Source of the DNA: a virus
Virus record (IMG/VR): IMGVR_UViG_3300017963_000217
Location: 35,387 to 99,386 of that record
DNA: 64,000 nucleotides
Reading direction: 5' to 3' (one strand)
Numbering within the stretch: the first letter of the stretch is position 1; each line of letters begins with the position of its first letter. A model generated the notes under the pieces. The model was not told the origin of the DNA and made no database searches. It saw only the letters and a program-made list of their open reading frames with translations. Both the position numbers and the translations under genes were made by a program. Positions 1 to 64,000 of the stretch are shown in pieces.

Positions 1-1
1 G

Positions 2-1276
2 CTATCAGCTAGAAAGAAAATATGGTCAAAGGGGTTTATGCCTATAGCGTATACCGTGCTAAATCCAACACTAGTTGATATAGAAGGTAGTTTATTATTT
101 AATAATACTAAAGTAACGCTTAAACCTTCAGAGGAATTGGTTAAATTAACAAAAAAGGCGCCTACTGAACTTACTGATGACGAAAAGACTTTAATTAAAT
201 TGTTACCCAGTGATTTCAAAGAGAAAGTTAAATCTGGCAAAGGCATAGAACTCGACCCCATGTATGTAGGCGAGGTAGATTATAGAAAACAGCCTTATGA
301 AAGATATGCTAGACCTAGAGGCATAAAAGTTTTTGATGCTTTGGAATACAAAAAATCCTTGCGCCAGGCGGACCTTAGTACTTTGGACGGCATCACTAAT
401 TACATATTAAAAGTAACTATAGGTAATGATGAATATCCCGTTACTAGTCAGTCAGAATTGCAGACTATAGCGTCTTTATTTAATTCTACTACTTCTAAAT
501 CATTTGATGTAGTATGGAATCATACACTACAAATAGAAAAAATAGTAGCGCCCGAAATTGAAGCCGTGCTTGGGCAAGATAAATATAAGCAGGTTAATGA
601 AGATATAACCGGTGGTTTAGCCATGTCTAGAGGTTTTATAGATGGCGTGACCAACCTTAATACCGGAGAGGCAAATCTTGTAACCAAAACTGTTCTAGAA
701 GAGATTAATTATGCTAGGCGGCAAGTAGAACGTTGGATATATAATGAATACAGACAGATAGCGGAGGCAATGGGTTTTGACAGGTTTCCTAGAGTTAGAT
801 GGGATAACACTATATTAAGAGACATTATATTGTATATGAGTACTATTTCAGCCCTTGTAGACCGCAGAATGCTCTCATATGAGACTGCTCTTGAGCAGCT
901 AGGCTTTGATTATGAAAATGAATTTGGTAATATGAAAAATGAATTACCGTCTGTTTTGGAGGGTATTTTGGGCATTGTTGGAAGCCCTTTTCAACAAAAA
1001 GGATCTGGGATTCAAAATGTTCAGAGAGCCCCTATTGGAACACCATCTAATGGCAGACCAAGGGGACAAGTACCAAAAACTAAACAACCAAGTACTAAGC
1101 CACAAACAAAAACTAAAGTACCTAATCAGGCGCCGAGTCAACAACCAGGTCCGAGCCCGGCAGCTGCATCTACCGATATTAGGTATGTTATGCAATATGC
1201 TGCCGAAGTAATGGATAATGATCAGTTTTTGGAGTTTTTGCAAGGATTTATAGAATCATATAGAACCACTGAGTAA
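2..1276 (+). CDS. Portal protein, C-terminal part (partial at window edge)
   Basis: The reading frame is open from the first bases of the window, so the gene starts upstream; an internal ATG at 38 is not a convincing start because no ribosome binding site precedes it and the frame continues through it. The visible 420 or so residues contain a portal-like C-terminal half, with YNEYRQIAEAMGF, PRVRW and an ending of the type 'ALVDRRMLSYETALEQLGFDY', where a helix is followed by a 'made early, binds late' Gly-Phe-Asp motif. Portal proteins form the dodecameric DNA channel at one capsid vertex. The last 80 residues are Pro/Gln/Lys-rich and probably disordered, then a short helix ends the protein. 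The context (protease, scaffold and capsid protein follow) fits. I assign portal from motif style and synteny, not from a search. Confidence 0.72.
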   Translation, partial: LSARKKIWSKGFMPIAYTVLNPTLVDIEGSLLFNNTKVTLKPSEELVKLTKKAPTELTDDEKTLIKLLPSDFKEKVKSGKGIELDPMYVGEVDYRKQPYERYARPRGIKVFDALEYKKSLRQADLSTLDGITNYILKVTIGNDEYPVTSQSELQTIASLFNSTTSKSFDVVWNHTLQIEKIVAPEIEAVLGQDKYKQVNEDITGGLAMSRGFIDGVTNLNTGEANLVTKTVLEEINYARRQVERWIYNEYRQIAEAMGFDRFPRVRWDNTILRDIILYMSTISALVDRRMLSYETALEQLGFDYENEFGNMKNELPSVLEGILGIVGSPFQQKGSGIQNVQRAPIGTPSNGRPRGQVPKTKQPSTKPQTKTKVPNQAPSQQPGPSPAAASTDIRYVMQYAAEVMDNDQFLEFLQGFIESYRTTE

Positions 1277-1280
1277 TACT

Positions 1281-2021
1281 ATGGAATGTTTTGGAATAAT
1301 TTATAAATCTACTAATAAAATAAATAATAAGTCTTATGTTGGCCAGACAATATGTGCATTTAATGTTAGAAAATTACAACATATTAATGATTCAGCGGCT
1401 AATAGGGATAACATTTATTTTCATAATGCAATTAGAAAATATGGGCCTACTAATTTTGAATGGGAAATACTTAAACGTTGTTATTCTAGAGAAGAATTAG
1501 ATGCTGAGGAAAAAAGATTTATAATAAAATATAAAACTTTAGAAAATGGATATAATCTAACCACTGGTGGTGCTGGAATGAGTAATTATTCAGTTACGGA
1601 AGAGCATAGACGTAATTTGTCCGTATCACATAAAGGTTATAAACATACGGAAGAACAAAAGAAGAAAATTTCTAAAGCATTAAGAAATAGATATTGCTCA
1701 GAGGAAACAAGAAAAAAATTATCGATATCTAAGATGGGCAGTAATAATCCCATGTGTGGCAAATTTGGAAATACAAATCCCTTTTATAAAGGAAAGTTTT
1801 CGACAGAAGTTATAGAAAAAATAAGAGATTCTAATAGTTTGTATTGGGAAGTGACTTTTCCAAACGGTGATAAACAAATAATAAAAAATTTAAGTAGATT
1901 TTGTAGGGAACATAATTTAAGTAAAGGAGTTATGGGTCTTGTTTCAAAAGGATGTAGGGCACACCATAAATTATATAGATGTAAAAAATTAGGTAAGAAT
2001 TTACCGAATGTAAATTTATAG
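1281..2021 (+). CDS. GIY-YIG homing endonuclease (free-standing)
   Basis: The N-terminus has a GIY-YIG nuclease core: FGIIYKSTNKINNKSYVGQT carries the GIY and the YIG-equivalent (YVG), followed by a conserved Arg-rich helix (NVRKLQH) and by EEKRFI and NGYNLTTGG, all typical of phage Seg-like enzymes. Downstream are NUMOD3-like DNA-binding repeats (KGYKHTEEQKKKISKA; MGSNNPMCGK) and a C-terminal segment with a helix-turn-helix look (FCREHNLSKGVM). It starts four bases after the portal stop without a good ribosome binding site, so translation is probably coupled to the portal gene. It is more AT-rich than its neighbours, and separates portal from protease, genes that are normally adjacent. It is not inside an intron, since no gene is interrupted. 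Such enzymes cut homologous alleles and spread by repair. Confidence 0.88.
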   Translation: MECFGIIYKSTNKINNKSYVGQTICAFNVRKLQHINDSAANRDNIYFHNAIRKYGPTNFEWEILKRCYSREELDAEEKRFIIKYKTLENGYNLTTGGAGMSNYSVTEEHRRNLSVSHKGYKHTEEQKKKISKALRNRYCSEETRKKLSISKMGSNNPMCGKFGNTNPFYKGKFSTEVIEKIRDSNSLYWEVTFPNGDKQIIKNLSRFCREHNLSKGVMGLVSKGCRAHHKLYRCKKLGKNLPNVNL

Positions 2022-2104
2022 TGAGGGCAGATAGTTATAATAAACTAACCGCTCTTATTATAGAGGGCTTTATATTTTTGTTTGGGAAGGGGAGGTATAT
2101 AGTA

Positions 2105-3223
2105 GTGGAACATGAATATAAATTTGATCCTGTAACTATAGAGGCGCAGATAGAACTTTTTGAAGGCACTGATGCTCTTAAAAAAGAGGTTGCCTCTATT
2201 GTAAATTTTCCTGAGAATAAGACACCAGATGTGTTGTTTTTTTCGGGTATTTTTGTGTCATCTGGGGCCAACCTAAATGATGCTTTTTTTATGCCCACCG
2301 AAATGGTTAAGGCATATAATACAATAGATAACAAAGCATTGGATATAGAGCATGAAGAGACGGAGATAGTAGGGCATATATATTCCAGTGCTTTTATTGA
2401 TAGATCTGGAAATAAGCTTAGTATAGAAAAATTAAAAGATATGAGTCCGGCAGAACTTGACAGAATGGATTTGGATGTGATGATTGCTGGTATTATATAT
2501 AAGAGCAGGTTTCCAGAGCTGGCAGAAGAAGTAAAAAACAATAAATGGAAACTATCTATGGAAACATATTTTTCAAATTATGACGTAAAAGTGGGTAATC
2601 TGATATTATCACGACAGGAAGCTGAAGCAATGGGATTGGCTTCAGATGATGTGTTAGGACGAGTAGCAAAGATTCTTAAAAAGGGAAAGGAAATAGCAAA
2701 GGGACAGGTAACTAGAGTATTAAGAAACCTGTTGTTTTCAGGATGTGGGCTTGTAAAAAATCCTGCCAACCCCAGATCCTTGATATTGGAAACAGCCAAA
2801 AAGAAGGGGGAAGAGGTTATGGTTGTAGAACTTGAACCTATAGAAACCGAATTAAAAGATAAGGACAAGGAAGATGCCGAAGCTATTGTGACGTCACCAG
2901 CAGCTACGGCCCCGAGCCCTGACGCATACGATGTTCGTACACAAACATCTCCTGGAATTTGTGTAAATTATAAAAGAAGAGTTATTGATGCTACGTTCGA
3001 AGGACCGGATGCAAAGGTTTTACATGAGGACTGGTGTACTCTTTACGATATGGCGTGCACGTCACCGTCAAGAGGAGCAGATCATCCCGAATGTATCAGG
3101 CAGGTAGTTGTATCCAAGACTGGATCGTACACTAAGTATAAACTATCAGATTTAGAGGCCATGGATAGACGAGGCAATCTATTGGCTACTCTGATAGAAG
3201 TTTTGAATAAATCGAGGAGGTAA
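2105..3223 (+). CDS. Putative prohead (capsid maturation) serine protease
   Basis: Prohead proteases digest the scaffold and trim head proteins before DNA packaging. The candidate catalytic pair is His83 in DIEHEE and Ser151 in KLSMETYF; the order His then Ser, a following beta-rich segment and 'CGLVKNPANP' match herpesvirus-like prohead proteases. I chose GTG 2105 because GGAGG at 2091-2095 sits nine bases before it; an upstream in-frame GTG at 2021 overlaps the endonuclease stop but has no ribosome binding site. Residues after about 240 are a charged linker (LKDKDKEDAEA) and a Cys-containing C-terminal domain (CVNYKRR, DWCTLYDMACTS, HPECIRQ) of unknown role that may be cleaved off. The location next to portal and scaffold supports the call; the third catalytic residue is not identified. 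Confidence 0.62.
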   Translation: MEHEYKFDPVTIEAQIELFEGTDALKKEVASIVNFPENKTPDVLFFSGIFVSSGANLNDAFFMPTEMVKAYNTIDNKALDIEHEETEIVGHIYSSAFIDRSGNKLSIEKLKDMSPAELDRMDLDVMIAGIIYKSRFPELAEEVKNNKWKLSMETYFSNYDVKVGNLILSRQEAEAMGLASDDVLGRVAKILKKGKEIAKGQVTRVLRNLLFSGCGLVKNPANPRSLILETAKKKGEEVMVVELEPIETELKDKDKEDAEAIVTSPAATAPSPDAYDVRTQTSPGICVNYKRRVIDATFEGPDAKVLHEDWCTLYDMACTSPSRGADHPECIRQVVVSKTGSYTKYKLSDLEAMDRRGNLLATLIEVLNKSRR

Positions 3224-3229
3224 TCGCTC

Positions 3230-3646
3230 ATGCCACAAGCACAAACTGGAAAAACTAAGAGTGTACCCAAGGTAGTTAGGGTGAATGCTTCAGATGGTGA
3301 AGCTGTTCTGTTCAGAAATCTTGGGAATGGACGTAGACTCCCATTTATTTGGGCAGATACGTTTACATTGGCATCCGGTACCACAGAAACAGTGGTATCC
3401 AGCGGTGTTTCGTTTCATGACTATGATGTATCGGGTGGCATCATTACTTTTAGTCCTATGTCATCCGGTGGCGCTGCTCTGACCACTTACATTGATAAGA
3501 ATACTACAACTAATGTAGTAAAATTAGTGGCTACTAGCGCGCCCAGTGAAGATTGTGATTTTGACATTATGTTCATGTTGGGTGTTGGGTATAACTTTGA
3601 CAGTACACACACCAATCAAATTTGGCGTAGATATTATAGTAATTAA
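3230..3646 (+). CDS. Small structural protein, capsid-decoration-like (hypothetical)
   Basis: This is a 138-residue beta-rich protein with no membrane segment. Its centre (ADTFTLASGTTETVVSSGV, then VSGGIITFSPM) resembles small beta-sandwich domains used by phages for capsid decoration or head fibres, but I do not recognise a specific family. A GAGGAGG ribosome binding site precedes the ATG, and the gene sits six bases after the protease, within the head operon between protease and scaffold. The Tyr/Trp-rich C-terminus (IWRRYYSN) suggests a buried assembly surface. Function is inferred only from position. Confidence 0.5.
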   Translation: MPQAQTGKTKSVPKVVRVNASDGEAVLFRNLGNGRRLPFIWADTFTLASGTTETVVSSGVSFHDYDVSGGIITFSPMSSGGAALTTYIDKNTTTNVVKLVATSAPSEDCDFDIMFMLGVGYNFDSTHTNQIWRRYYSN

Positions 3647-3744
3647 TTTTTACGTAGGAATTGGGACGAGGAAATGGTTGATTTAAAGTTTTAAACGAGG
3701 TTGGTTTGCTGATTAACTTAAACTAAGTTTAGGAGGGTTTTTTC

Positions 3745-4587
3745 ATGACCGACAAATTAACTCAAGATGTACATGCTATAGTCGATAGCATCTTTAAGCA
3801 GAAAGAAGAAGACGCTATGAGAAAAGAAACAGAAGAAGCTCTCAATAAGTCTGCTGAAATAATTAATAAGCTTGATGAGTCCTTAGAGGCAAAGGGCCAA
3901 GAGCTTTCTAATTTAGAGGCTAAGAATGGGGAGTTGGAATTTACTATTTCTGAGCTTTCTGCTAAAACCAAAGAGCTAGAAGAGAATCTTGAGAACGCAA
4001 AGTCTGACTTTGAGGCCAAGGAAAAAGAGCTTACTGAGCAATTAGAGGCGGCTCAGTCCGAGCTAGAAGAAATTAAAAAGCAGCAACTTGCGAAAGCAAG
4101 ATTTGATGAACTTGCTAGTGATGGTGTGGCTGCTATTAATGAGCAGGCCATTGAGGATCAGATGAACAAGATTCGAGATATGAGTGATGAAGAATTTGAA
4201 TTGTATAAAACTGATAGGCTTGAACTTCGTAAGTCTATCATAGCTGAGCTAGAGTCGTCATCCAGTACTGATACAGAGGAGAACGAAAATAGCGAGTCAG
4301 AAGTTGCCACAGAGGAAGAAACTAATGAAGAAGAATCTGCTTCCGAAGAAGAAACTTCAGAGGAAGAGACCGCTGAAGAAGAAACTTCAGAAGAAGCTTC
4401 AGAAGAGGACACCGAAGTGGAGTTAGAAGATGAGGAGGAGGCTGCTGCCGAATCTGAAGATTCGATTGATCCGATGAAAGCTGTTTCAGCTATGCTAAAT
4501 CTAGAAGCTGATATTAGTTCTAATATTCTCAGTAAATACAAAGATTTAGGTAAAGCTTTGGCTGAGAATGTTAAGAATAGGAAGTAA
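3745..4587 (+). CDS. Putative scaffolding (head core) protein
   Basis: The 280-residue product is almost entirely helical and charged. Residues about 25-120 form a heptad-like coiled coil (KGQELSNLEAKNGELEFTI and onward). Residues about 170-240 are a Glu/Ser/Thr tract (repeated SEEET units). The last 40 residues form a short helical module ending in LAENVKNRK, the usual place for a basic capsid-binding helix in scaffolds. Scaffolding proteins nucleate the procapsid and are removed by the prohead protease, which is two genes upstream. A strong AGGAGGG ribosome binding site lies nine bases before the ATG. No sequence motif is diagnostic, so the call rests on composition and on the position protease - scaffold - capsid protein. 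Confidence 0.68.
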   Translation: MTDKLTQDVHAIVDSIFKQKEEDAMRKETEEALNKSAEIINKLDESLEAKGQELSNLEAKNGELEFTISELSAKTKELEENLENAKSDFEAKEKELTEQLEAAQSELEEIKKQQLAKARFDELASDGVAAINEQAIEDQMNKIRDMSDEEFELYKTDRLELRKSIIAELESSSSTDTEENENSESEVATEEETNEEESASEEETSEEETAEEETSEEASEEDTEVELEDEEEAAAESEDSIDPMKAVSAMLNLEADISSNILSKYKDLGKALAENVKNRK

Positions 4588-4621
4588 GTAATCGTAAAAT
4601 TTTGCAAGGAGGAAAGTTATT

Positions 4622-5191
4622 ATGTTTATTCCGAGACATCCCGTAGTAGAGAATCAATTCTGCCAGTTCTATGGCCAGACCACGGTTTCTGGTGGAGCAG
4701 GTGATGTTTTAGCATACGCAGGTTCCGTTTGCTATTTGGATGATAGCCAGACAGATGCCACAGTTAAAATTTATGTTGCTGATGAGAATAAGTACCCATT
4801 TGGGTTTTTGATGCAGAAGGTTAAAACTGGATATCATTCAATTCATCCGGCTGGGTTTATGATGCCTGGTGATCTCGGATCTTCCGATGTTATCGCACAG
4901 CCTAGCTACAACTCAAATGGACAGATTAACGGAAGTAAACCTGCGCCTGTTGGCGTTGCTCATCTTGGTATATGGGATACTATCCATTACTATGATACTT
5001 CAGCTATTAACGCTGGTGCAAGAATGCAGGTCCGTAAGAACAGTATGTCAGAACTTACTGATCTGGGCGCTGCTACTTATACCAATGCAACTGTAGTAGC
5101 TGTTGTTCTCAAGGGCGCAAGCGCTGCACAGGTTACTGCTAATGTTAATAACACCACACTTTATCCTATTAGGGTAAAGCTTTTAGTATAA
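4622..5191 (+). CDS. Putative capsid-associated structural protein (hypothetical)
   Basis: A 189-residue beta-rich protein beginning MFIPRHPVVENQ, lying directly upstream of the major capsid gene. Residues about 15-75 (GDVLAYAGSVCYLDDSQT, then KIYVADENKYPFGFLMQKV) look like the 'G-s-v-v-y-l' barrel repeats found in phage head decoration proteins and in C-terminal fibre domains elsewhere in this window. It ends in a hydrophobic strand (TLYPIRVKLLV). The ribosome binding site AAGGAGG is strong. Position between scaffold and capsid protein suggests a decoration or head-stabilising protein; I cannot name the family. Confidence 0.5.
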   Translation: MFIPRHPVVENQFCQFYGQTTVSGGAGDVLAYAGSVCYLDDSQTDATVKIYVADENKYPFGFLMQKVKTGYHSIHPAGFMMPGDLGSSDVIAQPSYNSNGQINGSKPAPVGVAHLGIWDTIHYYDTSAINAGARMQVRKNSMSELTDLGAATYTNATVVAVVLKGASAAQVTANVNNTTLYPIRVKLLV

Positions 5192-5207
5192 TATTTATAT
5201 TTAATTA

Positions 5208-5237
5208 TTGGATCAAAAGCACGTTTAGTGCATCCAA
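5208..5237 (+). promoter_or_regulatory. Hairpin in the leader of the major capsid gene
   Basis: TTGGAT (5208-5213) pairs with ATCCAA (5232-5237), and inside it GCAC (5219-5222) pairs with GTGC (5228-5231), leaving a five-base internal bulge and a five-base loop. It lies 28 bases before the capsid ATG and upstream of its GGAGG. There is no U tract, so it is more likely an mRNA-stabilising or processing structure than a terminator. A TATAAT lies at 5187-5192 at the end of the preceding gene but I see no matching -35 box. Confidence 0.4.
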
Positions 5238-5264
5238 AATTACTTGACGGAGGCGAGTTAAGTT

Positions 5265-5545
5265 ATGGACAAAAAAGAAATGAGAGAACTGTTTAGGGCA
5301 ACCGCTGCTATAAATACTCCTGAAGGCATCATGGCCTATAAGGCGTTTGCTGCTGCTCTGACAACTCCAATCCTTCAAGCAATAGAGAGAGATTCCATAA
5401 TGAGACAGCTTTTTGCTGTTGAAGAACTAGGTCCTGGAGCACAAGCTTCATATCCGGTCGCTGAGGATTTCGAGATCCCAGTTTGGGTATTACCAGGACT
5501 TGGCTATGTTGCCCAGAATTTTATAGAAGGTATCGGTGAAGAGGT
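5265..5545 (+). CDS. Major capsid protein, exon 1
   Basis: First exon of the HK97-fold major capsid protein, which forms the icosahedral shell. Joined to 6689-7478 it gives a 356-residue protein. Exon 1 holds the N-terminal helix (MDKKEMRELFRATAAINTPE), a short arm and the sequence AQNFIEGIGEEV that large phage capsid proteins of the SPO1/Twort type carry just before 'xVPTFxI'. Unspliced, the frame would add NCIAS and stop at 5562. The splice position after T5545 is set by P1 pairing: exon AAGAGGT (5539-5545) pairs with intron GCCTCTT (5556-5562), ending in the required U-G wobble. The joined codon reads GT|A (Val) and restores GEEVYVPTFSIDAS. Ribosome binding site GGAGG precedes the ATG. Confidence 0.88.
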
Positions 5546-6688
5546 TAACTGTATAGCCTCTTAATTTTGCTATATGCTGGAAAGCCCTAAAGGCTCTTTT
5601 ACTGCTATCGTAATAATAAGGAGTATGTAACAATGGGTAATCATGCAGGAAACTTTGATATTGCACATCTTAAATGGTTAGGTGGGTTGATAGATGCTGA
5701 CGGTTCTATAGGTATTTCTATAAATACTAGAAAAAACAATAAAATAGTTTATACACCGTGTATAGTAATAACCAACAGCAATGCCATAATGATAGAACGT
5801 GCACATAATATTCTTGATCAATACAAGATAAATCACCATATAAAGCCAAATGGTTCATGTAAAAACCTAACCATCTCTAGGCCAAATATAATAGATTTGT
5901 TTTGTAGACTAATGAACGGTTTAATTTTAGTAAAAAATAACGAGCTTAGACTTATACATCAATTTTGTTTAAAGCGAATAATTAATATAAATGAATCTGG
6001 ATGTAATTGGAAAGCTAATTATAACAAAGACGAAATAGATATAGTCTACGAGTTAAGATCATTGAATATGAGACATTATGGTAAATGCGAGGAATATGGG
6101 ATAGTAGACAATGAAGTAAGTGTAGATTTGTTGAACTGTTTTAGCCTAGAGTGGTTGGCTGGTTTTATAGACGGTGACGGTTGTTTTAGTATAAGTAAGA
6201 TAAAAAGACCTTCAGGAAAATATCAATATCAACCTTTGACTAGTATAGTAACTGGATCATTGATTGCTAAAAATATTATTTCTATTTATTTAGATAGATA
6301 TAATATTAACTATTATTTAAATAAATCAGTATCTGGACCCAATCATAAACCTAACTGCATTAAAAAGAAATTTGAATATGTCATTAGATCTCAGAAAGAT
6401 TGTATAAAAATTTACAATTTACTATCAAATAAGGTTGTTGGAAAGAAGCATAGATTGAAGTTATTATTTAACTTTTGTTCTAGTAGATTGAATCGTAAAA
6501 ACAAACCCTATTCTGATTTTGAGATATTTTTATATAAACAACTTAATGATGATATCAGAGGATCCTCAACGACTATATGCAAAACGTCGTATGACGAAGA
6601 GATAGTCTGAACTATATGGAGACATATAGAGGAGGCGCCGAAGAGCCCTCCCGCCCGAAAAAAGTCGGGTCATAAAAGTAACAGATTG
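5546..6688 (+). mobile_element. Group I intron (IA2-like) in the major capsid gene
   Basis: This 1143-base intervening sequence splits the capsid gene and contains an endonuclease gene. Ribozyme signs seen: P1 with exon 1 (U5545-G5556 wobble); a P3/P4-like TATGCTGGAAAGCCC segment at about 5572-5586; a P7-side AGATAGTCTGAAC at about 6601-6613; a hairpin CTATATG-GAGA-CATATAG just after it (P7.1-like); and the 3' end AGTAACAGATTG whose last base, G6688, is the omega-G. The intron in the tail tube gene has the same 3' part and the same final dodecamer, so the two are homologous. Removal restores an uninterrupted capsid frame. Both ends of the endonuclease frame overlap core segments. Confidence 0.9.
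5633..6610 (+). CDS. LAGLIDADG homing endonuclease of the capsid-gene intron
   Basis: A 325-residue single-chain enzyme with two LAGLIDADG helices: LKWLGGLIDADGSIG (catalytic Asp23) and LEWLAGFIDGDGCFSI (Asp182 region). The spacing of about 160 residues and total length are normal for monomeric two-motif enzymes, which cut intron-less alleles so that repair copies the intron in. AGGAG precedes the ATG. The first codons (ATGGGTAATCATGCAGG) resemble the P3'/P7 strand of group I ribozymes, and the stop lies within the ATAGTCTGAAC element, so coding sequence and ribozyme core overlap at both ends. Composition is more AT-rich than the capsid exons. Translation must occur from unspliced RNA or a separate transcript. 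Confidence 0.92.
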   Translation: MGNHAGNFDIAHLKWLGGLIDADGSIGISINTRKNNKIVYTPCIVITNSNAIMIERAHNILDQYKINHHIKPNGSCKNLTISRPNIIDLFCRLMNGLILVKNNELRLIHQFCLKRIININESGCNWKANYNKDEIDIVYELRSLNMRHYGKCEEYGIVDNEVSVDLLNCFSLEWLAGFIDGDGCFSISKIKRPSGKYQYQPLTSIVTGSLIAKNIISIYLDRYNINYYLNKSVSGPNHKPNCIKKKFEYVIRSQKDCIKIYNLLSNKVVGKKHRLKLLFNFCSSRLNRKNKPYSDFEIFLYKQLNDDIRGSSTTICKTSYDEEIV

Positions 6689-7478
6689 ATACGTACCTAC
6701 ATTTTCCATCGATGCATCGGGCGACTGGAAACTCACTTATGCTAGGGATTCGAGAGTGGATATTGCGGCAAGAGCTGCAGAGAAAGCTGCTAAAGCGATT
6801 GCTGATTACGAAGAGGAAAGTGGATGGAGAGTAATTCTACCCGCCGCTACTTCAAGATTCTTTGGAAAGGGACTGCTTGGCTCACGCCCAGCTCCTATTT
6901 ATGAGATTAACCCCGCATCTACTGGTGCTGGTTATCTTTCTAAAGAACTTCTCAACAAAATGATTGTTGGGTTCAAGAGAATTGGAAGAACTTTGACGGA
7001 TCTGTATGTTTCACCTGAAGATGCAGCTGACATCAGAGAATGGACCGACACAGATGTTGACCCAATGACGAGGCGTGAAATTTTCCAGGCTGCTGGAATG
7101 GGCAGTATTTGGAATGTCACCCTTCATGAGGTACAGCATCTTGGTGCCACGGGTCTGTATAATATTAATGGTAGTACTTCAGCTTATGGTAAGTTTATTG
7201 CTGACGGTAGTGAGCAGTATAATGCATACCAGCTGGATAACCCAAATGTTACATCAGCTGATGGTACAGTTTCTACTTTGGGGGAAACTCAGGTGCTTGG
7301 TTTTGACCTTGGCGTCAATGACTCACTTGTTATGCCTATCCGTAAGACCTACGAAGCTCATGATGATCCAACCCTACTTAGGGTCCAGAAAGCTGGATTC
7401 TTTGGCTGGGAGGAAATAGGATTTGCATGTCTTGATCCTCGTATGCTGGGTATGGGTATAATCGACAGGTCGTTATAA
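6689..7478 (+). CDS. Major capsid protein, exon 2
   Basis: Second exon, continuing as YVPTFSIDASGDWKLTYARD and then SRVDIAARAAEKAAKAIADY, EEESGWRVI and onward. The order 'W-x-Y-ARDSRVDI - ARA - YEExxGWR' is characteristic of the capsid proteins of large Gram-positive phages, with the E-loop before and the spine helix at this place. The later part includes the P-domain-like IGRTLTDLYVSPEDAADIREW, and the C-terminal VRVQ-type ending (LLRVQKAGFFGWEEIGFA). An in-frame GTG at 6756 would give a truncated protein and is not used once the intron is removed. The first base A6689 completes the Val codon begun in exon 1. Confidence 0.88.
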
Positions 7479-7491
7479 TATTGATATATAA

Positions 7492-7524
7492 CTAGTGCGC
7501 TTGTTAAACATGCGAGCGCACTGG
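7492..7524 (+). terminator. Strong hairpin after the major capsid gene
   Basis: AGTGCGCT (7494-7501) pairs perfectly with AGCGCACT (7515-7522), extended by a C-G and a T-G pair, around a 13-base loop. It begins 14 bases after the capsid stop. The sequence that follows (TCTATATACC) has no U run, so it is either a weak or factor-dependent terminator or a 3'-end stabiliser for capsid mRNA. Similar U-less hairpins follow other structural genes here (14711, 27146). Confidence 0.5.
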
Positions 7525-7546
7525 TCTATATACCTTGGAGATTAAA

Positions 7547-7891
7547 ATGACCTTTATGTTGGGAATAATAGCTACAATAATTTTAATAGAAGCTATAACT
7601 GGTATTATAAGTAAGTCAGAATTGTTTAGACCTTTAAGAGAATTTTTATTTGATAGAAGGGAAAACAAATTATTTGGATTTATGCACAGAATAATAGATT
7701 GCCCTTATTGCTTATCAGTATGGGTAGGCATGTTCTGTGGTGGTGTATTATATTTATACATAAATAATTTGCTCCCTTTTATTATTATGTGGATATTTAT
7801 ATCTTTAATTTTTCATAGATTGTCAAATGTATTACATTATATTATTGATAGAATTGATTCAAACCATGAAAGTTTGGACAAGGACACTTAA
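7547..7891 (+). CDS. DUF1360-like small membrane protein
   Basis: A 114-residue protein with an N-terminal hydrophobic helix (MLGIIATIILIEAITGII), a basic stretch, and a central CPYCLSVWVGMF motif followed by a second long hydrophobic region (YLYINNLLPFIIMWIFISLI). The C-x2-C-x-S-x-W-x-G signature next to membrane helices is that of DUF1360, a family common in phages of Gram-positive bacteria and of unknown role. I start at ATG 7547, seven bases after GGAG; a TTG at 7535 lies inside the ribosome binding site. It follows the capsid gene but is unlikely to be a capsid component; a membrane role during infection is possible. The two cysteines may bind metal or form a disulfide. Confidence 0.65.
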   Translation: MTFMLGIIATIILIEAITGIISKSELFRPLREFLFDRRENKLFGFMHRIIDCPYCLSVWVGMFCGGVLYLYINNLLPFIIMWIFISLIFHRLSNVLHYIIDRIDSNHESLDKDT

Positions 7892-7907
7892 ACGGAGGAC
7901 AAGGTAG

Positions 7908-8396
7908 ATGAAAGGATATGTAAGAAATAAAACAGCAGGGTGGCGACATGCCATGAAAAGGTCCGTTGGACCAGGACATAAAATACCTATGAACGAGTTG
8001 TTCGAACAGTATGGCGAAAAGCATGGACTTGAGCCAGGCAATGAGTTTGTGGAATGGCTTAAGAATGTTAAACTGAGAGACCGAGGTACTTGGGAGATTG
8101 TGACTGAGGATGATAATATCCAAGTTTCAGGGGGTAGTAAATCTGAGGAGAAGACAGTTGAACACAAGCCAGATAATAGAGGGTCTTCTTTAACAAGTCC
8201 ATTTGTTAAAAAAGCCATAGAAATAGATGAAATAGTTAATATGACGGTAAGAAATGCTAGAGTAGAATTGAAGAAAATAACTGACTTAAGATTATTGAGA
8301 CAAGCCTATGAACAAGCTAGACAACTAGCGCATAAAGATACGTTGTGCCAATATTTGAGAAGGCGTATACAAGAGTTAGAGCTTACTAGGAGGTAA
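7908..8396 (+). CDS. Hypothetical basic protein
   Basis: A 162-residue protein not recognised. Residues 1-65 are compact and basic (VRNKTAGWRHAMKRSVGPG, then NELFEQYGEKHGLEPGNEFV), with the pattern of a small helical domain seen next to capsid genes in large phages. A polar, probably disordered linker (SGGSKSEEKTVEHK) leads to a second helical segment rich in Arg and Lys (VRNARVELKKITDLRLLRQA and onward to LELTRR). The ribosome binding site is GGAGGA. Position in the head operon suggests a minor head or head-assembly protein. Confidence 0.45.
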   Translation: MKGYVRNKTAGWRHAMKRSVGPGHKIPMNELFEQYGEKHGLEPGNEFVEWLKNVKLRDRGTWEIVTEDDNIQVSGGSKSEEKTVEHKPDNRGSSLTSPFVKKAIEIDEIVNMTVRNARVELKKITDLRLLRQAYEQARQLAHKDTLCQYLRRRIQELELTRR

Positions 8397-8401
8397 ATCG
8401 T

Positions 8402-8656
8402 ATGCCTTTTGTACCTAAATCATATGATAGAAATCTACGAATTCCTAAATACTACAGCACCGCAGTTGGGGCTGAAGGGTACAATCCAGACGTAACCATT
8501 TATTATGGTTCTGATGATAACATTGTGCATGTAAGAGAAATTTGGAGAGGAAAGCAATACGATCAAACTGTATCTGGTACTAATTATGCTGAGTATTGGC
8601 CAAGTTTTAGCTACAGTGTTACTTATTTTGCTTGGGAAGAAACTACAGTATCATAA
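8402..8656 (+). CDS. Hypothetical small structural protein
   Basis: An 84-residue beta-rich protein starting MPFVPKSYDRNLRIPKYY, with aromatic-rich strands (TIYYGSDDNIVHVREIW; SFSYSVTYFAWEE). The ribosome binding site AGGAGG belongs to the end of the previous gene, so the two are translationally linked. No family is recognised; position suggests a head or head-fibre component. Confidence 0.4.
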   Translation: MPFVPKSYDRNLRIPKYYSTAVGAEGYNPDVTIYYGSDDNIVHVREIWRGKQYDQTVSGTNYAEYWPSFSYSVTYFAWEETTVS

Positions 8657-8678
8657 AAATAAATAAGTAGAGCCTATC

Positions 8679-9581
8679 ATGATAAAACTAACTATACAAG
8701 TAGCTGATATAACTAGCGTTATGTTAGCATATAATCAGATACGCATATACACATCTGACGCCGAAAATGGTACGTATACATATTTGACATCTCTATCGTT
8801 GTTAGCTGGTGTGTCAACCTATACCTATACCCATGCTCAGGGTACATCAGATACATGGTATAGATCTTCTTACTACAATTCTTCTACTAGTGCTGAAAGT
8901 TCATTGTCAAATGCAGCTCATGGAGAATCAGCTTCTTTATATCATGTAGTAACCTATCCAGAAGAGTGTGAATTTGATAGTAATTCTGATATAATTATAC
9001 GTAAGATAAGAAGATTGATAGGGGATTTAAAGGGCTTAAAAAGAATATATGAATGTGACGGGGAGTTTTGCACATCTATACAGCCCGACGATCATACTTT
9101 TGATCTAGGCGAAAAAGGATGGCCGGTATCAGTATCTGTTGATGGTGTGGAATACACTTCTTTGGAAGATCCTGTAGTTCAGGGCTATCAATATCTTACT
9201 TTCAGTGGTAGTTTAGTCAGTGGTACTCAGAGCGCGTGTATTGATATATGGTTTCATACATTTATTTTTTCTGACAGGGAAATATATGAGGCATATAGTG
9301 ATGCTATAGTGCCACCAGGAGTACCTATTGATTGTGTAAGTGAGGACCATCTAATATTTCAAGCAGCTATTGATCTATTAGAAAGTATAGCGTTGGATAA
9401 TTTAATTAATGATGGTGCTGTGGTTAGAGATGATCAAACGGTTTATGATCCGTCACCAGGTCTAAGAGGTTTAAGTTCTGCGGATGGACCTATAGATAGA
9501 CTAAAAAAACAACTAGATGGTTTGATAAAAGAATGTATAAGAAGTAGTTTATTAGGAACATCAGGCTATTTAATAGATTAA
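8679..9581 (+). CDS. Putative head-tail connector/adaptor with N-terminal beta domain
   Basis: Residues 1-85 resemble a fibronectin-III-like beta sandwich (IRIYTSDAENGTYTYLTSL, TYTYTHAQGTSDTWYRSSYY). The following part starts with IIIRKIRRLIGDLKGLKRIY, a pattern typical of head-tail adaptor proteins, where 'xIRxLIGD' opens a helical domain, then a small beta insertion (TFDLGEKGWPVSVSVDGVEY), and a long C-terminal helix bundle (EDHLIFQAAIDLLESIALDN; RLKKQLDGLIKECIRSS). Adaptors form the ring under the portal. There is only a weak ribosome binding site (GTAGAG). The call is from motif style and position between capsid and fibre genes; a fibre-attachment role is the alternative. Confidence 0.5.
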   Translation: MIKLTIQVADITSVMLAYNQIRIYTSDAENGTYTYLTSLSLLAGVSTYTYTHAQGTSDTWYRSSYYNSSTSAESSLSNAAHGESASLYHVVTYPEECEFDSNSDIIIRKIRRLIGDLKGLKRIYECDGEFCTSIQPDDHTFDLGEKGWPVSVSVDGVEYTSLEDPVVQGYQYLTFSGSLVSGTQSACIDIWFHTFIFSDREIYEAYSDAIVPPGVPIDCVSEDHLIFQAAIDLLESIALDNLINDGAVVRDDQTVYDPSPGLRGLSSADGPIDRLKKQLDGLIKECIRSSLLGTSGYLID

Positions 9582-9605
9582 AATTCATAATACGGAGCAG
9601 TGTAT

Positions 9606-12600
9606 ATGTGGGTACTGGCATACTTCACAGAAGAGGGTCAGCCAGTTACTGGACTGTCACCGACGGTTCTTATAAAGGATGTTGATACTGGTGCAGATGT
9701 TATAGCTGGCGCCTCTATGGATGATATAGGTGACGGGTTTTATAGATATGATTTCAGTGCCTATAATCCTACTAGGAATTATGCTGTAACCTGTGATAGT
9801 ATAACACTATCTGGCGTGGATAGGTATACCTATGCGGCTAGCGGTGAATATGGAGAAGTATTAGATTCTATTGAATCCACCGTTGGTTTGGTTGATATAC
9901 GGACAACTCTACTTAGAAAAATACAAACTAATAGATTAGAACTATTTGATGGAAATACAAATAACTGGATTTTATATGATGACGATGCGGTAACTCCGCT
10001 ACTTACTTTTAGTGTAAGTGATAAAAATGATGATATAATTGTTCAGTGTCCTAATTCTCCCTCAAAAAGATCTGGTGCAGCCGGAGTTAGTGGTACACTA
10101 TCTCCGGATATTTATATGCGCAAATCCGTGTATGATCCTGATGATGATGGATGCGTATCTTGTGCAGAAAATGTAAGTGATGGAATATATACTTCCACGG
10201 CTTCTGGAATAAAATACGCAGTAGATAATGCCCACGATCCTTGTATGATTTGTACTACGTTAGTGAATGAGTCCACTCAAGGAGATCAATTAGTACTAAA
10301 ATACGATGCTGCAACGGACAGGATAATTTATGGTCTTCCAGGCGTGTCTGGTTCAGTTTCTGGTACAATTAGTCATAAATATTTACTAGATCTTGATAGT
10401 GATGATCACTTACAATATGTGCCTAGAGACGGTAGTAGAGGATTTACCAATACTGTTTCTGGTGTATGGCCTACAGAAAGTTATCACTTAACCACCAAAC
10501 AATATGTTGATTTTGCGATAGGCGGTTTGGATTGGCAAGAAAGCGTTCTAAGTATGACAACAGAATATGGAGACGCTGTTGCCTCGGGTACTAATAGATA
10601 TATAGCCCCTTCGACATCTGGGGTATGGACTGAAAATAATGTTTATCAGTGGGATGAAGACAGCATGTCGTGGACAGAATTTGTGTCCAATGAAGGATTC
10701 GCTGCTTGGATAGAAGACACTGATTATGTTTATATCTATAATGGTACAGAGTGGATAAAGTTTAGTTCTATTACACCACATAATAATTTAGCTGGTATAC
10801 AAGGTGGATCATCTAACAATTATTATCATTTAACTCAGTCCGAATATAACACCCTAACATTTGCAGACGCTTCACTTGATGATGCTAGTTTATTACATAT
10901 TCATGATAGCAGATATTATACAGAAACAGAAATAGATGTTATAAGTGGATCTTTACAGTATAATATAGATAATCATACACATGATCATACCGCAATAACC
11001 GACTGGGATGAGGCAGTGTTAGATACTGTAGGTCCAAACATTGTTGGAGCTGGTATCGTCACTGTGACATACGACGATGGTTCTGATTTAATTACTGTTA
11101 GCGGATCGGACACATCTATTACTGATCATGGATTATTATCTGGGCTTGGTGATAATGATCATACTCAATATGTAAATGCGGTAGGTGGACCTCCACTGAC
11201 ACTGGCAGCTCAAACAATAACATTTAATTATGATACTAATGATTTTCAATTAAGTGGTAATAATCTCCAGATTAAGGATAGTGGAATTGATCATGGTAGT
11301 CTGTCAGGGTTGTCCGATAATGATCACCCACAATATATATTACATTTACATCCAGTTGGTACAAATAATTTAGTAGGTGGCCCTAATGCCGGTGCTAGTA
11401 TAGCTGCTGGAGCATCAAATAATATTGTATTAGGTAAAGATGCTGCTAGTAATTTGGCCACGGCTGACAATAATGTTATGATAGGCGTAGAGTCTGGTAA
11501 ATCTGCCACGACTGCCGATTCAAATGTTATGGTGGGATACCAGTCTGGTGAATTTCATACTTCTGGAGATGATAATGTATATATTGGTAATAGCGCGGGA
11601 GCTTCGGCTGGATCTGCTACCGGGCAAGGTATAGGCAATGTTTTTATAGGATCCCAAGTTGCTACAGCAATAACTACTGCAGATCAAAATGTGTCGATTG
11701 GTTATATTGCTGGTCAGAGTTTAACTACGGGAGATGGTAACGTTATTGTTGGAGGATCTGCTGGAAATTCTATTACAACAGGTCAAGGTAATACTATTAT
11801 TGGAAAAGCAGCTGGACTTTCCACAACTGGGTCAAAAAATGTATTTATAGGTTATGAGTCTGGACTAAACGAAACTGGCAGTAATAAGTTATATATAGAC
11901 AATTCAAGCACGACAACACCATTAATATATGGTGATTTTTCTTCCGATTTACTGAGATTTAATGCTGATGTAGAAATCAGAAACGGTAAAGAACTTAGAT
12001 TTTATGATGTTGATAATAGTAATTATGTTGGTTTTGAAGCTCCACCATTAACGAGTAATCAAATATGGGTGTTGCCACCTACTGATGGATTATCTGGTCA
12101 GCAGTTGACTACGGATGGATTGGGTAATTTAACCTGGAGTGCAGCTAGTGTATCAGATCATGAGTTACTAACTAATCTTTATGGTGGATCAGCTAACAAC
12201 CACTATCACTTAACATCTAATCAACATATGTATTTAACTAATGTTAGTGGTATATTAGATGCTAGCAACCAACATATACATGATGATAGATATTACACTG
12301 AATTAGAAATACAACAATTAATAGGTATAAATAAATCTGGATCTGAATCAGTGATTAATGGATCTACAGGAACTTCGGTATCATTTTCTACTGCATTTCC
12401 TAATGATGATTATGCTCTATTTGTTAGTCTTGAGAATATTACAGATTCACCAGCGTCAGAATATGCTATAAATATTGATGGTAAAACAGCATCTGGTTTT
12501 TCAGTGCATTATTCTGGAGATATAGATTCAGATAATTATATTTTGAATTGGTATGCCACTACGTCTGGTATACATGGGGGAAATTATATTTCCGAACTGG

Positions 12601-13085
12601 CGGATGATAGTTCGCCTGAATTAAGTAATGATTTAGATTTAAATAGTTATGGAATAAATTTAGATACAACTCCTAGTGGGCAAGTAGTTTCAACACAGAT
12701 AATTGGTTATAGTGGTGAAATATCCACTATGCAAATTGATTTAAATGATACAGGGTTAAACGGAATAGGGGTTCCATTACATATGAAATCTAATGGACAT
12801 TGGGAAAGGTGTACTGCTGCAAGTGGTACTACTAGAATGCCGTGTGCAGCATTATCTATAGAGCAGGGAACAGGATCAAAAAAAATATTATGGAAAGGCA
12901 TAATGAGAAAAGGATCATGGTCTTGGACGCCAGGGAATATTATTTATGTTTCCACAGTTGATGGAGCATTGACTAGTACAGCACCGATTAATGCGGGTGC
13001 GTGGGTACAGCCTATAGGAGTAGCGATAGCCTCGGATACAATAAGATTTGATACAGGATTTAATCCAGGGGTAATAAATTCTTAG
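9606..13085 (+). CDS. Large head/neck or tail fibre protein
   Basis: A 1159-residue modular fibre. ATG 9606 is chosen because GGAG lies eight bases before it and because the resulting N-terminus (MWVLAYFTEEGQPVTGLSPT) matches the paralogue at 19262. Residues 1-150 form this shared attachment-like domain. Next come 'DDHLQYVPRDGSRGF' and 'SYHLTTKQYVD' repeats, a DUF2793-like domain (about 320-395), His-rich metal-binding motifs (HIHDSRYYTETE; HIHDDRYYTELE), and a YadA-head-like beta-roll at about 605-780 built of 'NVxIG..AG..xTTG' units ending in LYIDNSSTTTPLIYGDF. The last 165 residues form a C-terminal domain (GVPLHMKSNGHWERCTAAS; GNIIYVSTVDGAL) found again in neighbours. Such fibres are trimeric adhesins. 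Placement between head and neck genes favours a head or collar fibre (inference). Confidence 0.72.
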   Translation: MWVLAYFTEEGQPVTGLSPTVLIKDVDTGADVIAGASMDDIGDGFYRYDFSAYNPTRNYAVTCDSITLSGVDRYTYAASGEYGEVLDSIESTVGLVDIRTTLLRKIQTNRLELFDGNTNNWILYDDDAVTPLLTFSVSDKNDDIIVQCPNSPSKRSGAAGVSGTLSPDIYMRKSVYDPDDDGCVSCAENVSDGIYTSTASGIKYAVDNAHDPCMICTTLVNESTQGDQLVLKYDAATDRIIYGLPGVSGSVSGTISHKYLLDLDSDDHLQYVPRDGSRGFTNTVSGVWPTESYHLTTKQYVDFAIGGLDWQESVLSMTTEYGDAVASGTNRYIAPSTSGVWTENNVYQWDEDSMSWTEFVSNEGFAAWIEDTDYVYIYNGTEWIKFSSITPHNNLAGIQGGSSNNYYHLTQSEYNTLTFADASLDDASLLHIHDSRYYTETEIDVISGSLQYNIDNHTHDHTAITDWDEAVLDTVGPNIVGAGIVTVTYDDGSDLITVSGSDTSITDHGLLSGLGDNDHTQYVNAVGGPPLTLAAQTITFNYDTNDFQLSGNNLQIKDSGIDHGSLSGLSDNDHPQYILHLHPVGTNNLVGGPNAGASIAAGASNNIVLGKDAASNLATADNNVMIGVESGKSATTADSNVMVGYQSGEFHTSGDDNVYIGNSAGASAGSATGQGIGNVFIGSQVATAITTADQNVSIGYIAGQSLTTGDGNVIVGGSAGNSITTGQGNTIIGKAAGLSTTGSKNVFIGYESGLNETGSNKLYIDNSSTTTPLIYGDFSSDLLRFNADVEIRNGKELRFYDVDNSNYVGFEAPPLTSNQIWVLPPTDGLSGQQLTTDGLGNLTWSAASVSDHELLTNLYGGSANNHYHLTSNQHMYLTNVSGILDASNQHIHDDRYYTELEIQQLIGINKSGSESVINGSTGTSVSFSTAFPNDDYALFVSLENITDSPASEYAINIDGKTASGFSVHYSGDIDSDNYILNWYATTSGIHGGNYISELADDSSPELSNDLDLNSYGINLDTTPSGQVVSTQIIGYSGEISTMQIDLNDTGLNGIGVPLHMKSNGHWERCTAASGTTRMPCAALSIEQGTGSKKILWKGIMRKGSWSWTPGNIIYVSTVDGALTSTAPINAGAWVQPIGVAIASDTIRFDTGFNPGVINS

Positions 13086-13100
13086 GGAGGAGTATAAACC

Positions 13101-14690
13101 ATGGCTAAATTTGTAAGCGGTGATTTGAGGCTGAAGGACGACCAAAAGGCTACGTTTGGTACTGACTTAGACTGTTCTATGTTCTGGGACGGATCAGATG
13201 ATCAGTTGAGAGTAACTTGTACTGTTAGTGGCGTTGATCCTATAGAGCCCTATCACTTAACAACAAAATGGTATGTTGACACCGTATTTTCTGGAGTCGA
13301 CGAGCATAATGAATTATTAAATATTCAAGGTGGTACTACAGATCAGTACTACCACATGACTCAGGCACAACACGGTTTATTAACCGACGTTAGCGGCGTG
13401 TTGGATGCAAGTAGTCAACATATTCATGACGATAGATATTTTACTGAAAGTGAAATTACTACAATTAGTGGCGACATAGTGAGCCAGATCATTACAGATC
13501 ATGGAGCTTTGACCGGATTAAATGATGATGACCATCTACAATATGTGCCTAGGACGGGTGTTAGAGGATTCACCGGTACCGTATCTGGTGTTGATCCTAC
13601 GCAGTCCTATCATCTTACTACTAAATGGTATGTAGACCAAGCCGTACAGCAATCTCTGTATGGATTGGATTGGCAGAACAGTGTTATAAGTCAGAATGTT
13701 GCTTTTGGTGACGCCGTGGCTTCTGGTACTAATAGATATATCGCACCAACCACTTCGGGTGACTGGATTGCTGAATATATCTATGAGTGGACTGGTACTT
13801 CATGGTCTGGTATAGAACCTAACGAAGGGTTTGCTACATGGGTAGAAGATGAAGACATTGTATATTTTTATGATGATGCTTATCCAACTGGTGATTGGAT
13901 AAAAATTAGTAGTATGACCCCGCATAATGATTTGAGTGGTTTACAAGGCGGGACGACTAATGAATACTATCATTTGACATCAGACCAATATACTAGCGTT
14001 ACCAATAATGGTGGTGTTGAAGATGCAAGTGATCAGCATACGCATGATGATAGATATTATACAGAGACCGAAGTTGATACTATTAGTGGATCTTTGCAGA
14101 TTCAAATAGACAACAAAGACAACTATCAATATTGGACATTTTCAATAGATGGCACATCTTACGATAATATTACTTCCACCGATACTTTGGATTTTGTAGC
14201 TGGTGCTGGAATGTCAATCACAAGGACAGGTGATGATGAAATTACTTTTGTTGCAACTTCATCTGGTATAGATCATGGTGGTTTGAGTGGTTTAGGGGAT
14301 GATGATCATTTACAGTATGTTCGAGCTGATGGTGGTGTAGGAGATTCACGTGGATTTACTTCTACTGTAAGTGGTGTGTACCCTACACAGTCATACCATC
14401 TAACTACTAAGCAATACGTGGACGATGTTACTGCATCTGGTGGAGTAGATAGGCATGGGAGACTTGCTATAAGTAATGGCAGTAGTCAATTAACTGTAAC
14501 TTTTGCTGATCTTGGGCATGTTAATTATACTGTAAATGCTACTATGGAAAATGACAATGATTCTCCAGCTTCTATTTATGCATTTATTATAACAGGAAGA
14601 ACTTCGAACAGCTTCACTGTAGACTTTTCAGGTGAAATGGATTCTGCTAATTACTATCTGAATTGGATGGTTATAGAGGACGCTGTTTAA
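13101..14690 (+). CDS. Fibre protein, paralogue of the preceding fibre
   Basis: A 529-residue fibre using the same modules as its neighbour at 9606: an N-terminal domain (VSGDLRLKDDQKATFGTDLD), repeats with SYHLTTKWYVD, the His-rich motif QHIHDDRYFTESE, a DUF2793-like domain (FGDAVASGTNRYIAPTTSG to about residue 270), then GLGDDDHLQYV and a C-terminal beta domain (LGHVNYTVNATMENDNDSPA). That last domain also occurs in the 9606 product near residues 920-980. The GGAGG ribosome binding site lies directly after the TAG stop of the previous gene. The near-copy of a 110-residue block shows duplication. Probably a trimeric fibre interacting with the 9606 product. Confidence 0.7.
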   Translation: MAKFVSGDLRLKDDQKATFGTDLDCSMFWDGSDDQLRVTCTVSGVDPIEPYHLTTKWYVDTVFSGVDEHNELLNIQGGTTDQYYHMTQAQHGLLTDVSGVLDASSQHIHDDRYFTESEITTISGDIVSQIITDHGALTGLNDDDHLQYVPRTGVRGFTGTVSGVDPTQSYHLTTKWYVDQAVQQSLYGLDWQNSVISQNVAFGDAVASGTNRYIAPTTSGDWIAEYIYEWTGTSWSGIEPNEGFATWVEDEDIVYFYDDAYPTGDWIKISSMTPHNDLSGLQGGTTNEYYHLTSDQYTSVTNNGGVEDASDQHTHDDRYYTETEVDTISGSLQIQIDNKDNYQYWTFSIDGTSYDNITSTDTLDFVAGAGMSITRTGDDEITFVATSSGIDHGGLSGLGDDDHLQYVRADGGVGDSRGFTSTVSGVYPTQSYHLTTKQYVDDVTASGGVDRHGRLAISNGSSQLTVTFADLGHVNYTVNATMENDNDSPASIYAFIITGRTSNSFTVDFSGEMDSANYYLNWMVIEDAV

Positions 14691-14710
14691 AAAATAATAT
14701 TCAAACCTTG

Positions 14711-14738
14711 GCTGCTCGGGTTTAAAAGCTCGAGCAGC
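14711..14738 (+). terminator. Hairpin between fibre genes
   Basis: GCTGCTCG (14711-14718) pairs with CGAGCAGC (14731-14738) around a 12-base loop, 20 bases after the preceding stop. No U run follows (GTTCCAAATT), so factor-independent termination would be weak; a processing or attenuation role is equally possible. Confidence 0.45.
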
Positions 14739-14767
14739 GTTCCAAATTGGATGGAGGTACAGGTTTA

Positions 14768-15631
14768 ATGGTTAAGATTAGGACATACGATATTTTTATA
14801 ACTGATAATGATAAACTTATATTCGGCGACGACTTTGACAGCGAGTTGTTTTGGGACAACCCTGATCAAGAACTTCGTTTGACCACTACTATTAGCGGAG
14901 TGGATCCTACACAATCCTACCATTTAACTACCAAATATTATGTAGATCAGGGAGATATAGATAATTTTCTTGAGTTAACAGATACACCTGTTACTTATAG
15001 TGGATACGCGGATTATATAGTGACTGTAAATCCTACAGAAACTGGTTTGATATTTGATGATATAAGTAATGCGCTGAGTGGTACTATATCTCATAGTAGT
15101 TTATTGGATTTAGATGCTGATGATCATTTGCAGTACGTACCAAGGGATGGATCTAGAGGATTTACATCAACTGTAAGTGGTGTATATCCAACAGAAGACT
15201 ACCATTTGACTACTAAAGAGTATGTTGACTTTTCAGTAGCTACATTGTCTGGTCTTTTTGGGGGGTATAATAAATATGCACAGTCCGTAGCAGAGTCCTC
15301 AACAAACAGCACTGCATACATAGAAAAAGTTAATTTAACGACGGTTGATGTGCCTGAAGGGGTATATAGAATAGGATGGACTTGGGAATGGAGACATAGT
15401 AAATCTAATACTAATTTTTTAGCTAGAGTTCAAATAGATGACACTACAAATGTCTATGTATTTTCAAGTAGTCCTATTGTAGATGTTAACACTTGGCGTT
15501 TAGTTACGGGATTTAGTCATCAGACCCTTACTTCAGGTGTTCATACTATAGATATAGATTATGCTTCATCTAGCGCGGGTTCCACATCTTATATTAGAAA
15601 TGTCGAAATAGAATTTTGGAGGGCTGAATAA
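14768..15631 (+). CDS. Short fibre-like protein
   Basis: A 287-residue protein that starts at ATG 14768, ten bases after GGAGG; a TTG 21 bases upstream would overlap that site. Residues 1-60 (VKIRTYDIFITDNDKLIFGD, DSELFWDNPDQELRLTTTI) match the start of the 13101 protein in layout, followed by SYHLTTKYYVD, a DLDADDHLQYVPRDGSRGF repeat, SYHLTTK-type motif YHLTTKEYVD, and a C-terminal beta-sandwich (ESSTNSTAYIEKVNLTTVD to IRNVEIEFWRAE). The same C-terminal domain ends the next two proteins, which suggests a common partner or receptor-facing fold. The stop overlaps the next ATG. Confidence 0.65.
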   Translation: MVKIRTYDIFITDNDKLIFGDDFDSELFWDNPDQELRLTTTISGVDPTQSYHLTTKYYVDQGDIDNFLELTDTPVTYSGYADYIVTVNPTETGLIFDDISNALSGTISHSSLLDLDADDHLQYVPRDGSRGFTSTVSGVYPTEDYHLTTKEYVDFSVATLSGLFGGYNKYAQSVAESSTNSTAYIEKVNLTTVDVPEGVYRIGWTWEWRHSKSNTNFLARVQIDDTTNVYVFSSSPIVDVNTWRLVTGFSHQTLTSGVHTIDIDYASSSAGSTSYIRNVEIEFWRAE

Positions 15632-16560
15632 TGTCAGTAGATTATCAATATACTAAAAGTCCTGTGGATCCAGATTCTCTCAGACTGGAAATATTAGACG
15701 AGAGCAATATAACTACAGAATTTGAGTACTCTATGTTTACTGCGCCGGATGATTTGACTTTACGGTTTGTTAGCACACTATCTCCTACAGAGGAATTATA
15801 TTTGGATGCCGTTGTTTCTGGCCATGCTGGTATAACAGAATATGTGCCTTCTACATGGGTGATGGTTTCTACTGGTGACGGTACTGGTTACTTTTATCCC
15901 ATAGATGTTTCTCTGTCTGGAGTAAGCCTTAGTCAGTATATACAGGATTCATTATATTTTACTAATTTATACGACGTGCCAAACACTTATAGTGGATCAC
16001 AGTATTTATATCCAAGAGTAAATTCTACTGTATCTGGGTTAGAATTTGCGCCTGCTGACGCTCTCTATTTAAATGGGATTGTGGTAGATAATTCAAGTTT
16101 GGCTGATGGATATATATTAAGATATAACGAGGATGCTGATGATTTACAGTATGAAAGCATAAGAAATATTATACGAGAAGAATATGGTGTATTCGGTGAA
16201 AATGCTACTCATACAGAATCAGAAGAAGAATCTTCTACAACTAGTGATCTATGGCAAGAAAAACTTAGTTGTACTATTTCAGGATTAGAATACGGATCAT
16301 ATAGAATAGGTTGGAGATACCAATGGCAGATAGACAACAGTAATTTCAAATTTAGAGCGCGATTACAATTAAATGATGATTTTGAAGCTATGTATCACGA
16401 AGAAAGACCGGCTAATGCAGGATCTTGGTCTGGAGAATCAGGTTTTTACTATGTGACTACTTCAGGTACTTTAAAAATGGATTTAGACTTTGCTTCGGAA
16501 ACCACTGGTAAAACAGCCTCTATCAGGAGGGCGCGTTTAGAATTTTGGGGGGTAAGTTAA
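15631..16560 (+). CDS. Fibre-like protein with shared C-terminal beta domain
   Basis: A 309-residue protein in the fibre cluster. The N-terminus (VDYQYTKSPVDPDSLRLEIL) resembles those of the two genes that follow. The centre has an 'LTDVPxTYSGSxxYxxxVNxTxSGLxF' type repeat (LYDVPNTYSGSQYLYPRVN), a common phage fibre shaft unit. The last 120 residues (ESEEESSTTSDLWQEKLSCT to RRARLEFWGVS) are the beta-sandwich shared with 14768 and 16560. The TAATG overlaps at both ends indicate translational coupling of the four genes 14768-18423. Likely a structural fibre or spike; target unknown. Confidence 0.6.
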   Translation: MSVDYQYTKSPVDPDSLRLEILDESNITTEFEYSMFTAPDDLTLRFVSTLSPTEELYLDAVVSGHAGITEYVPSTWVMVSTGDGTGYFYPIDVSLSGVSLSQYIQDSLYFTNLYDVPNTYSGSQYLYPRVNSTVSGLEFAPADALYLNGIVVDNSSLADGYILRYNEDADDLQYESIRNIIREEYGVFGENATHTESEEESSTTSDLWQEKLSCTISGLEYGSYRIGWRYQWQIDNSNFKFRARLQLNDDFEAMYHEERPANAGSWSGESGFYYVTTSGTLKMDLDFASETTGKTASIRRARLEFWGVS

Positions 16561-17504
16561 TGAATGTGAAATATGATTTTAATTTAAGCAAGTTTCCAAA
16601 TAGTACAGTAAATGGCGGCATTCTTCATAAAGAGGTTGAAAATACTTCTATATCTGGATTTTTGTATATAAATGTTGATCCAAACGGCGCCGAAGTATGG
16701 TTTGATAATACTCTATCTGCTGAAGATGAAATTACTCTTAGTGGAGTTATATCTTCTCACGGTGGAGAGGCGCTTCTTTCTTTAGCAGAAGTAATAGCGG
16801 ATGAGCCTATCGGCAAGTCGAAGGCTGTTTATATATATACTGCAAATAGAGTAAGATTAGCAAAAGCGGATTCAGAAGATACTTTACCTCCTATGGGGTT
16901 TACTATAGATACAGTTTCTAGTGGAGAAACAATATTTATACAGACTAATGATATTTTAGGTGGTTTTTCGGGATTAATTCCTGGTGCAGAGTATTATTTA
17001 AGTCAAACCGTTGCCGGCGAAATAACAACTCAAAAACCACAAACTGGAGCAGTAGTTAGAGTTGGCACAGCTAAAAACAGCACAGAAATGGATATACATC
17101 TGATGAGATTGGAAGAAGAAATTCAAAGTGATTATGCCGTCTCTGATGGAGAATCATCAACTACATCAACATCATGGCAAGAAAAAACTAATTTGCAGAC
17201 CTCTAATATTCCAGCTGGAACTTATGAAATTAGTTGGTTTTTTGAGTGGTCTTTTTCAAGGACAACGCCTCCCGGTGCTAAGTTCGGTGTGCATGTAAAT
17301 TGGGGTGCTATCACAGTATCTGAAATAGATATCACACCTACTCAATCATACGGAGACGGAGGTTTTTATGCTTCAAGTGGTTTTGGTTATGTAGATTTAG
17401 ATAGTGGAAGTCATAAGATTGCTATAAATTATAGAGCTGGTGGAGATTCATCTACTGCATATATTAGAAGAGCGAGAATAAAAATATTAAGGATACCTGA
17501 TTAA
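16560..17504 (+). CDS. Fibre-like protein with decoration-type barrel domain
   Basis: A 314-residue protein. ATG 16560 overlaps the previous stop (TAATG) and follows a G-rich ribosome binding site; a TTG at 16545 lies inside the preceding coding region and is rejected. Residues about 80-185 form the barrel domain with 'IGKSKAVYIYTANRVRLAKAD', GLIPGAEYYLSQTVAGEITTQ and VVRVGTAKNSTEMDIHLM, a module common in phage head fibres and fibre tips. The C-terminal beta-sandwich (ESSTTSTSWQEKTNLQTSNI to RRARIKILRIPD) is shared with the two upstream proteins. Together this looks like a duplicated series with changed middle modules. Confidence 0.62.
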   Translation: MNVKYDFNLSKFPNSTVNGGILHKEVENTSISGFLYINVDPNGAEVWFDNTLSAEDEITLSGVISSHGGEALLSLAEVIADEPIGKSKAVYIYTANRVRLAKADSEDTLPPMGFTIDTVSSGETIFIQTNDILGGFSGLIPGAEYYLSQTVAGEITTQKPQTGAVVRVGTAKNSTEMDIHLMRLEEEIQSDYAVSDGESSTTSTSWQEKTNLQTSNIPAGTYEISWFFEWSFSRTTPPGAKFGVHVNWGAITVSEIDITPTQSYGDGGFYASSGFGYVDLDSGSHKIAINYRAGGDSSTAYIRRARIKILRIPD

Positions 17505-17505
17505 A

Positions 17506-18423
17506 ATGTCTGTAAAATACACCTATTCAATTCAAAATGATTTTACTAATTCTCAAATTAATCCTACTAGGTTAACAAGAGAAATTGAAGGTAGTAGTAT
17601 ATCTGGAACTCTGGAATATATTAATACAAATTCCGACGTTTGTGATCTCTATTTTGAATCCAGCTTGAGTGGCGCGGACGAATCAACTCTTAGTGGTTGT
17701 ATAACCACACACTCTGGTATTTTCAGTGAAATAGTGGCTGGAGAAAATATTGGATCCTTAAAGGCTGTTTATATGAGTGGCACGGGAGAGGTAAAACTAG
17801 CAAAAGCTGATACAGAAGACACAGCATCTTGTATAGGCCTGACACCTGAATCGGCCTCAATCGGTGAAGGGATTTCAGTGTATTATTCAGGGCTTATAAG
17901 GGGATTTTCTGGACTAACTCCGGGAGCGAAATATTATCTAAGTCAAACTAATGCTGGTGAGATAACAACCCAAAAACCGGATGACGGAATTATAGTTAGG
18001 GTTGGAATAGCTATGAATTCTAAAGAACTAAATATTCATATTCTAAGATTAACATTGTTAGAGTGGAAACAGTCTGTACGGGATATTAGCTTTGCTTTTG
18101 GTGATGTTATAACGAAAGGTACAACATGGAGAAGTATAAGGCGCTTTACATTTAAAGGGTCTGATGATCTTGGAATTCCGACTGGTTGTAAATCTGTTGC
18201 TTATATGGGTGTGTCGGGTCAAACAGGGTCTTTACAAGTATATGATACCACAAATAATAATGTGATAGCTAGTATAAATAATATTACTAGCACTGATCCG
18301 TATGACTATGAAGCACCGTGCTATAATATTCCAACAGATAAAGCTATTTTTGAGATTAGAGCGCAGACAGACCCACCTAGTGCTAATATGTATATTGACT
18401 CATTTTTATTAGAGTTCGTATAA
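17506..18423 (+). CDS. Fibre-like protein, paralogue of preceding gene
   Basis: A 305-residue protein whose first 190 residues align in order with the 16560 product: VKYTYSIQNDF start, IGSLKAVYMSGTGEVKLAKA, GLTPGAKYYLSQTNAGEITT and IIVRVGIAMNSKELNIHIL. The C-terminal third differs from the family beta-sandwich (WRSIRRFTFKGSDDLGIPTG, then TDKAIFEIRAQTDPPSANMY), so the tip has been exchanged. It begins one base after the previous stop. Tip swapping with a retained base is typical of host-range proteins or capsid fibres; which applies is not visible here. Confidence 0.6.
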   Translation: MSVKYTYSIQNDFTNSQINPTRLTREIEGSSISGTLEYINTNSDVCDLYFESSLSGADESTLSGCITTHSGIFSEIVAGENIGSLKAVYMSGTGEVKLAKADTEDTASCIGLTPESASIGEGISVYYSGLIRGFSGLTPGAKYYLSQTNAGEITTQKPDDGIIVRVGIAMNSKELNIHILRLTLLEWKQSVRDISFAFGDVITKGTTWRSIRRFTFKGSDDLGIPTGCKSVAYMGVSGQTGSLQVYDTTNNNVIASINNITSTDPYDYEAPCYNIPTDKAIFEIRAQTDPPSANMYIDSFLLEFV

Positions 18424-18464
18424 TAAAGTAATATTCACTGTAATTTATAGTAAGGAGAAACGAG

Positions 18465-19244
18465 ATGGTCGATGTATATAAATATAGATTATATTGTATG
18501 ACGGAGGACAAATATGTGGATACGTGGGATGAATCCACTCCAACCGCATGTCCAAATAATAACACACATACTATTATTTCGGGATCAATTTCCATTATAG
18601 ATGTTCAGATAGATGATGGTCCTAGAATGGTAGACGATGGCCGGCCTATTGTTAGAGCTGATACCAGACCATTAGGTACTCAAACATATTTTACCATGAG
18701 AGGAGACGATCTTGATAATGGTACTTTTGGAGATGGTCAAGACTTTAGATGGGATTTTTCTAATGATGATAATCCATATGACCCGAGTTTAGTTGAGAAT
18801 GGACCAACTATAGCTAGTGGATTTAAGGCTAAGAGGATAGATTTATCTTTTACAGATCCTGTTTATTTGAAGGATGGTGATATGTACTTTTTTGATGCGC
18901 CTTGGGGAGCTTATGGTAATATGTACATCACTGTTCCATCCGGTAATTATTATCCAAATCCTAATGGTACTATACCTGCTTATATACTAGGACTGTCTGG
19001 TGACGATATGTATTCTTATGCTACTAAAGATGTGTTCTATGCTTGTTATGTAAATAGCCATTTTATGTATGGTGATTGTCCTATGGGTAATGAACTGAAT
19101 GCCGAGGGGTCACAAACCGACCCAGTTCCATCGGGATGGTATTTAACCGCATTATTATTTGCTCCAGAAGATAACACGACTTTTAAGGGATTTTCGTTGT
19201 TTGAGATGTATAGGCAGACATTAGGACCTTTGCCAGGGGAATAG
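18465..19244 (+). CDS. Conserved phage structural protein, fibre cluster
   Basis: A 259-residue protein beginning VDVYKYRLYCMTEDKYVDTW and PTACPNNNTHTI. The pattern 'YR-C-W-TW-P-CPNN-H-I-SI-I' is one I associate with virion-associated proteins in large phages, where a short Cys/His-containing N-terminal domain precedes a beta-rich body. The body here has GFKAKRIDLSFTDPVYLKDG and hydrophobic strands, ending FSLFEMYRQTLGPLPGE. An AAGGAG ribosome binding site precedes the ATG. The two N-terminal cysteines and a histidine could bind a metal. Function in the virion is not known. Confidence 0.5.
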   Translation: MVDVYKYRLYCMTEDKYVDTWDESTPTACPNNNTHTIISGSISIIDVQIDDGPRMVDDGRPIVRADTRPLGTQTYFTMRGDDLDNGTFGDGQDFRWDFSNDDNPYDPSLVENGPTIASGFKAKRIDLSFTDPVYLKDGDMYFFDAPWGAYGNMYITVPSGNYYPNPNGTIPAYILGLSGDDMYSYATKDVFYACYVNSHFMYGDCPMGNELNAEGSQTDPVPSGWYLTALLFAPEDNTTFKGFSLFEMYRQTLGPLPGE

Positions 19245-19261
19245 GGAGAAAGATAATACAG

Positions 19262-19741
19262 ATGTGGATAACTACATATTTTCATATAGCTGGTGCACCT
19301 GCTGAGGGACTATCTCCTATTGTTAGGATAAGAGATGTAGAGTCTGCGGGCACCGTTGTAGAAACTGGTACCATGGACGATCTTGGAGACGGCATTTATA
19401 CATATGAGTTTACCGGATATGATATAACTACTGAATATGCTATATTGTGCGATGCAGTGACTCTTCCTAATAATTATAGGTATAAACATTTGTCTAGTGG
19501 AGAATACGGCGACGTTATAGGTACTGTAAATATTTTAAGCGATAATATTGATATACGGACTTTATTGATAAGAAAAATACTGACTAATAAATTGGAATTA
19601 TTTGACGGGGGAATTGATAATTGGATACTGTACGATGACGATTCTTCTACTGTTTTGACCACGTGGGATGTAACTGATAAAGATGATACTGATATAGAAC
19701 AGGATGCTCTTACAGATGCTAAAAGATCTAAGGGGGTTTAA
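19262..19741 (+). CDS. Split structural gene, N-terminal part (paralogue of fibre N-domain)
   Basis: These 159 residues match the first 150 residues of the 9606 fibre over their whole length: MWITTYFHIAGAPAEGLSP, TMDDLGDGIYTYEFTGYD, SSGEYGDVIGTV, DIRTLLIRKILTNKLELFDG and NWILYDDDSSTVLTTWDVTD. The frame then ends ...KRSKGV-stop where an HNH endonuclease gene begins at the next base. After that gene a Trp/Gly-rich frame resumes (VSTWGWGSACGG), so I read this as the upstream half of one gene split by the endonuclease. The domain probably attaches the protein to the virion. Whether the halves work as separate chains is unknown. Confidence 0.66.
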   Translation: MWITTYFHIAGAPAEGLSPIVRIRDVESAGTVVETGTMDDLGDGIYTYEFTGYDITTEYAILCDAVTLPNNYRYKHLSSGEYGDVIGTVNILSDNIDIRTLLIRKILTNKLELFDGGIDNWILYDDDSSTVLTTWDVTDKDDTDIEQDALTDAKRSKGV

Positions 19742-20473
19742 ATGAGATTTATAGATATTAGCGGTAAAAAGTTTAATAGGTGGACTGTTCTTGAATATGC
19801 TGGATTTACCGATGGTCTGGATAAACGAAGATCTTGGAAATGTAGATGTGAGTGCGGCACAATTAGAGTAGTCGCTGGCACTAGTTTAAAACTAGGCAAA
19901 AGCAAAAGCTGTGGCTGTTTAGGCAGAGAAATATCTAGCAAAAACACTAATAATAGGATAGATATGTGTGGAAAAAGATTTGGTAGGTTGTTGGTTCTAA
20001 AATTTGCTGGCCATGATAAATATAAGTCTGCTTTATGGGAAGTTAAATGCGATTGTGGTAATATAAAAATTTTAAATGGTAATTATTTGAGAAGAGGTCA
20101 TACTACTAGTTGTGGATGTTATAATTTGGAACGATCTATAGAAGCTAATACAGGTAAGAATAATCACCAATGGAAAGGTGGCATTTCTTTGTCAGATCGC
20201 AAATCCGTTAAATATACTAAATGGCGTAGAAAAGTTATTAAAAGAGATAAATATAAATGCCAAATGTGTAATAGAACCTTATATAAATCTTTACATGCTC
20301 ATCATATTTTTCCCTTCGGAGATTATGAAAAACTTAGATTCAAAGTTTAGAATGGTATATCTCTTTGTAAAAAATGCCATGAAAGTATAAAAAATAGAGA
20401 ACACTGCTTTATAGATAAATTTATAGCTATAACAAATGGTTATAAATATCGGGAGGGAATAACATTGGGGTAA
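19742..20473 (+). pseudogene. HNH homing endonuclease with in-frame amber stop
   Basis: The first 202 residues have two 'GxRFGxLxVL...WxxxCxCGxxxxxxxxxLxxGxxxSCGC' DNA-binding repeats (RWTVLEYAG...KSCGCL; GRLLVLKFAG...TTSCGC), then the HNH start (RDKYKCQMC, LHAHHIFPFGDYEKLRFKV). A TAG at 20348-20350 interrupts exactly where family members continue to 'NGIxLCxxCH'. The same frame continues after it as NGISLCKKCHESIKNREHCF to a TAA at 20471-20473. The amber codon therefore removes the Asn/His half of the HNH site. TAG ends many other genes here, so recoding is unlikely; one point mutation, or readthrough, explains it. The gene fills the gap between two halves of a structural gene, with no room for a ribozyme. 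Confidence 0.78.
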
Positions 20474-20715
20474 GTACATGGGGTTGGGGAAGTGCGTGTG
20501 GTGGAATAATAACCTCGTGGGGCTGGGGCCAGTGCCCATGTGAAGACTTTATACCTTCGGCTTCTGTACAGGATATTTGCGGTACTCCTGTGAGAACGTG
20601 CGTAGAAGTTAGGAATAGGCCATCTGATCTCGCATCTAGAGCCAGACCCTCTGAATTTGCGTCTAGAGCTAGACCGGCTGTTATACCTTCGCGCAGTAAT
20701 ATATGTGATGACTAA
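20464..20715 (+). CDS. Split structural gene, C-terminal part
   Basis: About 83 codons continue the frame broken at 19738: VSTWGWGSACGGIITSWGWG, QCPCEDFIPSASV, CVEVRNRPSDLASRARPSEF and a repeat ASRARP before the stop at 20713. It has no ATG. GGGAGGG at 20451-20457 sits six bases before an in-frame ATT (20464), which I give as a tentative start; the frame overlaps the end of the endonuclease frame. Two WGWG units and three short 'xxASRARP' repeats are visible. If the upstream and downstream parts were one gene, the junction would have been ...SKGV(V)STWGWG. It is too short and start-less to be confident that it is translated. Confidence 0.5.
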   Translation: MGVSTWGWGSACGGIITSWGWGQCPCEDFIPSASVQDICGTPVRTCVEVRNRPSDLASRARPSEFASRARPAVIPSRSNICDD

Positions 20716-20725
20716 GAGGTAATGT

Positions 20726-21265
20726 ATGCCACGTAGAAAAAAAGTATGGAGTAAAACTAAGACGAACTTTAAGCGTACATGGGATCGTGTTGTTGATGGA
20801 CTAGGGCGTCGAGTAACTATATATATGCCGTATAGAAAAAGCGAGTGCCCGGCGTGTTATTATGATAAAGTTAACAGATCTAGCTCGGGAGTAAGTAAGT
20901 TAAGTCCCGGTGATCCTAATTATTTTACTGTTGGTAAATGCCCCGTGTGTCATGGTAGAGGTTTTTTAATAACGGAAAGAAAGAGATGTATAGATGCCAT
21001 TGTTATATGGGATCCAGTTGGTAGTGGTCGAATGAATTATATTACGCATGGTGAACCAGGATGGGAAGGTGCTACTAAGGTAGAATTAAAGACAGATCCA
21101 TGCCATTTAGATTTAATAAAACAATGTGAATATGCTTTAATAGATGGAATTAGATGTAAATTATCTAATCCACCTATATTGCGTGGTATAGGAGAAAAAC
21201 ATTTATTAGTCGCTCGGTTTTTTACTACTGACAAGCCCAAGAGAAATAGCGGTGAATATTTATAA
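20726..21265 (+). CDS. Zinc-ribbon neck protein (head completion-like)
   Basis: A 179-residue protein with a basic N-terminus (PRRKKVWSKTKTNFKRTW) and two Cys pairs: CPACYYDK, then KCPVCHGRGFL, the second in the C-x2-C-x-G-x-G form of DnaJ-type zinc ribbons. The body is beta-rich (AIVIWDPVGSGRMNYITHGE; LKTDPCHLDLIKQCEYALID; GEKHLLVARFF). Its position between fibre genes and short neck-like genes, and the order followed by tail-completion-like proteins, suggests a head-closure or connector role. The domain body ends 'LLVARFFTTDKP', reminiscent of head-closure barrels that contact the tail. AGAGGT serves as ribosome binding site. Assignment is tentative. Confidence 0.55.
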   Translation: MPRRKKVWSKTKTNFKRTWDRVVDGLGRRVTIYMPYRKSECPACYYDKVNRSSSGVSKLSPGDPNYFTVGKCPVCHGRGFLITERKRCIDAIVIWDPVGSGRMNYITHGEPGWEGATKVELKTDPCHLDLIKQCEYALIDGIRCKLSNPPILRGIGEKHLLVARFFTTDKPKRNSGEYL

Positions 21266-21298
21266 TTATCTAACTACTTTATATTAGAGGGGATATTA

Positions 21299-21481
21299 GT
21301 GAGTCCTTATAGACTTCATAGAAATAGTTTGGTACGTTTTCTTAGAGAAATTATAAAGGAAGAAGTAGATAATGTAGCAGATACATTAATGGATAGATTC
21401 GATAAGGAGATAGTACCGTTTGAGGACGAAGAAGATCCGGCCAGACCCTCAGTATTAGAGAAGGGTTTGAGCGGGTTTTGA
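21299..21481 (+). CDS. Short hypothetical neck-region protein
   Basis: A 60-residue protein with GTG start, preceded by GAGGGG. It is helical and charged (LVRFLREIIKEEVDNVADTL, DRFDKEIVPFEDEEDP). Its stop TGA overlaps the TTG start of the next gene by four bases (TTGA). No family is recognised. Small charged helical proteins occur in neck modules, but that is only context. Confidence 0.5.
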   Translation: MSPYRLHRNSLVRFLREIIKEEVDNVADTLMDRFDKEIVPFEDEEDPARPSVLEKGLSGF

Positions 21482-21897
21482 AGGATACAATTAGAGATAA
21501 TATATCAATAACTTCTACTTCAGCTGGGAACAGAGGATTATCTGTTTCGGTTGATATAGGGGTAGGTGATGAATCTAAGTTGGGATTCGGTGAAAGATTA
21601 GATGAAGAAACAACTGATGGATTAAGAATTATAGGAACCATACTTCAGGGCATTGTAGGTAGATATGTATTAGTTACAAGTGAGATGACTGGTGGACATG
21701 AAGGCAGATTTGGTAAGGCATTTTTACTATCCGAAGATCTATATAGAAAAGAAGCTATATATAAAGGATGGGATCCAAATAGACCTATTTGGTCGTTTTC
21801 TAATTTTCCAGGGGTACAGGATTTTTTCAGCGACATAAATTTCAAAGATATAGCGGCTAGAATAGCAAAAAAACTGGCGGAGGCAGTTAAAAAATAA
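21478..21897 (+). CDS. Hypothetical neck or tail-completion protein
   Basis: A 139-residue protein with a TTG start overlapping the previous stop. The N-terminal half is beta-rich (NISITSTSAGNRGLSVSVDI), the middle has hydrophobic strands and GGHEGRFGKAFLLSEDLYRK, and the C-terminus is an amphipathic, Lys/Ala-rich helix (IAARIAKKLAEAVKK). This layout, a beta domain followed by a basic helix that ends the protein, is common in tail-completion and minor-capsid (HK97 gp10-like) proteins. The stop overlaps the next ATG. I could not identify a diagnostic motif. Confidence 0.48.
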   Translation: MKDTIRDNISITSTSAGNRGLSVSVDIGVGDESKLGFGERLDEETTDGLRIIGTILQGIVGRYVLVTSEMTGGHEGRFGKAFLLSEDLYRKEAIYKGWDPNRPIWSFSNFPGVQDFFSDINFKDIAARIAKKLAEAVKK

Positions 21898-22703
21898 TGA
21901 AAAAATTTCGTAAGGAGGATTTAAGTTTACATCATTATCTCCGCTATAATGTTCTTGATGAATATATAGAGACTGATACTAATGTATCTCTTACATATTT
22001 GCCCGATATTTCTAGTGCTGGATCCCAAGTTTATGAAGCAGAATCAAATAGACTTCCACCACCTATTAGTCTAGGACGTGGTTGGGTTTATATAGATGCA
22101 TATGGAGATGTTACGGAACAACAGAATGCAGTTACTGTTTATAACTCAGTGGGTTCAGTTATAAGTGGTACTGAATATATGATAGATTATATAGATGGTC
22201 GGGTTATTACGGATGGTTCGGTTACTCCATCGGTGGTAACTTATAAATATTTTTGTGTATCTTTAGTAAATGAATGGCAAGATGTAGAAGCAGCAGATGT
22301 ACCTGTTGTTGTAGTAGATTTAAACACATTTGAAAAAGAGGGATTTCAACTCGGCGGGGGAAAAAGAGTCCCTAGAAAAGGTTATTTACATATATTTGCC
22401 ACTAATCAGGCTGAACGAGATGATTTAATGGAATTATTGTACGATGGGATAAATGAAAAATGCGTCCCTAACCAAAACTGGACTAAGGGATCTATGATAG
22501 ATTGGAATGGAACTTGGAATGATGATTATATTTATGAATTAGTTCAATATGAGAGCGGTCTGCATATTGAGAACGTAAGAGCAAGACACATAACACCACC
22601 ATTTACTAGTGGAATACCTAGAACTGATAGTACAATGTTTAGTGATTTACATAGATATAGAGCTAGAATTGATTTTGAAATGTTTTATTGGAAAAATAAT
22701 TAA
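21897..22703 (+). CDS. Putative tail-terminator/neck protein
   Basis: A 268-residue protein starting KKFRKEDLSLHHYLRYNVLD. Residues 65-125 form a repeated beta unit with a Tyr-rich strand (WVYIDAYGDVTEQQNAVTVY, EYMIDYIDGRVITDGSVTPS), and the C-terminal half (VPVVVVDLNTFEKEGFQLGG, GYLHIFATNQAERDDLMELL) has the pattern of tail terminator proteins, whose 'hixxfAxn..er..L...i' segment forms the ring closing the tail tube. It ends RARIDFEMFYWKNN. The TAATG overlap couples it to the preceding gene. The neighbours (connector-like genes before, tail tube after) fit a terminator. Not proven from sequence alone. Confidence 0.52.
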   Translation: MKKFRKEDLSLHHYLRYNVLDEYIETDTNVSLTYLPDISSAGSQVYEAESNRLPPPISLGRGWVYIDAYGDVTEQQNAVTVYNSVGSVISGTEYMIDYIDGRVITDGSVTPSVVTYKYFCVSLVNEWQDVEAADVPVVVVDLNTFEKEGFQLGGGKRVPRKGYLHIFATNQAERDDLMELLYDGINEKCVPNQNWTKGSMIDWNGTWNDDYIYELVQYESGLHIENVRARHITPPFTSGIPRTDSTMFSDLHRYRARIDFEMFYWKNN

Positions 22704-22719
22704 AGGATTGTGAATTAAT

Positions 22720-24327
22720 ATGGGAAAAAAATATACTATAGGATATATAGAGGAAAATTTTAATAAAGAAGGTTATAAATTATTAACTAGTGAATACAAT
22801 GGGTGCAAACAAAAGCTAGATTTTATATGTCCTAATGGCCATAGACATAATATAAGTTTTGATAAATGGTTAAAAGGCCAAAGATGTTATTACTGTAATG
22901 GTAATGTGAGATTGAGTAACACAGAAGTAAAAAGAGAATTTGAAGAAAATGGATATATATTATTATCTCAATATAAAAACAGCGGCACTAAATTGAAATA
23001 TAAATGCCCTCAAGGCCATATAGGTGAGATGAAGTGGGATCATTTTAGGGACGGTCATAGATGTCCAGAATGTTCGGGGAATAAACCTATTAGTAGAGAA
23101 AAGATATCCGCTAGATTTAGCTCAATGGGTTATAAATTTTTAGATAAGATAAATAACAACGGTATTAGACGATTGTCTTATGTTTGCGATAAAGGTCATT
23201 ATGGAGAAACCACATGGTATAACTTTAACAAAGGTATAAGATGTAATGAATGCGCGGGCAAAGCAAAAAAGACGGTGGATTTTTTACGAAATGAATTTAA
23301 CACAGAGGGATACGCACTTGTAACAGAAAATTATGAAAACTGTCACCAAAAATTACATTTAGTATGCCCTAATGGTCATAATTATTATGTATCATGGGAT
23401 AATTGGAATAATAAAAACTCTCGTTGTACGAAATGTAGTGAATGGGGCAGATCTAATCAAGAAACTGAGTTATTCGAGTTTTTGAATGGTATATGTGACA
23501 AAATAATTAGAAATGATAGATCATTAATAAGCCCTTATGAGATTGATTTTGTAATACCTGAAAAGAATGTTGCTATAGAATATTGCGGCTTATACTGGCA
23601 TTCTGAATTAGCTGGTAGAAATAGGAATTATCATATAGATAAATTAGATAAATGTCAATCCAAGGGTTATAGACTTATAACTATTTTTGAGGATGAATTT
23701 GTAAATCGTAAAGAAATTGTTTTTTCAAGGCTCAAAACTATTCTTGGTTTAAATAGTAATAAGATATTTGCTAGAGATTGTTTAGTAAAAGAGATATCTA
23801 CTAATGAGGCATCCGAGTTTTGTAATAAACATCATTTACAAGGATATCACGGTTCATCAATTAAAATAGGTGCTTTTTATAAAAATAAATTAGTATCAGT
23901 AATGACTTTTTCTAAACCATCTATAGCTAAAGGTAGTAAATATAAAGAAGATTTTATTTGGGAACTGTCTAGGTTTTGTTCCATCCAAGACTATATTATA
24001 ATTGGTATAGCTTCAAAGTTATTAAAATTTTTTGAAAGAAATTACAAATGGAATGAGATATTTTCATATGCAGATAGAAGATGGTCTGATGGTAATTTAT
24101 ATATAAAAATGGGATTTGAATATTCTAGTATTACTACTCCTAACTATTGGTATTTGAGTAAACAATCAAGAATTCATAGATTTGCTTTGCGTAAAACAAA
24201 AGAGGATCCTAAGGATCAAACAGAATGGCAAATAAGAAAATATGATGGTTGGAATAGAATATGGGATTGTGGGAATTTGAAATATAAAAAAATTAATGCC
24301 TCATATTTAAGCAACTATGTTGCTTAG
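22720..24327 (+). CDS. EDxHD (Vsr-like) homing endonuclease with four zinc ribbons
   Basis: A 535-residue free-standing endonuclease. Residues about 1-240 contain four tandem zinc-binding repeats of form CPxGH-(14-18)-CxxC: CPNGHRHNISFDKWLKGQRC, CPQGHIGEMKWDHFRDGHRC, CDKGHYGETTWYNFNKGIRC and CPNGHNYYVSWDNW...RCTKC. The catalytic part at about 245-330 reads EIDFVIPEKNVAIEYCGLYW then HSE, HIDKLDKCQSKGYRLITIF and EDEF, the EDxHD arrangement of the I-Bth0305I family related to very-short-patch repair nucleases. A further 200-residue domain (CLVKEISTNEASEFCNKHHL to the end) is often attached to these enzymes. It sits between the terminator-like and tail tube genes, AT-rich and with a weak ribosome binding site. 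It does not interrupt a gene. Confidence 0.85.
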   Translation: MGKKYTIGYIEENFNKEGYKLLTSEYNGCKQKLDFICPNGHRHNISFDKWLKGQRCYYCNGNVRLSNTEVKREFEENGYILLSQYKNSGTKLKYKCPQGHIGEMKWDHFRDGHRCPECSGNKPISREKISARFSSMGYKFLDKINNNGIRRLSYVCDKGHYGETTWYNFNKGIRCNECAGKAKKTVDFLRNEFNTEGYALVTENYENCHQKLHLVCPNGHNYYVSWDNWNNKNSRCTKCSEWGRSNQETELFEFLNGICDKIIRNDRSLISPYEIDFVIPEKNVAIEYCGLYWHSELAGRNRNYHIDKLDKCQSKGYRLITIFEDEFVNRKEIVFSRLKTILGLNSNKIFARDCLVKEISTNEASEFCNKHHLQGYHGSSIKIGAFYKNKLVSVMTFSKPSIAKGSKYKEDFIWELSRFCSIQDYIIIGIASKLLKFFERNYKWNEIFSYADRRWSDGNLYIKMGFEYSSITTPNYWYLSKQSRIHRFALRKTKEDPKDQTEWQIRKYDGWNRIWDCGNLKYKKINASYLSNYVA

Positions 24328-24339
24328 GAGAAGGACAGG

Positions 24340-24380
24340 AGAGTTCGTTAATAGTCAATGCCTCGATCTATTAGAACTCT
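24340..24380 (+). promoter_or_regulatory. Hairpin in the leader of the tail tube gene
   Basis: AGAGTTC (24340-24346) pairs with GAACTCT (24374-24380), and TAATAG (24349-24354) pairs with CTATTA (24368-24373), with a two-base bulge between the helices and a 13-base loop. It lies between the endonuclease stop and the tail tube ATG, in the 114-base gap 24328-24441, the longest gene-free leader near here. No U tract and no recognisable promoter follow. It could stabilise the abundant tube mRNA or end the endonuclease transcript. Confidence 0.42.
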
Positions 24381-24441
24381 AGGGTATAGCTTAAATCCAA
24401 CCTCGAGCTGTAACAAATATTTATAGGAGGAATAACATACT

Positions 24442-24596
24442 ATGGCAAGAAACAGGATCATTTATGGTTCTCAATCAGTATGGTGTAATGGTGAAATCCT
24501 ATATAGAGTGCAGACACTGGGCAGTACCACAACTTTTACGTCTGAGGACATATTTGAACTAGGTCATTTAGATATAGTAGACGTTGTGGACGACGT
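24442..24596 (+). CDS. Major tail tube protein, exon 1
   Basis: The first 51 codons and two bases of a 535-residue protein completed by 25680-27132. It starts ARNRIIYGSQSVWCNGEILY with AGGAGG 14 bases upstream. Exon 1 ends ...DIVDVVDDV; without splicing the frame stops after one more codon at 24601. P1 fixes the splice: exon GACGT (24592-24596) pairs with intron GCGTC (24606-24610) with the U24596-G24606 wobble. The junction restores VDDVPAVAVTLNTNDWGD, a motif of tail tube proteins ('E-D-xPAVxVTLxxxDxG'). The tube forms the channel for DNA and lies next to chaperone and tape measure genes, as is usual. Confidence 0.78.
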
Positions 24597-25679
24597 AAGA
24601 TAGTTGCGTCCTTGTTGGGTAACCAACATGTAAAACTTCATGATATGCTGGAAACTCCCACTAAGTTTTTACTACTAACCGATATCGGAGTAATAATGTA
24701 AAAAATAGGGACAATCAGCAGGGGAGATTTTATAATGAGAAAAAAAATGCCTTATAGTAAGGATGAATTACAAAAGTTGTATATGGAAGAGGGATCTATA
24801 GGTAAAGTAGCATCAAAATTATCTAAACCTTATAGTACTGTTAGATATTGGTATGAAAAAAATGATATCAAAGTACAACCTTCATGCATGACTATCTACC
24901 AAGAATTAAGAGAAACCCCCATGTCACAATTTCAAAAATCTATAGTTTTGGGTTCGGTTCTTGGTGATGGGAATTTGAAATTAGCCCCCCATAGTAAAAA
25001 TGCTAGACTAAGAATTGGTCATTGTAAAAAGCAAATAGGTTATTTAAAATGGAAATACGATATGCTACAACCCTTTTCTAGAAAATTTGGTTTAGATCAG
25101 CCTGCCAAAGAAAAAATTTATAAAGGGAAAAAGTTTAAGTCGACTGATTTTTACAGATTTCATACGGTAGTTCATCCAGATATTACTTATTATTATAGAA
25201 AATATTATAATAAGGGTAACAAAATAGTTCACAGAGACGTTATAGATGAACTTGATTTAATATCACTTGCTATATGGTTTGGTGATGATGGATCTTCATA
25301 CAGAGATAAAAGAACTGATGCTGTTATGTGCTCATTTGCTACTAATTCATTTAGTTATAAGGAACAAGTAGTGCTAGTAAAGGCTTTAAGAAGGTTCTTT
25401 GGTGGTACCATAAAAATAGATGAGCAAGGTAATAAAGGCAGATCAGATTTACTTTTAAGAATGTATAAGACCGTTTATGTAAAAGACTTTTTGTACAATA
25501 TTAAATCAATTTTACCAAAATGTATTCATTATAAAATCGCCCTCAGAGACTAGGTATGAAGCTCCTATTTTATTATAGGATGAAGGTATAGTCCGAACTT
25601 ACAGGAAACTGTAAGAGGGAATGCCGAAGAGCTTCCCCGCCTAACAGGTAAAGCTGAGGTCATTATAAGTAACAGATTG
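24597..25679 (+). mobile_element. Group I intron (IA2-like) in the tail tube gene
   Basis: A 1083-base intron homologous to the capsid-gene intron. Seen: P1 with exon 1; a P3/P4-like GATATGCTGGAAACTCCC at about 24641-24658; GGGACAATCAGCAGG (P3'/P7 region) at about 24709-24723; GGTATAGTCCGAAC after the endonuclease at about 25585-25598; the hairpin CTTACAG-GAAA-CTGTAAG; and the 3' end AGTAACAGATTG with omega-G at 25679, the same twelve bases as the capsid intron. The homing endonuclease lies in the P8-side loop and does not overlap the core, unlike the capsid-gene intron. Removal restores a continuous tail tube frame. Confidence 0.9.
24735..25553 (+). CDS. LAGLIDADG homing endonuclease of the tail-tube intron
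   Basis: A 272-residue enzyme with an N-terminal helix-turn-helix (YSKDELQKLYMEEGSIGKVA, then STVRYWYEKNDI) and a LAGLIDADG-type nuclease of the group with less regular motifs: SIVLGSVLGDGNLK (first, about residues 73-87) and LISLAIWFGDDGSSYRD (second, about 175-190). It is preceded by GGGGAG. It differs in family and placement from the enzyme in the capsid-gene intron although the two ribozymes are alike, which points to separate endonuclease invasions of a common intron. Expected role: cut tail tube alleles lacking the intron. Confidence 0.88.
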   Translation: MRKKMPYSKDELQKLYMEEGSIGKVASKLSKPYSTVRYWYEKNDIKVQPSCMTIYQELRETPMSQFQKSIVLGSVLGDGNLKLAPHSKNARLRIGHCKKQIGYLKWKYDMLQPFSRKFGLDQPAKEKIYKGKKFKSTDFYRFHTVVHPDITYYYRKYYNKGNKIVHRDVIDELDLISLAIWFGDDGSSYRDKRTDAVMCSFATNSFSYKEQVVLVKALRRFFGGTIKIDEQGNKGRSDLLLRMYKTVYVKDFLYNIKSILPKCIHYKIALRD

Positions 25680-27132
25680 ACCTGCTGTCGCAGTTACACT
25701 TAACACTAACGATTGGGGCGATGTAAAAACCATGGCCGTATTAGCACAAGTTCCAGCAGCTAAACTTGCAATGGACGCTAACGCTACTAATAGTAATGCT
25801 AACTTAGCTACTGTTGACTCAAGTCTTACAGAGTTGGGTTATTACCATCATGGTGCATGTTTAGCTGACTTTGCGGTTACTTGTGGTAACTTAACTGGTG
25901 TTACTTTATGGGCTCCAGTTCAGTCAGAATGTGATCTTGGTACACTAGCTAATAATATAGACCAGACTATGGTAATGGACGAAGTCTACGTAAATAGTCT
26001 TGAATTTGGCTATACTACTGGTGCAAATGCTACTGAGAACTACGGTGCTGAGACTGACCAAAAGCTATGGTTGCTGAATGATGGTAGATTTGTTAACTAC
26101 GAAGAACTAGATTATGATAGTGGTGATTTTACCACTTCTGGTACTTTAGCTTCTGGTGTTACTATAGCCACATTTAGTGATGGAAGTTTGGGATTCTTAA
26201 GAACCGATGTTGATGGCGCTAGGGCAGTTACCTATTTTGATGCAAGTGCGAACAATGGGCTTGGTGAACAAGTTAATTGGGCAGTTGTTTCTGGTACTGC
26301 TGCTGCTACTAGTACATTTGTGTATGATGAATCTACTGATACCTTGTATCTACCTACTGTTGGTATAGCTCCAGCGGCCGGCGACAAGATATTTGCTGTA
26401 TACTCAGCAGACGGTTATGTAACTGCTATGGGTAATAAATATTTTGAAATTCTAGATGTTACTGAGCGCCCAGATACTATTGGCGCTTTGAGACAGGGTC
26501 AGGTAGAGATTTATATTGTATCTGATACTGACGCATCATATGAGAATGCATGGAGATTGACTGCGGTTACTATTACTTCTGACCTTACGCGTGAAGCTTT
26601 GGCTGAACTTGGTCATTTGGGTCCATATGATAGGCCGTTGACAGTTCCAATACCAATTACAGTTACCATAGACACCACTGCTGGTGACTTGGAACATTGG
26701 TCAAGATTTGCTGATAGGTATTCCGAGTTTGCTAATGATACTATGATAGATATAGATCTAGCAGATTTATTCTCATCGGAAGATCTTAAGTTAGTGGTTA
26801 AGGTATTTGCTCAGACCGACGAAGAAGCTGGTGGAACAGGTTCTAATAGAACTATTGCTGTCGGTTCAGATCTTATTGGTCAGGATTATTTTTGGTCAGA
26901 TTCTGCGGCAAGTTCTGTAAAGGGAACCATTGCTGCTGGTCAAACTGAAAGAGCACTTAAGACTATCGTTGTTGAACATCTTAAGATTACGGATGAGGCT
27001 TACACATTGGATCTTGGAACAAACGCTACTCAGACATTTGGGTTTCGTTCAACCAATGATCTCTATGTTGTTAAGGGAGACCTTGATATAGATCATATTA
27101 CTGGTGGTAATAAGATTAGGCGTAATGCTTAA
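25680..27132 (+). CDS. Major tail tube protein, exon 2
   Basis: Codes for residues 52-535, starting with A25680 that completes the split Val codon. The first part (PAVAVTLNTNDWGDVKTMAV) is the tube-fold motif. The remaining sequence is beta-rich with insertions (DYDSGDFTTSGTLASGVTIA; FDASANNGLGEQVNWAVVSG) that make the protein longer than the usual 150-300 residues of tubes, so extra surface domains are likely. The C-terminal section (DRPLTVPIPITVTIDTTAGD; LVVKVFAQTDEEAGGTGSNR) resembles the tube's second sheet, ending ITGGNKIRRNA. A GC-rich hairpin follows the stop. The 535-residue size could also suit a tube-sheath hybrid, but no sheath motif is visible. Confidence 0.72.
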
Positions 27133-27145
27133 TTAGATTGAAGGC

Positions 27146-27177
27146 GTATGGGTGAGGGAACTATCCCTCACCTATAC
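27146..27177 (+). terminator. Hairpin terminator-like structure after the tail tube gene
   Basis: GTATGGGTGAGGG (27146-27158) pairs with CCCTCACCTATAC (27165-27177) over 13 base pairs, including one G-U, around the loop AACTAT. It starts 14 bases after the tube stop. The sequence beyond (CTTAATTAT) is only moderately U-rich. It is the most stable hairpin I found and probably limits transcription or protects the abundant tube mRNA. Confidence 0.6.
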
Positions 27178-27202
27178 CTTAATTATGGGAAGGAGAAATA
27201 AG

Positions 27203-27472
27203 ATGGTTGAAAAGGTTGATAAACATAAGGAAAAGTTAATGCGAGATGTTAACGAGGAAGTTACTATATTGTTTGAAAAAACATTAGATTATGCCGAAGT
27301 GGCTGTACCTAATGTAGAACAATACAAAAGGCTTAGATCAAAAATACTAAGAGTTGGTAATAATTGTATACGCAATATTAATAAAATTATAGCTGCTCGT
27401 TATTTAGTAAAATTTGATCCGCCAACTGAAACTATTATTGAAACCAAATTAGGTAATACGGCAAAGGACTAA
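27203..27472 (+). CDS. Small hypothetical protein between tube and chaperone genes
   Basis: A 89-residue, mostly helical and basic protein (VEKVDKHKEKLMRDVNEEVT; VEQYKRLRSKILRVGNNCIR; AARYLVKFDPP). ATG 27203 is chosen since GGGAAGGAG lies seven bases before it; a GTG at 27152 lies inside the terminator-like hairpin. Its place between the tail tube and the chaperone-like genes is typical of small tail-assembly factors, but no family is recognised. Confidence 0.55.
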   Translation: MVEKVDKHKEKLMRDVNEEVTILFEKTLDYAEVAVPNVEQYKRLRSKILRVGNNCIRNINKIIAARYLVKFDPPTETIIETKLGNTAKD

Positions 27473-27488
27473 TATAGGAGGATGTAAA

Positions 27489-28253
27489 ATGGAAGAAAAA
27501 GAAAAGGCTATTGTAGAGAACAGAAGGAAATTTGAGGACCCCACTACATCAAAGACTTATTATATTGCTACACCAACAGCTGAAGATGTAAGGGGTGCAG
27601 ATTGGCAATATAGCAAGATGTATACAAAATCTCTTAAAGAAGGTATTGTAACATCTGCTGAAATGGTGGACGTACTTAAATTACGCGGAGTTATAGGACC
27701 TGAATTTGAAAGACGTCAGAAGGAATTAACCGATGAGCTAGCTAAGAAAGTTGAAGAATTGAGATCATCAATAGACATGGATGATAAGCAGAGGCTGGCA
27801 TTAGAAGTTAGTTCTTTAAGGCAGGAGTTATATGAGTGGAATTATAGGCTTAATGGTCCAATGTCTAATACATGTGAGCAGATAGCCGATGATTCTAGGT
27901 TGGAATATTTAACATCAAGAATGGTTCAACGAGATGATGGTGAAAGACTGTGGGAAGAGTACTCTGATTTTTTGAAGGAAAGTAACCAAGCTTTATCTAT
28001 GAGAGCTAGGTTTGAAGTTATGCTCTATTTACAGGGACTAGATTCTGATTTTCTTGAGAAAACTCCTGAGGCTACAGCTATTAGAGAGATAGAACAGGAT
28101 ATACAAAATAAAGCTAGTGAAGCATTGGCTAAATTAGAAGCATCTGTGGCCGAGGACTCAGAGGAAGAGGAATCTGATACTACCGAAGAAAAAAAATCCA
28201 GATCTAAAAGAAAAAGTAGAACAAGAAAAACTACAAGTAAAAAATCGGAGTAA
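27489..28253 (+). CDS. Tail assembly chaperone-like protein 1
   Basis: A 254-residue, helix-rich protein. The first 70 residues (SKTYYIATPTAEDVRGADWQ; YSKMYTKSLKEGIVTSAEMV; LKLRGVI) match the N-terminus of the next protein in spacing and pattern ('a-xx-ADWxYSKxYxxSLxEGxxTxxEMxxxLxxR'). A long middle helix pair follows (DELAKKVEELRSSIDMDDKQ), then a Glu/Lys-rich tail (EDSEEEESDTTEEKKSRSKR). Placement directly upstream of the tape measure gene is where gpG/gpT-type chaperones occur. Those are usually made by ribosomal frameshift. A slippery A-AAA-AAA lies at 28190-28196, but the -1 frame after it stops within three codons, so here two genes seem to do the job. Confidence 0.6.
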   Translation: MEEKEKAIVENRRKFEDPTTSKTYYIATPTAEDVRGADWQYSKMYTKSLKEGIVTSAEMVDVLKLRGVIGPEFERRQKELTDELAKKVEELRSSIDMDDKQRLALEVSSLRQELYEWNYRLNGPMSNTCEQIADDSRLEYLTSRMVQRDDGERLWEEYSDFLKESNQALSMRARFEVMLYLQGLDSDFLEKTPEATAIREIEQDIQNKASEALAKLEASVAEDSEEEESDTTEEKKSRSKRKSRTRKTTSKKSE

Positions 28254-28255
28254 TT

Positions 28256-29311
28256 ATGACATTACCGATTGGAGAACTAGAAAAATACATAGAGCAAATT
28301 TGTACTGGAATTAAAATAGTTGATATTGATAATTATACCATATTATTCAAGCCGGCTACAAATTTTGTTCTTATGAAAGCTAGACGCCTTTATGATATGG
28401 AGTATAAAAGATCTATAGATGAAGGATTGTTACCTATAGACGAAATGAAAACTATACTTGAAGAGCGTAATTTTATAAGGGCTGAGGATAGAAATAAATT
28501 ATCTAAACTTCAATCACAATTAGAAGCTCAAAAAATATTGCTGGCAAAAACACTAAAAGTTAAAGCTAATCAAGACCGTATAAAAGATGTAATACATAAA
28601 CTGGAAGAAGAGATAAGTCAAATAGAATCAGTGGAAAGGTCCAAGTTTTCTATGACCGCAGAGACTAGAGCTGAGGAATCTAAGTTATTATATCTTTGTT
28701 ATAAGTGCACGTATGATATAGATACAGATAAGTTATATTGGCCTACTTATAAGGATTTTTCCAACGAGTCTAGATTGACATTCAGACAAAAAGTTTTGTC
28801 AGAATTTATATTATTTTACAGTGGTATACCAACTACTAAGATAAGAGCTATAGCTAGAAGTAATTTGTGGAGAATACGATATTTGACAAGTCTGAAGACG
28901 TCGGAACCTCTGTTTGGGGTTCCGACATCTGAGTATACCAACGATATGTTAAATCTTGCATATTGGTCTCACTATTATCAGAATATTTATGAGATGATGC
29001 CCGATGACCAGCCATCGGATTTGATTATAGATGATGATGAGGCGTTAGATGCGTATATGCAAGATTATTATGAGGAAAAAAATAGAGAGGCTGCTGGAAG
29101 GAGAGATACACGAAAGAGGAGAGGTAAGCTACAAGCATTTAATTCTCAAGAAGTTATTGTTACTAGATCCAATGAATTATACGAAGATATTACTTATGAT
29201 ACACCTAGAGAATCACAAGCTATAAAGGACAGGAATTTAATAAGAAAAAAGAGTAGAGTTACAAAAGGTAATAGAGTTGGAACTATACCTGATAAACTAC
29301 CTACCAAATAA
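28256..29311 (+). CDS. Tail assembly chaperone-like protein 2
   Basis: A 351-residue protein, paralogous at its N-terminus to chaperone 1 (NFVLMKARRLYDMEYKRSID, EGLLPIDEMKTILEERNFI). It has a coiled-coil segment at about 80-125 (KLSKLQSQLEAQKILLAKTL) and a helical middle with Tyr and Trp (YLCYKCTYDIDTDKLYWPTY). The C-terminal 100 residues are acidic then basic (IIDDDEALDAYMQDYYEEKN; TRKRRGKLQAF) and probably flexible. It begins two bases after the previous stop without its own clear ribosome binding site, so it is likely coupled. It probably holds the giant tape measure in a soluble form before tail assembly (family knowledge plus position). Confidence 0.58.
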   Translation: MTLPIGELEKYIEQICTGIKIVDIDNYTILFKPATNFVLMKARRLYDMEYKRSIDEGLLPIDEMKTILEERNFIRAEDRNKLSKLQSQLEAQKILLAKTLKVKANQDRIKDVIHKLEEEISQIESVERSKFSMTAETRAEESKLLYLCYKCTYDIDTDKLYWPTYKDFSNESRLTFRQKVLSEFILFYSGIPTTKIRAIARSNLWRIRYLTSLKTSEPLFGVPTSEYTNDMLNLAYWSHYYQNIYEMMPDDQPSDLIIDDDEALDAYMQDYYEEKNREAAGRRDTRKRRGKLQAFNSQEVIVTRSNELYEDITYDTPRESQAIKDRNLIRKKSRVTKGNRVGTIPDKLPTK

Positions 29312-29388
29312 GGCAAGGAAAGGTCGAAAAGAATGAATAATTATATTATAACATTGGCATATATTTTATAGGAGGACTGACCTTTGCC
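29312..29388 (+). promoter_or_regulatory. Long-range stem that covers the tape measure start codon
   Basis: AAAGGTC (29319-29325) can pair with GACCTTT (29379-29385), and GGC (29312-29314) with GCC (29386-29388), leaving a four-base bulge. The TTG start (29384-29386) lies in the second strand and AGGAGG (29370-29375) lies just inside the loop. Together with the rare TTG start this would limit translation of the giant protein. It is a pairing I read by eye; no energy was computed. Confidence 0.4.
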
Positions 29389-32300
29389 TGCCCCTACCGA
29401 AACATTTCGCATTGAAATACTGGAAGATATTAAAAAGTCAGCTACTGACCAAGAAACCAAGCAGCTCGCTGCTAATATGGTTAAATTGACCCGCGCTGTT
29501 GAAAGGCTTGAAAAGTCACTGGTTAGAACTGCGCCCACTCATCGTGCTGGAGATCCTTCCTTTGAACAAATAAGACGTGATATAAAAAAGATCGAACTGC
29601 GGGAAGATGCTGTTAAGAAATTAGAAATAGCAGTTAAGCAGTTGGAAAGACGTATGGGTGAACTGCCTAATACTATTAGGACAGTTGTAGGTGGTAGTAG
29701 GGGTGTACTTAGACGAGAAGAAGAGAGGCGCGTTGCTGGAAGGCCTGTGGGAGGACTACCTGAGAACAGAGAATTAGTAAGGCAGTTAAAATCATTAGCG
29801 GATGCTCTTAATAGAGTCGAAAAGTCAGCAACTTTTGCAGGCGGCAGAGAACAAACTAGGAAAGATATAGAAGCTATAGCTAAATCTCTAACGGCTAGAG
29901 ATAAATCTGCCTCAGAATTAAGCAAAGCTATTGATAATTTAAGTAAGAAAATAGAGGTTGTTGCTCCTACTAAGAATGTACCAGCTCCTACTTTAAGGGA
30001 ACTAAGTGATGTAAAGCTATTAGGACGGGATTTAAAAGAAATAGGTGCTGATTTCAAGAATATAAAAAATCAGTTAAAAGATAAAATAGTAGTATCATTT
30101 GATATAGAGACTTCTGAAATTAAGAAAGATCCTCAGGGAAAGAAAATAGTTGATGCTATAACTCAAATAGCGTATCAAAAAGGCACACTAGAACAAATAT
30201 TAAAAGGACAGGCTGAAGTAAAACAAATACTTATTAAGCCCCCTAAGGGAACCAGGACTGAGGAATCTTTCAAAAAATTAATAGGCAAAGCTGCAGAAGT
30301 TAATAAAGCTGAATTAAAAACTTTACTTGCTGAAGGTAAAGAAGCTGATGAAGCTTTGAAAGAATTTGCTAATGCACTTAAAGGCGCTTCAGCTGTTGTT
30401 GGTCAAAATATAGGCGATTTTGATATTGGAATACTTGAAGATCATTTTAAGAAGACAGGAACTAAATTAGACGCTGTAGATAGTGAGTTAGAAGGATTTG
30501 TGGACACACTTAGACTAGCTCGTAAGGCATTTCCACAGAGAGCTATTTTAGGACCACAAGCTCAAATTAAAAAACCTTTTGGATTAGAACAATTTGCTAA
30601 AGACTTTGAACTAGCAGGATCATCAGCTGAAGATTTAGGCGAAGAGATGCACGATGCTAGAGGTGACGTAAAGAAAGTAAGATTGTTGTTACGGGCTTTG
30701 GATGGTTCTACGGAAGAGATGAAAGCTGCTGAAGAATTCTTTTCTGCTAGACTTGATCGTATATCAAAAAGACTAGAGATATTAACTAAAGATTATGAAA
30801 GATTAAGTCAGAAAACACAGCAAGCCATTAGTGACCTAGATAAGTTTAGGTCGCAGTCTTCTGATGCTTCTGATGAACTAAAGAAGGTTAAGAAAGCGGC
30901 TGAGCGTACAGTTTTAGAACTAGCTGATCCAGCTAAAATTAGATCATCTATACAAGCAGCTACATTTAGGCCACAGGTAATACACCCTAGAGCTGGCGGA
31001 GGCCCTACACCAATAATTGGTGGGGAAGGTGTACCAGGCCTTGAAACTATGGCTGCTAAAGTAGGAGATCTAGCAACTTCGTTAGATAAGCTACAGAGTA
31101 ATATTATTTCTTCTCTAGAGAAAGGTATGTCTAGGGGGATGGAGATTATAAGAAATGAAGCTGGAGAGGCATTTAGACTTGCTCCTGGTGGTAGAGAGTT
31201 TGAAATAAAAATAGCCAACGTGAGAGATTTGACACGATCTCTTACTCAGGAGTACGGAGAGTTTGTTAGACCAGGAACTAGTGCTTCGCAATTAGTTGAG
31301 CAATTTATTAGAGCTTTTACTAGGTCGTCATTAAGTACCGCTAGATCTCCAGAATCCATGGCTGAAGAAATTATTAAAGAACTAGCACCAATGACAGAGG
31401 AATCTGTGTCTATAATGGGCAGGGAGATACAAGAACTTTTTGGTAGGATCAGACGAGAAGAGATAGGAGTAGCCGAAGTAGCTGGTAGAGCTGATCTGGG
31501 CGAGATATTTAAAAATATTGTAGTGGAAAATAGAGCTCAGCGAAAATTAAACGAGGATTTTATAAAAAGAATAGCTATACCAGCCGTTCGTATAGGCGCT
31601 GGTGGTCTTGGGCTCGAGACAAAACTTGGTGCAGAGAAAGCTATATCAAACTTTGCGACTATAACTACTGGACTAGAAAAATTTGTGAATGAGCTAAAAT
31701 CTCTTGGTGCTCCGGCTATAGAAATAGAAAAATTTGCTGCAAGGGTTGGTGAATTACCATTAGCATTTAAGCGCGCCGGTAGTTTGGCCAGGCCTGGTGG
31801 ACCTGAGGAATCTAAAGCACAAAAGGTTGCTCAAGACTTAATAAACAGAATGATAGAGCTAGGTGGTAGGCAGTTAGTTGGTAGAGGTTATCAAAGAGCT
31901 ATAGCATTGAGGACATTTGAACGTAGAGCGCCTGTGATAGGAAAAGAGCGAGCTACAGAAGAAGCATCTGCCATCGTCCAGAAATCTGGAGAGAGTGTCG
32001 AAACTTTATCACAACAAGCTAAAGATTTGGGAATTACTGCGCTGGATGTAGCAAAGGCTCTAGATACTATAGAATTTGAAAATATTTTTGATATTATAGA
32101 TAGATTATTTCAGGCTGGCAAAGTTCCTTTTTTACAAAGAAAAGCTGGTGGCCTGGGTAGATTTGACGATCAAACTTTGAGAGATATATCCAGCATAGTC
32201 AATTCTGTTACTGGATTATTACCTCTGATAGAGCCTGGACGCCCTAGACGTAGAGCACAACAGGAATCAGTGGTTAGAGTTTTGACTAAGCCCACTACTA

Positions 32301-35300
32301 GAGCTAGGCCTCAAGAACAAGAAAGAAGGATATTAGAAGTAAATTTACTGTGGCGTGATTTAGCTGATCAGGCAGCTAGACTTGGGGAAAATTTAATTGA
32401 GGGTAGAAAAGATCTAGAAGGCGTTATAGGAGAAACATTGAACCTAAGTGATTCTGCTGGCGCAGCTTTTAAAGAACTTAGTGGTCATTTAGGAGAGCTT
32501 AATAAATCACTTATTAGTGTAAGCACGGGAGCTATTCGTGGATTGGCTCCTTTTGAACAGTTCACACCATTAGAAAGACAGGTATCACAATCGCAAGCTG
32601 GAATAGCTGGTGGAATAGGTAGAGCTGGTTTAAGGACGCCATCATTGTTAAGTGCCAGAGAAGAGGCTCTTATCAGATCTGGAGCAGCTGGAAGTCGTGG
32701 TACTGGTTTAGATGTATTAACCGAAATAAGAGATACAGCGGAGACGTTCGAAGATCAGATAGTTATATCCGGTAGATTGGCTAAATCATTTAATAAGATA
32801 GTAGAGCGATTAATAGCTCCAGCTAAAAGAATAGCAGAAGGTGGAGAGATAACCGAGATACAGCCTGGGATAAAACAGATAACTGGCAGAGGCAAAGGAT
32901 TTTTAAAAGCTACTGAGGATTTTGAGTCTGCTTTAGAAGATGTTACTTCTGAATTTCAAAAGATATTTGGTGTTCCAAAAACTATAGAAAGCAGAGCAGA
33001 TGTAGCAAAAATAGGCGACGAAATAATACGTGTTTTAAGAGAACATAGAGGTAAAGAGGTAGAAGTACAAACTGCCAAATTATCAGAGATTTTCTTGAAC
33101 ACATTTGGTAGAAAAATAGCAACTAGGTTTGGTACAAAGGGTGTTGCTATAACACCAGGAGTAGTACCTACAGCTACGAAAGAGGTGCAAAAGGCCTTAG
33201 AGGAAGTCAGAAAGACTATAGTAGGTGGTGCTAAGGCAAAAGTAGTTCCTGGTGCAGGTCTTGGGTATGCTAAAGTGCCTAGGACTGCTGGTGAACTATT
33301 AGCTGATATAATAGGTGAGGAAGCCCCAAAACTTTCTAAGGCTGGCGAATCCATATTTAGTGACAAAGTACTGGAATTTTTACAGGAAAGTTTGGTAAAG
33401 TCTGGTAATAAATTTGTACAGGAATTATTTACTGACGCTAGTAAAGGATTGGTTACTAAAGAGGAAGCCAAAAAGCAAAAAGCCATATTTGACGCTGCTA
33501 CTAAGTTTATAGAGGAAGCTTTTAGAGTTAAATTACCAACTGGAGCAGCTGGTATAAAAGAAATACAGGACATTTTTACTGGATTATTTCCTAAGGAAAG
33601 TTTATTTGAGTTTCAACCTATAGAAGCTAGGATAAGCGCTCGTGGTGTTGCACGTCGTGGTTTACAGTCAGAGGTGCTGGAAGGTATAATTAACAACTTA
33701 ATAGGAACTACTACTGATATAACAACTTTGATAGATCAAGTAGGCAAAAACGCTCTTACAGAGACCGAAGAAGGTAGGAAGCGTATAAATGAAACATTAC
33801 AAGCTCTTGGATTTGAGGCTTATGAAAATATAGATGAGGTATTGAAGAAATTAAAACTAGAATCTCCTGATTTTGATCCATCTAAAATTCTGGAACTAGC
33901 AAACGTATATACTACTGTTATAGATGAATTTGGAAATAAGTTACAAAGTTTTGTATCACCAAAATTTTTACAAACAGTAGAGATTCCAGCTAAAGCACTG
34001 GGAGATCCCATAAAGGACTTAAAACTGGATTTTCAATCATTTGCTGCTTTTGCGGGAATTTTTGGAGAGAACTCCGAACTATTAAAAGAGCTTGCTAAAT
34101 CTTCAACATTTGCATCTAAAGAAGCTTTTGAATTAATTAAAGCTTTTCAATTATTAGATCCAACCGTGGCTAATTTAAAAGATGCGGTATTAGCCGGATT
34201 ACCTAAATTTTCTTTAGAAGAAATAAGAAAATTTTCTGGTGCAACCGGAACATTAGAAGATTTTAAAGACACCATTTTTGACATAGCTAAATTTCCTACC
34301 GCTTTTAAACTACAAATTCCAAGTATGAAGCCAGGTAAGTTAGGTTTTGAAGAATTTTTTGTACCTGGTCCTGCCGCAAGGGGTACATTCGAAGAACCAC
34401 TCATTGGTGAGCGTTCACCTACTGCATTATCAAGGGCTCTTTCTAACGTAATCAGTGCAGCCAAAGACGTAGAAGAACTGGCAGCAGCTGCAGCACGTGA
34501 AGGGGTGGGCCTTAGCGAAGAGTTTCAAAATAAATTTGCTTCAACCATTCGCGGAGAGCTAACCAAGGAACTAACTGATACTATAAAAAAATTTCAGCAA
34601 TATGAAACCGCTTTGACTCCTGAAAATATTAAAATTATGGAGAGAACGCTTGATAGATATATTAAGGCTTTGTCGGAAACGGAGCCGGTAGCGCCTGTAT
34701 TTGCACGCCCTGGTGGAGAGACGCAAAGAGGGGCTGTAGAAGTATTTAGACAGGAGCTTGTGGGTGATCCTAGACAGTTTAGTCGCGTTCTTAGTAGAAT
34801 ATCAGATATATTAGTAGGTGTAAATCCTGCTTCCATTAAACGTGAATCCGAAGAACTGAGAGCAGCTTTAAAATCATTTGAAGAGAGTGGTGGTGTAATA
34901 CCAGCTGAGTTTAGAACACCAGGCAGATTGGGTATATTAGAGCGCGGCTTTCAAGGTAATTTCCCAGCTATGATAGAAAGTTTTCTTGACCGATTAAAAC
35001 AGGAAGCCGAAGCTAAACCACTTTTTGATATCCAACTAGAAGCTGGTAACTTAGAGGAATTTGCGGATAGTGTGGGAATTAGTCTACAAAGATCTGTAGA
35101 AGAAGCTTTAGAACTCAGAAGACAATCATTAACGAGAGCTAGGGCCTCATATGAAAAAGCTCTTGGTGAAGAAGTTATAGGCAGAAAGAAAGGCATAGAA
35201 CAAGCATTTCTACGCAGAGAAGTTCCAGCTATAAACTTAAAAGCCATTAATGCCGCGGCTGATAAAACTGAGGATTTAAATAAATTAATAGATACACTAT

Positions 35301-38300
35301 CTGGTAAAGATACTAATATACAGATAGACATACCTAATGCGAACAGTATTATTAGTAAACTTAAAGAAATACGCGATGAGCATGAAAAGTTTGTTAAGAA
35401 AGCTAAAGAAATTGGTTTGCCAGTTCTCAAAGAGGGTGAAATAGCTATACCAGAAGCTGCTGCGGCTAAAATAAAGGTGCGGACTGGTGAAGCTGGTGAA
35501 ATAAAGACTACACTTAAAGATCTAATAGAGCAACAAAAACGTGTATTCGTTGAATCTGCTAGATTTCCATTTACTGGCACATTGAGTGTGCAGCCACATG
35601 TTGCTAGATTAATGGGCGAAGCTTTTGGCAAGGAAGTTGGTAGATTAGGTACCAATGTAGCTGCTGTGCCAGGCGCTCCAAGGCTAGATATAGAATCCTT
35701 AACTGGAATTTTAGATGAATTAAGTCAATTTGTTGGTATAAAGCCAGGATTTGGTGTAGACGAATCAGGTGAAAAGCGAGCCTACAGTTTACTAGAACAA
35801 AGAGAGATGGCGTGGTCTGAAGGCACGGCCGCTGGTGCAGAGCGTGCTATGGAGCTAACCAAAACCATAGAATCTTTGATATCAGTTATAAATTCTGCAA
35901 CACCTAAGTTTACAAATCTTGAACAAAAACTGGATTTTGACGGTGACGCTTTAGTTATACATACTGGACAGGTAGAAAAATCAAGACAAGATATAAAGAA
36001 ACATTTTGAATCATTTGGTAAAGATGTAACCTCAGTAAGAAATCTGTTTAGAACTATATTTACAGCCATAGATGAGAGAGATATTAATACCCTTGTGGAG
36101 ATGGGGCAGGCGTTTAGTGAAAAATTTCCTAAAGAAAAAGGATTCGAATTTTTAACACAACCTCAGATTAGGGAGAATATAGAAAATCTTAACTTAAATG
36201 AGGTTGCTGAAGCTCTATTTTCTGGTACAAAGGGATTTGAATCTTTAGAAAAAGGAACAGATGAATATATTAAAGCATTGAATGATTTTACAAAATCTTT
36301 ATTAGAGAAAGAAATATTACCAGAAGTATTTACTAAATTAGGGGTTGTAGAAACAGAAAGAGCAGGCGTAGCAGAACGCATAGGAGGTACAGTCACTGGA
36401 TTATCGGGATTAGGAGCTACTGAATTAGACAGGAGTATATCTAAATTAACTCAGGAAATACTTAGACAACAATTATTTGAAAAAAGATACACAGATGCAA
36501 TAACTGGTCAGTTATTTAAATTACAAACCGGGCCTATTGTTGAAGGTATAAGTCGTTTAGCTAGAATTTCTGAATTAGAAACAGGATTTGGCCGTGGAAT
36601 GGCTGGCACAGGTGGTGGAGGGTTGTTACCACCATCAGCTGCGTTTTTAAAAAGATTTCCAAAGGAAAGCATAGCTTTAGGTGCTATTCCTGAGAAAGGT
36701 GAGTTCGCAGACACGGCTGCTGCTTTTGGTACTCGTATAAATGAGATTTTAAGATTCGTTATTCAGCAAGGATTTGATGTAAAACATCCTGGAGTACAAT
36801 CTGCTGCAAATAAAATAATAGAAAATATTGGTAAAAAAGGTGGAATTGAATCTATTATAGAAGTATTGAATGCTGAGGAGGGCCCTCTTAAGAAATTACA
36901 GAAATTTAATGAGCAAATAGAAAATGAAGTTAGACTTAGATTAGGCAAGCATCCCACTGAAGCACTAAGAGAAGAATTAAAAAGATTTGAGCCTGAACTT
37001 ACAGAAGCGGTAGTTGGTAATTTATCTAGAGAAGAAATTATAAAGCGTGTGATTAAACACGTAGATTTGGCTGCTACTTTTGAGGAATTGGGGAGACAAA
37101 TACAAAGACAGGCTGTCAAGGCTTTAACTATAAAACTTACTGAAGAGGTAGAAGCTCTTCCACCAGGCGCTAAAAAAGCTAGGAAATTGGCTGATATAAG
37201 AGCTGCTGGAGGCGTAGAGAAATTTGCAGCTGAGCAAGTAGCTAGGGAAGCCGCGTCTGAGACAGGTATTAGTTTATTTTCTACTATTACTAGTACATTA
37301 CAACCTATATATAGACTAAGAACTAGTATGGAAAATATAGAAACAGCTGCTAGACGTTCTAGACTTCCATTTCAAGCTCAAGAAGTATCTGTGCCTACAG
37401 GAGAAGCCGGCGAGAAGATAAAAAGAGATCTTCAAACAGCGCAAAAAGCTGCTAATGTTTTAAATAGATCGTTGATTCAAGCAGCGCAAGAACCTACTGG
37501 TGGAGTGCAAAAATTACTAGTGGTTTCTGCTTTGAAAGAACGTTTTAAAGAGTTGGAAGAGTTGGAGAAATTAGGGCGTGAAGCCAAAGCCAGTGTTGGA
37601 TCATTTGAATCTACTTTTGGCGACGTAGTAAAAACTAATGAGATAGCTGTAAAAGTATGGCAAGATGCTCTGAGACAAGTTGGAGCTGGTAGATTAGGTC
37701 CTATTGGTCCTAAAGAAATAGAAGAATCTTTTAATCAGATTAGTATGGCTATAGAAATAGCTAAAGATAAGATGAAAGAGATATCTCAAATTGCAGGTCT
37801 TCCACAGATAAGTCCTGAAGAAAGAGCTTTGACTGGTCTAGAAATCAGAGAATCTAAAAGTAAAGAGATATTCGAGCAATCCAGACAATTAGTAGAAGCA
37901 TTATCTGCTCAAGGAGAACCACTACCTGTTCCTGGTGATTTGGAAGCTAGTGCTCAATTACTACATGACAGACGACTAGAGCTATTAGAGTTTATAGCCA
38001 CGATGTCAGAACAGTTTAGACGTGTGTCAGAAGTTATAAAAACTATACCGGCTCAGAAAGAGTCCTTAAAATTAGTATTCCCTGAATTCGGCGATATAGA
38101 AAGAAAGATTGCTGATACTGGCGACGTTGATAAAGCTCAGTCCGAATTTGTTGAAGAACAGAAGAGCAATATGCAAGTTATTCAAGAATGGTTTAACATG
38201 CAGACTCAAAAAGCTTCTGATCTGAAAGACGCGGTAAAAACAACTCAAATCCCTGAAGAATCTGTTACTACCAGACAACTTGAACAAACTACATCTGAAA

Positions 38301-41300
38301 TATCTGACGCGATTGATAATCATATAAATCAGGCCATTTTAAATAGAAAAAGAGCCGCACTAAAACAACTAGAAAAACTTGCTGCTGGACCAGAGGCAAC
38401 CATAACAGCACCTTTACATGAGATATTTAGAGCTAGTGCTATAAAAGCTGGTGGAAAGTATGGTGGTGGTACCCAGGAAGAGTCTATTTTAAGTAGTATG
38501 TTAGGTTTGGAAGATCCTAATGCCATTTTGGAGGTAACAGGTCTAAGAGGAACATCAATACATAGACAGATACAAAAGGAATTGTTACAGCAATTTCCTA
38601 AAGCCGAAATAGAAAAACCCATAGAAGATTTGGAAAATAGACTGGTTGGGCATCTGGATGTTTTATATGAAAAAGCTGGTAAAAAAGTAGTTGCTGATAT
38701 AAAAACTATTTATAGCCCGAAGCAATTTGATTTCCTCAAACAAATATCTGACGAGATTCAGCATAGAGGAATTACTATACAAGAAAAACTGGATGAGTTA
38801 AAATCCAAAGAAATTACCAGTTATGTAGAGCAGAATGTAATACGCAGGCTGGAAGATTATCTAAGCCAGGTTAATGTATATTTAAAGAATGTGGAGAATT
38901 CTGTTGGAGAAATTATAGTTGTAAGTACTCACGATCCTTTCGATAGATTCACATTACCTATAGGCGAATTTGATCCAGAAAGATTTGATAAAGATCTTGA
39001 AGCTATAGAGAGTGCTAGACTTAAAGTGTTAAAGATATTAACTTCGGTAGAGCTAGGGGTAGGTTTACCAAAAGAAACATTATCTGAATTTCCTAAGATA
39101 TATCAAGAACTGGCAGATAGATTAGCAAAAACTGGACCAAAAGGATTCTTAGAAACTTTACCAACAGTTCCTTTGGGAGAAGTACAGAGATCATCGGAAG
39201 AAATATTAAATAGTCTCGATGAAACACAGGAAAAATTATTTGACCAATTAAGCAAAGAGTATTTAGAATTGTTTGAAGCCCTAGGTGGACCTGGTAGAGC
39301 TGAAAAAACGTTTGGAAAATTATTTTCTGCTGGTGGGGCCGCTTTTGGTGCTGCTGGTGGGGCAGGAGGAGCCACACCACCACCTCCACCACCAGGAGGT
39401 TTTGGTGGGGGGTTTGATGATGATGAGGAATTTAAAAAGAGAATAGAAGCTATACTGGCCAAAATGAGGGAAGGCGTAGAACCTGATGTACCAGAGATAG
39501 TAGATTTAATAAAGGCGTTGGAAGATGAAATTCCTATCAGGATACTAGCTGCTCAGAATAGACGCGATGCTGCTATGGCTAAGGCATTAGAGGAATTGTC
39601 TAAGGCTATATTACAGGCTATAGAAGAATCCGGGTCTACTGTAAAATCGTTTAAGAAAATAGTAAGATTATTTGATCAAATAGATCAAGTTAAAAAACAA
39701 CAACCGTCGCCGCAAGACATAAATAGACTTAGAACCCCAGAAATAGTACGCCAGAGGCCTGATGATCCGCAAAATCTATTCACAAATTTAAAAGCTCTAT
39801 TTGAAACCGCTATAAGAGTCAATAAGTTAGCAGATCCAAGTGAAATAGAAAAATTTGGTCCTGAAATAGCCGAATTAATTGGTCAGGCTGCGGAGAGGGG
39901 TCCTGTTAAAGAAATAACAGATCAAATAGCCGATGCCGTTAATAAGAAAAAAGGCGGTATGGCTATAATATGGCAGTATTATAAAAAAGCTGTAGGTGAT
40001 TACTTTGTAAATAGACTTAACGCTTTATCTGAAGAAATAAATGCAGAATCTGGTACTCCGAGGGGTAGAGCTGCTTTTGCAGAGTTTGAACAAGTATTAG
40101 AAAAATATCTCGCTAATATAAGAGGAACTCTTGGTAGAGCGAGTGATATTTACACACAGCGAGGTCCTACAGGTAGGAAAGATATTTTTGTTGAACCAGA
40201 GCTGGCCAGATTAACCGGTATATACAAGACTCCAGCACAATTAAGAGAACAAGCTAGAACACAATACGGACTACAACCTCAATTTGCTCCTGCATTTGAC
40301 GTGTTAACCAGTGATTTAGCTGATTTGGAAAATATTAGAACGCCTCTCGAAAAGATACAGAGCGTTTTTGATATGTTGACTAAGCTAGATCCAGCTATGA
40401 AAGAAATTTTAGAAGACGCTGATTTATTTAGGCGCATAGGTGACCAAGCCGTTGAAGCGTGGGATTTTGAAACATTACAAAGAGGAGTAACTCAGTTAAG
40501 AGAAGCTCTACAAAGTTATGAAAGATTACAGATAGGCGGCTTTGGCGGCATGGGTGAAGATTTTACAGCAACAGCCAAGGCTAATGTATCTGAAACTATT
40601 AAACTGTTAAAAAGAATGGAAAGAATGTTGGTTACTGGAGGAGCCCAATCATCCCCATTAGGACTTGTAGGGGTACCGACAGAATTAGATCCGCAGACAC
40701 AAGCGCTTCTACATAGAAGAAACATAGCTCAGCTACAGAAATACTTTGAGACTCCTGAAGCTGAAGGCGGACCCGAGAAAGGTGCGGCATTTACTTATAA
40801 ACAACGCATAATTGATCCAGCTAGTAAACAAGTTCTATCTAATATGACGGAAGAATTTAAAAAGATAGGGGAAGCTAGTAATAGAGCTGGTGAACAGGTA
40901 AGTTTGTTTACTCAAAGAACTGAAGATCTCATAGCCTCTTTCCAAGAAAGAAAAGGATTAGGACAAGCATTTGGGCGCGTCCTTAGATGGGGTATTGCTA
41001 GTAGATCTGTTTATGGATTAGTCAGAGCACTACAAAGTATGGTTGATACCATAGTGGATGTTGAATCTGGTATAGCTGTGCTTAGACAGGTTATGAATCC
41101 TCTTACTACAGATTTCCAACAAATTACTGCATCAGCTGTTAGTTTCGCAAAAGAATTTGGTTTACCTATTAGGCAGGTTATAGATTCAATGAGAGTGTTT
41201 GCTCAGCAAGGTTTAGCTCAAGCTGAAGTTGTGGATAGAGCACGTACTTCTGCTTTAGCTGCTAATGTTACAACTCTTAGTGCAGTTGACGCTACGGAAG

Positions 41301-44300
41301 CTATAACCGCTGCTACTAAAGTATATAGACAAGAGGGTGAAAGTACTGTTAGATTTCTAGATTCTTGGACAGAAGTCGAAGCGAGACATGCCATTACCTC
41401 TAATGAGTTAGCCAATGCTTTGAAAAAGGCAGCCGCTGCAGCTAAAACTTCAGGAGTGGAATTCGATGAGTTGAATGCTATTGTGACTGCTATCGGTGAG
41501 ACTACTAGACAGTCTGGTAAAGAGATAGGTACTTCATTGAGATTTATATTCAGGCGTATACAGGCTGAGAAGGGTCCTAAAGAATTAGCGAGTATAGGTA
41601 TACCTGTTGTAGGAGCTGGTGGCGAGTTGAGAAGTACTTTTGATATATTAGGAGATTTATCTGATAAATGGAAAGATTTGACTAATGCCCAGAGACTTAA
41701 TATAGCTACAGCTATAGGTGGTAGAAGGCATTATAACAGTCTAATAGTTCTAATGCAAAATTGGGATAGAGCATTGTCAGCGTTGAACAGTAGCTTGAAT
41801 TCTAAAGGTGCTGCCGAAAGACGTAATTATATAGTTATGCAGACTTATGCTAAGCAGCTTCAGCAGGTTAGAGGAGCATTGGTAGATCTGCAAATTCAGT
41901 TTGGTAAATTTGCTCTACCCGTTGCAAAAGGTTTACTACAAAGTATAAAGTTCTTGTTAGAGACTTTAGCTAATATACCACCAGGTATAAAAATAGCAGC
42001 GCTGGCTTTCTCAGGATTGTTTGTTGCTATTGCTAAAGGAAAAACGTTAATTGATGATATTATAAACAGAGTAATGTCATTCGGCAGCGTCTTATCTGAT
42101 TTTGGTAGTCAATTTAGCAAAGAGTTTAAGATAGGTATATTCGAAGCTTTTGGTAAAATACCTAAAGGCTTGGGAGAAATAGATACTAGAGGATTATCGA
42201 CAATAACAGAGGCTGGTAAAAGTATACAAGATTTTGAATCTGTTATAGGTAAAGCTGCATACGTAGTAGCTCAGTTCGGTAGGAGTTGGAACTCTGTTAT
42301 GTCAGAGATAGCTTTTACTGGAACCGCTACTTCTGAAACCTTAAGCAAAGCTTTTGGCAAACTTGGGGGTGTATTAGGTAAAACAGGTCTAGTTGTAGGA
42401 ACTAAGATACCCGTGTTAGGTCAAATTATACAAGCAGCAGCCACTGGAGCTCAAGCGGGCGAGGGCGCGTTTCTTGAGTTAGGTAAATTATTTGGTATAC
42501 CAGCGGAAGCTTTGGCTAAGTGGAGTAAAGAAAATACTAGCTTTGTTAAGTCCATTGCGCCTTTGGCAGGATCTATATTAGCTTTAATACCTATATCTGG
42601 AAAAGCTTCTGATTCTATAAAGAAACTGGCTTTTTCTGCTACACAATATGAAAAATCTTTGTCTCCTATAAGAAGACAACTGAGTGGCCAGTTGTCTGAA
42701 ATTAACCAATTAGCTAATTCATACGATAATTTACAAAAAGCAATAGATAAGGCTAATATGGCTAGTCAGCCAGAAGCCGTGGCTGAATCTATACGTAGGG
42801 AGGAATTTGTTAGTCCGTTATTAGAAATAGCAAAAGCATCTAAGGGCGCAAAGGAATTTGGTAATAATTTATCTAAGGTTAATCTTTCTATGGTGGATAG
42901 CTTTGATCAGTTCGGTAATGCTATTATAAAACCCACTGCAAATTTGAAGGAATACTTTAGGGTATTAAAAGCCGCGAAAATACAAGAAATAGCGGAAACT
43001 GAAATATCAGCATTGGAAAAATTCTCTGAAGAACTTACTAATGCCGGGACTGTGTCAGCGAAATTTAGATCGGAACTGAAGAAATTTGTCAAAGAAATAC
43101 CCGCAATAGGACCTATATTGTCCAAACAGATCCAAATTTCTCCTGCACAGGAATTAAGAGAAGCGGTGGATGCTGTTAATAAGATATTGGAAAGAGGAGC
43201 TGAATTTCCCATGACTACAGCATTCGATGAGTTATTTCAGAGATATAATAAAGATTTAGAAGAAGCAAGAGAAAGATATAGAGAATTTTTTGCAGATTTC
43301 AAAAGAATATTGTCGGAAATTAGTACTGGTGACTTATCCGTAGCTCAAGTACGTGGACTGTTAGATAGAGAAACTTTGCAGCCCGCATTCGAATTAATGA
43401 CTGAATTTGAAGAGAGGTTAAAAACCTTTGCGGACGCTGGAAAACTTGATTGGGAAGATATTTTAGGAATAGAAATATTAAAGAAATTGAAACCAGAAGT
43501 AACTTTTGATTATGCTGCGCCGCTTACAAAAGATTTATTTAGGCAAGCTGGAATAATACAGAGATCTCAAAAGGCTTTTGCTGGGGATATAGTGTTATTT
43601 AGTGACGAAATAGAAAAACAATTTGATATAGCTGGTGATCAGGGTATATTAAAATATAGAGAGGGATTAGGATTTTTTGTAGAAGGTATAGATAAGGAAC
43701 TAAGAACAGTTAGAGAAATCCCGTTTGATACAGTAAGCCAGTTTGTTGATTCTATTTTTCCAGCTCAGAAGATCTCCGAAGGTGTACAAGAAAATGTAGA
43801 TATTCTGAGAGAGTCTTTGGTAGGTGCGGCGGCTGGTATGATAGGTATCGCTGATAAAGAATTTAGGCGTGAATTTGGATTGGGACCTAGATTTTTTGAA
43901 CAAATACCGACAGAAACTTTGATACAGACCCCTGGAGGATTCGATCTAGGTGGTAGGGCATTTGGCCCTCAGCCATTTAAAGCAGAATTTGCCGGTATAG
44001 AGGGTGGATTTCAAACTATAGTTAGAGATTTCTTTGTGAAGCCGTTGGAGCAGCTCGAGCAGTTAGTAGAGGAACCAAAGAGAAGGCTAGATGCTGGAGT
44101 AGGGTTTATACAAGGCCTTGAGAATGAAATACAGAGATTTGGTACTACTATAAAAAATAACCAAGTGGTGGTTCAATATATAGCTGCTTTTGTAGACTTG
44201 AATAAATCACTAGCCGAGTCCACAAGGTTATTGAATGAAAACATAGCTGTAGAAAGAGCACGTAATGAATATCTTAAAGAAACTGCTGGTTTACTGGCAG

Positions 44301-47300
44301 GATTGCCAGAGTCTTTTTCCGATATAAATCTAGGCATACGTAATTTCTTTGATTTAACAAGTCAACAAAGATTACTATTGGAAGAGCAGGCTTTACCGCC
44401 TAGAGAGAGAACATTTACTAGGTTGAGAGGTAGAGTAGCCGAAGAAGATATTAGAAGGCAATCACTTGCTGGAGAATTGGAACGTATAAATAGGACAATA
44501 GTACAGATAGGCACCATACGAGAACAAGCCAGAGCAGCTGGTGCTGTGATTCCAAGGGATCAATTAATGAGCATAACCGAATCTATAGCTGCTGGAGGTA
44601 CTGCACAGCAAGGGTTACAACTAGATCTACAGAAAGATATAAAATCTAACACATCAGATACAGTCACTCGTTTGGACGATATACTAGCGGCTTTGAAAGA
44701 TCCTAAAGCTGAAGCTAGGGGTGTGCAGTTAGCAAAGCAGATAGGAGAAAGCATTGCGTCTGATATAGAATTACTAAGAAATCCTCGTACTATAGATAGA
44801 GTAAATAAAGCTTTGGGATTACCGGTGCTAGAAAGGGGTATAGAATCTCAATTTAATGATTTAGTGAGGTTTAGAAATCTTGCTGAGAAACGTGGCAACA
44901 CACAGATTATAAAGGCTATTGATGAAACGTTGGCCGAACAGTCTAGAAATCTTATTTCTGCTGCTGGTTTAGGAAGAGCTAGAGGTATAATAGATCCAAG
45001 AGCTACTATTGGTGGTGGTATTGTAGAAATAACCAGGAATCTAGAGAACTTAGCGGCAGGCCGTCCATTAGGCCGCTCAATAGCCAGACAACGTATTCCT
45101 GAACTAGCATTTATGGGAGGCCAATTTACTGGACAGGACTTAATAAGTAGAGCTTTAGGTGGCGAAGGTCTAGTAGAATTTATACAAAGAATACAAGGTG
45201 CTGCTAAGATACCCACTGAAGAGGAATTAGGAGAAGCTCAATTAATTAGAACACTTGGTAGATCTATAGGACCTTCTATAGGAGTAGCGCTTACACCATT
45301 TTTGGGACCTGCTGGCATACTTGCGGCGCCAAGAGCTGCAGAGGCAGCAGCTGGGAGAATAGAAGGGGGAAGACTATCAGTACTAGCAGCGTCCCCTGAG
45401 TTTAAAGAATTAAATCAATTAATGAATGACCAGAATAAAACAAGTGTTACAAACTCTAAGACTTTACAGAAACTATTTGCAGCATATGGTGGATTCAATG
45501 AAATAGCAAGACAAGCTGCTAAAAGACAAGAGAGAGCCTATGATGTACAACTAAGGCAGTTAAATGAGCAGCGCAAAGGACTTGAGGTAAAATTTGAGGC
45601 TGGAGATCTAGGTACTGAAGAGTTTAGAAAACAAATGCAACAAGTAGCTTCCGAGATTACAGAAGTAGAAAAAAAGAGAGATGAAGCTGCTAAGACCGCA
45701 AGAAAAAGGGCTACTAGAGAAGCTGTTGGTGTAATAGCTTCTGCTACTACTGGATTTGCTAGAGCAGCGGGTATTAGTGAAGACGCATTAACAGCTTTAG
45801 GAACCACGGCTGCCGGATCAATAGTGGCATGGAATGCTTGGACTGCTCTGACCGGTGAAGAAATGCCCGAAGCGGTAAAAAAGGCTACTGATTCTTTAAA
45901 AGAAATGACCAAAGATATGGAAGATGTAGACTTTAATATTTTTGAAAAAGGCTTATTTGCTTTAGGAAAATATACAGGATTAGGTCTTGGAGCAGCTGGT
46001 AGGGCCGGTGCGGCTGCTAGAGGTGTAGAGAAAATGGCGGAGAATCAAGAAGATATATTAACCGCCGAAGAAAAAGATAAAATAAGGAAAGCTAAAGATT
46101 TACAAGCCACTAGTGAACAGATAAAGAAAGCTGATGAGTTATTAAAAACAATAAAGAAAGGCGATACTGAAAAGCTCAAAGGCGATGAAAAGGTTATAGA
46201 TGTCAATAGAGACCAATTAACAACTTTAATAGCTATAGAAGAAAATACGAGAAAATCAGCCGCTGATACAGCAGAACAGGCAACAGAAGCTAAAAAAGAA
46301 GCTCCAGTTACATCTATTACTAAAGAACTTAGAAATAAGTTAGATGAGATAAAGCAGGAAAGACTGATAGGTGGTGGAGATACAGCTGCAAAAATAAGGG
46401 ATTTTCTAGCGGCTGCTACACTAGTTACCGCGGCTGGATATGCCGGTACTAAGACACAATTATCAGCGGAACTGGGGGAAGCAGAAGATAGAGCGGAAAA
46501 AATAGGCGAAGCTTTTAATAAATTAGTATCTAGGTTTCCTAAAGAAGTAGAGGGTGCTATAGCTGATCTACAAAAACGTAGGGAGGAGACAGCAGAATCT
46601 TTGAGAAGAGCTAAATCACCTACTCAAATAAAATCCTTGTTGTTAGATTCTGAAAAAGCTTATAATGAATTTATTACTCAATTAGAATCAATGGCTTCTG
46701 GTATTGGTATGCAACTAAAGGAATCTGGCGAAGTTATAGCAAAAAGCAAAGATCAACTGTATTTGTTAGAGCTTGCTAAAGATATACAATCAGATTTTAG
46801 GAACGTTGGAAAAACTATAAGAGACTCTATTACGTCTTTGAAGGTAGATTTAGAATTTGGAACAGATTTAATAGGGGCTACCAAAGGCGTGCCTAAATTT
46901 GAAGAAATCCCTATAGGTAAGTTAGAAACGGAACTAACGCCCACAGAAAGGTTAGCAAAAGAGGGTGGAAAAGCATTCCAAGACATGATAGCTACTTTTC
47001 AAATATTGAATAGAGTGAGAGCTGAATTACTTGATGCCATAAAAAAGAATGCCGTTAATATATCTGATGCTAATGTTACTTTTTCTAATAGTATAAATGC
47101 TCACATAAAAACTATTGAAAGAGAAAAATCTAATATAGACAAAGTAAAAGGTGAGATTGATAGCTTAGATAAGACTGCTAAGGAACAAGTAAGACAGCTT
47201 AAAGATATTGGGCCTCCAAAGAAAATGGAGACAGGCTTCTTTATTAATATTTCTAAGTTTTATAAGGATTTGTATAAAAATGTATCTAATTTCTTTAAAT

Positions 47301-50300
47301 CTAAACCAGATATAGATACAGATCAGTTGGGAAGAGATCTTATTGGTAGTTCTTTATCTAATATTAATAAAAAGACCATAGAACTTAGATCAAAAGTAGC
47401 GGAATTCAATAAAACCTTGGATATAGGTAAACTTCTAGACAAGAAAAATATTGATGAAGAAATAGCTAAACTAAAGAAATCTCTCGCTCAAACTCAGACT
47501 ATAGGTAAATCTGCATTGGCTAGATATAGAGAAGTAGCACCTATTAAGCCATTATTTGGTGTATCAGAAGCTGTGAATATTCCAGAGGCTACAAGAGAAT
47601 ATGAATCTGTATCTGCTATTATAGTAAAGGCATCTAGAAAGATGCGTAGGTTGAGGATAGCAATAGATGACTTGGAAAAATTTAAGACTACTCCATTAGG
47701 ACGAGCTATTATAGGTCTGTCTGAAAAATCTAGGTTGGCAGCAGCGCAGCTAAATCTACAAACAAATGCCCAGGAAAAGTATGTTAATGCTTTGAAGTTT
47801 GTCAATACGGAATTAGCCAGGTTAAATCAAATATTAGCTGTAGGAGTTAATCTTAAAAAACTTGCCGGTGATTTCAAGAGTTTGAAGGAAGGGTTAGAAA
47901 TAGAGAATAAGTTAGCTGCGTTTACTAATGCTTTTAAAGAGGCTATGGATAAAACATTAGGAGGAGCACATCCTGAAGCTCCTGTGATTCCTTCTTTTGA
48001 TTTGTTACAAGCTGGCGTACCTATGGAAAGAATATTCAATTTGACAAGGGAAGAAGCAGAAAGAGCAGCAATAGTAGGTAGAACAGGAAGAGCCCCTACT
48101 TTAGCAGAAGAACAAGAGATAGAATTTAACCGTAGATTACGAGAAAGAGCATACAAACAAGCTAAAGAAGATGAGAAGTTGAATCGCCAGCAAAGTGTTG
48201 CTACCAATTTATATAGAAGCGTTGTCGAGGCTCAGCAACGAATAGCTCAGGTAGAGGATCCAAGGCTGAGAAAAAGTATGTTAGATGAGCTAGAGGTAGT
48301 AAGACAGGAGTTGTTAAGACAAGCCGGTGAAGCTCCTGCAAGAGGTGAGGAGATAGCTCCTGGTGTATTTGAAAGGATAGGTTATCATCTAGGAACCGTA
48401 GGAGAACAAATAAAAGAAGTATTTGAAAAGTACGGTGGTGAAGCGGCGGTATCCAGCTTGCAGACGACTTTCGAACAATCCATGGAAGCTCTTAGATCAG
48501 GACTACCAGAGGCTTTTAAACTAGATCCAGTACATGAGCAGTTAGTAAATGCTAATATAACTTTAGAGCAGATAGCTAAGAATACAGCCGAACAACCTGG
48601 GTTGATTGCTTCTGTTCTAGGAAAGGTATTTGGCAGCAAAGAGGAAGTAATTAGAAAGGCGGGAAGGGGGACAACAGCTGGCGGTGGAACAACTGGAACA
48701 TTTCAGATGGGAGGATTCACAGGTATGGTTGATGGTGCTGGAGGACCAAGACAAGATAATCATCCAGTTTTAGTAAGCTCTGGTGAATATGTAGTTCAGC
48801 AGCCTGCTGTCAAAAATATAGAAAAAATGTACGGATCTGGAGCCATGGAAGTGATTAACCAGGGCCAATTACCAATAGCGGGATACGGTGGTTTAATGCG
48901 CCGTAGATATCCCATGGGAGGAAAAATTCCTTATAGATTTGCTGGCGGCGGATCACCAGAACAAGCTTTTATACAACAACAGTTGGCTATGGGTGTTTCT
49001 CCTGAAGAAATAAGAGCGGAGCTTGGTGGTATTAAAACACCGCTTTTTGATCCGGGAGCATTAGTTGCTGGAAGTATAGGTGCTGGTGCTACTACATTAA
49101 CAGGTCCAACTAAGGTATTAGCAGATATCATCGCAACTAAAGCTTCTAGAATAGGTACTAAGAGCGAAGATATATTTGATGTTGCAGGATCATTTTTAAA
49201 GCAACATGTGCTTAGACCAGAATTACCCCCAGTTAATATGCCTAGAGTGACTGGTATTGATGTAAATAGTGTACAAAGAAAAGTTGAAGAAATAGAGAGA
49301 CAACTTGGGTATGAGCCTACTAAAAAACAACGCAGGCTGCGGGGTATAATGGCTATGCAAGAGTTATATGGACGTGGCGTATCTGGTGTTAGTATGTCAG
49401 GAGTACCATCGTTGTTTGGTGTGAGTAGTAAAGTAGCGGAATCGGAGATGGAAGTAGGAGGACGTAAGCCTACTGAATCGGAACAACTATCTCGTGATAT
49501 AATGGCTTTGGAAGCATTATTTGGGAGTAGCTCCGGAGAATTTTTTGGTGGCGGAATGATAAAGCGCTATCAAGATGGTGGTAAGATGACCATAAATGAT
49601 TATGTTAAATGGCAAGAAGAAAGTAGTAAATCGGTGCGGACAGAGCCTAAGTCTAGTTCTATCATGGACTTTTTTAGATCGTTATTTAAGAGAAGATCTA
49701 TGCAATATATGGGAGGGTATCTACCAGAAAGCGCGAAAAAAGCCTATGGTGATAAAATACCATCATTCCAATTTGGAGGCGTAATGCCAGAGGATGGATT
49801 GGCGTTTTTGCACAAGAACGAAACAGTCTTTCCAGATAACGAAAATATAGGAGAAAAAATAGCTGATGCTATAGTAAGAAAACTAGAAGAAGTAAAAATA
49901 GATTTTAATATACCAACCACAGCTGATTTACCAGAACTTACCATTGGTAATTTGAATGATCTACAAAATATATTAAATGAAGGATTGAATAATGCAGGTA
50001 CGGTAGGTGCTGCTAGAGGAAACAGCGCAATAGATAGATTTGTAGAAGCTGCGGAGGAAAGATTTACAGTACTAGAACAACAAACATTATCTAACTCCGA
50101 TAATATAAAAGTGCTGGACAGAAAATCTAATGAATTAGATGATATAAAAACAGATATAGAAACATTAGAATTTAGACTGGAATCAGTGTATAGTAGAACA
50201 GACAGGATGGTTGACGTCGCAGCTGATAGATCCTATGTTGATACAGCAATTAATGAAGCTCTTGGCAGATTTGATACTGATAAACTAGCACCAATGAGGG

Positions 50301-50404
50301 CTGAAATAGGAAGAATTAATATTGCTATATCTCAGTTGAACAACGATCTTAATGATCAGGGAACTATTATGTATAGTAATATTAATAGGTTGGGGATAGC
50401 TTAA
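29384..50404 (+). CDS. Giant tape measure protein with nuclease and RNA polymerase-like domains
   Basis: A 7006-residue tail tape measure protein read in a single frame, TTG start after AGGAGG. Tape measures set tail length, sit inside the tube, and leave the virion first during DNA ejection. Order of parts: coiled-coil N-terminus; DEDDh exonuclease (about 225-450); beta-like RNA polymerase barrel signature (about 1244); beta-prime-like barrel (about 1936-2190); PD-(D/E)XK nuclease (about 3010-3240); Gly/Pro linker (about 3315-3345); TP901-type core (about 3860-4220); helical ruler with several hydrophobic stretches (SIGVALTPFLGPAGILAAP; FLAAATLVTAAGYAG); and Gly-rich tape-measure endings (HPVLVSSGEYVV; AFLHKNETVFP). 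At about 0.15 nm per residue the whole chain spans roughly 1.05 micrometres, the part after the linker about 0.55. No other gene of comparable size is present. Confidence 0.9.
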   Translation: MPAPTETFRIEILEDIKKSATDQETKQLAANMVKLTRAVERLEKSLVRTAPTHRAGDPSFEQIRRDIKKIELREDAVKKLEIAVKQLERRMGELPNTIRTVVGGSRGVLRREEERRVAGRPVGGLPENRELVRQLKSLADALNRVEKSATFAGGREQTRKDIEAIAKSLTARDKSASELSKAIDNLSKKIEVVAPTKNVPAPTLRELSDVKLLGRDLKEIGADFKNIKNQLKDKIVVSFDIETSEIKKDPQGKKIVDAITQIAYQKGTLEQILKGQAEVKQILIKPPKGTRTEESFKKLIGKAAEVNKAELKTLLAEGKEADEALKEFANALKGASAVVGQNIGDFDIGILEDHFKKTGTKLDAVDSELEGFVDTLRLARKAFPQRAILGPQAQIKKPFGLEQFAKDFELAGSSAEDLGEEMHDARGDVKKVRLLLRALDGSTEEMKAAEEFFSARLDRISKRLEILTKDYERLSQKTQQAISDLDKFRSQSSDASDELKKVKKAAERTVLELADPAKIRSSIQAATFRPQVIHPRAGGGPTPIIGGEGVPGLETMAAKVGDLATSLDKLQSNIISSLEKGMSRGMEIIRNEAGEAFRLAPGGREFEIKIANVRDLTRSLTQEYGEFVRPGTSASQLVEQFIRAFTRSSLSTARSPESMAEEIIKELAPMTEESVSIMGREIQELFGRIRREEIGVAEVAGRADLGEIFKNIVVENRAQRKLNEDFIKRIAIPAVRIGAGGLGLETKLGAEKAISNFATITTGLEKFVNELKSLGAPAIEIEKFAARVGELPLAFKRAGSLARPGGPEESKAQKVAQDLINRMIELGGRQLVGRGYQRAIALRTFERRAPVIGKERATEEASAIVQKSGESVETLSQQAKDLGITALDVAKALDTIEFENIFDIIDRLFQAGKVPFLQRKAGGLGRFDDQTLRDISSIVNSVTGLLPLIEPGRPRRRAQQESVVRVLTKPTTRARPQEQERRILEVNLLWRDLADQAARLGENLIEGRKDLEGVIGETLNLSDSAGAAFKELSGHLGELNKSLISVSTGAIRGLAPFEQFTPLERQVSQSQAGIAGGIGRAGLRTPSLLSAREEALIRSGAAGSRGTGLDVLTEIRDTAETFEDQIVISGRLAKSFNKIVERLIAPAKRIAEGGEITEIQPGIKQITGRGKGFLKATEDFESALEDVTSEFQKIFGVPKTIESRADVAKIGDEIIRVLREHRGKEVEVQTAKLSEIFLNTFGRKIATRFGTKGVAITPGVVPTATKEVQKALEEVRKTIVGGAKAKVVPGAGLGYAKVPRTAGELLADIIGEEAPKLSKAGESIFSDKVLEFLQESLVKSGNKFVQELFTDASKGLVTKEEAKKQKAIFDAATKFIEEAFRVKLPTGAAGIKEIQDIFTGLFPKESLFEFQPIEARISARGVARRGLQSEVLEGIINNLIGTTTDITTLIDQVGKNALTETEEGRKRINETLQALGFEAYENIDEVLKKLKLESPDFDPSKILELANVYTTVIDEFGNKLQSFVSPKFLQTVEIPAKALGDPIKDLKLDFQSFAAFAGIFGENSELLKELAKSSTFASKEAFELIKAFQLLDPTVANLKDAVLAGLPKFSLEEIRKFSGATGTLEDFKDTIFDIAKFPTAFKLQIPSMKPGKLGFEEFFVPGPAARGTFEEPLIGERSPTALSRALSNVISAAKDVEELAAAAAREGVGLSEEFQNKFASTIRGELTKELTDTIKKFQQYETALTPENIKIMERTLDRYIKALSETEPVAPVFARPGGETQRGAVEVFRQELVGDPRQFSRVLSRISDILVGVNPASIKRESEELRAALKSFEESGGVIPAEFRTPGRLGILERGFQGNFPAMIESFLDRLKQEAEAKPLFDIQLEAGNLEEFADSVGISLQRSVEEALELRRQSLTRARASYEKALGEEVIGRKKGIEQAFLRREVPAINLKAINAAADKTEDLNKLIDTLSGKDTNIQIDIPNANSIISKLKEIRDEHEKFVKKAKEIGLPVLKEGEIAIPEAAAAKIKVRTGEAGEIKTTLKDLIEQQKRVFVESARFPFTGTLSVQPHVARLMGEAFGKEVGRLGTNVAAVPGAPRLDIESLTGILDELSQFVGIKPGFGVDESGEKRAYSLLEQREMAWSEGTAAGAERAMELTKTIESLISVINSATPKFTNLEQKLDFDGDALVIHTGQVEKSRQDIKKHFESFGKDVTSVRNLFRTIFTAIDERDINTLVEMGQAFSEKFPKEKGFEFLTQPQIRENIENLNLNEVAEALFSGTKGFESLEKGTDEYIKALNDFTKSLLEKEILPEVFTKLGVVETERAGVAERIGGTVTGLSGLGATELDRSISKLTQEILRQQLFEKRYTDAITGQLFKLQTGPIVEGISRLARISELETGFGRGMAGTGGGGLLPPSAAFLKRFPKESIALGAIPEKGEFADTAAAFGTRINEILRFVIQQGFDVKHPGVQSAANKIIENIGKKGGIESIIEVLNAEEGPLKKLQKFNEQIENEVRLRLGKHPTEALREELKRFEPELTEAVVGNLSREEIIKRVIKHVDLAATFEELGRQIQRQAVKALTIKLTEEVEALPPGAKKARKLADIRAAGGVEKFAAEQVAREAASETGISLFSTITSTLQPIYRLRTSMENIETAARRSRLPFQAQEVSVPTGEAGEKIKRDLQTAQKAANVLNRSLIQAAQEPTGGVQKLLVVSALKERFKELEELEKLGREAKASVGSFESTFGDVVKTNEIAVKVWQDALRQVGAGRLGPIGPKEIEESFNQISMAIEIAKDKMKEISQIAGLPQISPEERALTGLEIRESKSKEIFEQSRQLVEALSAQGEPLPVPGDLEASAQLLHDRRLELLEFIATMSEQFRRVSEVIKTIPAQKESLKLVFPEFGDIERKIADTGDVDKAQSEFVEEQKSNMQVIQEWFNMQTQKASDLKDAVKTTQIPEESVTTRQLEQTTSEISDAIDNHINQAILNRKRAALKQLEKLAAGPEATITAPLHEIFRASAIKAGGKYGGGTQEESILSSMLGLEDPNAILEVTGLRGTSIHRQIQKELLQQFPKAEIEKPIEDLENRLVGHLDVLYEKAGKKVVADIKTIYSPKQFDFLKQISDEIQHRGITIQEKLDELKSKEITSYVEQNVIRRLEDYLSQVNVYLKNVENSVGEIIVVSTHDPFDRFTLPIGEFDPERFDKDLEAIESARLKVLKILTSVELGVGLPKETLSEFPKIYQELADRLAKTGPKGFLETLPTVPLGEVQRSSEEILNSLDETQEKLFDQLSKEYLELFEALGGPGRAEKTFGKLFSAGGAAFGAAGGAGGATPPPPPPGGFGGGFDDDEEFKKRIEAILAKMREGVEPDVPEIVDLIKALEDEIPIRILAAQNRRDAAMAKALEELSKAILQAIEESGSTVKSFKKIVRLFDQIDQVKKQQPSPQDINRLRTPEIVRQRPDDPQNLFTNLKALFETAIRVNKLADPSEIEKFGPEIAELIGQAAERGPVKEITDQIADAVNKKKGGMAIIWQYYKKAVGDYFVNRLNALSEEINAESGTPRGRAAFAEFEQVLEKYLANIRGTLGRASDIYTQRGPTGRKDIFVEPELARLTGIYKTPAQLREQARTQYGLQPQFAPAFDVLTSDLADLENIRTPLEKIQSVFDMLTKLDPAMKEILEDADLFRRIGDQAVEAWDFETLQRGVTQLREALQSYERLQIGGFGGMGEDFTATAKANVSETIKLLKRMERMLVTGGAQSSPLGLVGVPTELDPQTQALLHRRNIAQLQKYFETPEAEGGPEKGAAFTYKQRIIDPASKQVLSNMTEEFKKIGEASNRAGEQVSLFTQRTEDLIASFQERKGLGQAFGRVLRWGIASRSVYGLVRALQSMVDTIVDVESGIAVLRQVMNPLTTDFQQITASAVSFAKEFGLPIRQVIDSMRVFAQQGLAQAEVVDRARTSALAANVTTLSAVDATEAITAATKVYRQEGESTVRFLDSWTEVEARHAITSNELANALKKAAAAAKTSGVEFDELNAIVTAIGETTRQSGKEIGTSLRFIFRRIQAEKGPKELASIGIPVVGAGGELRSTFDILGDLSDKWKDLTNAQRLNIATAIGGRRHYNSLIVLMQNWDRALSALNSSLNSKGAAERRNYIVMQTYAKQLQQVRGALVDLQIQFGKFALPVAKGLLQSIKFLLETLANIPPGIKIAALAFSGLFVAIAKGKTLIDDIINRVMSFGSVLSDFGSQFSKEFKIGIFEAFGKIPKGLGEIDTRGLSTITEAGKSIQDFESVIGKAAYVVAQFGRSWNSVMSEIAFTGTATSETLSKAFGKLGGVLGKTGLVVGTKIPVLGQIIQAAATGAQAGEGAFLELGKLFGIPAEALAKWSKENTSFVKSIAPLAGSILALIPISGKASDSIKKLAFSATQYEKSLSPIRRQLSGQLSEINQLANSYDNLQKAIDKANMASQPEAVAESIRREEFVSPLLEIAKASKGAKEFGNNLSKVNLSMVDSFDQFGNAIIKPTANLKEYFRVLKAAKIQEIAETEISALEKFSEELTNAGTVSAKFRSELKKFVKEIPAIGPILSKQIQISPAQELREAVDAVNKILERGAEFPMTTAFDELFQRYNKDLEEARERYREFFADFKRILSEISTGDLSVAQVRGLLDRETLQPAFELMTEFEERLKTFADAGKLDWEDILGIEILKKLKPEVTFDYAAPLTKDLFRQAGIIQRSQKAFAGDIVLFSDEIEKQFDIAGDQGILKYREGLGFFVEGIDKELRTVREIPFDTVSQFVDSIFPAQKISEGVQENVDILRESLVGAAAGMIGIADKEFRREFGLGPRFFEQIPTETLIQTPGGFDLGGRAFGPQPFKAEFAGIEGGFQTIVRDFFVKPLEQLEQLVEEPKRRLDAGVGFIQGLENEIQRFGTTIKNNQVVVQYIAAFVDLNKSLAESTRLLNENIAVERARNEYLKETAGLLAGLPESFSDINLGIRNFFDLTSQQRLLLEEQALPPRERTFTRLRGRVAEEDIRRQSLAGELERINRTIVQIGTIREQARAAGAVIPRDQLMSITESIAAGGTAQQGLQLDLQKDIKSNTSDTVTRLDDILAALKDPKAEARGVQLAKQIGESIASDIELLRNPRTIDRVNKALGLPVLERGIESQFNDLVRFRNLAEKRGNTQIIKAIDETLAEQSRNLISAAGLGRARGIIDPRATIGGGIVEITRNLENLAAGRPLGRSIARQRIPELAFMGGQFTGQDLISRALGGEGLVEFIQRIQGAAKIPTEEELGEAQLIRTLGRSIGPSIGVALTPFLGPAGILAAPRAAEAAAGRIEGGRLSVLAASPEFKELNQLMNDQNKTSVTNSKTLQKLFAAYGGFNEIARQAAKRQERAYDVQLRQLNEQRKGLEVKFEAGDLGTEEFRKQMQQVASEITEVEKKRDEAAKTARKRATREAVGVIASATTGFARAAGISEDALTALGTTAAGSIVAWNAWTALTGEEMPEAVKKATDSLKEMTKDMEDVDFNIFEKGLFALGKYTGLGLGAAGRAGAAARGVEKMAENQEDILTAEEKDKIRKAKDLQATSEQIKKADELLKTIKKGDTEKLKGDEKVIDVNRDQLTTLIAIEENTRKSAADTAEQATEAKKEAPVTSITKELRNKLDEIKQERLIGGGDTAAKIRDFLAAATLVTAAGYAGTKTQLSAELGEAEDRAEKIGEAFNKLVSRFPKEVEGAIADLQKRREETAESLRRAKSPTQIKSLLLDSEKAYNEFITQLESMASGIGMQLKESGEVIAKSKDQLYLLELAKDIQSDFRNVGKTIRDSITSLKVDLEFGTDLIGATKGVPKFEEIPIGKLETELTPTERLAKEGGKAFQDMIATFQILNRVRAELLDAIKKNAVNISDANVTFSNSINAHIKTIEREKSNIDKVKGEIDSLDKTAKEQVRQLKDIGPPKKMETGFFINISKFYKDLYKNVSNFFKSKPDIDTDQLGRDLIGSSLSNINKKTIELRSKVAEFNKTLDIGKLLDKKNIDEEIAKLKKSLAQTQTIGKSALARYREVAPIKPLFGVSEAVNIPEATREYESVSAIIVKASRKMRRLRIAIDDLEKFKTTPLGRAIIGLSEKSRLAAAQLNLQTNAQEKYVNALKFVNTELARLNQILAVGVNLKKLAGDFKSLKEGLEIENKLAAFTNAFKEAMDKTLGGAHPEAPVIPSFDLLQAGVPMERIFNLTREEAERAAIVGRTGRAPTLAEEQEIEFNRRLRERAYKQAKEDEKLNRQQSVATNLYRSVVEAQQRIAQVEDPRLRKSMLDELEVVRQELLRQAGEAPARGEEIAPGVFERIGYHLGTVGEQIKEVFEKYGGEAAVSSLQTTFEQSMEALRSGLPEAFKLDPVHEQLVNANITLEQIAKNTAEQPGLIASVLGKVFGSKEEVIRKAGRGTTAGGGTTGTFQMGGFTGMVDGAGGPRQDNHPVLVSSGEYVVQQPAVKNIEKMYGSGAMEVINQGQLPIAGYGGLMRRRYPMGGKIPYRFAGGGSPEQAFIQQQLAMGVSPEEIRAELGGIKTPLFDPGALVAGSIGAGATTLTGPTKVLADIIATKASRIGTKSEDIFDVAGSFLKQHVLRPELPPVNMPRVTGIDVNSVQRKVEEIERQLGYEPTKKQRRLRGIMAMQELYGRGVSGVSMSGVPSLFGVSSKVAESEMEVGGRKPTESEQLSRDIMALEALFGSSSGEFFGGGMIKRYQDGGKMTINDYVKWQEESSKSVRTEPKSSSIMDFFRSLFKRRSMQYMGGYLPESAKKAYGDKIPSFQFGGVMPEDGLAFLHKNETVFPDNENIGEKIADAIVRKLEEVKIDFNIPTTADLPELTIGNLNDLQNILNEGLNNAGTVGAARGNSAIDRFVEAAEERFTVLEQQTLSNSDNIKVLDRKSNELDDIKTDIETLEFRLESVYSRTDRMVDVAADRSYVDTAINEALGRFDTDKLAPMRAEIGRINIAISQLNNDLNDQGTIMYSNINRLGIA
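30061..30700 (+). other. Domain in tape measure: DEDDh 3'-5' exonuclease (DnaQ-like)
   Basis: Exo I is VSFDIETSEI with D240 and E242; Exo II is VVGQNIGDFDIGILEDH with D345 or D347; Exo III is MHDARGDVKKVRLLL with H423 and D428 in the H-x4-D spacing of the DEDDh subgroup. The acidic residues and histidine needed for two-metal catalysis are all present and in the right order over about 190 residues. The domain is followed by LEQFAKDFEL-type elements seen between Exo II and III in this family. Confidence 0.85.
33080..33160 (+). other. Motif in tape measure: RNA polymerase beta-like double-psi barrel
   Basis: GRKIATRFGTKGVAI matches the bacterial beta-subunit signature 'GDKMAGRHGNKGVIS'. Both conserved lysines are kept with the same eight-residue spacing (K1244 and K1252), as are the Arg (R1248) and Gly. 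Downstream, SARGVARRGLQSEVLEGII (about 33640-33690) resembles the 'GGQRFGEMEVWALEAYG' segment of beta. In the family these lysines contact the nascent RNA or substrate. A short motif, so judged with the next entry. Confidence 0.62.
35170..35960 (+). other. Domain in tape measure: RNA polymerase beta-prime-like double-psi barrel
   Basis: Residues 1936-2190 keep the order of beta-prime signatures: RKKGIEQAFLRREVPAINL (compare 'KGRFRQNLLGKRVDYSGRS'), GEIAIPEAAAAKI (compare 'xEVGVPxxIAxxL'), VFVESARFPFTGTLSVQPH with R2060 and P2062 (compare 'VxxNRxPTLHxxSxxxH') and LDFDGDALVIH (compare 'ADFDGDQMAVH'), giving the three catalytic aspartates D2184, D2186, D2188. The distance from K1252 to D2184 (about 930 residues) is close to that in a beta-beta-prime fusion. 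Bridge helix and trigger loop were not identified. A loop of about 120 residues separates the RxP and DFDGD motifs, longer than in bacteria. Confidence 0.68.
38440..39060 (+). other. Domain in tape measure: PD-(D/E)XK nuclease (RecB/Cas4-like)
   Basis: Residues about 3010-3240 contain the RecB-type order: GTSIHRQIQKELL with H3060; RLVGHLDVLYEKAGKKVVAD with D3092 and D3105, followed by IKT with K3107; and the QxxxY motif SQVNVYLKNV (Q3162, Y3166) on a long helix. All are at usual distances. This is the metal-dependent nuclease fold of RecB, Cas4 and lambda exonuclease relatives. Confidence 0.82.
39310..39420 (+). other. Gly/Ala/Pro-rich linker in tape measure
   Basis: At residues about 3310-3346 a low-complexity run (AAFGAAGGAGG, six prolines, GGFGGGFDDDEEF) separates the enzyme-bearing half from the ruler half. 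It is the only such tract in the protein and is a natural candidate for a hinge or a processing site. Confidence 0.7.
40940..42060 (+). other. Domain in tape measure: TP901-type tape measure core
   Basis: Residues about 3855-4225 read GQAFGRVLRWGIASRSVYGL, VESGIAVLRQVMN, FGLPIRQVIDSMRVFAQQGL, TAATKVYRQEGESTVRF, EIGTSLRFIFRRIQAE, FDILGDLSDKWKDLT, NIATAIGGRRHYNSLIVLM and a hydrophobic helix (IKIAALAFSGLFVAIAKG). This is the characteristic series of the phage tail tape measure (TP901) core domain, and anchors the identity of the gene. Confidence 0.93.
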
Positions 50405-50405
50405 T

Positions 50406-52547
50406 ATGCCATTAGACACATATACGACATTTAGAGATTGGCTAGATGATTTCATAGTTAATTATGATCAGGATGATTATTTTATTCAGGCTCCTGAAGA
50501 ACAGGATAGGAAGCCGGTTGCAGCATGGATAATAGAAGATGTATTTGAGCTAGCATTCAATTTAGATAATGATACAGGACTAGGTAGTTATTTACCAGGA
50601 TATGATATAAAATACAGAGACGCTTATCAGATGATACAACTATCATTAGCCACTGAATTGCGGTACGGTAATTTATATGAATGTTATGCGGATGAAAATG
50701 GTCTAATAAAATATTATTTGGTTGGTGATGAACCATCGGATGCTGACGAACTATATTCTATAGAAACAAGTGAATTAAAAAAACCAGTGGAAAGAGTTAT
50801 TGTTATAGGTTATGATCCTCCACCAAGGACATATATAAATACCGAAGATTCATACTATGTTGATGGTGGGTTTAATTTATTTACTTTCGCTGGAGAATAT
50901 AAAGGACAAGATCCTAATATACCAATTGATACTGTGGGACCTTTATATGATAAAAGAATCCACTCATGGGGAGAAACTTTAGGCCCTGAACTATGTGCTT
51001 ACTATAGAGAAGGTTATATAGAATATGAAGATCCACAATTTGATCATCAGATTGTATTAGACAAAGCATATGGCGATGGAACTGGTATATATAATAGTAA
51101 AAATTGGGAATCCGTATCTACTTATCTGTATAAGATAACGGTACCAGATAATTTTTCTCAGGCTGGTAGTAGGATAGAATTTCATGATAAAACTCCTAGA
51201 TTTGTAGAATTGGCAAGTATGGGAGAATTGCAACCTAGACAATGGAAAGAGCAAACTGAATATATACCAGACTTGTGTCAAGATCCTGGTGAAGCGGTGG
51301 ACGATTCATTAGGTGTAGATTTACCAGAAAGTACTAGTAGAAAGTTTTTAGGTGTTAGAGATGTATATATTTATGGATATAAATTAAAATCTATAAAATT
51401 AGATTATTACAGAGATGGTAATGATAAAGTAGAGAATAGTTTTGATGGTCAAATAGTTTTAAAAGTGGACGTGGATACCACTACTTCAGAAGCATTTAAG
51501 CTTAGTAAGGGTGAAGATTATCAGATAGTACCAAAAAGTAAAGACGATATTTCCCAAGGGTATAAAATAGTATTTGTATCAAATGTACATCCTGATTACT
51601 CAGGAAATTTTGGTAATGTAGAAGTTGATTCCAAAGCTAATTTAAGAATAAGTGCGACTAGTATTTATGGTAGAAGAGAATCTGGTAATTTGTTTCATAA
51701 AAGTTTTGAGGACCATCCTTTAGAGTCTACCACTGGTTTGTTGAAGGATGGGGTTACAGAAGTGGATAGTAACGAAATATTTCAGGAAACTATATTTCCT
51801 GTTGGAGAAGGTAACGCCGGATATGTAGTTAAGAAGGTAGTCGCAGTATACGATTGGGATAATCCATGTGTTGCTTTATATGATGAGGATAATAAAGTAA
51901 CTAGTGACTGGTTGAATGATGTAAGCGTTACTTTTTATCCAATTTTGAGTTATGATCCTCCAGCTCCGACAGCTATGAATGGAGAACTTTTAGATCAAAC
52001 AGTTCTTATAGTGGACAGAGATTTTACTACTGTACAGGATATTGAAAATAGCGCTTATATGCTAGCTATGAACGGTCTTGAAAAAGGAGATATAAAGTTG
52101 ACTCTACCATTTTTAGACGAGGATGGTGTTATAGCTGTATCAGAGGGGTTGTTTAACGTTGTGACAGAAGATCTAGAAGTTAAACAGACAACACATATAT
52201 TATCGCCTAGATCTGAACCTCCTATACTAGGATCAAAGTATGGCGAGACTGGTGGGGTTATAAATTCAATAGATTATTCATATCAAGATGGTAGTCAATA
52301 TCTTATAACAGTGAATACTGGTCCAAGATGGTTGGGATCATCTGGATGGGATACATCTTTATATCAAAGTAAAACCGAAAGAGTGCAGATGGAGGGCATT
52401 GTTTTAGCTGTAGCTGCAAATAATTTTACATGTACAGTAAAATTAGAACAATTAGGTGTTATTGAATGTATAAATGGTAGTAGAGATATATTAGAAGCAG
52501 GAGATAGGGTTAGACTTACAATACACAATAACCCGGTTACAACATAA
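50406..52547 (+). CDS. Putative distal tail/hub protein
   Basis: A 713-residue beta-rich protein directly after the tape measure, where distal tail (Dit) or tail-associated hub proteins are encoded. The first 300 residues are Tyr-rich and acidic (YDQDDYFIQAPEEQDRKPVA). Residues about 600-650 have HILSPRSEPPILGSKYGETG then GVINSIDYSYQDGSQYLITV, the pattern seen in tail hub proteins where a strand 'GxVxsIxYSYxD' precedes a C-terminal OB-fold (GIVLAVAANNFTCTVKLEQL to the end). It begins two bases after the tape measure stop and its own stop overlaps the next ATG. It may form the ring at the tail tip; the assignment is by position and pattern. Confidence 0.55.
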   Translation: MPLDTYTTFRDWLDDFIVNYDQDDYFIQAPEEQDRKPVAAWIIEDVFELAFNLDNDTGLGSYLPGYDIKYRDAYQMIQLSLATELRYGNLYECYADENGLIKYYLVGDEPSDADELYSIETSELKKPVERVIVIGYDPPPRTYINTEDSYYVDGGFNLFTFAGEYKGQDPNIPIDTVGPLYDKRIHSWGETLGPELCAYYREGYIEYEDPQFDHQIVLDKAYGDGTGIYNSKNWESVSTYLYKITVPDNFSQAGSRIEFHDKTPRFVELASMGELQPRQWKEQTEYIPDLCQDPGEAVDDSLGVDLPESTSRKFLGVRDVYIYGYKLKSIKLDYYRDGNDKVENSFDGQIVLKVDVDTTTSEAFKLSKGEDYQIVPKSKDDISQGYKIVFVSNVHPDYSGNFGNVEVDSKANLRISATSIYGRRESGNLFHKSFEDHPLESTTGLLKDGVTEVDSNEIFQETIFPVGEGNAGYVVKKVVAVYDWDNPCVALYDEDNKVTSDWLNDVSVTFYPILSYDPPAPTAMNGELLDQTVLIVDRDFTTVQDIENSAYMLAMNGLEKGDIKLTLPFLDEDGVIAVSEGLFNVVTEDLEVKQTTHILSPRSEPPILGSKYGETGGVINSIDYSYQDGSQYLITVNTGPRWLGSSGWDTSLYQSKTERVQMEGIVLAVAANNFTCTVKLEQLGVIECINGSRDILEAGDRVRLTIHNNPVTT

Positions 52548-53158
52548 TGGCAACTATATCAGATAGACAAAAAATTAGAGCTAGAGTTATTTTAGGTACG
52601 GAAACTTTTGATGGGTTGATGGTACAAACACCGAATGTGGTATCTTTTAATGTTAGAAGAGCTAGAAATCAACCATCAGCTAATTTTTCCGCGAGTTTGC
52701 GAATAAAAAATACTGAACTAGACGCTATTGGTCTTGGTGTTATAATAGAAACCCGTGTGTTACCAGGAACTTGGACTAGGATATTTACAGGTGTTGTAGA
52801 AAAAGCAGTACTTAATCCCATACGAACTGATGCCTCTATGGTAATGTTGAATATCTCCGGTAGAGATGCTATGAGGATACTAGAAACTCAGAAAATTAAT
52901 AGAAGAGTAAAAACATACAGGGAAGCTGGTATTCCTCCACAGAGATATGCTGTGGTTAATAGTGTAATAAAACATAATACATCCAAGATAGAAAGGTTTA
53001 AGATAAAAATAACAGATCATAGACCTAAGGCTGTTCAAGAATTACCACAGACACCTTTGGAGAATGTTCCAGAAGCATTCAGACTTAGGAAAAATATAGA
53101 TAGGTCTATAGATTCTCCCACAGAAGGTGGTATAGAAACAACCAAAATACAGGAGTAA
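52547..53158 (+). CDS. Tail hub-like protein (phage gpD/gp27-type barrel)
   Basis: A 203-residue protein. The first 140 residues (RARVILGTETFDGLMVQTPN, SFNVRRARNQPSANFSASL, GVIIETRVLPGTWTRIFTGV, VMLNISGRDAMRILETQKIN) have the 'xFxGxVexxxxxxxxxxxxxISGRDxxxxLxxxxI' pattern of hub barrel domains in gp27/gpD-like tail proteins. The C-terminal 60 residues are polar and Pro-rich, probably flexible. It overlaps the preceding gene by one base. A small hub separate from the 713-residue protein suggests a split hub. Confidence 0.6.
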   Translation: MATISDRQKIRARVILGTETFDGLMVQTPNVVSFNVRRARNQPSANFSASLRIKNTELDAIGLGVIIETRVLPGTWTRIFTGVVEKAVLNPIRTDASMVMLNISGRDAMRILETQKINRRVKTYREAGIPPQRYAVVNSVIKHNTSKIERFKIKITDHRPKAVQELPQTPLENVPEAFRLRKNIDRSIDSPTEGGIETTKIQE

Positions 53159-53167
53159 TAGAGTGAT

Positions 53168-53578
53168 ATGGTTACATCTATAAGTGAACTTAACTTACAT
53201 AGTGAAAACGTGGTGAGATTTACTGCAAGTGTAGGAGATTTAATTCGTCTTTGTCCTCCAGTAGTTTATCCCCCAGAGGGCAAACCCAGTGATGATTCTC
53301 CAGCAACACAATATTTGGCGGGGTTTACAATATTAAAGCCTGATTTAGGAGAGTTTGAGGGTATGTTCTCGGGAAGTAATATGTGTGTCAAGTACAGGCA
53401 TAAGAAAAGCGGTAAACAGATTATACAGTTTGCTTCCATAGGTCTTGGAGACGTCAAGTTTTATGCCGTTATAGATGGAATAACCATTCATGATCATGCT
53501 AGTATACCACAAGGTGGACCAGCTTTTGCTACATATTATGTTGAGCCGCCGTCAGTTCCTGTAGAGGAGGGTGGATAA
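53168..53578 (+). CDS. Hypothetical tail-tip protein
   Basis: A 136-residue beta-rich protein with a conserved-looking Pro-rich segment (LIRLCPPVVYPPEGKPSDDS) and a His/Lys-containing centre (YRHKKSGKQIIQFASIGLGD). It ends SVPVEEGG, where the codons also carry the ribosome binding site of the next gene. It lies in the tail-tip module, but I recognise no family. Confidence 0.45.
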   Translation: MVTSISELNLHSENVVRFTASVGDLIRLCPPVVYPPEGKPSDDSPATQYLAGFTILKPDLGEFEGMFSGSNMCVKYRHKKSGKQIIQFASIGLGDVKFYAVIDGITIHDHASIPQGGPAFATYYVEPPSVPVEEGG

Positions 53579-53579
53579 A

Positions 53580-54218
53580 ATGGCTATACAGATACCAAAT
53601 GATGGCGACTGTAGTTGTTTTATAGTTGGTAATGCGTTTCCCGAGCTAGCTGGTCTTGGTATAATATCTATAAACATAAGGATATCTACAGATATTAATG
53701 TTGTAGATGGAGTGGTTTTAACTGGAGCAACTACGGGAGATTTATCTATAAGTGCTTATGCCCCTCTCGGTACTGGAGAAGATTTGGATTGTCCTGGAAA
53801 AGCCAGTGTTAGCTATAATTGGGAGAGAAGATTAGTTTGTGAAGATCCCGGTATAATAGTGGCTCATTTTATACCTAGGGCAGGTACAAAAGCGTATGAA
53901 GAGGGAGAAACATCTTCACAGATAAGGATGACTAGGTATGCACCAACTACTAATATAGTATTAAACGCATCAGCTAGTAGTGGCCCCACAGCACCAATTA
54001 TATATATGAGGCACTACGACGGATATGATTTTTATTTTGATGGTAGCCCGATAAAGATAAATCCATCTGCTGGTACTAATTATATGACGTTAACTGTATT
54101 TGAAGGTATTATTGAAGGAATACCGTCTGAGTTATATTTGCAAAATTTTACGTGGCAATATGAGCCACCAAATGTACCAACAGTTTCTTATTCTTTTATG
54201 TTTTCAATAGCTCAATAA
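53580..54218 (+). CDS. Hypothetical tail-tip protein
   Basis: A 212-residue beta-rich protein beginning at ATG 53580 (AIQIPNDGDCSCFIVGNAFP), with GAGGAGG about ten bases upstream; the in-frame GTG at 53571 lies in that site and is rejected. Strand-like segments dominate (GIISINIRISTDINVVDGVV; FEGIIEGIPSELYLQNFTWQ). The two close cysteines (DCSC) are unusual. Tail-module context only. Confidence 0.42.
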   Translation: MAIQIPNDGDCSCFIVGNAFPELAGLGIISINIRISTDINVVDGVVLTGATTGDLSISAYAPLGTGEDLDCPGKASVSYNWERRLVCEDPGIIVAHFIPRAGTKAYEEGETSSQIRMTRYAPTTNIVLNASASSGPTAPIIYMRHYDGYDFYFDGSPIKINPSAGTNYMTLTVFEGIIEGIPSELYLQNFTWQYEPPNVPTVSYSFMFSIAQ

Positions 54219-54233
54219 GGAGGAAAAAGAAAG

Positions 54234-54569
54234 ATGACTGCTCCTATAGTTGGAGATCATACACAACATTCATATAAACTTAGGTCGCAGGGGTTGCAGG
54301 CAATAGGTCCTGGTATATTTTTTATACAGTCTTTTGGTACTGACCATAGCGTGATACAGATACATACAGCTACTACTACTATATCTGAGTCCAAGGATTT
54401 TGCAGGTGCAGATCCCTTAGGACCGCTTGTATCAGCTAATTTTCAACGATTGCCGTATTTTAAAAATGGGGAAGAGGTATTTAGTGGACAGACTGTTGAA
54501 AAACCTATTCATTCGGATAACGATACTCCGCAGCATGATAAAGAGGATGATTTTCTTAACCAATTTTAA
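54234..54569 (+). CDS. Hypothetical tail-module protein
   Basis: A 111-residue protein (TAPIVGDHTQHSYKLRSQGL; FIQSFGTDHSVIQIHTATTT). It contains several histidines and strands, ends with an acidic tail (DKEDDFLNQF), and has AGGAGG upstream. No family recognised. Confidence 0.42.
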   Translation: MTAPIVGDHTQHSYKLRSQGLQAIGPGIFFIQSFGTDHSVIQIHTATTTISESKDFAGADPLGPLVSANFQRLPYFKNGEEVFSGQTVEKPIHSDNDTPQHDKEDDFLNQF

Positions 54570-54590
54570 AAATATTGAAGGAGGGACAAT

Positions 54591-54827
54591 ATGATAGAGT
54601 TCATAGATTGTGGTTCTTTGTCTATTAGTTTTGATGCTACTGGAAAGGCTTCAGTGTCAATGACTGTTTTACGGGATGATAGTGAATCTATTGACTTTGA
54701 CTCATATAACAACGGTACTTGGGGCGGCACACATTTTGATCTGGTAACTTTAGCAGCTTCGCAAAAACCCATTGTAGGCGGAGGTTGGTATGAGTGGAAT
54801 GTTCAATTAGAAGGTGTAGGTAATTAA
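54591..54827 (+). CDS. Hypothetical small tail-module protein
   Basis: A 78-residue beta-rich protein (IEFIDCGSLSISFDATGKAS; GGWYEWNVQLEGVGN), similar in layout to beta-sandwich adapters that cap tail rings. GGAGGG precedes the ATG. One base separates its stop from the next ATG. Function unknown. Confidence 0.45.
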   Translation: MIEFIDCGSLSISFDATGKASVSMTVLRDDSESIDFDSYNNGTWGGTHFDLVTLAASQKPIVGGGWYEWNVQLEGVGN

Positions 54828-54828
54828 T

Positions 54829-55038
54829 ATGGGTTGTAATTGTGGTAAAAGTAAAAAGAAATCCGTAAAAGATCCTATGGATGTAAAAGGTGGGTATAAA
54901 TATCTTAAACCACATCAAATAGTTGCTAGGCTAGAGGTTTTTAAAAGAAGGAATTGCAAAGATTGTGAAAAAAGATACAAATGCGACTATAATATGTATT
55001 TAAGCTGTAAAGGAAATGTGAAGCCAAAGCTTAAATAG
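54829..55038 (+). CDS. Cys-rich mini-protein, copy 1
   Basis: A 69-residue basic protein with a CNCGK start and a C-terminal C-x2-C-x5-C-x7-C cluster (CKDCEKRYKCDYNMYLSCKG), which suggests a zinc or iron-sulfur site. Residues GGYKYLKPHQIVARLEVFKR are repeated in the next gene. Strong tandem similarity identifies a recent duplication. There is no obvious ribosome binding site for this copy; it is probably coupled to the upstream gene. Role unknown. Confidence 0.6.
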   Translation: MGCNCGKSKKKSVKDPMDVKGGYKYLKPHQIVARLEVFKRRNCKDCEKRYKCDYNMYLSCKGNVKPKLK

Positions 55039-55052
55039 GAGGTATATAATCA

Positions 55053-55220
55053 ATGAAGTCTAGAAAGAGATCGAAAGATGTGATGGGTGGGTATAAGTAT
55101 TTGCATGCCCATCAAATAAAGGCTAGGTTGGAAGTATTTAAGAAGAATAATTGTAAAGCTTGTAAAATTAAAGACAAATGTGACTATGCTATGTATTTGA
55201 CATGCAAAGGTAAGAAATAA
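55053..55220 (+). CDS. Cys-rich mini-protein, copy 2
   Basis: A 55-residue protein starting ATG 55053 after AGGAGG, reading KSRKRSKDVMGGYKYLHAHQ and ending CKIKDKCDYAMYLTCKGKK. It keeps the C-x2-C-x5-C-x7-C cluster and the GGYKYL-HQI-ARLEVFK core of copy 1 but lacks its CNCG start. The pair are adjacent and in the same orientation. Small basic proteins with such clusters may bind nucleic acid or a metal in tail assembly; that is inference. Confidence 0.6.
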   Translation: MKSRKRSKDVMGGYKYLHAHQIKARLEVFKKNNCKACKIKDKCDYAMYLTCKGKK

Positions 55221-55237
55221 ATTAGGGGGGACTAAGA

Positions 55238-55978
55238 ATGGCTGTTATAATAGGCGGACTAACGACTGTCTCGGTGCAATTTACAGGACAGGGTATTGTT
55301 ACTGATGGCATTCAATCTATCAACTGGAATGTAAATAGACAACCAAACAGATTATGGGAACTTGGTAATTTCAACCCCTTTAGAACACAAGTATCTAAAA
55401 CTTTGACAGTAAGCCTCACAACATATGCTGCTAGACCAACAGCTGCATCTAGCGTGGATGGTAATCTTATACAGCCAGTAACACTTACTCCTAGTACTAG
55501 TTGTGTAGATAGCACCGCAAAAGCTCATATAATCATTAATGTAGCGGCTTGTGATACTATTGCATCTATAAGTATAGATGAAGAGGATATGTTTCTTACT
55601 AGCTATTCTTATTCTAAAGGAGATCCTGTAGGATTTGGTACTGAGAGTTGGTCATTTCAAGCATGGTTGGCTAGTGATGTTACTGGATCTGAATTTATAG
55701 ATGTTGGAGCCCCCTCATTTATATTACAGGGAAGATCAGATGGTAGTGTCAGTGGTAATGTTGGTACAACTTTCGAACATATGGGTATATTAATGGAGGC
55801 AGACGGTCGGGTTACAGGGCAACAAGGAAGTGTTAGTGCCGGATTTCCAGGTATAGGTAACGCTGATGAAACAACTTTAGGACTAATTAATCGCGTTGGG
55901 GGTGGTACATTAGAAGCGCCTGGGGAAATAGGGCAATCTAGCGCCAACATTCCGCATAATCCTATTTATATTGGGTAA
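55238..55978 (+). CDS. Second tail-tube-fold-like protein
   Basis: A 246-residue protein beginning AVIIGGLTTVSVQFTGQGIV and then QSINWNVNRQPNRLWELGNF, TLTVSLTTYAA. The strand pattern and the 'NxxxRLWELG' segment recall minor tail or tube-like proteins that make rings below the tube. The later half is Gly-rich (EADGRVTGQQGSVSAGFPGI). GGGGGG upstream acts as a ribosome binding site. Because it lies after the tape measure it is more likely a distal ring than the main tube. Confidence 0.5.
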   Translation: MAVIIGGLTTVSVQFTGQGIVTDGIQSINWNVNRQPNRLWELGNFNPFRTQVSKTLTVSLTTYAARPTAASSVDGNLIQPVTLTPSTSCVDSTAKAHIIINVAACDTIASISIDEEDMFLTSYSYSKGDPVGFGTESWSFQAWLASDVTGSEFIDVGAPSFILQGRSDGSVSGNVGTTFEHMGILMEADGRVTGQQGSVSAGFPGIGNADETTLGLINRVGGGTLEAPGEIGQSSANIPHNPIYIG

Positions 55979-55988
55979 GGAGATAATT

Positions 55989-56417
55989 ATGGTATTTAGA
56001 ATTTCAGAAAAATTTAGATTAGAAATACATTGGAATAAGGTTATATATAAACAAGACGGTGTAGCTACTATAGAGGGATGCTATTTAACTGGACCAGTAT
56101 TAAAAGAAGTATCACAGTTAAATGAAAAAGATGGTATATCTTTGGATTTTGCTAATCAATATAGATTTTTTGTGCCAAGTTATTATATTGCGAATTTGAT
56201 ATGGCAAGGCGTAAAACACACGTCGAATAAAATATTTTTATATAATACAGTTTTGACTAATAAATATGTAAATTCTGTGCCCAAACTTAATAATGATGAT
56301 TACATAGTAGTAGATACTAAAAATCATGAGGACGAAAAACATCAGCGCAACTTAACTTATCCTTCATATTTAATAAAATATGATGGAGAAATTTATAATT
56401 TTGCGGAGTATAAATAA
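55989..56417 (+). CDS. Hypothetical tail-module protein
   Basis: A 142-residue protein. ATG 55989 follows AAGGAG; a TTG at 55971 is inside the previous gene. It is aromatic and Lys-rich (EIHWNKVIYKQDGVATIEGC; YIANLIWQGVKHTSNKIFLY), and ends NFAEYK. Its stop overlaps the next ATG. Not recognised. Confidence 0.45.
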   Translation: MVFRISEKFRLEIHWNKVIYKQDGVATIEGCYLTGPVLKEVSQLNEKDGISLDFANQYRFFVPSYYIANLIWQGVKHTSNKIFLYNTVLTNKYVNSVPKLNNDDYIVVDTKNHEDEKHQRNLTYPSYLIKYDGEIYNFAEYK

Positions 56418-56809
56418 TGCCAAGATACCCCAATAATAATTGCAGAGCTTATATAGTGAATGGTAATTTACCAGAACATAAAATTAAAGAGTGTGTATCT
56501 ACTATAATAGACAGTAGTGCTTTATCTAATATACAGAATTATTTTCCGTGGGTAGGAATTGAAGATTTTCATTATTATCATTTTAAATGCCCTTATTCTA
56601 CAGAAGCAAACGTGCATTATGTTAGAGGAAGTGATTTTCTAATAAATAATGTAGAGAATGAAGCAGTTAGTCATACATTAACGAGTGGGTTGATGATAAG
56701 ACATTCTAGGGGAAATAAACATGGATGGATGTGCGTGGACCCTATATGTCCATATTATAATGGGACTGCCAGTGGATCTAATGCTGGTACACCATATTTT
56801 TATATTTAG
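56417..56809 (+). CDS. Hypothetical tail-module protein with Cys/His residues
   Basis: A 130-residue protein (PRYPNNNCRAYIVNGNLPEH; FPWVGIEDFHYYHFKCPYST; HGWMCVDPICPYYNG). Four cysteines and several histidines could form a metal site or disulfides. It overlaps the previous gene by one base. A role in the tail tip is inferred only from context. Confidence 0.42.
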   Translation: MPRYPNNNCRAYIVNGNLPEHKIKECVSTIIDSSALSNIQNYFPWVGIEDFHYYHFKCPYSTEANVHYVRGSDFLINNVENEAVSHTLTSGLMIRHSRGNKHGWMCVDPICPYYNGTASGSNAGTPYFYI

Positions 56810-56823
56810 GAGGAGCTTAGGCT

Positions 56824-57759
56824 ATGGTTACAAATATTACAGTTTATGATTTGGAGAATTATCCTGACAATAACAAAACTGTAACTACTGATCATAAACA
56901 ACTAGTGCCGGTTGGTTATGAAGGTGATGAGCAGTGGGTATTGTCATTTACTACAACAGCTTTTAGTGATAACACTAATAGCACGGCTATACAAGATATT
57001 TATGTGCAGGAAATAAAGGCTGGTTGGATTAAAAGTTCTGGACTAGTTGGTACTGGTGGTAAATTCGATATCACCAATTCTAATAAAGTTTTGGGCATTA
57101 AAATGGATGCTAGCAGTGGATGGTATTATATTACATTAGATACTGGTAATAATATCGGAGGCGATACTATAGCCGCTGATATGGAGGAAAAAATAAGAGC
57201 TATACCAGATTCTGCATTGTGGAATGCTAATGATGATTCACTAGCGTATTTAAATGCATCGGTAGAATACACTAATGGTCATTTTGAGATTATATCTGGG
57301 ACTGTATCTTCTTTTTATACGGGAGCTAACAGATCATCCGTAAAAGTTACATCATCCGGAGCTGACACATTGTATAAGGATTTGGGATTTAATTTATCAG
57401 TGGATAGTCAGACAATAGCCGGTACAGCTATAAATGAGTCGCTTATTAATTCTAATTACACTGTAGGCGGTACTACAGTTTCAGTGTCAAATCTAGCCGA
57501 TGTTCAGGCTGGTGACGCGGTTGCTATAACAGATGGCACAAATATTGATTATTTTATAACACAATCTGGTACTAGTAGCAGTAGTTTGGTTGTAACTAGT
57601 GGTGTTATAACTAATAGTTATACCAGCGGAGAAGCTAAAGTGCAGATACTTAAATTGCAAGATCCAGAACAAGAACCCGCACCTATATATGGTGATATAG
57701 ATAGCATTACTAGGTGGGGCATAAAGAGCGTGGTTAATCAGGTGGACTTCAGTTCTTAA
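56824..57759 (+). CDS. Split distal tail gene, N-terminal part
   Basis: A 311-residue beta-rich protein. Its last residues, SITRWGIKSVVNQVDFSS, are followed by a stop and, 27 bases on, by an endonuclease gene; after that gene another frame begins AEFYVHNSLNPHKTVKFNIT, which reads as the natural continuation. So the gene was split by the endonuclease. The N-terminal 120 residues look like a beta-sandwich (ITVYDLENYPDNNKTVTTDH; WYYITLDTGNNIGGDTIAAD), followed by a repeat-rich region with Ser/Thr strands (GTTVSVSNLADVQAGDAVAI). It is near the receptor-binding-like genes. AGGAGG precedes the ATG. Confidence 0.6.
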   Translation: MVTNITVYDLENYPDNNKTVTTDHKQLVPVGYEGDEQWVLSFTTTAFSDNTNSTAIQDIYVQEIKAGWIKSSGLVGTGGKFDITNSNKVLGIKMDASSGWYYITLDTGNNIGGDTIAADMEEKIRAIPDSALWNANDDSLAYLNASVEYTNGHFEIISGTVSSFYTGANRSSVKVTSSGADTLYKDLGFNLSVDSQTIAGTAINESLINSNYTVGGTTVSVSNLADVQAGDAVAITDGTNIDYFITQSGTSSSSLVVTSGVITNSYTSGEAKVQILKLQDPEQEPAPIYGDIDSITRWGIKSVVNQVDFSS

Positions 57760-57785
57760 ATAATATCAATAACTTAGAGGTAATT

Positions 57786-58712
57786 ATGAATGTATTATGG
57801 AATGAAAAAGAGGTAGAATTTTTAAAAAATAATTATAGTAACATGTATTATAAAGAAATAGCTAAGATGTTAGGGAGATCTTGTAAATCTATTAGTCGTA
57901 AAGCAGAAAATTTAGGACTAATTAAAAGGGATACTAAAGTTTGGAGTGACTACGAAGTAAAATATTTAATAGAAAATTATAATATAATTCCACCTATTAA
58001 GATAGCTAAATATTTGGACAGAACTTATCAGTCTGTGACTTTAAAGGCACATATTCTAGGATTAAAAGTTGATTATAGATATTATGAACCGAATTATAAT
58101 GAAGAATTTTTTGATGTATGGTCAAATGAATTAGCTTGGTTGGTAGGAATAGTTTTATCAGACGGGCATGTATCAGATCCTAATAATGGTAGACTTGTTA
58201 GAGTAAAAATGTGCGATAGGGATGTTATAGAAAAAATAAAAGAAATGACTAATCACACTGGAGAAATGGGCGTATTTACACCTACTAATCCTAAATGGTC
58301 TACTTCCTATATCGTTGAGTTTTGGGGTAATAAAGTTTGGCAATTTTTTACTGATCTTGGTATGGACAATCATAAGTCGTATAATGCTACTTTTCCAATT
58401 GTTCTATATAAGTATATTTCTCACGTTATTCGAGGCGTTTTTGACGGAGATGGGTCTATATGTTTAAGCAAAAACACTTGTTATCCTTTTGCACGTGTAT
58501 GTGGCACGAAAGGTGTCACAGATTTTATAGCCGCATATATGGGATTGCATCATACATCACATCCTAACAGTGACGTGAACATTACTGTTCAGTACCCAGG
58601 CAATGACGCTGTATCGTTTTTAAAATATATATATGAGAATTCAACTAAAGGCACTCGTATGGATAGGAAGTATAATAAGTATTTAAAAATTTTGAAAAAA
58701 TGGTGGGGGTAA
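57786..58712 (+). CDS. LAGLIDADG homing endonuclease with tandem helix-turn-helix
   Basis: A 308-residue enzyme with two N-terminal Myb/SANT-like helix-turn-helix repeats (WNEKEVEFLKNNYSNMYYKE; WSDYEVKYLIENYNIIPPIK) that should bind DNA, and two LAGLIDADG helices: LAWLVGIVLSDGHV (about residues 115-128) and HVIRGVFDGDGSI (about 213-225). Only 26 bases precede it after the stop of the split tail gene and the downstream tail frame starts at its stop, so no ribozyme core could fit in the interval; it is intronless. GAGGT precedes the ATG. Composition is AT-rich compared with the flanking tail gene parts. Confidence 0.87.
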   Translation: MNVLWNEKEVEFLKNNYSNMYYKEIAKMLGRSCKSISRKAENLGLIKRDTKVWSDYEVKYLIENYNIIPPIKIAKYLDRTYQSVTLKAHILGLKVDYRYYEPNYNEEFFDVWSNELAWLVGIVLSDGHVSDPNNGRLVRVKMCDRDVIEKIKEMTNHTGEMGVFTPTNPKWSTSYIVEFWGNKVWQFFTDLGMDNHKSYNATFPIVLYKYISHVIRGVFDGDGSICLSKNTCYPFARVCGTKGVTDFIAAYMGLHHTSHPNSDVNITVQYPGNDAVSFLKYIYENSTKGTRMDRKYNKYLKILKKWWG

Positions 58713-59234
58713 ATTAAAATCGCCGAATTTTATGTACATAACTCACTTAACCCACATAAGACAGTCAAGTTCAATATAACTCTAAGATATTTCGTTATAG
58801 TTGGTGAACGTGGCGAACATATGTGGACTTTAGAAATAGGCACAACACACCCAGATATAAACGGTAACGATATATCTCCGGCTAGGGTGCATAGGATAAG
58901 TGTAGATAATTTAGATGAGATTATAGAAAATTCAGTAGCATCTCTATGCGCTCAAATAGATTGGTCTCCACTAGTAGATGATACTACAGCGCCCTATGTA
59001 TCTGAAACGATACCTGATAATGGAGATACTGAAACTAATATAGGAACCGATGTATTTATTACTATAAAGGATATGTTACCATCGGCGGGAATAGATTTAT
59101 CTAATATGAAGGTATTTTTAAATAATGGTACACAAACTTTTGATATAACATCAGAGATTGATGTTGTAGGTGATCCTTATGAATATGAACTAAGATGGTC
59201 TCCACCACTAAGAGTTTATGATAGATATGAATAA
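58713..59234 (+). CDS. Split distal tail gene, C-terminal part
   Basis: The frame is open directly from the endonuclease stop and reads ...KIAEFYVHNSLNPHKTVKFN, ITLRYFVIVGERGEHMWTLE and onward; the first ATG, at 58821, would omit 35 residues that look like beta strands. I therefore give the whole open frame, with an uncertain start (no clear ribosome binding site; ATT or ATC at the edge). The C-terminal 75 residues form an Ig-like (Big-type) domain, DTTAPYVSETIPDNGDTETN, then FITIKDMLPSAGIDLSNMKV. Such domains are common in distal tail and fibre proteins. Confidence 0.52.
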   Translation: MKIAEFYVHNSLNPHKTVKFNITLRYFVIVGERGEHMWTLEIGTTHPDINGNDISPARVHRISVDNLDEIIENSVASLCAQIDWSPLVDDTTAPYVSETIPDNGDTETNIGTDVFITIKDMLPSAGIDLSNMKVFLNNGTQTFDITSEIDVVGDPYEYELRWSPPLRVYDRYE

Positions 59235-59249
59235 TCAAGGAGTATTTTT

Positions 59250-60506
59250 ATGGGCAGTGAAAATATTAAATTAAGAAAAAGGAATTTTACAGTAGTAGAT
59301 GGGTATTTCTATACTATAGACGAAGATCAAGATAATTTGTTGCAGAAAACCGATGATGGTAACACTTCATTTTCTTATCCATTAGATACGGCTTTAGGTG
59401 CCGCTGAGGATATTTATAGTTTAGAACATGACGGTGTTTATTTTTGGTCTTTAGGATATAGTAGTGCCACAGCTAGAATACTAAGAAGATGGAAAGTAGA
59501 TAATTTTGTATGTAAGCTACAACAAAGCATCACTCTTAATAGCGCAAATTATCCAGGTCATAATTTTGATTCTCAGGCGTTTTCTATAGAACACTATCAC
59601 GATACTTTACCTAATCCTGTTTCTAGTGGTTCATCATCTATAGGCCTTACTACATATTCTGGTCATTCATCTCTTTATGCTGGACTTACGCTTCATTTAG
59701 GACCGAATACTAATGGAGACGAAGAAGACGTAGTTATAAATACTATAACTGCTGGAGGAGCTACACTAAATAATCCTGTGCAGCATGATTATCTAGCAGC
59801 GGATGATGTGAATTATTACACAAATATATGGGTATTTAACGATTATAATGGACTTAGTTCTAATGTGGGGGCTTTATATAAATTTGATCGCACAGGAGCT
59901 TATGTGTCTAAAGAGGCTAGTGGTGCTTATTTAGATGTACAAGCAGCTACCTTCTTTAAGGTGGATTCTTTTTCCGAGTTTGGTCCTGTGGATACGTTAG
60001 CTTATGTTAAAAATAGTAACACATTGTTTATAAATGTTTTAGATGTTAGTTTACCTTTCTATGGATCTATGGTTATGGAAAATATACAAAGTGATGAAGC
60101 TACTATTTTACCCGTTTATGATTTAGCAATGTATGGTGATAATGTTTATAGATTACAGAAAGGCCCAGACGGCGGCGGCGGAGAGACGTGGTCCAATTAT
60201 AGTTATGAGTTGTCATCTCTTACAGGTTTTGTAACTTCTATAGCTTTATCCGCCGATCCAGCTATTATCGCTGCAAATTTGTCTAGTACTTCTACTATAA
60301 CTGCTACAGTTAGAGATCAGTTTTGGGAGCCTATAGCTAGTCGTGCAGTTACTTATAGCGTTAGTGATCCAGGAGGTGGCACTGATGCTACAATTATATC
60401 ACCAAATCCAAAAAATACTAATTCGGAAGGTGTATCTAGCGCAATTTTATTGTCTGGAAATGCTGCTAGCGAAGTTACGGTTACTGCCGTTGTAGAACAG
60501 AGTTAA
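59250..60506 (+). CDS. Receptor-binding-like tail protein, paralogue A
   Basis: A 418-residue protein of a three-gene tandem family. Conserved pieces: GSENIKLRKRNFTVVDGYFY near the start, NDYNGLSSNVGALYKFDRTG in the middle and DEATILPVYDLAMYGDNVYR near residue 300, probably repeated beta-propeller-like strands. The last 100 residues form an Ig-like (Big_1/invasin-type) domain, IALSADPAIIAANLSSTSTI then TATVRDQFWEPIASRAVTYS. AAGGAG precedes the start. Position after the tip genes suggests a tail-tip or side fibre that touches the host surface. Confidence 0.58.
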   Translation: MGSENIKLRKRNFTVVDGYFYTIDEDQDNLLQKTDDGNTSFSYPLDTALGAAEDIYSLEHDGVYFWSLGYSSATARILRRWKVDNFVCKLQQSITLNSANYPGHNFDSQAFSIEHYHDTLPNPVSSGSSSIGLTTYSGHSSLYAGLTLHLGPNTNGDEEDVVINTITAGGATLNNPVQHDYLAADDVNYYTNIWVFNDYNGLSSNVGALYKFDRTGAYVSKEASGAYLDVQAATFFKVDSFSEFGPVDTLAYVKNSNTLFINVLDVSLPFYGSMVMENIQSDEATILPVYDLAMYGDNVYRLQKGPDGGGGETWSNYSYELSSLTGFVTSIALSADPAIIAANLSSTSTITATVRDQFWEPIASRAVTYSVSDPGGGTDATIISPNPKNTNSEGVSSAILLSGNAASEVTVTAVVEQS

Positions 60507-60518
60507 GGAGAATTTTAA

Positions 60519-62951
60519 ATGGCTTATGAGAACATAAGATTTAGAAAACCAAATATGACCATAGCCAATGGATATTTTTATATGTTCGATGAGTCTAATG
60601 ATATGTTAATTGAAAAGATAGATGATGGTGACACATCATTTAGTTATCCTTCAACAGCGGATATTAGTGCAAATGTTATTCAAGATAGTTTTGATATAGA
60701 TGGTCCATTAAATGATGAATATTGGAATGTGAATGGTCCTGGTGTTGTAGCCAATAGTGGCAAAGTTAGATTATCTGTTCCAGGCGTAGATAGTAGATTT
60801 GATGGGATAAATAAAATAGTTATACCAGGTAATTTTGATATTCGTGTAGATTTTGATATTATAAGTGGCCCTAGTACTAATTCATGGGGATTTTTTATAC
60901 GCGCTCAGTATGCTGATGGTAGTAGGATCATGCAAATTGTTAGGGCGTATAATGGCAGCGCGCATAGATACTATAGACAGTATTGGAATGGGTCTTCTTG
61001 GGTAGATTATAGTGATGTACTTACTTCAGATACGTCTGGAAAATTACGTATAACTAGATCTGGAAACACATTTAATTTTTATTATTGGAATGGAACTTCT
61101 TGGTCCAATGTAGGAGGTGGTTTAACATATGCATTAAACCATGATTTATATCCTGTTGTTGCAATAGGGAGGTGGGGCGGTCTTCCAGCAGCTACTGTTG
61201 ACACAGATAATTTTTATTCATCTGTTCCTCTTGGTGATATAACTCAAACACATTATGATGGGTCTAATTTTTGGACATTATATGACAATTCTTCAGCGGG
61301 GTTTACAGCTCGTAGATGGAGAATAGAAAATAAATCTGTAGTAGATCTTAAAGATACATTTATCTATGCTAGTAATAGTTCTAATACTTATAATTCCGAC
61401 GCATTTGGAGTGGAGCATTATATTACCGAGTTCGGATGCACTGTCAGTGGTGGTAATACTTCTTTATGTTTGGATGAATATTATGATACAGTTGTTTCAT
61501 CAGGTATAACACTGACACTAGGCCCTAACGAAGACGGTGAGATAGAAGATGTAACTGTTAGTGATATATCTGGAACGGATGTTATTATAACTAGTGGTAC
61601 GCAGTACACATATAATGTGGGAGATCAGATCAGTTTTTATAAGAGTTTATTTGTATTTAATAATTACGACGGACTTAGTAGTGCGAGAGGAACTCTGTTT
61701 AGATTCGATGCTTATACAGGGGATTACATTAGTTCTGATGCTGATGCGGACTATAAAAATGTAGACGCAGCTGTTTTCGCTAGAATACAAAATGCTATTC
61801 AAGATTATCCTGATGCACATACTCTATTGTATATTAAAGATACAAATGCAAAATTACGTAATATGTCTGATCTATTAGCTGTTGCTGAAGCATCCACTGT
61901 AAATGATGATTTCAGCGGGAATAATTTTGATCCGCCTAACACTACTAGATGGACAAATATAGTCGGTAGTTCTTTTATATGGGATAACAAGCTAAAACTA
62001 GATAGTGGTAATGACGAAACACGATCAAATTATTACTTACTCGGCGATTTCGATGTTCAAATTAGTGGTACTATTGACGCTTATAATCCTACGTTATCTG
62101 GATCATTCGGAGAGACTTATCATTACATGGACGTGTTTTTTCCTAGTCAGTCAAATGACCATGTTTCTATAGGTTATTATACTGCATCTGGGGTATCTAA
62201 TCATAGTATTAAGTTCCAATATAATGGTGCTGATGAACAATCCGATGCTGTTGGTAATATTCATAATTATTTTTTAAGAATTACTAGAAGTGGTGATGAC
62301 ATGAATTTTTATTACAAGACTGTAGTATCTGGTGTACCCGATGTTAATTGGACTAGTTTAGGTAACTATACCATGTTTACTAATGATTGTAAAGTAGAAC
62401 TTGGGGTTCAGTCGGGAGGGCCTACAGCATCTGGTATATTTTTTGATGATCTTATATATAATTCAGGGAGAATTGTTTATATTGCAGCTACTGTTCCTTA
62501 TTACGGTATTGCTAATATGGATAATATAAGGGCTAATCAGATTGACATAATACCAGTATACGATGTGGCAGTGCAAAACAGGACTCTTTACAGATTACAA
62601 GATGAAGGCACTTATTATGGTGTGAACAATGATTGGGGGTCTCAATATAATTATCAAGTGACCCCGCTAAGATCTTTTTTAGATTCAATAACAGTTACTG
62701 CTTATCCAGTTATTTTACCAGCTAATGGTAGAAATATAGCAGAAGTTGATGCGGTCGTATTGGATCAATATGGTAATGGAGTAATATTTAAACCAGTGAC
62801 GTGGACAGATACAGATGCACATGGATATACGACTATAAATCCAGCGTATACCGACATATTTTTTGGAACTGGAAAGGCTGTGACATATTATAGAGCTGGT
62901 TTAGTACCTCATACAGTAACCGTAGAGGGTACAGCTACCCAGTATGATTAA
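60519..62951 (+). CDS. Receptor-binding-like tail protein, paralogue B (with lectin-like inserts)
   Basis: An 810-residue relative of the preceding gene. Shared: AYENIRFRKPNMTIANGYFY, NNYDGLSSARGTLFRFDAYT, IDIIPVYDVAVQNRTLYRLQ and the C-terminal Ig-like domain (SITVTAYPVILPANGRNIAE; AVVLDQYGNGVIFKPVTWTD). Two inserted segments begin IQDSFDIDGPLNDEYWNVNG and NDDFSGNNFDPPNTTRWTNI, and look like concanavalin/LamG-type beta sandwiches (GNFDIRVDFDIISGP; LRITRSGNTFNFYYWNGTSW). Such lectin-like folds bind sugars. GGAG precedes the ATG. Likely a receptor-binding or cell-wall-binding component; the ligand is unknown. Confidence 0.6.
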   Translation: MAYENIRFRKPNMTIANGYFYMFDESNDMLIEKIDDGDTSFSYPSTADISANVIQDSFDIDGPLNDEYWNVNGPGVVANSGKVRLSVPGVDSRFDGINKIVIPGNFDIRVDFDIISGPSTNSWGFFIRAQYADGSRIMQIVRAYNGSAHRYYRQYWNGSSWVDYSDVLTSDTSGKLRITRSGNTFNFYYWNGTSWSNVGGGLTYALNHDLYPVVAIGRWGGLPAATVDTDNFYSSVPLGDITQTHYDGSNFWTLYDNSSAGFTARRWRIENKSVVDLKDTFIYASNSSNTYNSDAFGVEHYITEFGCTVSGGNTSLCLDEYYDTVVSSGITLTLGPNEDGEIEDVTVSDISGTDVIITSGTQYTYNVGDQISFYKSLFVFNNYDGLSSARGTLFRFDAYTGDYISSDADADYKNVDAAVFARIQNAIQDYPDAHTLLYIKDTNAKLRNMSDLLAVAEASTVNDDFSGNNFDPPNTTRWTNIVGSSFIWDNKLKLDSGNDETRSNYYLLGDFDVQISGTIDAYNPTLSGSFGETYHYMDVFFPSQSNDHVSIGYYTASGVSNHSIKFQYNGADEQSDAVGNIHNYFLRITRSGDDMNFYYKTVVSGVPDVNWTSLGNYTMFTNDCKVELGVQSGGPTASGIFFDDLIYNSGRIVYIAATVPYYGIANMDNIRANQIDIIPVYDVAVQNRTLYRLQDEGTYYGVNNDWGSQYNYQVTPLRSFLDSITVTAYPVILPANGRNIAEVDAVVLDQYGNGVIFKPVTWTDTDAHGYTTINPAYTDIFFGTGKAVTYYRAGLVPHTVTVEGTATQYD

Positions 62952-62962
62952 AGGAGTAATTA

Positions 62963-64000
62963 ATGACTTACGAGAATGTTGAATTTGCTAAACCTAATTT
63001 CTGTATAGGACCAAAGTCCGACAATTATGCCAGTATAGATCATACATCTGGTGCGAATGGTATTTTAAGATTCAAAAATAGTACTGGAACTCTTGTAAGG
63101 TCTTACAGTCTTGATACTGGTGTATTGGAAATAAGATCTATAGAATATCCTGGTCCAAGAAATGTGTCACCAGCTTATGCAGATTTTGTAGACGATATGT
63201 TTCCCTTTTTTACTTTAGAAAGAAATAGTAGTTCTACTTGTACTATTAGAGAGTGGAGATTAGATAGTACACTTAATAATTTAAATTTGGAAAACACTAT
63301 TACTAAAACGTTAGCTCATCCATATTATTATAATTGCTGGGATATGTCAGTGGAGTATTATCTGAGAGAATTTGATGGGGCTACTACTACTGGAACAGGT
63401 AGAATAAAGATTAACACATATGATAATGTGGAAATAGGCGATAGATTATTATTAGGTCCTAGCTCTGATGTTACTGATCTTAATGGTATGGAATGGGTGG
63501 AAGTAACAAGTATTTCCGGTGGATGGGTTTACATAGATAGTTTAACTTCTAGTGGTGCTATAGCTCCGATCAATGAATATCAAGATGAGGATGATATAAC
63601 TTATACTAAAGCTATTTATTTGTTTAGTGACGTTGGATATAATTCTAATACGATCAAAGGATCAATTTATAAATTACATCCATACACTGGCGCAGTTTTG
63701 GGTCACCACGAAAGTGCTTTATATATGTCAAATACCCAACCTAGTAGATTTTCGGCTACTGCATGGAGTGTGGATTATGATGCTATAGGCATGGTCAGGG
63801 GTTCAAATTTACTTTATGTGAATCCAAACGATAATTATAATATATTAAAATCTCAAGCTCTAACTAATATAGACGATGATGATGTTACCCTTTTACCAGT
63901 ATATGATTTGGTGTTTGATAATTCTGCAATTTATAGATTACAAAATAAAATAACTCTTAGAGATAATAATGGTAACAAAACTACTACTTCGTGGAGCACA
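62963..64000 (+). CDS. Receptor-binding-like tail protein, paralogue C (partial at window end)
   Basis: The frame runs from ATG 62963 (after AAGGAG) to the window end without a stop, 346 codons visible. It begins TYENVEFAKPNFCIGPKSDN and keeps the family landmarks: IREWRLDSTLNNLNLENTI, EYYLREFDGATTTGTGRIKI, then VTLLPVYDLVFDNSAIYRLQ. The N-terminus and middle match paralogues A and B in order, with a different repeat length. The gene's end, presumably an Ig-like domain, lies beyond the window. Confidence 0.6.
   Translation, partial: MTYENVEFAKPNFCIGPKSDNYASIDHTSGANGILRFKNSTGTLVRSYSLDTGVLEIRSIEYPGPRNVSPAYADFVDDMFPFFTLERNSSSTCTIREWRLDSTLNNLNLENTITKTLAHPYYYNCWDMSVEYYLREFDGATTTGTGRIKINTYDNVEIGDRLLLGPSSDVTDLNGMEWVEVTSISGGWVYIDSLTSSGAIAPINEYQDEDDITYTKAIYLFSDVGYNSNTIKGSIYKLHPYTGAVLGHHESALYMSNTQPSRFSATAWSVDYDAIGMVRGSNLLYVNPNDNYNILKSQALTNIDDDDVTLLPVYDLVFDNSAIYRLQNKITLRDNNGNKTTTSWST

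Follow-up and report, generated by a model that had tools for sequence, protein, structure and literature searches.

The window is the whole 64,000-nucleotide stretch of DNA that was analysed (positions 35387-99386 in the record of an uncultured virus, 99,386 bases long), in which a frame for an HNH endonuclease lies between a short upstream gene and a gene with conserved WGWG repeats (Table 1). The upstream frame closes with the TAA at 19739-19741, which the HNH ATG (19742-19744) directly abuts, and AAGGGGG at 19730-19736 is probably the ribosome-binding site of the HNH gene. Past an in-frame TAG, the HNH frame reads NGISLCKKCHESIKNREHCFIDKFIAITNGYKYREGITLG and closes at the TAA at 20471-20473; the WGWG gene overlaps this end by 10 bases in another frame and reads ATT(20464) GGG GTA AGT ACA TGG onward to the TAA at 20713-20715. 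An earlier note on this DNA had the upstream frame ending right before the endonuclease and the WGWG frame following in a different frame, and both coordinates were confirmed; the insert start that it gave, 19738, falls on the final base of the codon that precedes the stop.

Table 1. Features at the joint, in coordinates of the window
Feature	Position	Strand	Basis or remark
Upstream gene	19262..19741	+	159 aa, complete; homologues of same length and same end point in L001, L002, L008, L009, L105
AAGGGGG, Shine-Dalgarno-like, in last codons of upstream gene	19730..19736	+	sequence; role suggested by spacing
HNH endonuclease ORF as far as amber codon	19742..20350	+	phrog_374 E 5e-39, several HNH PHROGs
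In-frame TAG within HNH motif	20348..20350	+	S, D or T there in relatives
Rest of HNH domain, with Asn, CKKC and last His: 40 in-frame codons and a TAA	20351..20473	+	
GGGAGGG, Shine-Dalgarno-like, within 3′ end of HNH frame	20451..20457	+	6 bases before ATT; putative role
WGWG gene, 83 codons from probable ATT start	20464..20715	+	52% identity to L001 protein

The endonuclease frame and its amber codon

Up to the TAG, the HNH frame encodes 202 aa, with two Cys-rich repeats at the N-terminus and then the HNH domain's first half, and the amber codon separates the first His of the HNH motif from its Asn. Upon read-through of the TAG, the scores against the PHROGs HNH families rose from 34 to 60 bits (phrog_119), from 27 to 47 bits (phrog_144) and from 22 to 44 bits (phrog_5956), indicating true HNH sequence in the downstream half. 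Furthermore, the chance of a 40-codon open frame was about 0.016 in dinucleotide shuffles, and the motif residues CQMC, HH, N and CKKCH are all present when both sides of the TAG are counted. These results bear out the observation of the earlier note that the TAG stands where the catalytic half begins and that this half is still readable behind it.

The zinc CxxC pairs, His, Asn and His of an HNH domain were found together only across the amber codon, and the uninterrupted reading frame of a free-standing HNH homing endonuclease gene is broken by the in-frame TAG at 20348; therefore, the gene was classed as a disabled member of this group. Because truncation at the TAG loses the Asn, the last His and one zinc-binding CxxC, the main product should not cut; the 202-aa fragment keeps the N-terminal Cys-rich repeats, which are presumably DNA-binding. 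The lesion is probably recent, since the HNH gene is otherwise undamaged.

This phage has another HNH gene from that family, 40% identical and uninterrupted (G000:C1:27515-28090, L013). Residues 136-178 of the HNH protein (19742-20347) also showed weak and unexplained sequence similarities to two chains of solved structure, the tail protein 9c2d (E 4e-4) and the Ig-like domain protein 9ncf (E 0.04).

Rather than being dead, the gene may be conditional, if a CUA tRNA of the phage reads through the amber codon to yield some full-length active HNH protein. The record does encode a CUA-anticodon tRNA (G000:C1:8332-8406, outside the window, L080; Rfam tRNA 63 bits), labelled Pyl by ARAGORN, and another is carried by the related record G005 (G005:C1:48237-48309, minus strand); none was found by ARAGORN in G001, G002 and G004. 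In both of the phages with such a tRNA, TAG remains an ordinary terminator. Supportively, the HNH half past the TAG is intact, and the TAG position varies in relatives, so that most residues should be tolerated there. However, TAG terminates 11 of the 78 ORFs of at least 100 aa, several of which have homologues that stop at the same place; the coding density showed no gain when TAG was taken as sense (0.898 to 0.896); comparison with homologues detected no other internal TAG in the aligned conserved genes of this record; and the anticodon loop of the phage tRNA is closed by a mismatch, a non-standard A-C pair. Of all TAGs that lie in frame within long frames, only the HNH codon was central, barring one at the joint of two genes which relatives carry separately. 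The stop-to-next-stop distance, which as a sign of readthrough would be shorter after TAG than after TAA, was not significantly so (p = 0.15). We consider such a conditional gene unlikely. Genome-wide recoding of TAG was ruled out by the absence of a density gain and by the conserved genes that TAG still ends. Decidedly improbable, in our estimate, is an arrangement in which TAG would be a stop elsewhere and the phage's own CUA tRNA would pass only a little full-length HNH protein, such that a homing gene in the structural cluster would be expressed only with a suppressor.

The TAG might also be a sequencing or assembly error in an intact HNH gene, given that it is the single lesion in an otherwise intact gene from a metagenome assembly; single-base substitution errors in assembled contigs are uncommon, though, which counts against an error, and we regard it as quite unlikely.

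The joint in relatives that lack the HNH gene

The empty site was confirmed, as relatives that have these flanking genes lack the insertion, and none of the relatives examined carries this HNH gene at this joint. In eight HNH-less relatives (L001, L002, L008, L009, L011, L105, L118 and L119), the upstream protein of ~158 aa and the WGWG protein are encoded by separate adjacent genes, with a stop/start overlap (TAATG or ATGA) at the joint in most of these contigs. In L001 (IMGVR_UViG_3300002053_000034), a 158-aa homologue of the upstream protein, 65% identical, ends RRSKAT-TAA, the stop overlapping the start ATG of a gene for 106 aa, MGISTWGWGSACGG; the same TAATG overlap was found in L002. The gene order is unchanged in L008 and L009, with TTG starts, L105 reads KRTKGG-TAA and then ATGGGGATAAGCACATGGGG, and the more distant L011, L118 and L119 carry ATGA-type overlaps. 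The same joint was found 5′ of the WGWG genes in four further contigs (L125-L128), and the ending PSKRSKGV-TAA of L125, read from the sequence upstream, is identical to the end of the upstream gene in the window. A WGWG-like match in L129 was discarded as a short match within a different long ORF. Against annotated phages, neither flanking protein had a significant match and a nucleotide search of the region found none, and no Pfam or PHROG family was detected above noise for the flanking proteins.

The upstream protein shares 48% identity with residues 1-158 of a 1161-aa fibre (9600-13085), in agreement with the N-domain match described in the earlier note, and on the basis of this similarity the fibre is a paralogue that shares its N-domain with the upstream gene. 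Long fibres with the same N-domain start were also found in L003-L007, L010, L112 and L113 of the same virus group. The fibre continues beyond the point where the upstream gene ends, and the earlier note mistook this paralogy for a split, proposing that the HNH gene had cut through one ancestral structural gene, with an N-part before it and an orphaned C-part behind; but relatives have the long fibre as well as a ~158-aa gene and, behind the latter, a WGWG gene, each of the two being separate, and a divided gene is therefore extremely improbable. Comparison with relatives lacking the insertion, which the note had itself proposed as a check, gave the very outcome that it had named as a refutation: the gene naturally ends at the joint, with KRSKGV-TAA in one relative, and the putative C-part is a separate whole gene there.

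The start of this WGWG gene was compared with those of its relatives. The window sequence ATT GGG GTA AGT ACA TGG aligned without gaps with ATG GGT ATA TCA ACG TGG of L001 and with ATG GGG ATA AGC ACA TGG of L105. From the preceding stop up to its conserved repeats, the WGWG frame contains no ATG, GTG or TTG, and the first canonical in-frame start, the GTG at 20590, lies well within the conserved part. Since the ATT aligns with the ATG of the relatives and no canonical start precedes the repeats, the WGWG gene is whole and probably starts at a rare ATT, as the earlier note had considered possible for the ATT after GGGAGGG. ATT is a rare start codon, with infC among the cellular genes that use it. 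Given the gap-free alignments, there is no need to assume that one G is missing and that the WGWG gene starts at TTG.

Insertion of the HNH gene and comparison with known systems

The HNH gene has its own start and stop and lies at a gene joint, not within an intron or intein. An Rfam search (E 0.1) detected no group I intron around it, and the sole intron match was elsewhere (25471-25615). The earlier note's intronless selfish gene, broken at an amber codon, remains the likeliest reading, with no such intron found, the TAG in the motif and the rest intact. We consider it probable, from these sequence comparisons, that a free-standing homing-type HNH gene was inserted at the joint of two separate genes and was later disabled by a recent nonsense mutation. 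The ancestral enzyme may have cut the empty joint in co-infecting relatives, whereupon repair would copy the gene in, as is suggested by its family. As shown by the comparison with HNH-less relatives, the HNH gene was inserted precisely where two neighbouring but separate phage genes adjoin. The end of the upstream gene would then serve the HNH gene as a ribosome-binding site, and the HNH 3′ end would furnish a ribosome-binding site and the ATT start for the WGWG gene, so that both neighbours would stay whole. The main product would be the inactive 202-aa fragment. In published surveys, phage homing genes are located near essential genes (PMC10448857), and homing genes are commonly inactivated after insertion (PMC13405050).

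Other probable inserts were observed in the window. The stretch 24597-25679 (about 1083 bases) is a probable group I intron with a LAGLIDADG_2 ORF (24735-25553), and the Rfam RF00028 match within it (25471-25615) has an E of 7e-7, yet is under the gathering score; the interrupted gene (exons 24442-24596 and 25680-27132, with splice points placed by alignment) is continuous in L001. The gene at 22720-24327 encodes a 535-aa protein with CapR/DUF4379-like zinc modules, an MTES_1575-type nuclease region and a Mom-like domain; it is missing between the same neighbours in L001 and is probably another mobile nuclease-type insert.

Collectively, the insert is most likely, for the most part, an ordinary phage parasite gene and a further example of the known disabled homing-type endonucleases. 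The empty-site comparison corrected a plausible split-gene reading, and the locus suggests a way for a homing gene to settle in a joint with overlapping stop and start: it brings substitute translation signals, among them a probable ATT start. The locus further provides a concrete test case of whether a CUA tRNA in a non-recoded phage has real targets.

With free-standing phage HNH endonucleases (phrog_374, phrog_119 and phrog_8446), the gene shares the N-terminal Cys-rich repeats, the C-terminal HNH domain and an intronless position between neck and tail genes, whereas the amber codon within the HNH motif and the probable ATT start of the next gene set it apart. The HNH gene of Pseudomonas phage KIL1, an example of this group, likewise lies between the neck and tail-sheath genes. 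Code-15 phages (PMC10879173, PMC9523058) also encode a CUA-anticodon tRNA, but unlike in those phages (TAG = Gln), TAG is not a genome-wide sense codon here and still ends conserved genes. As in the frameshifted gp115-gp116 of ICP1 (PMC10448857), a homing-type gene carries one inactivating lesion with the remainder readable; in contrast to ICP1, the lesion here is a nonsense codon and not a frameshift, and the phage encodes a CUA tRNA.
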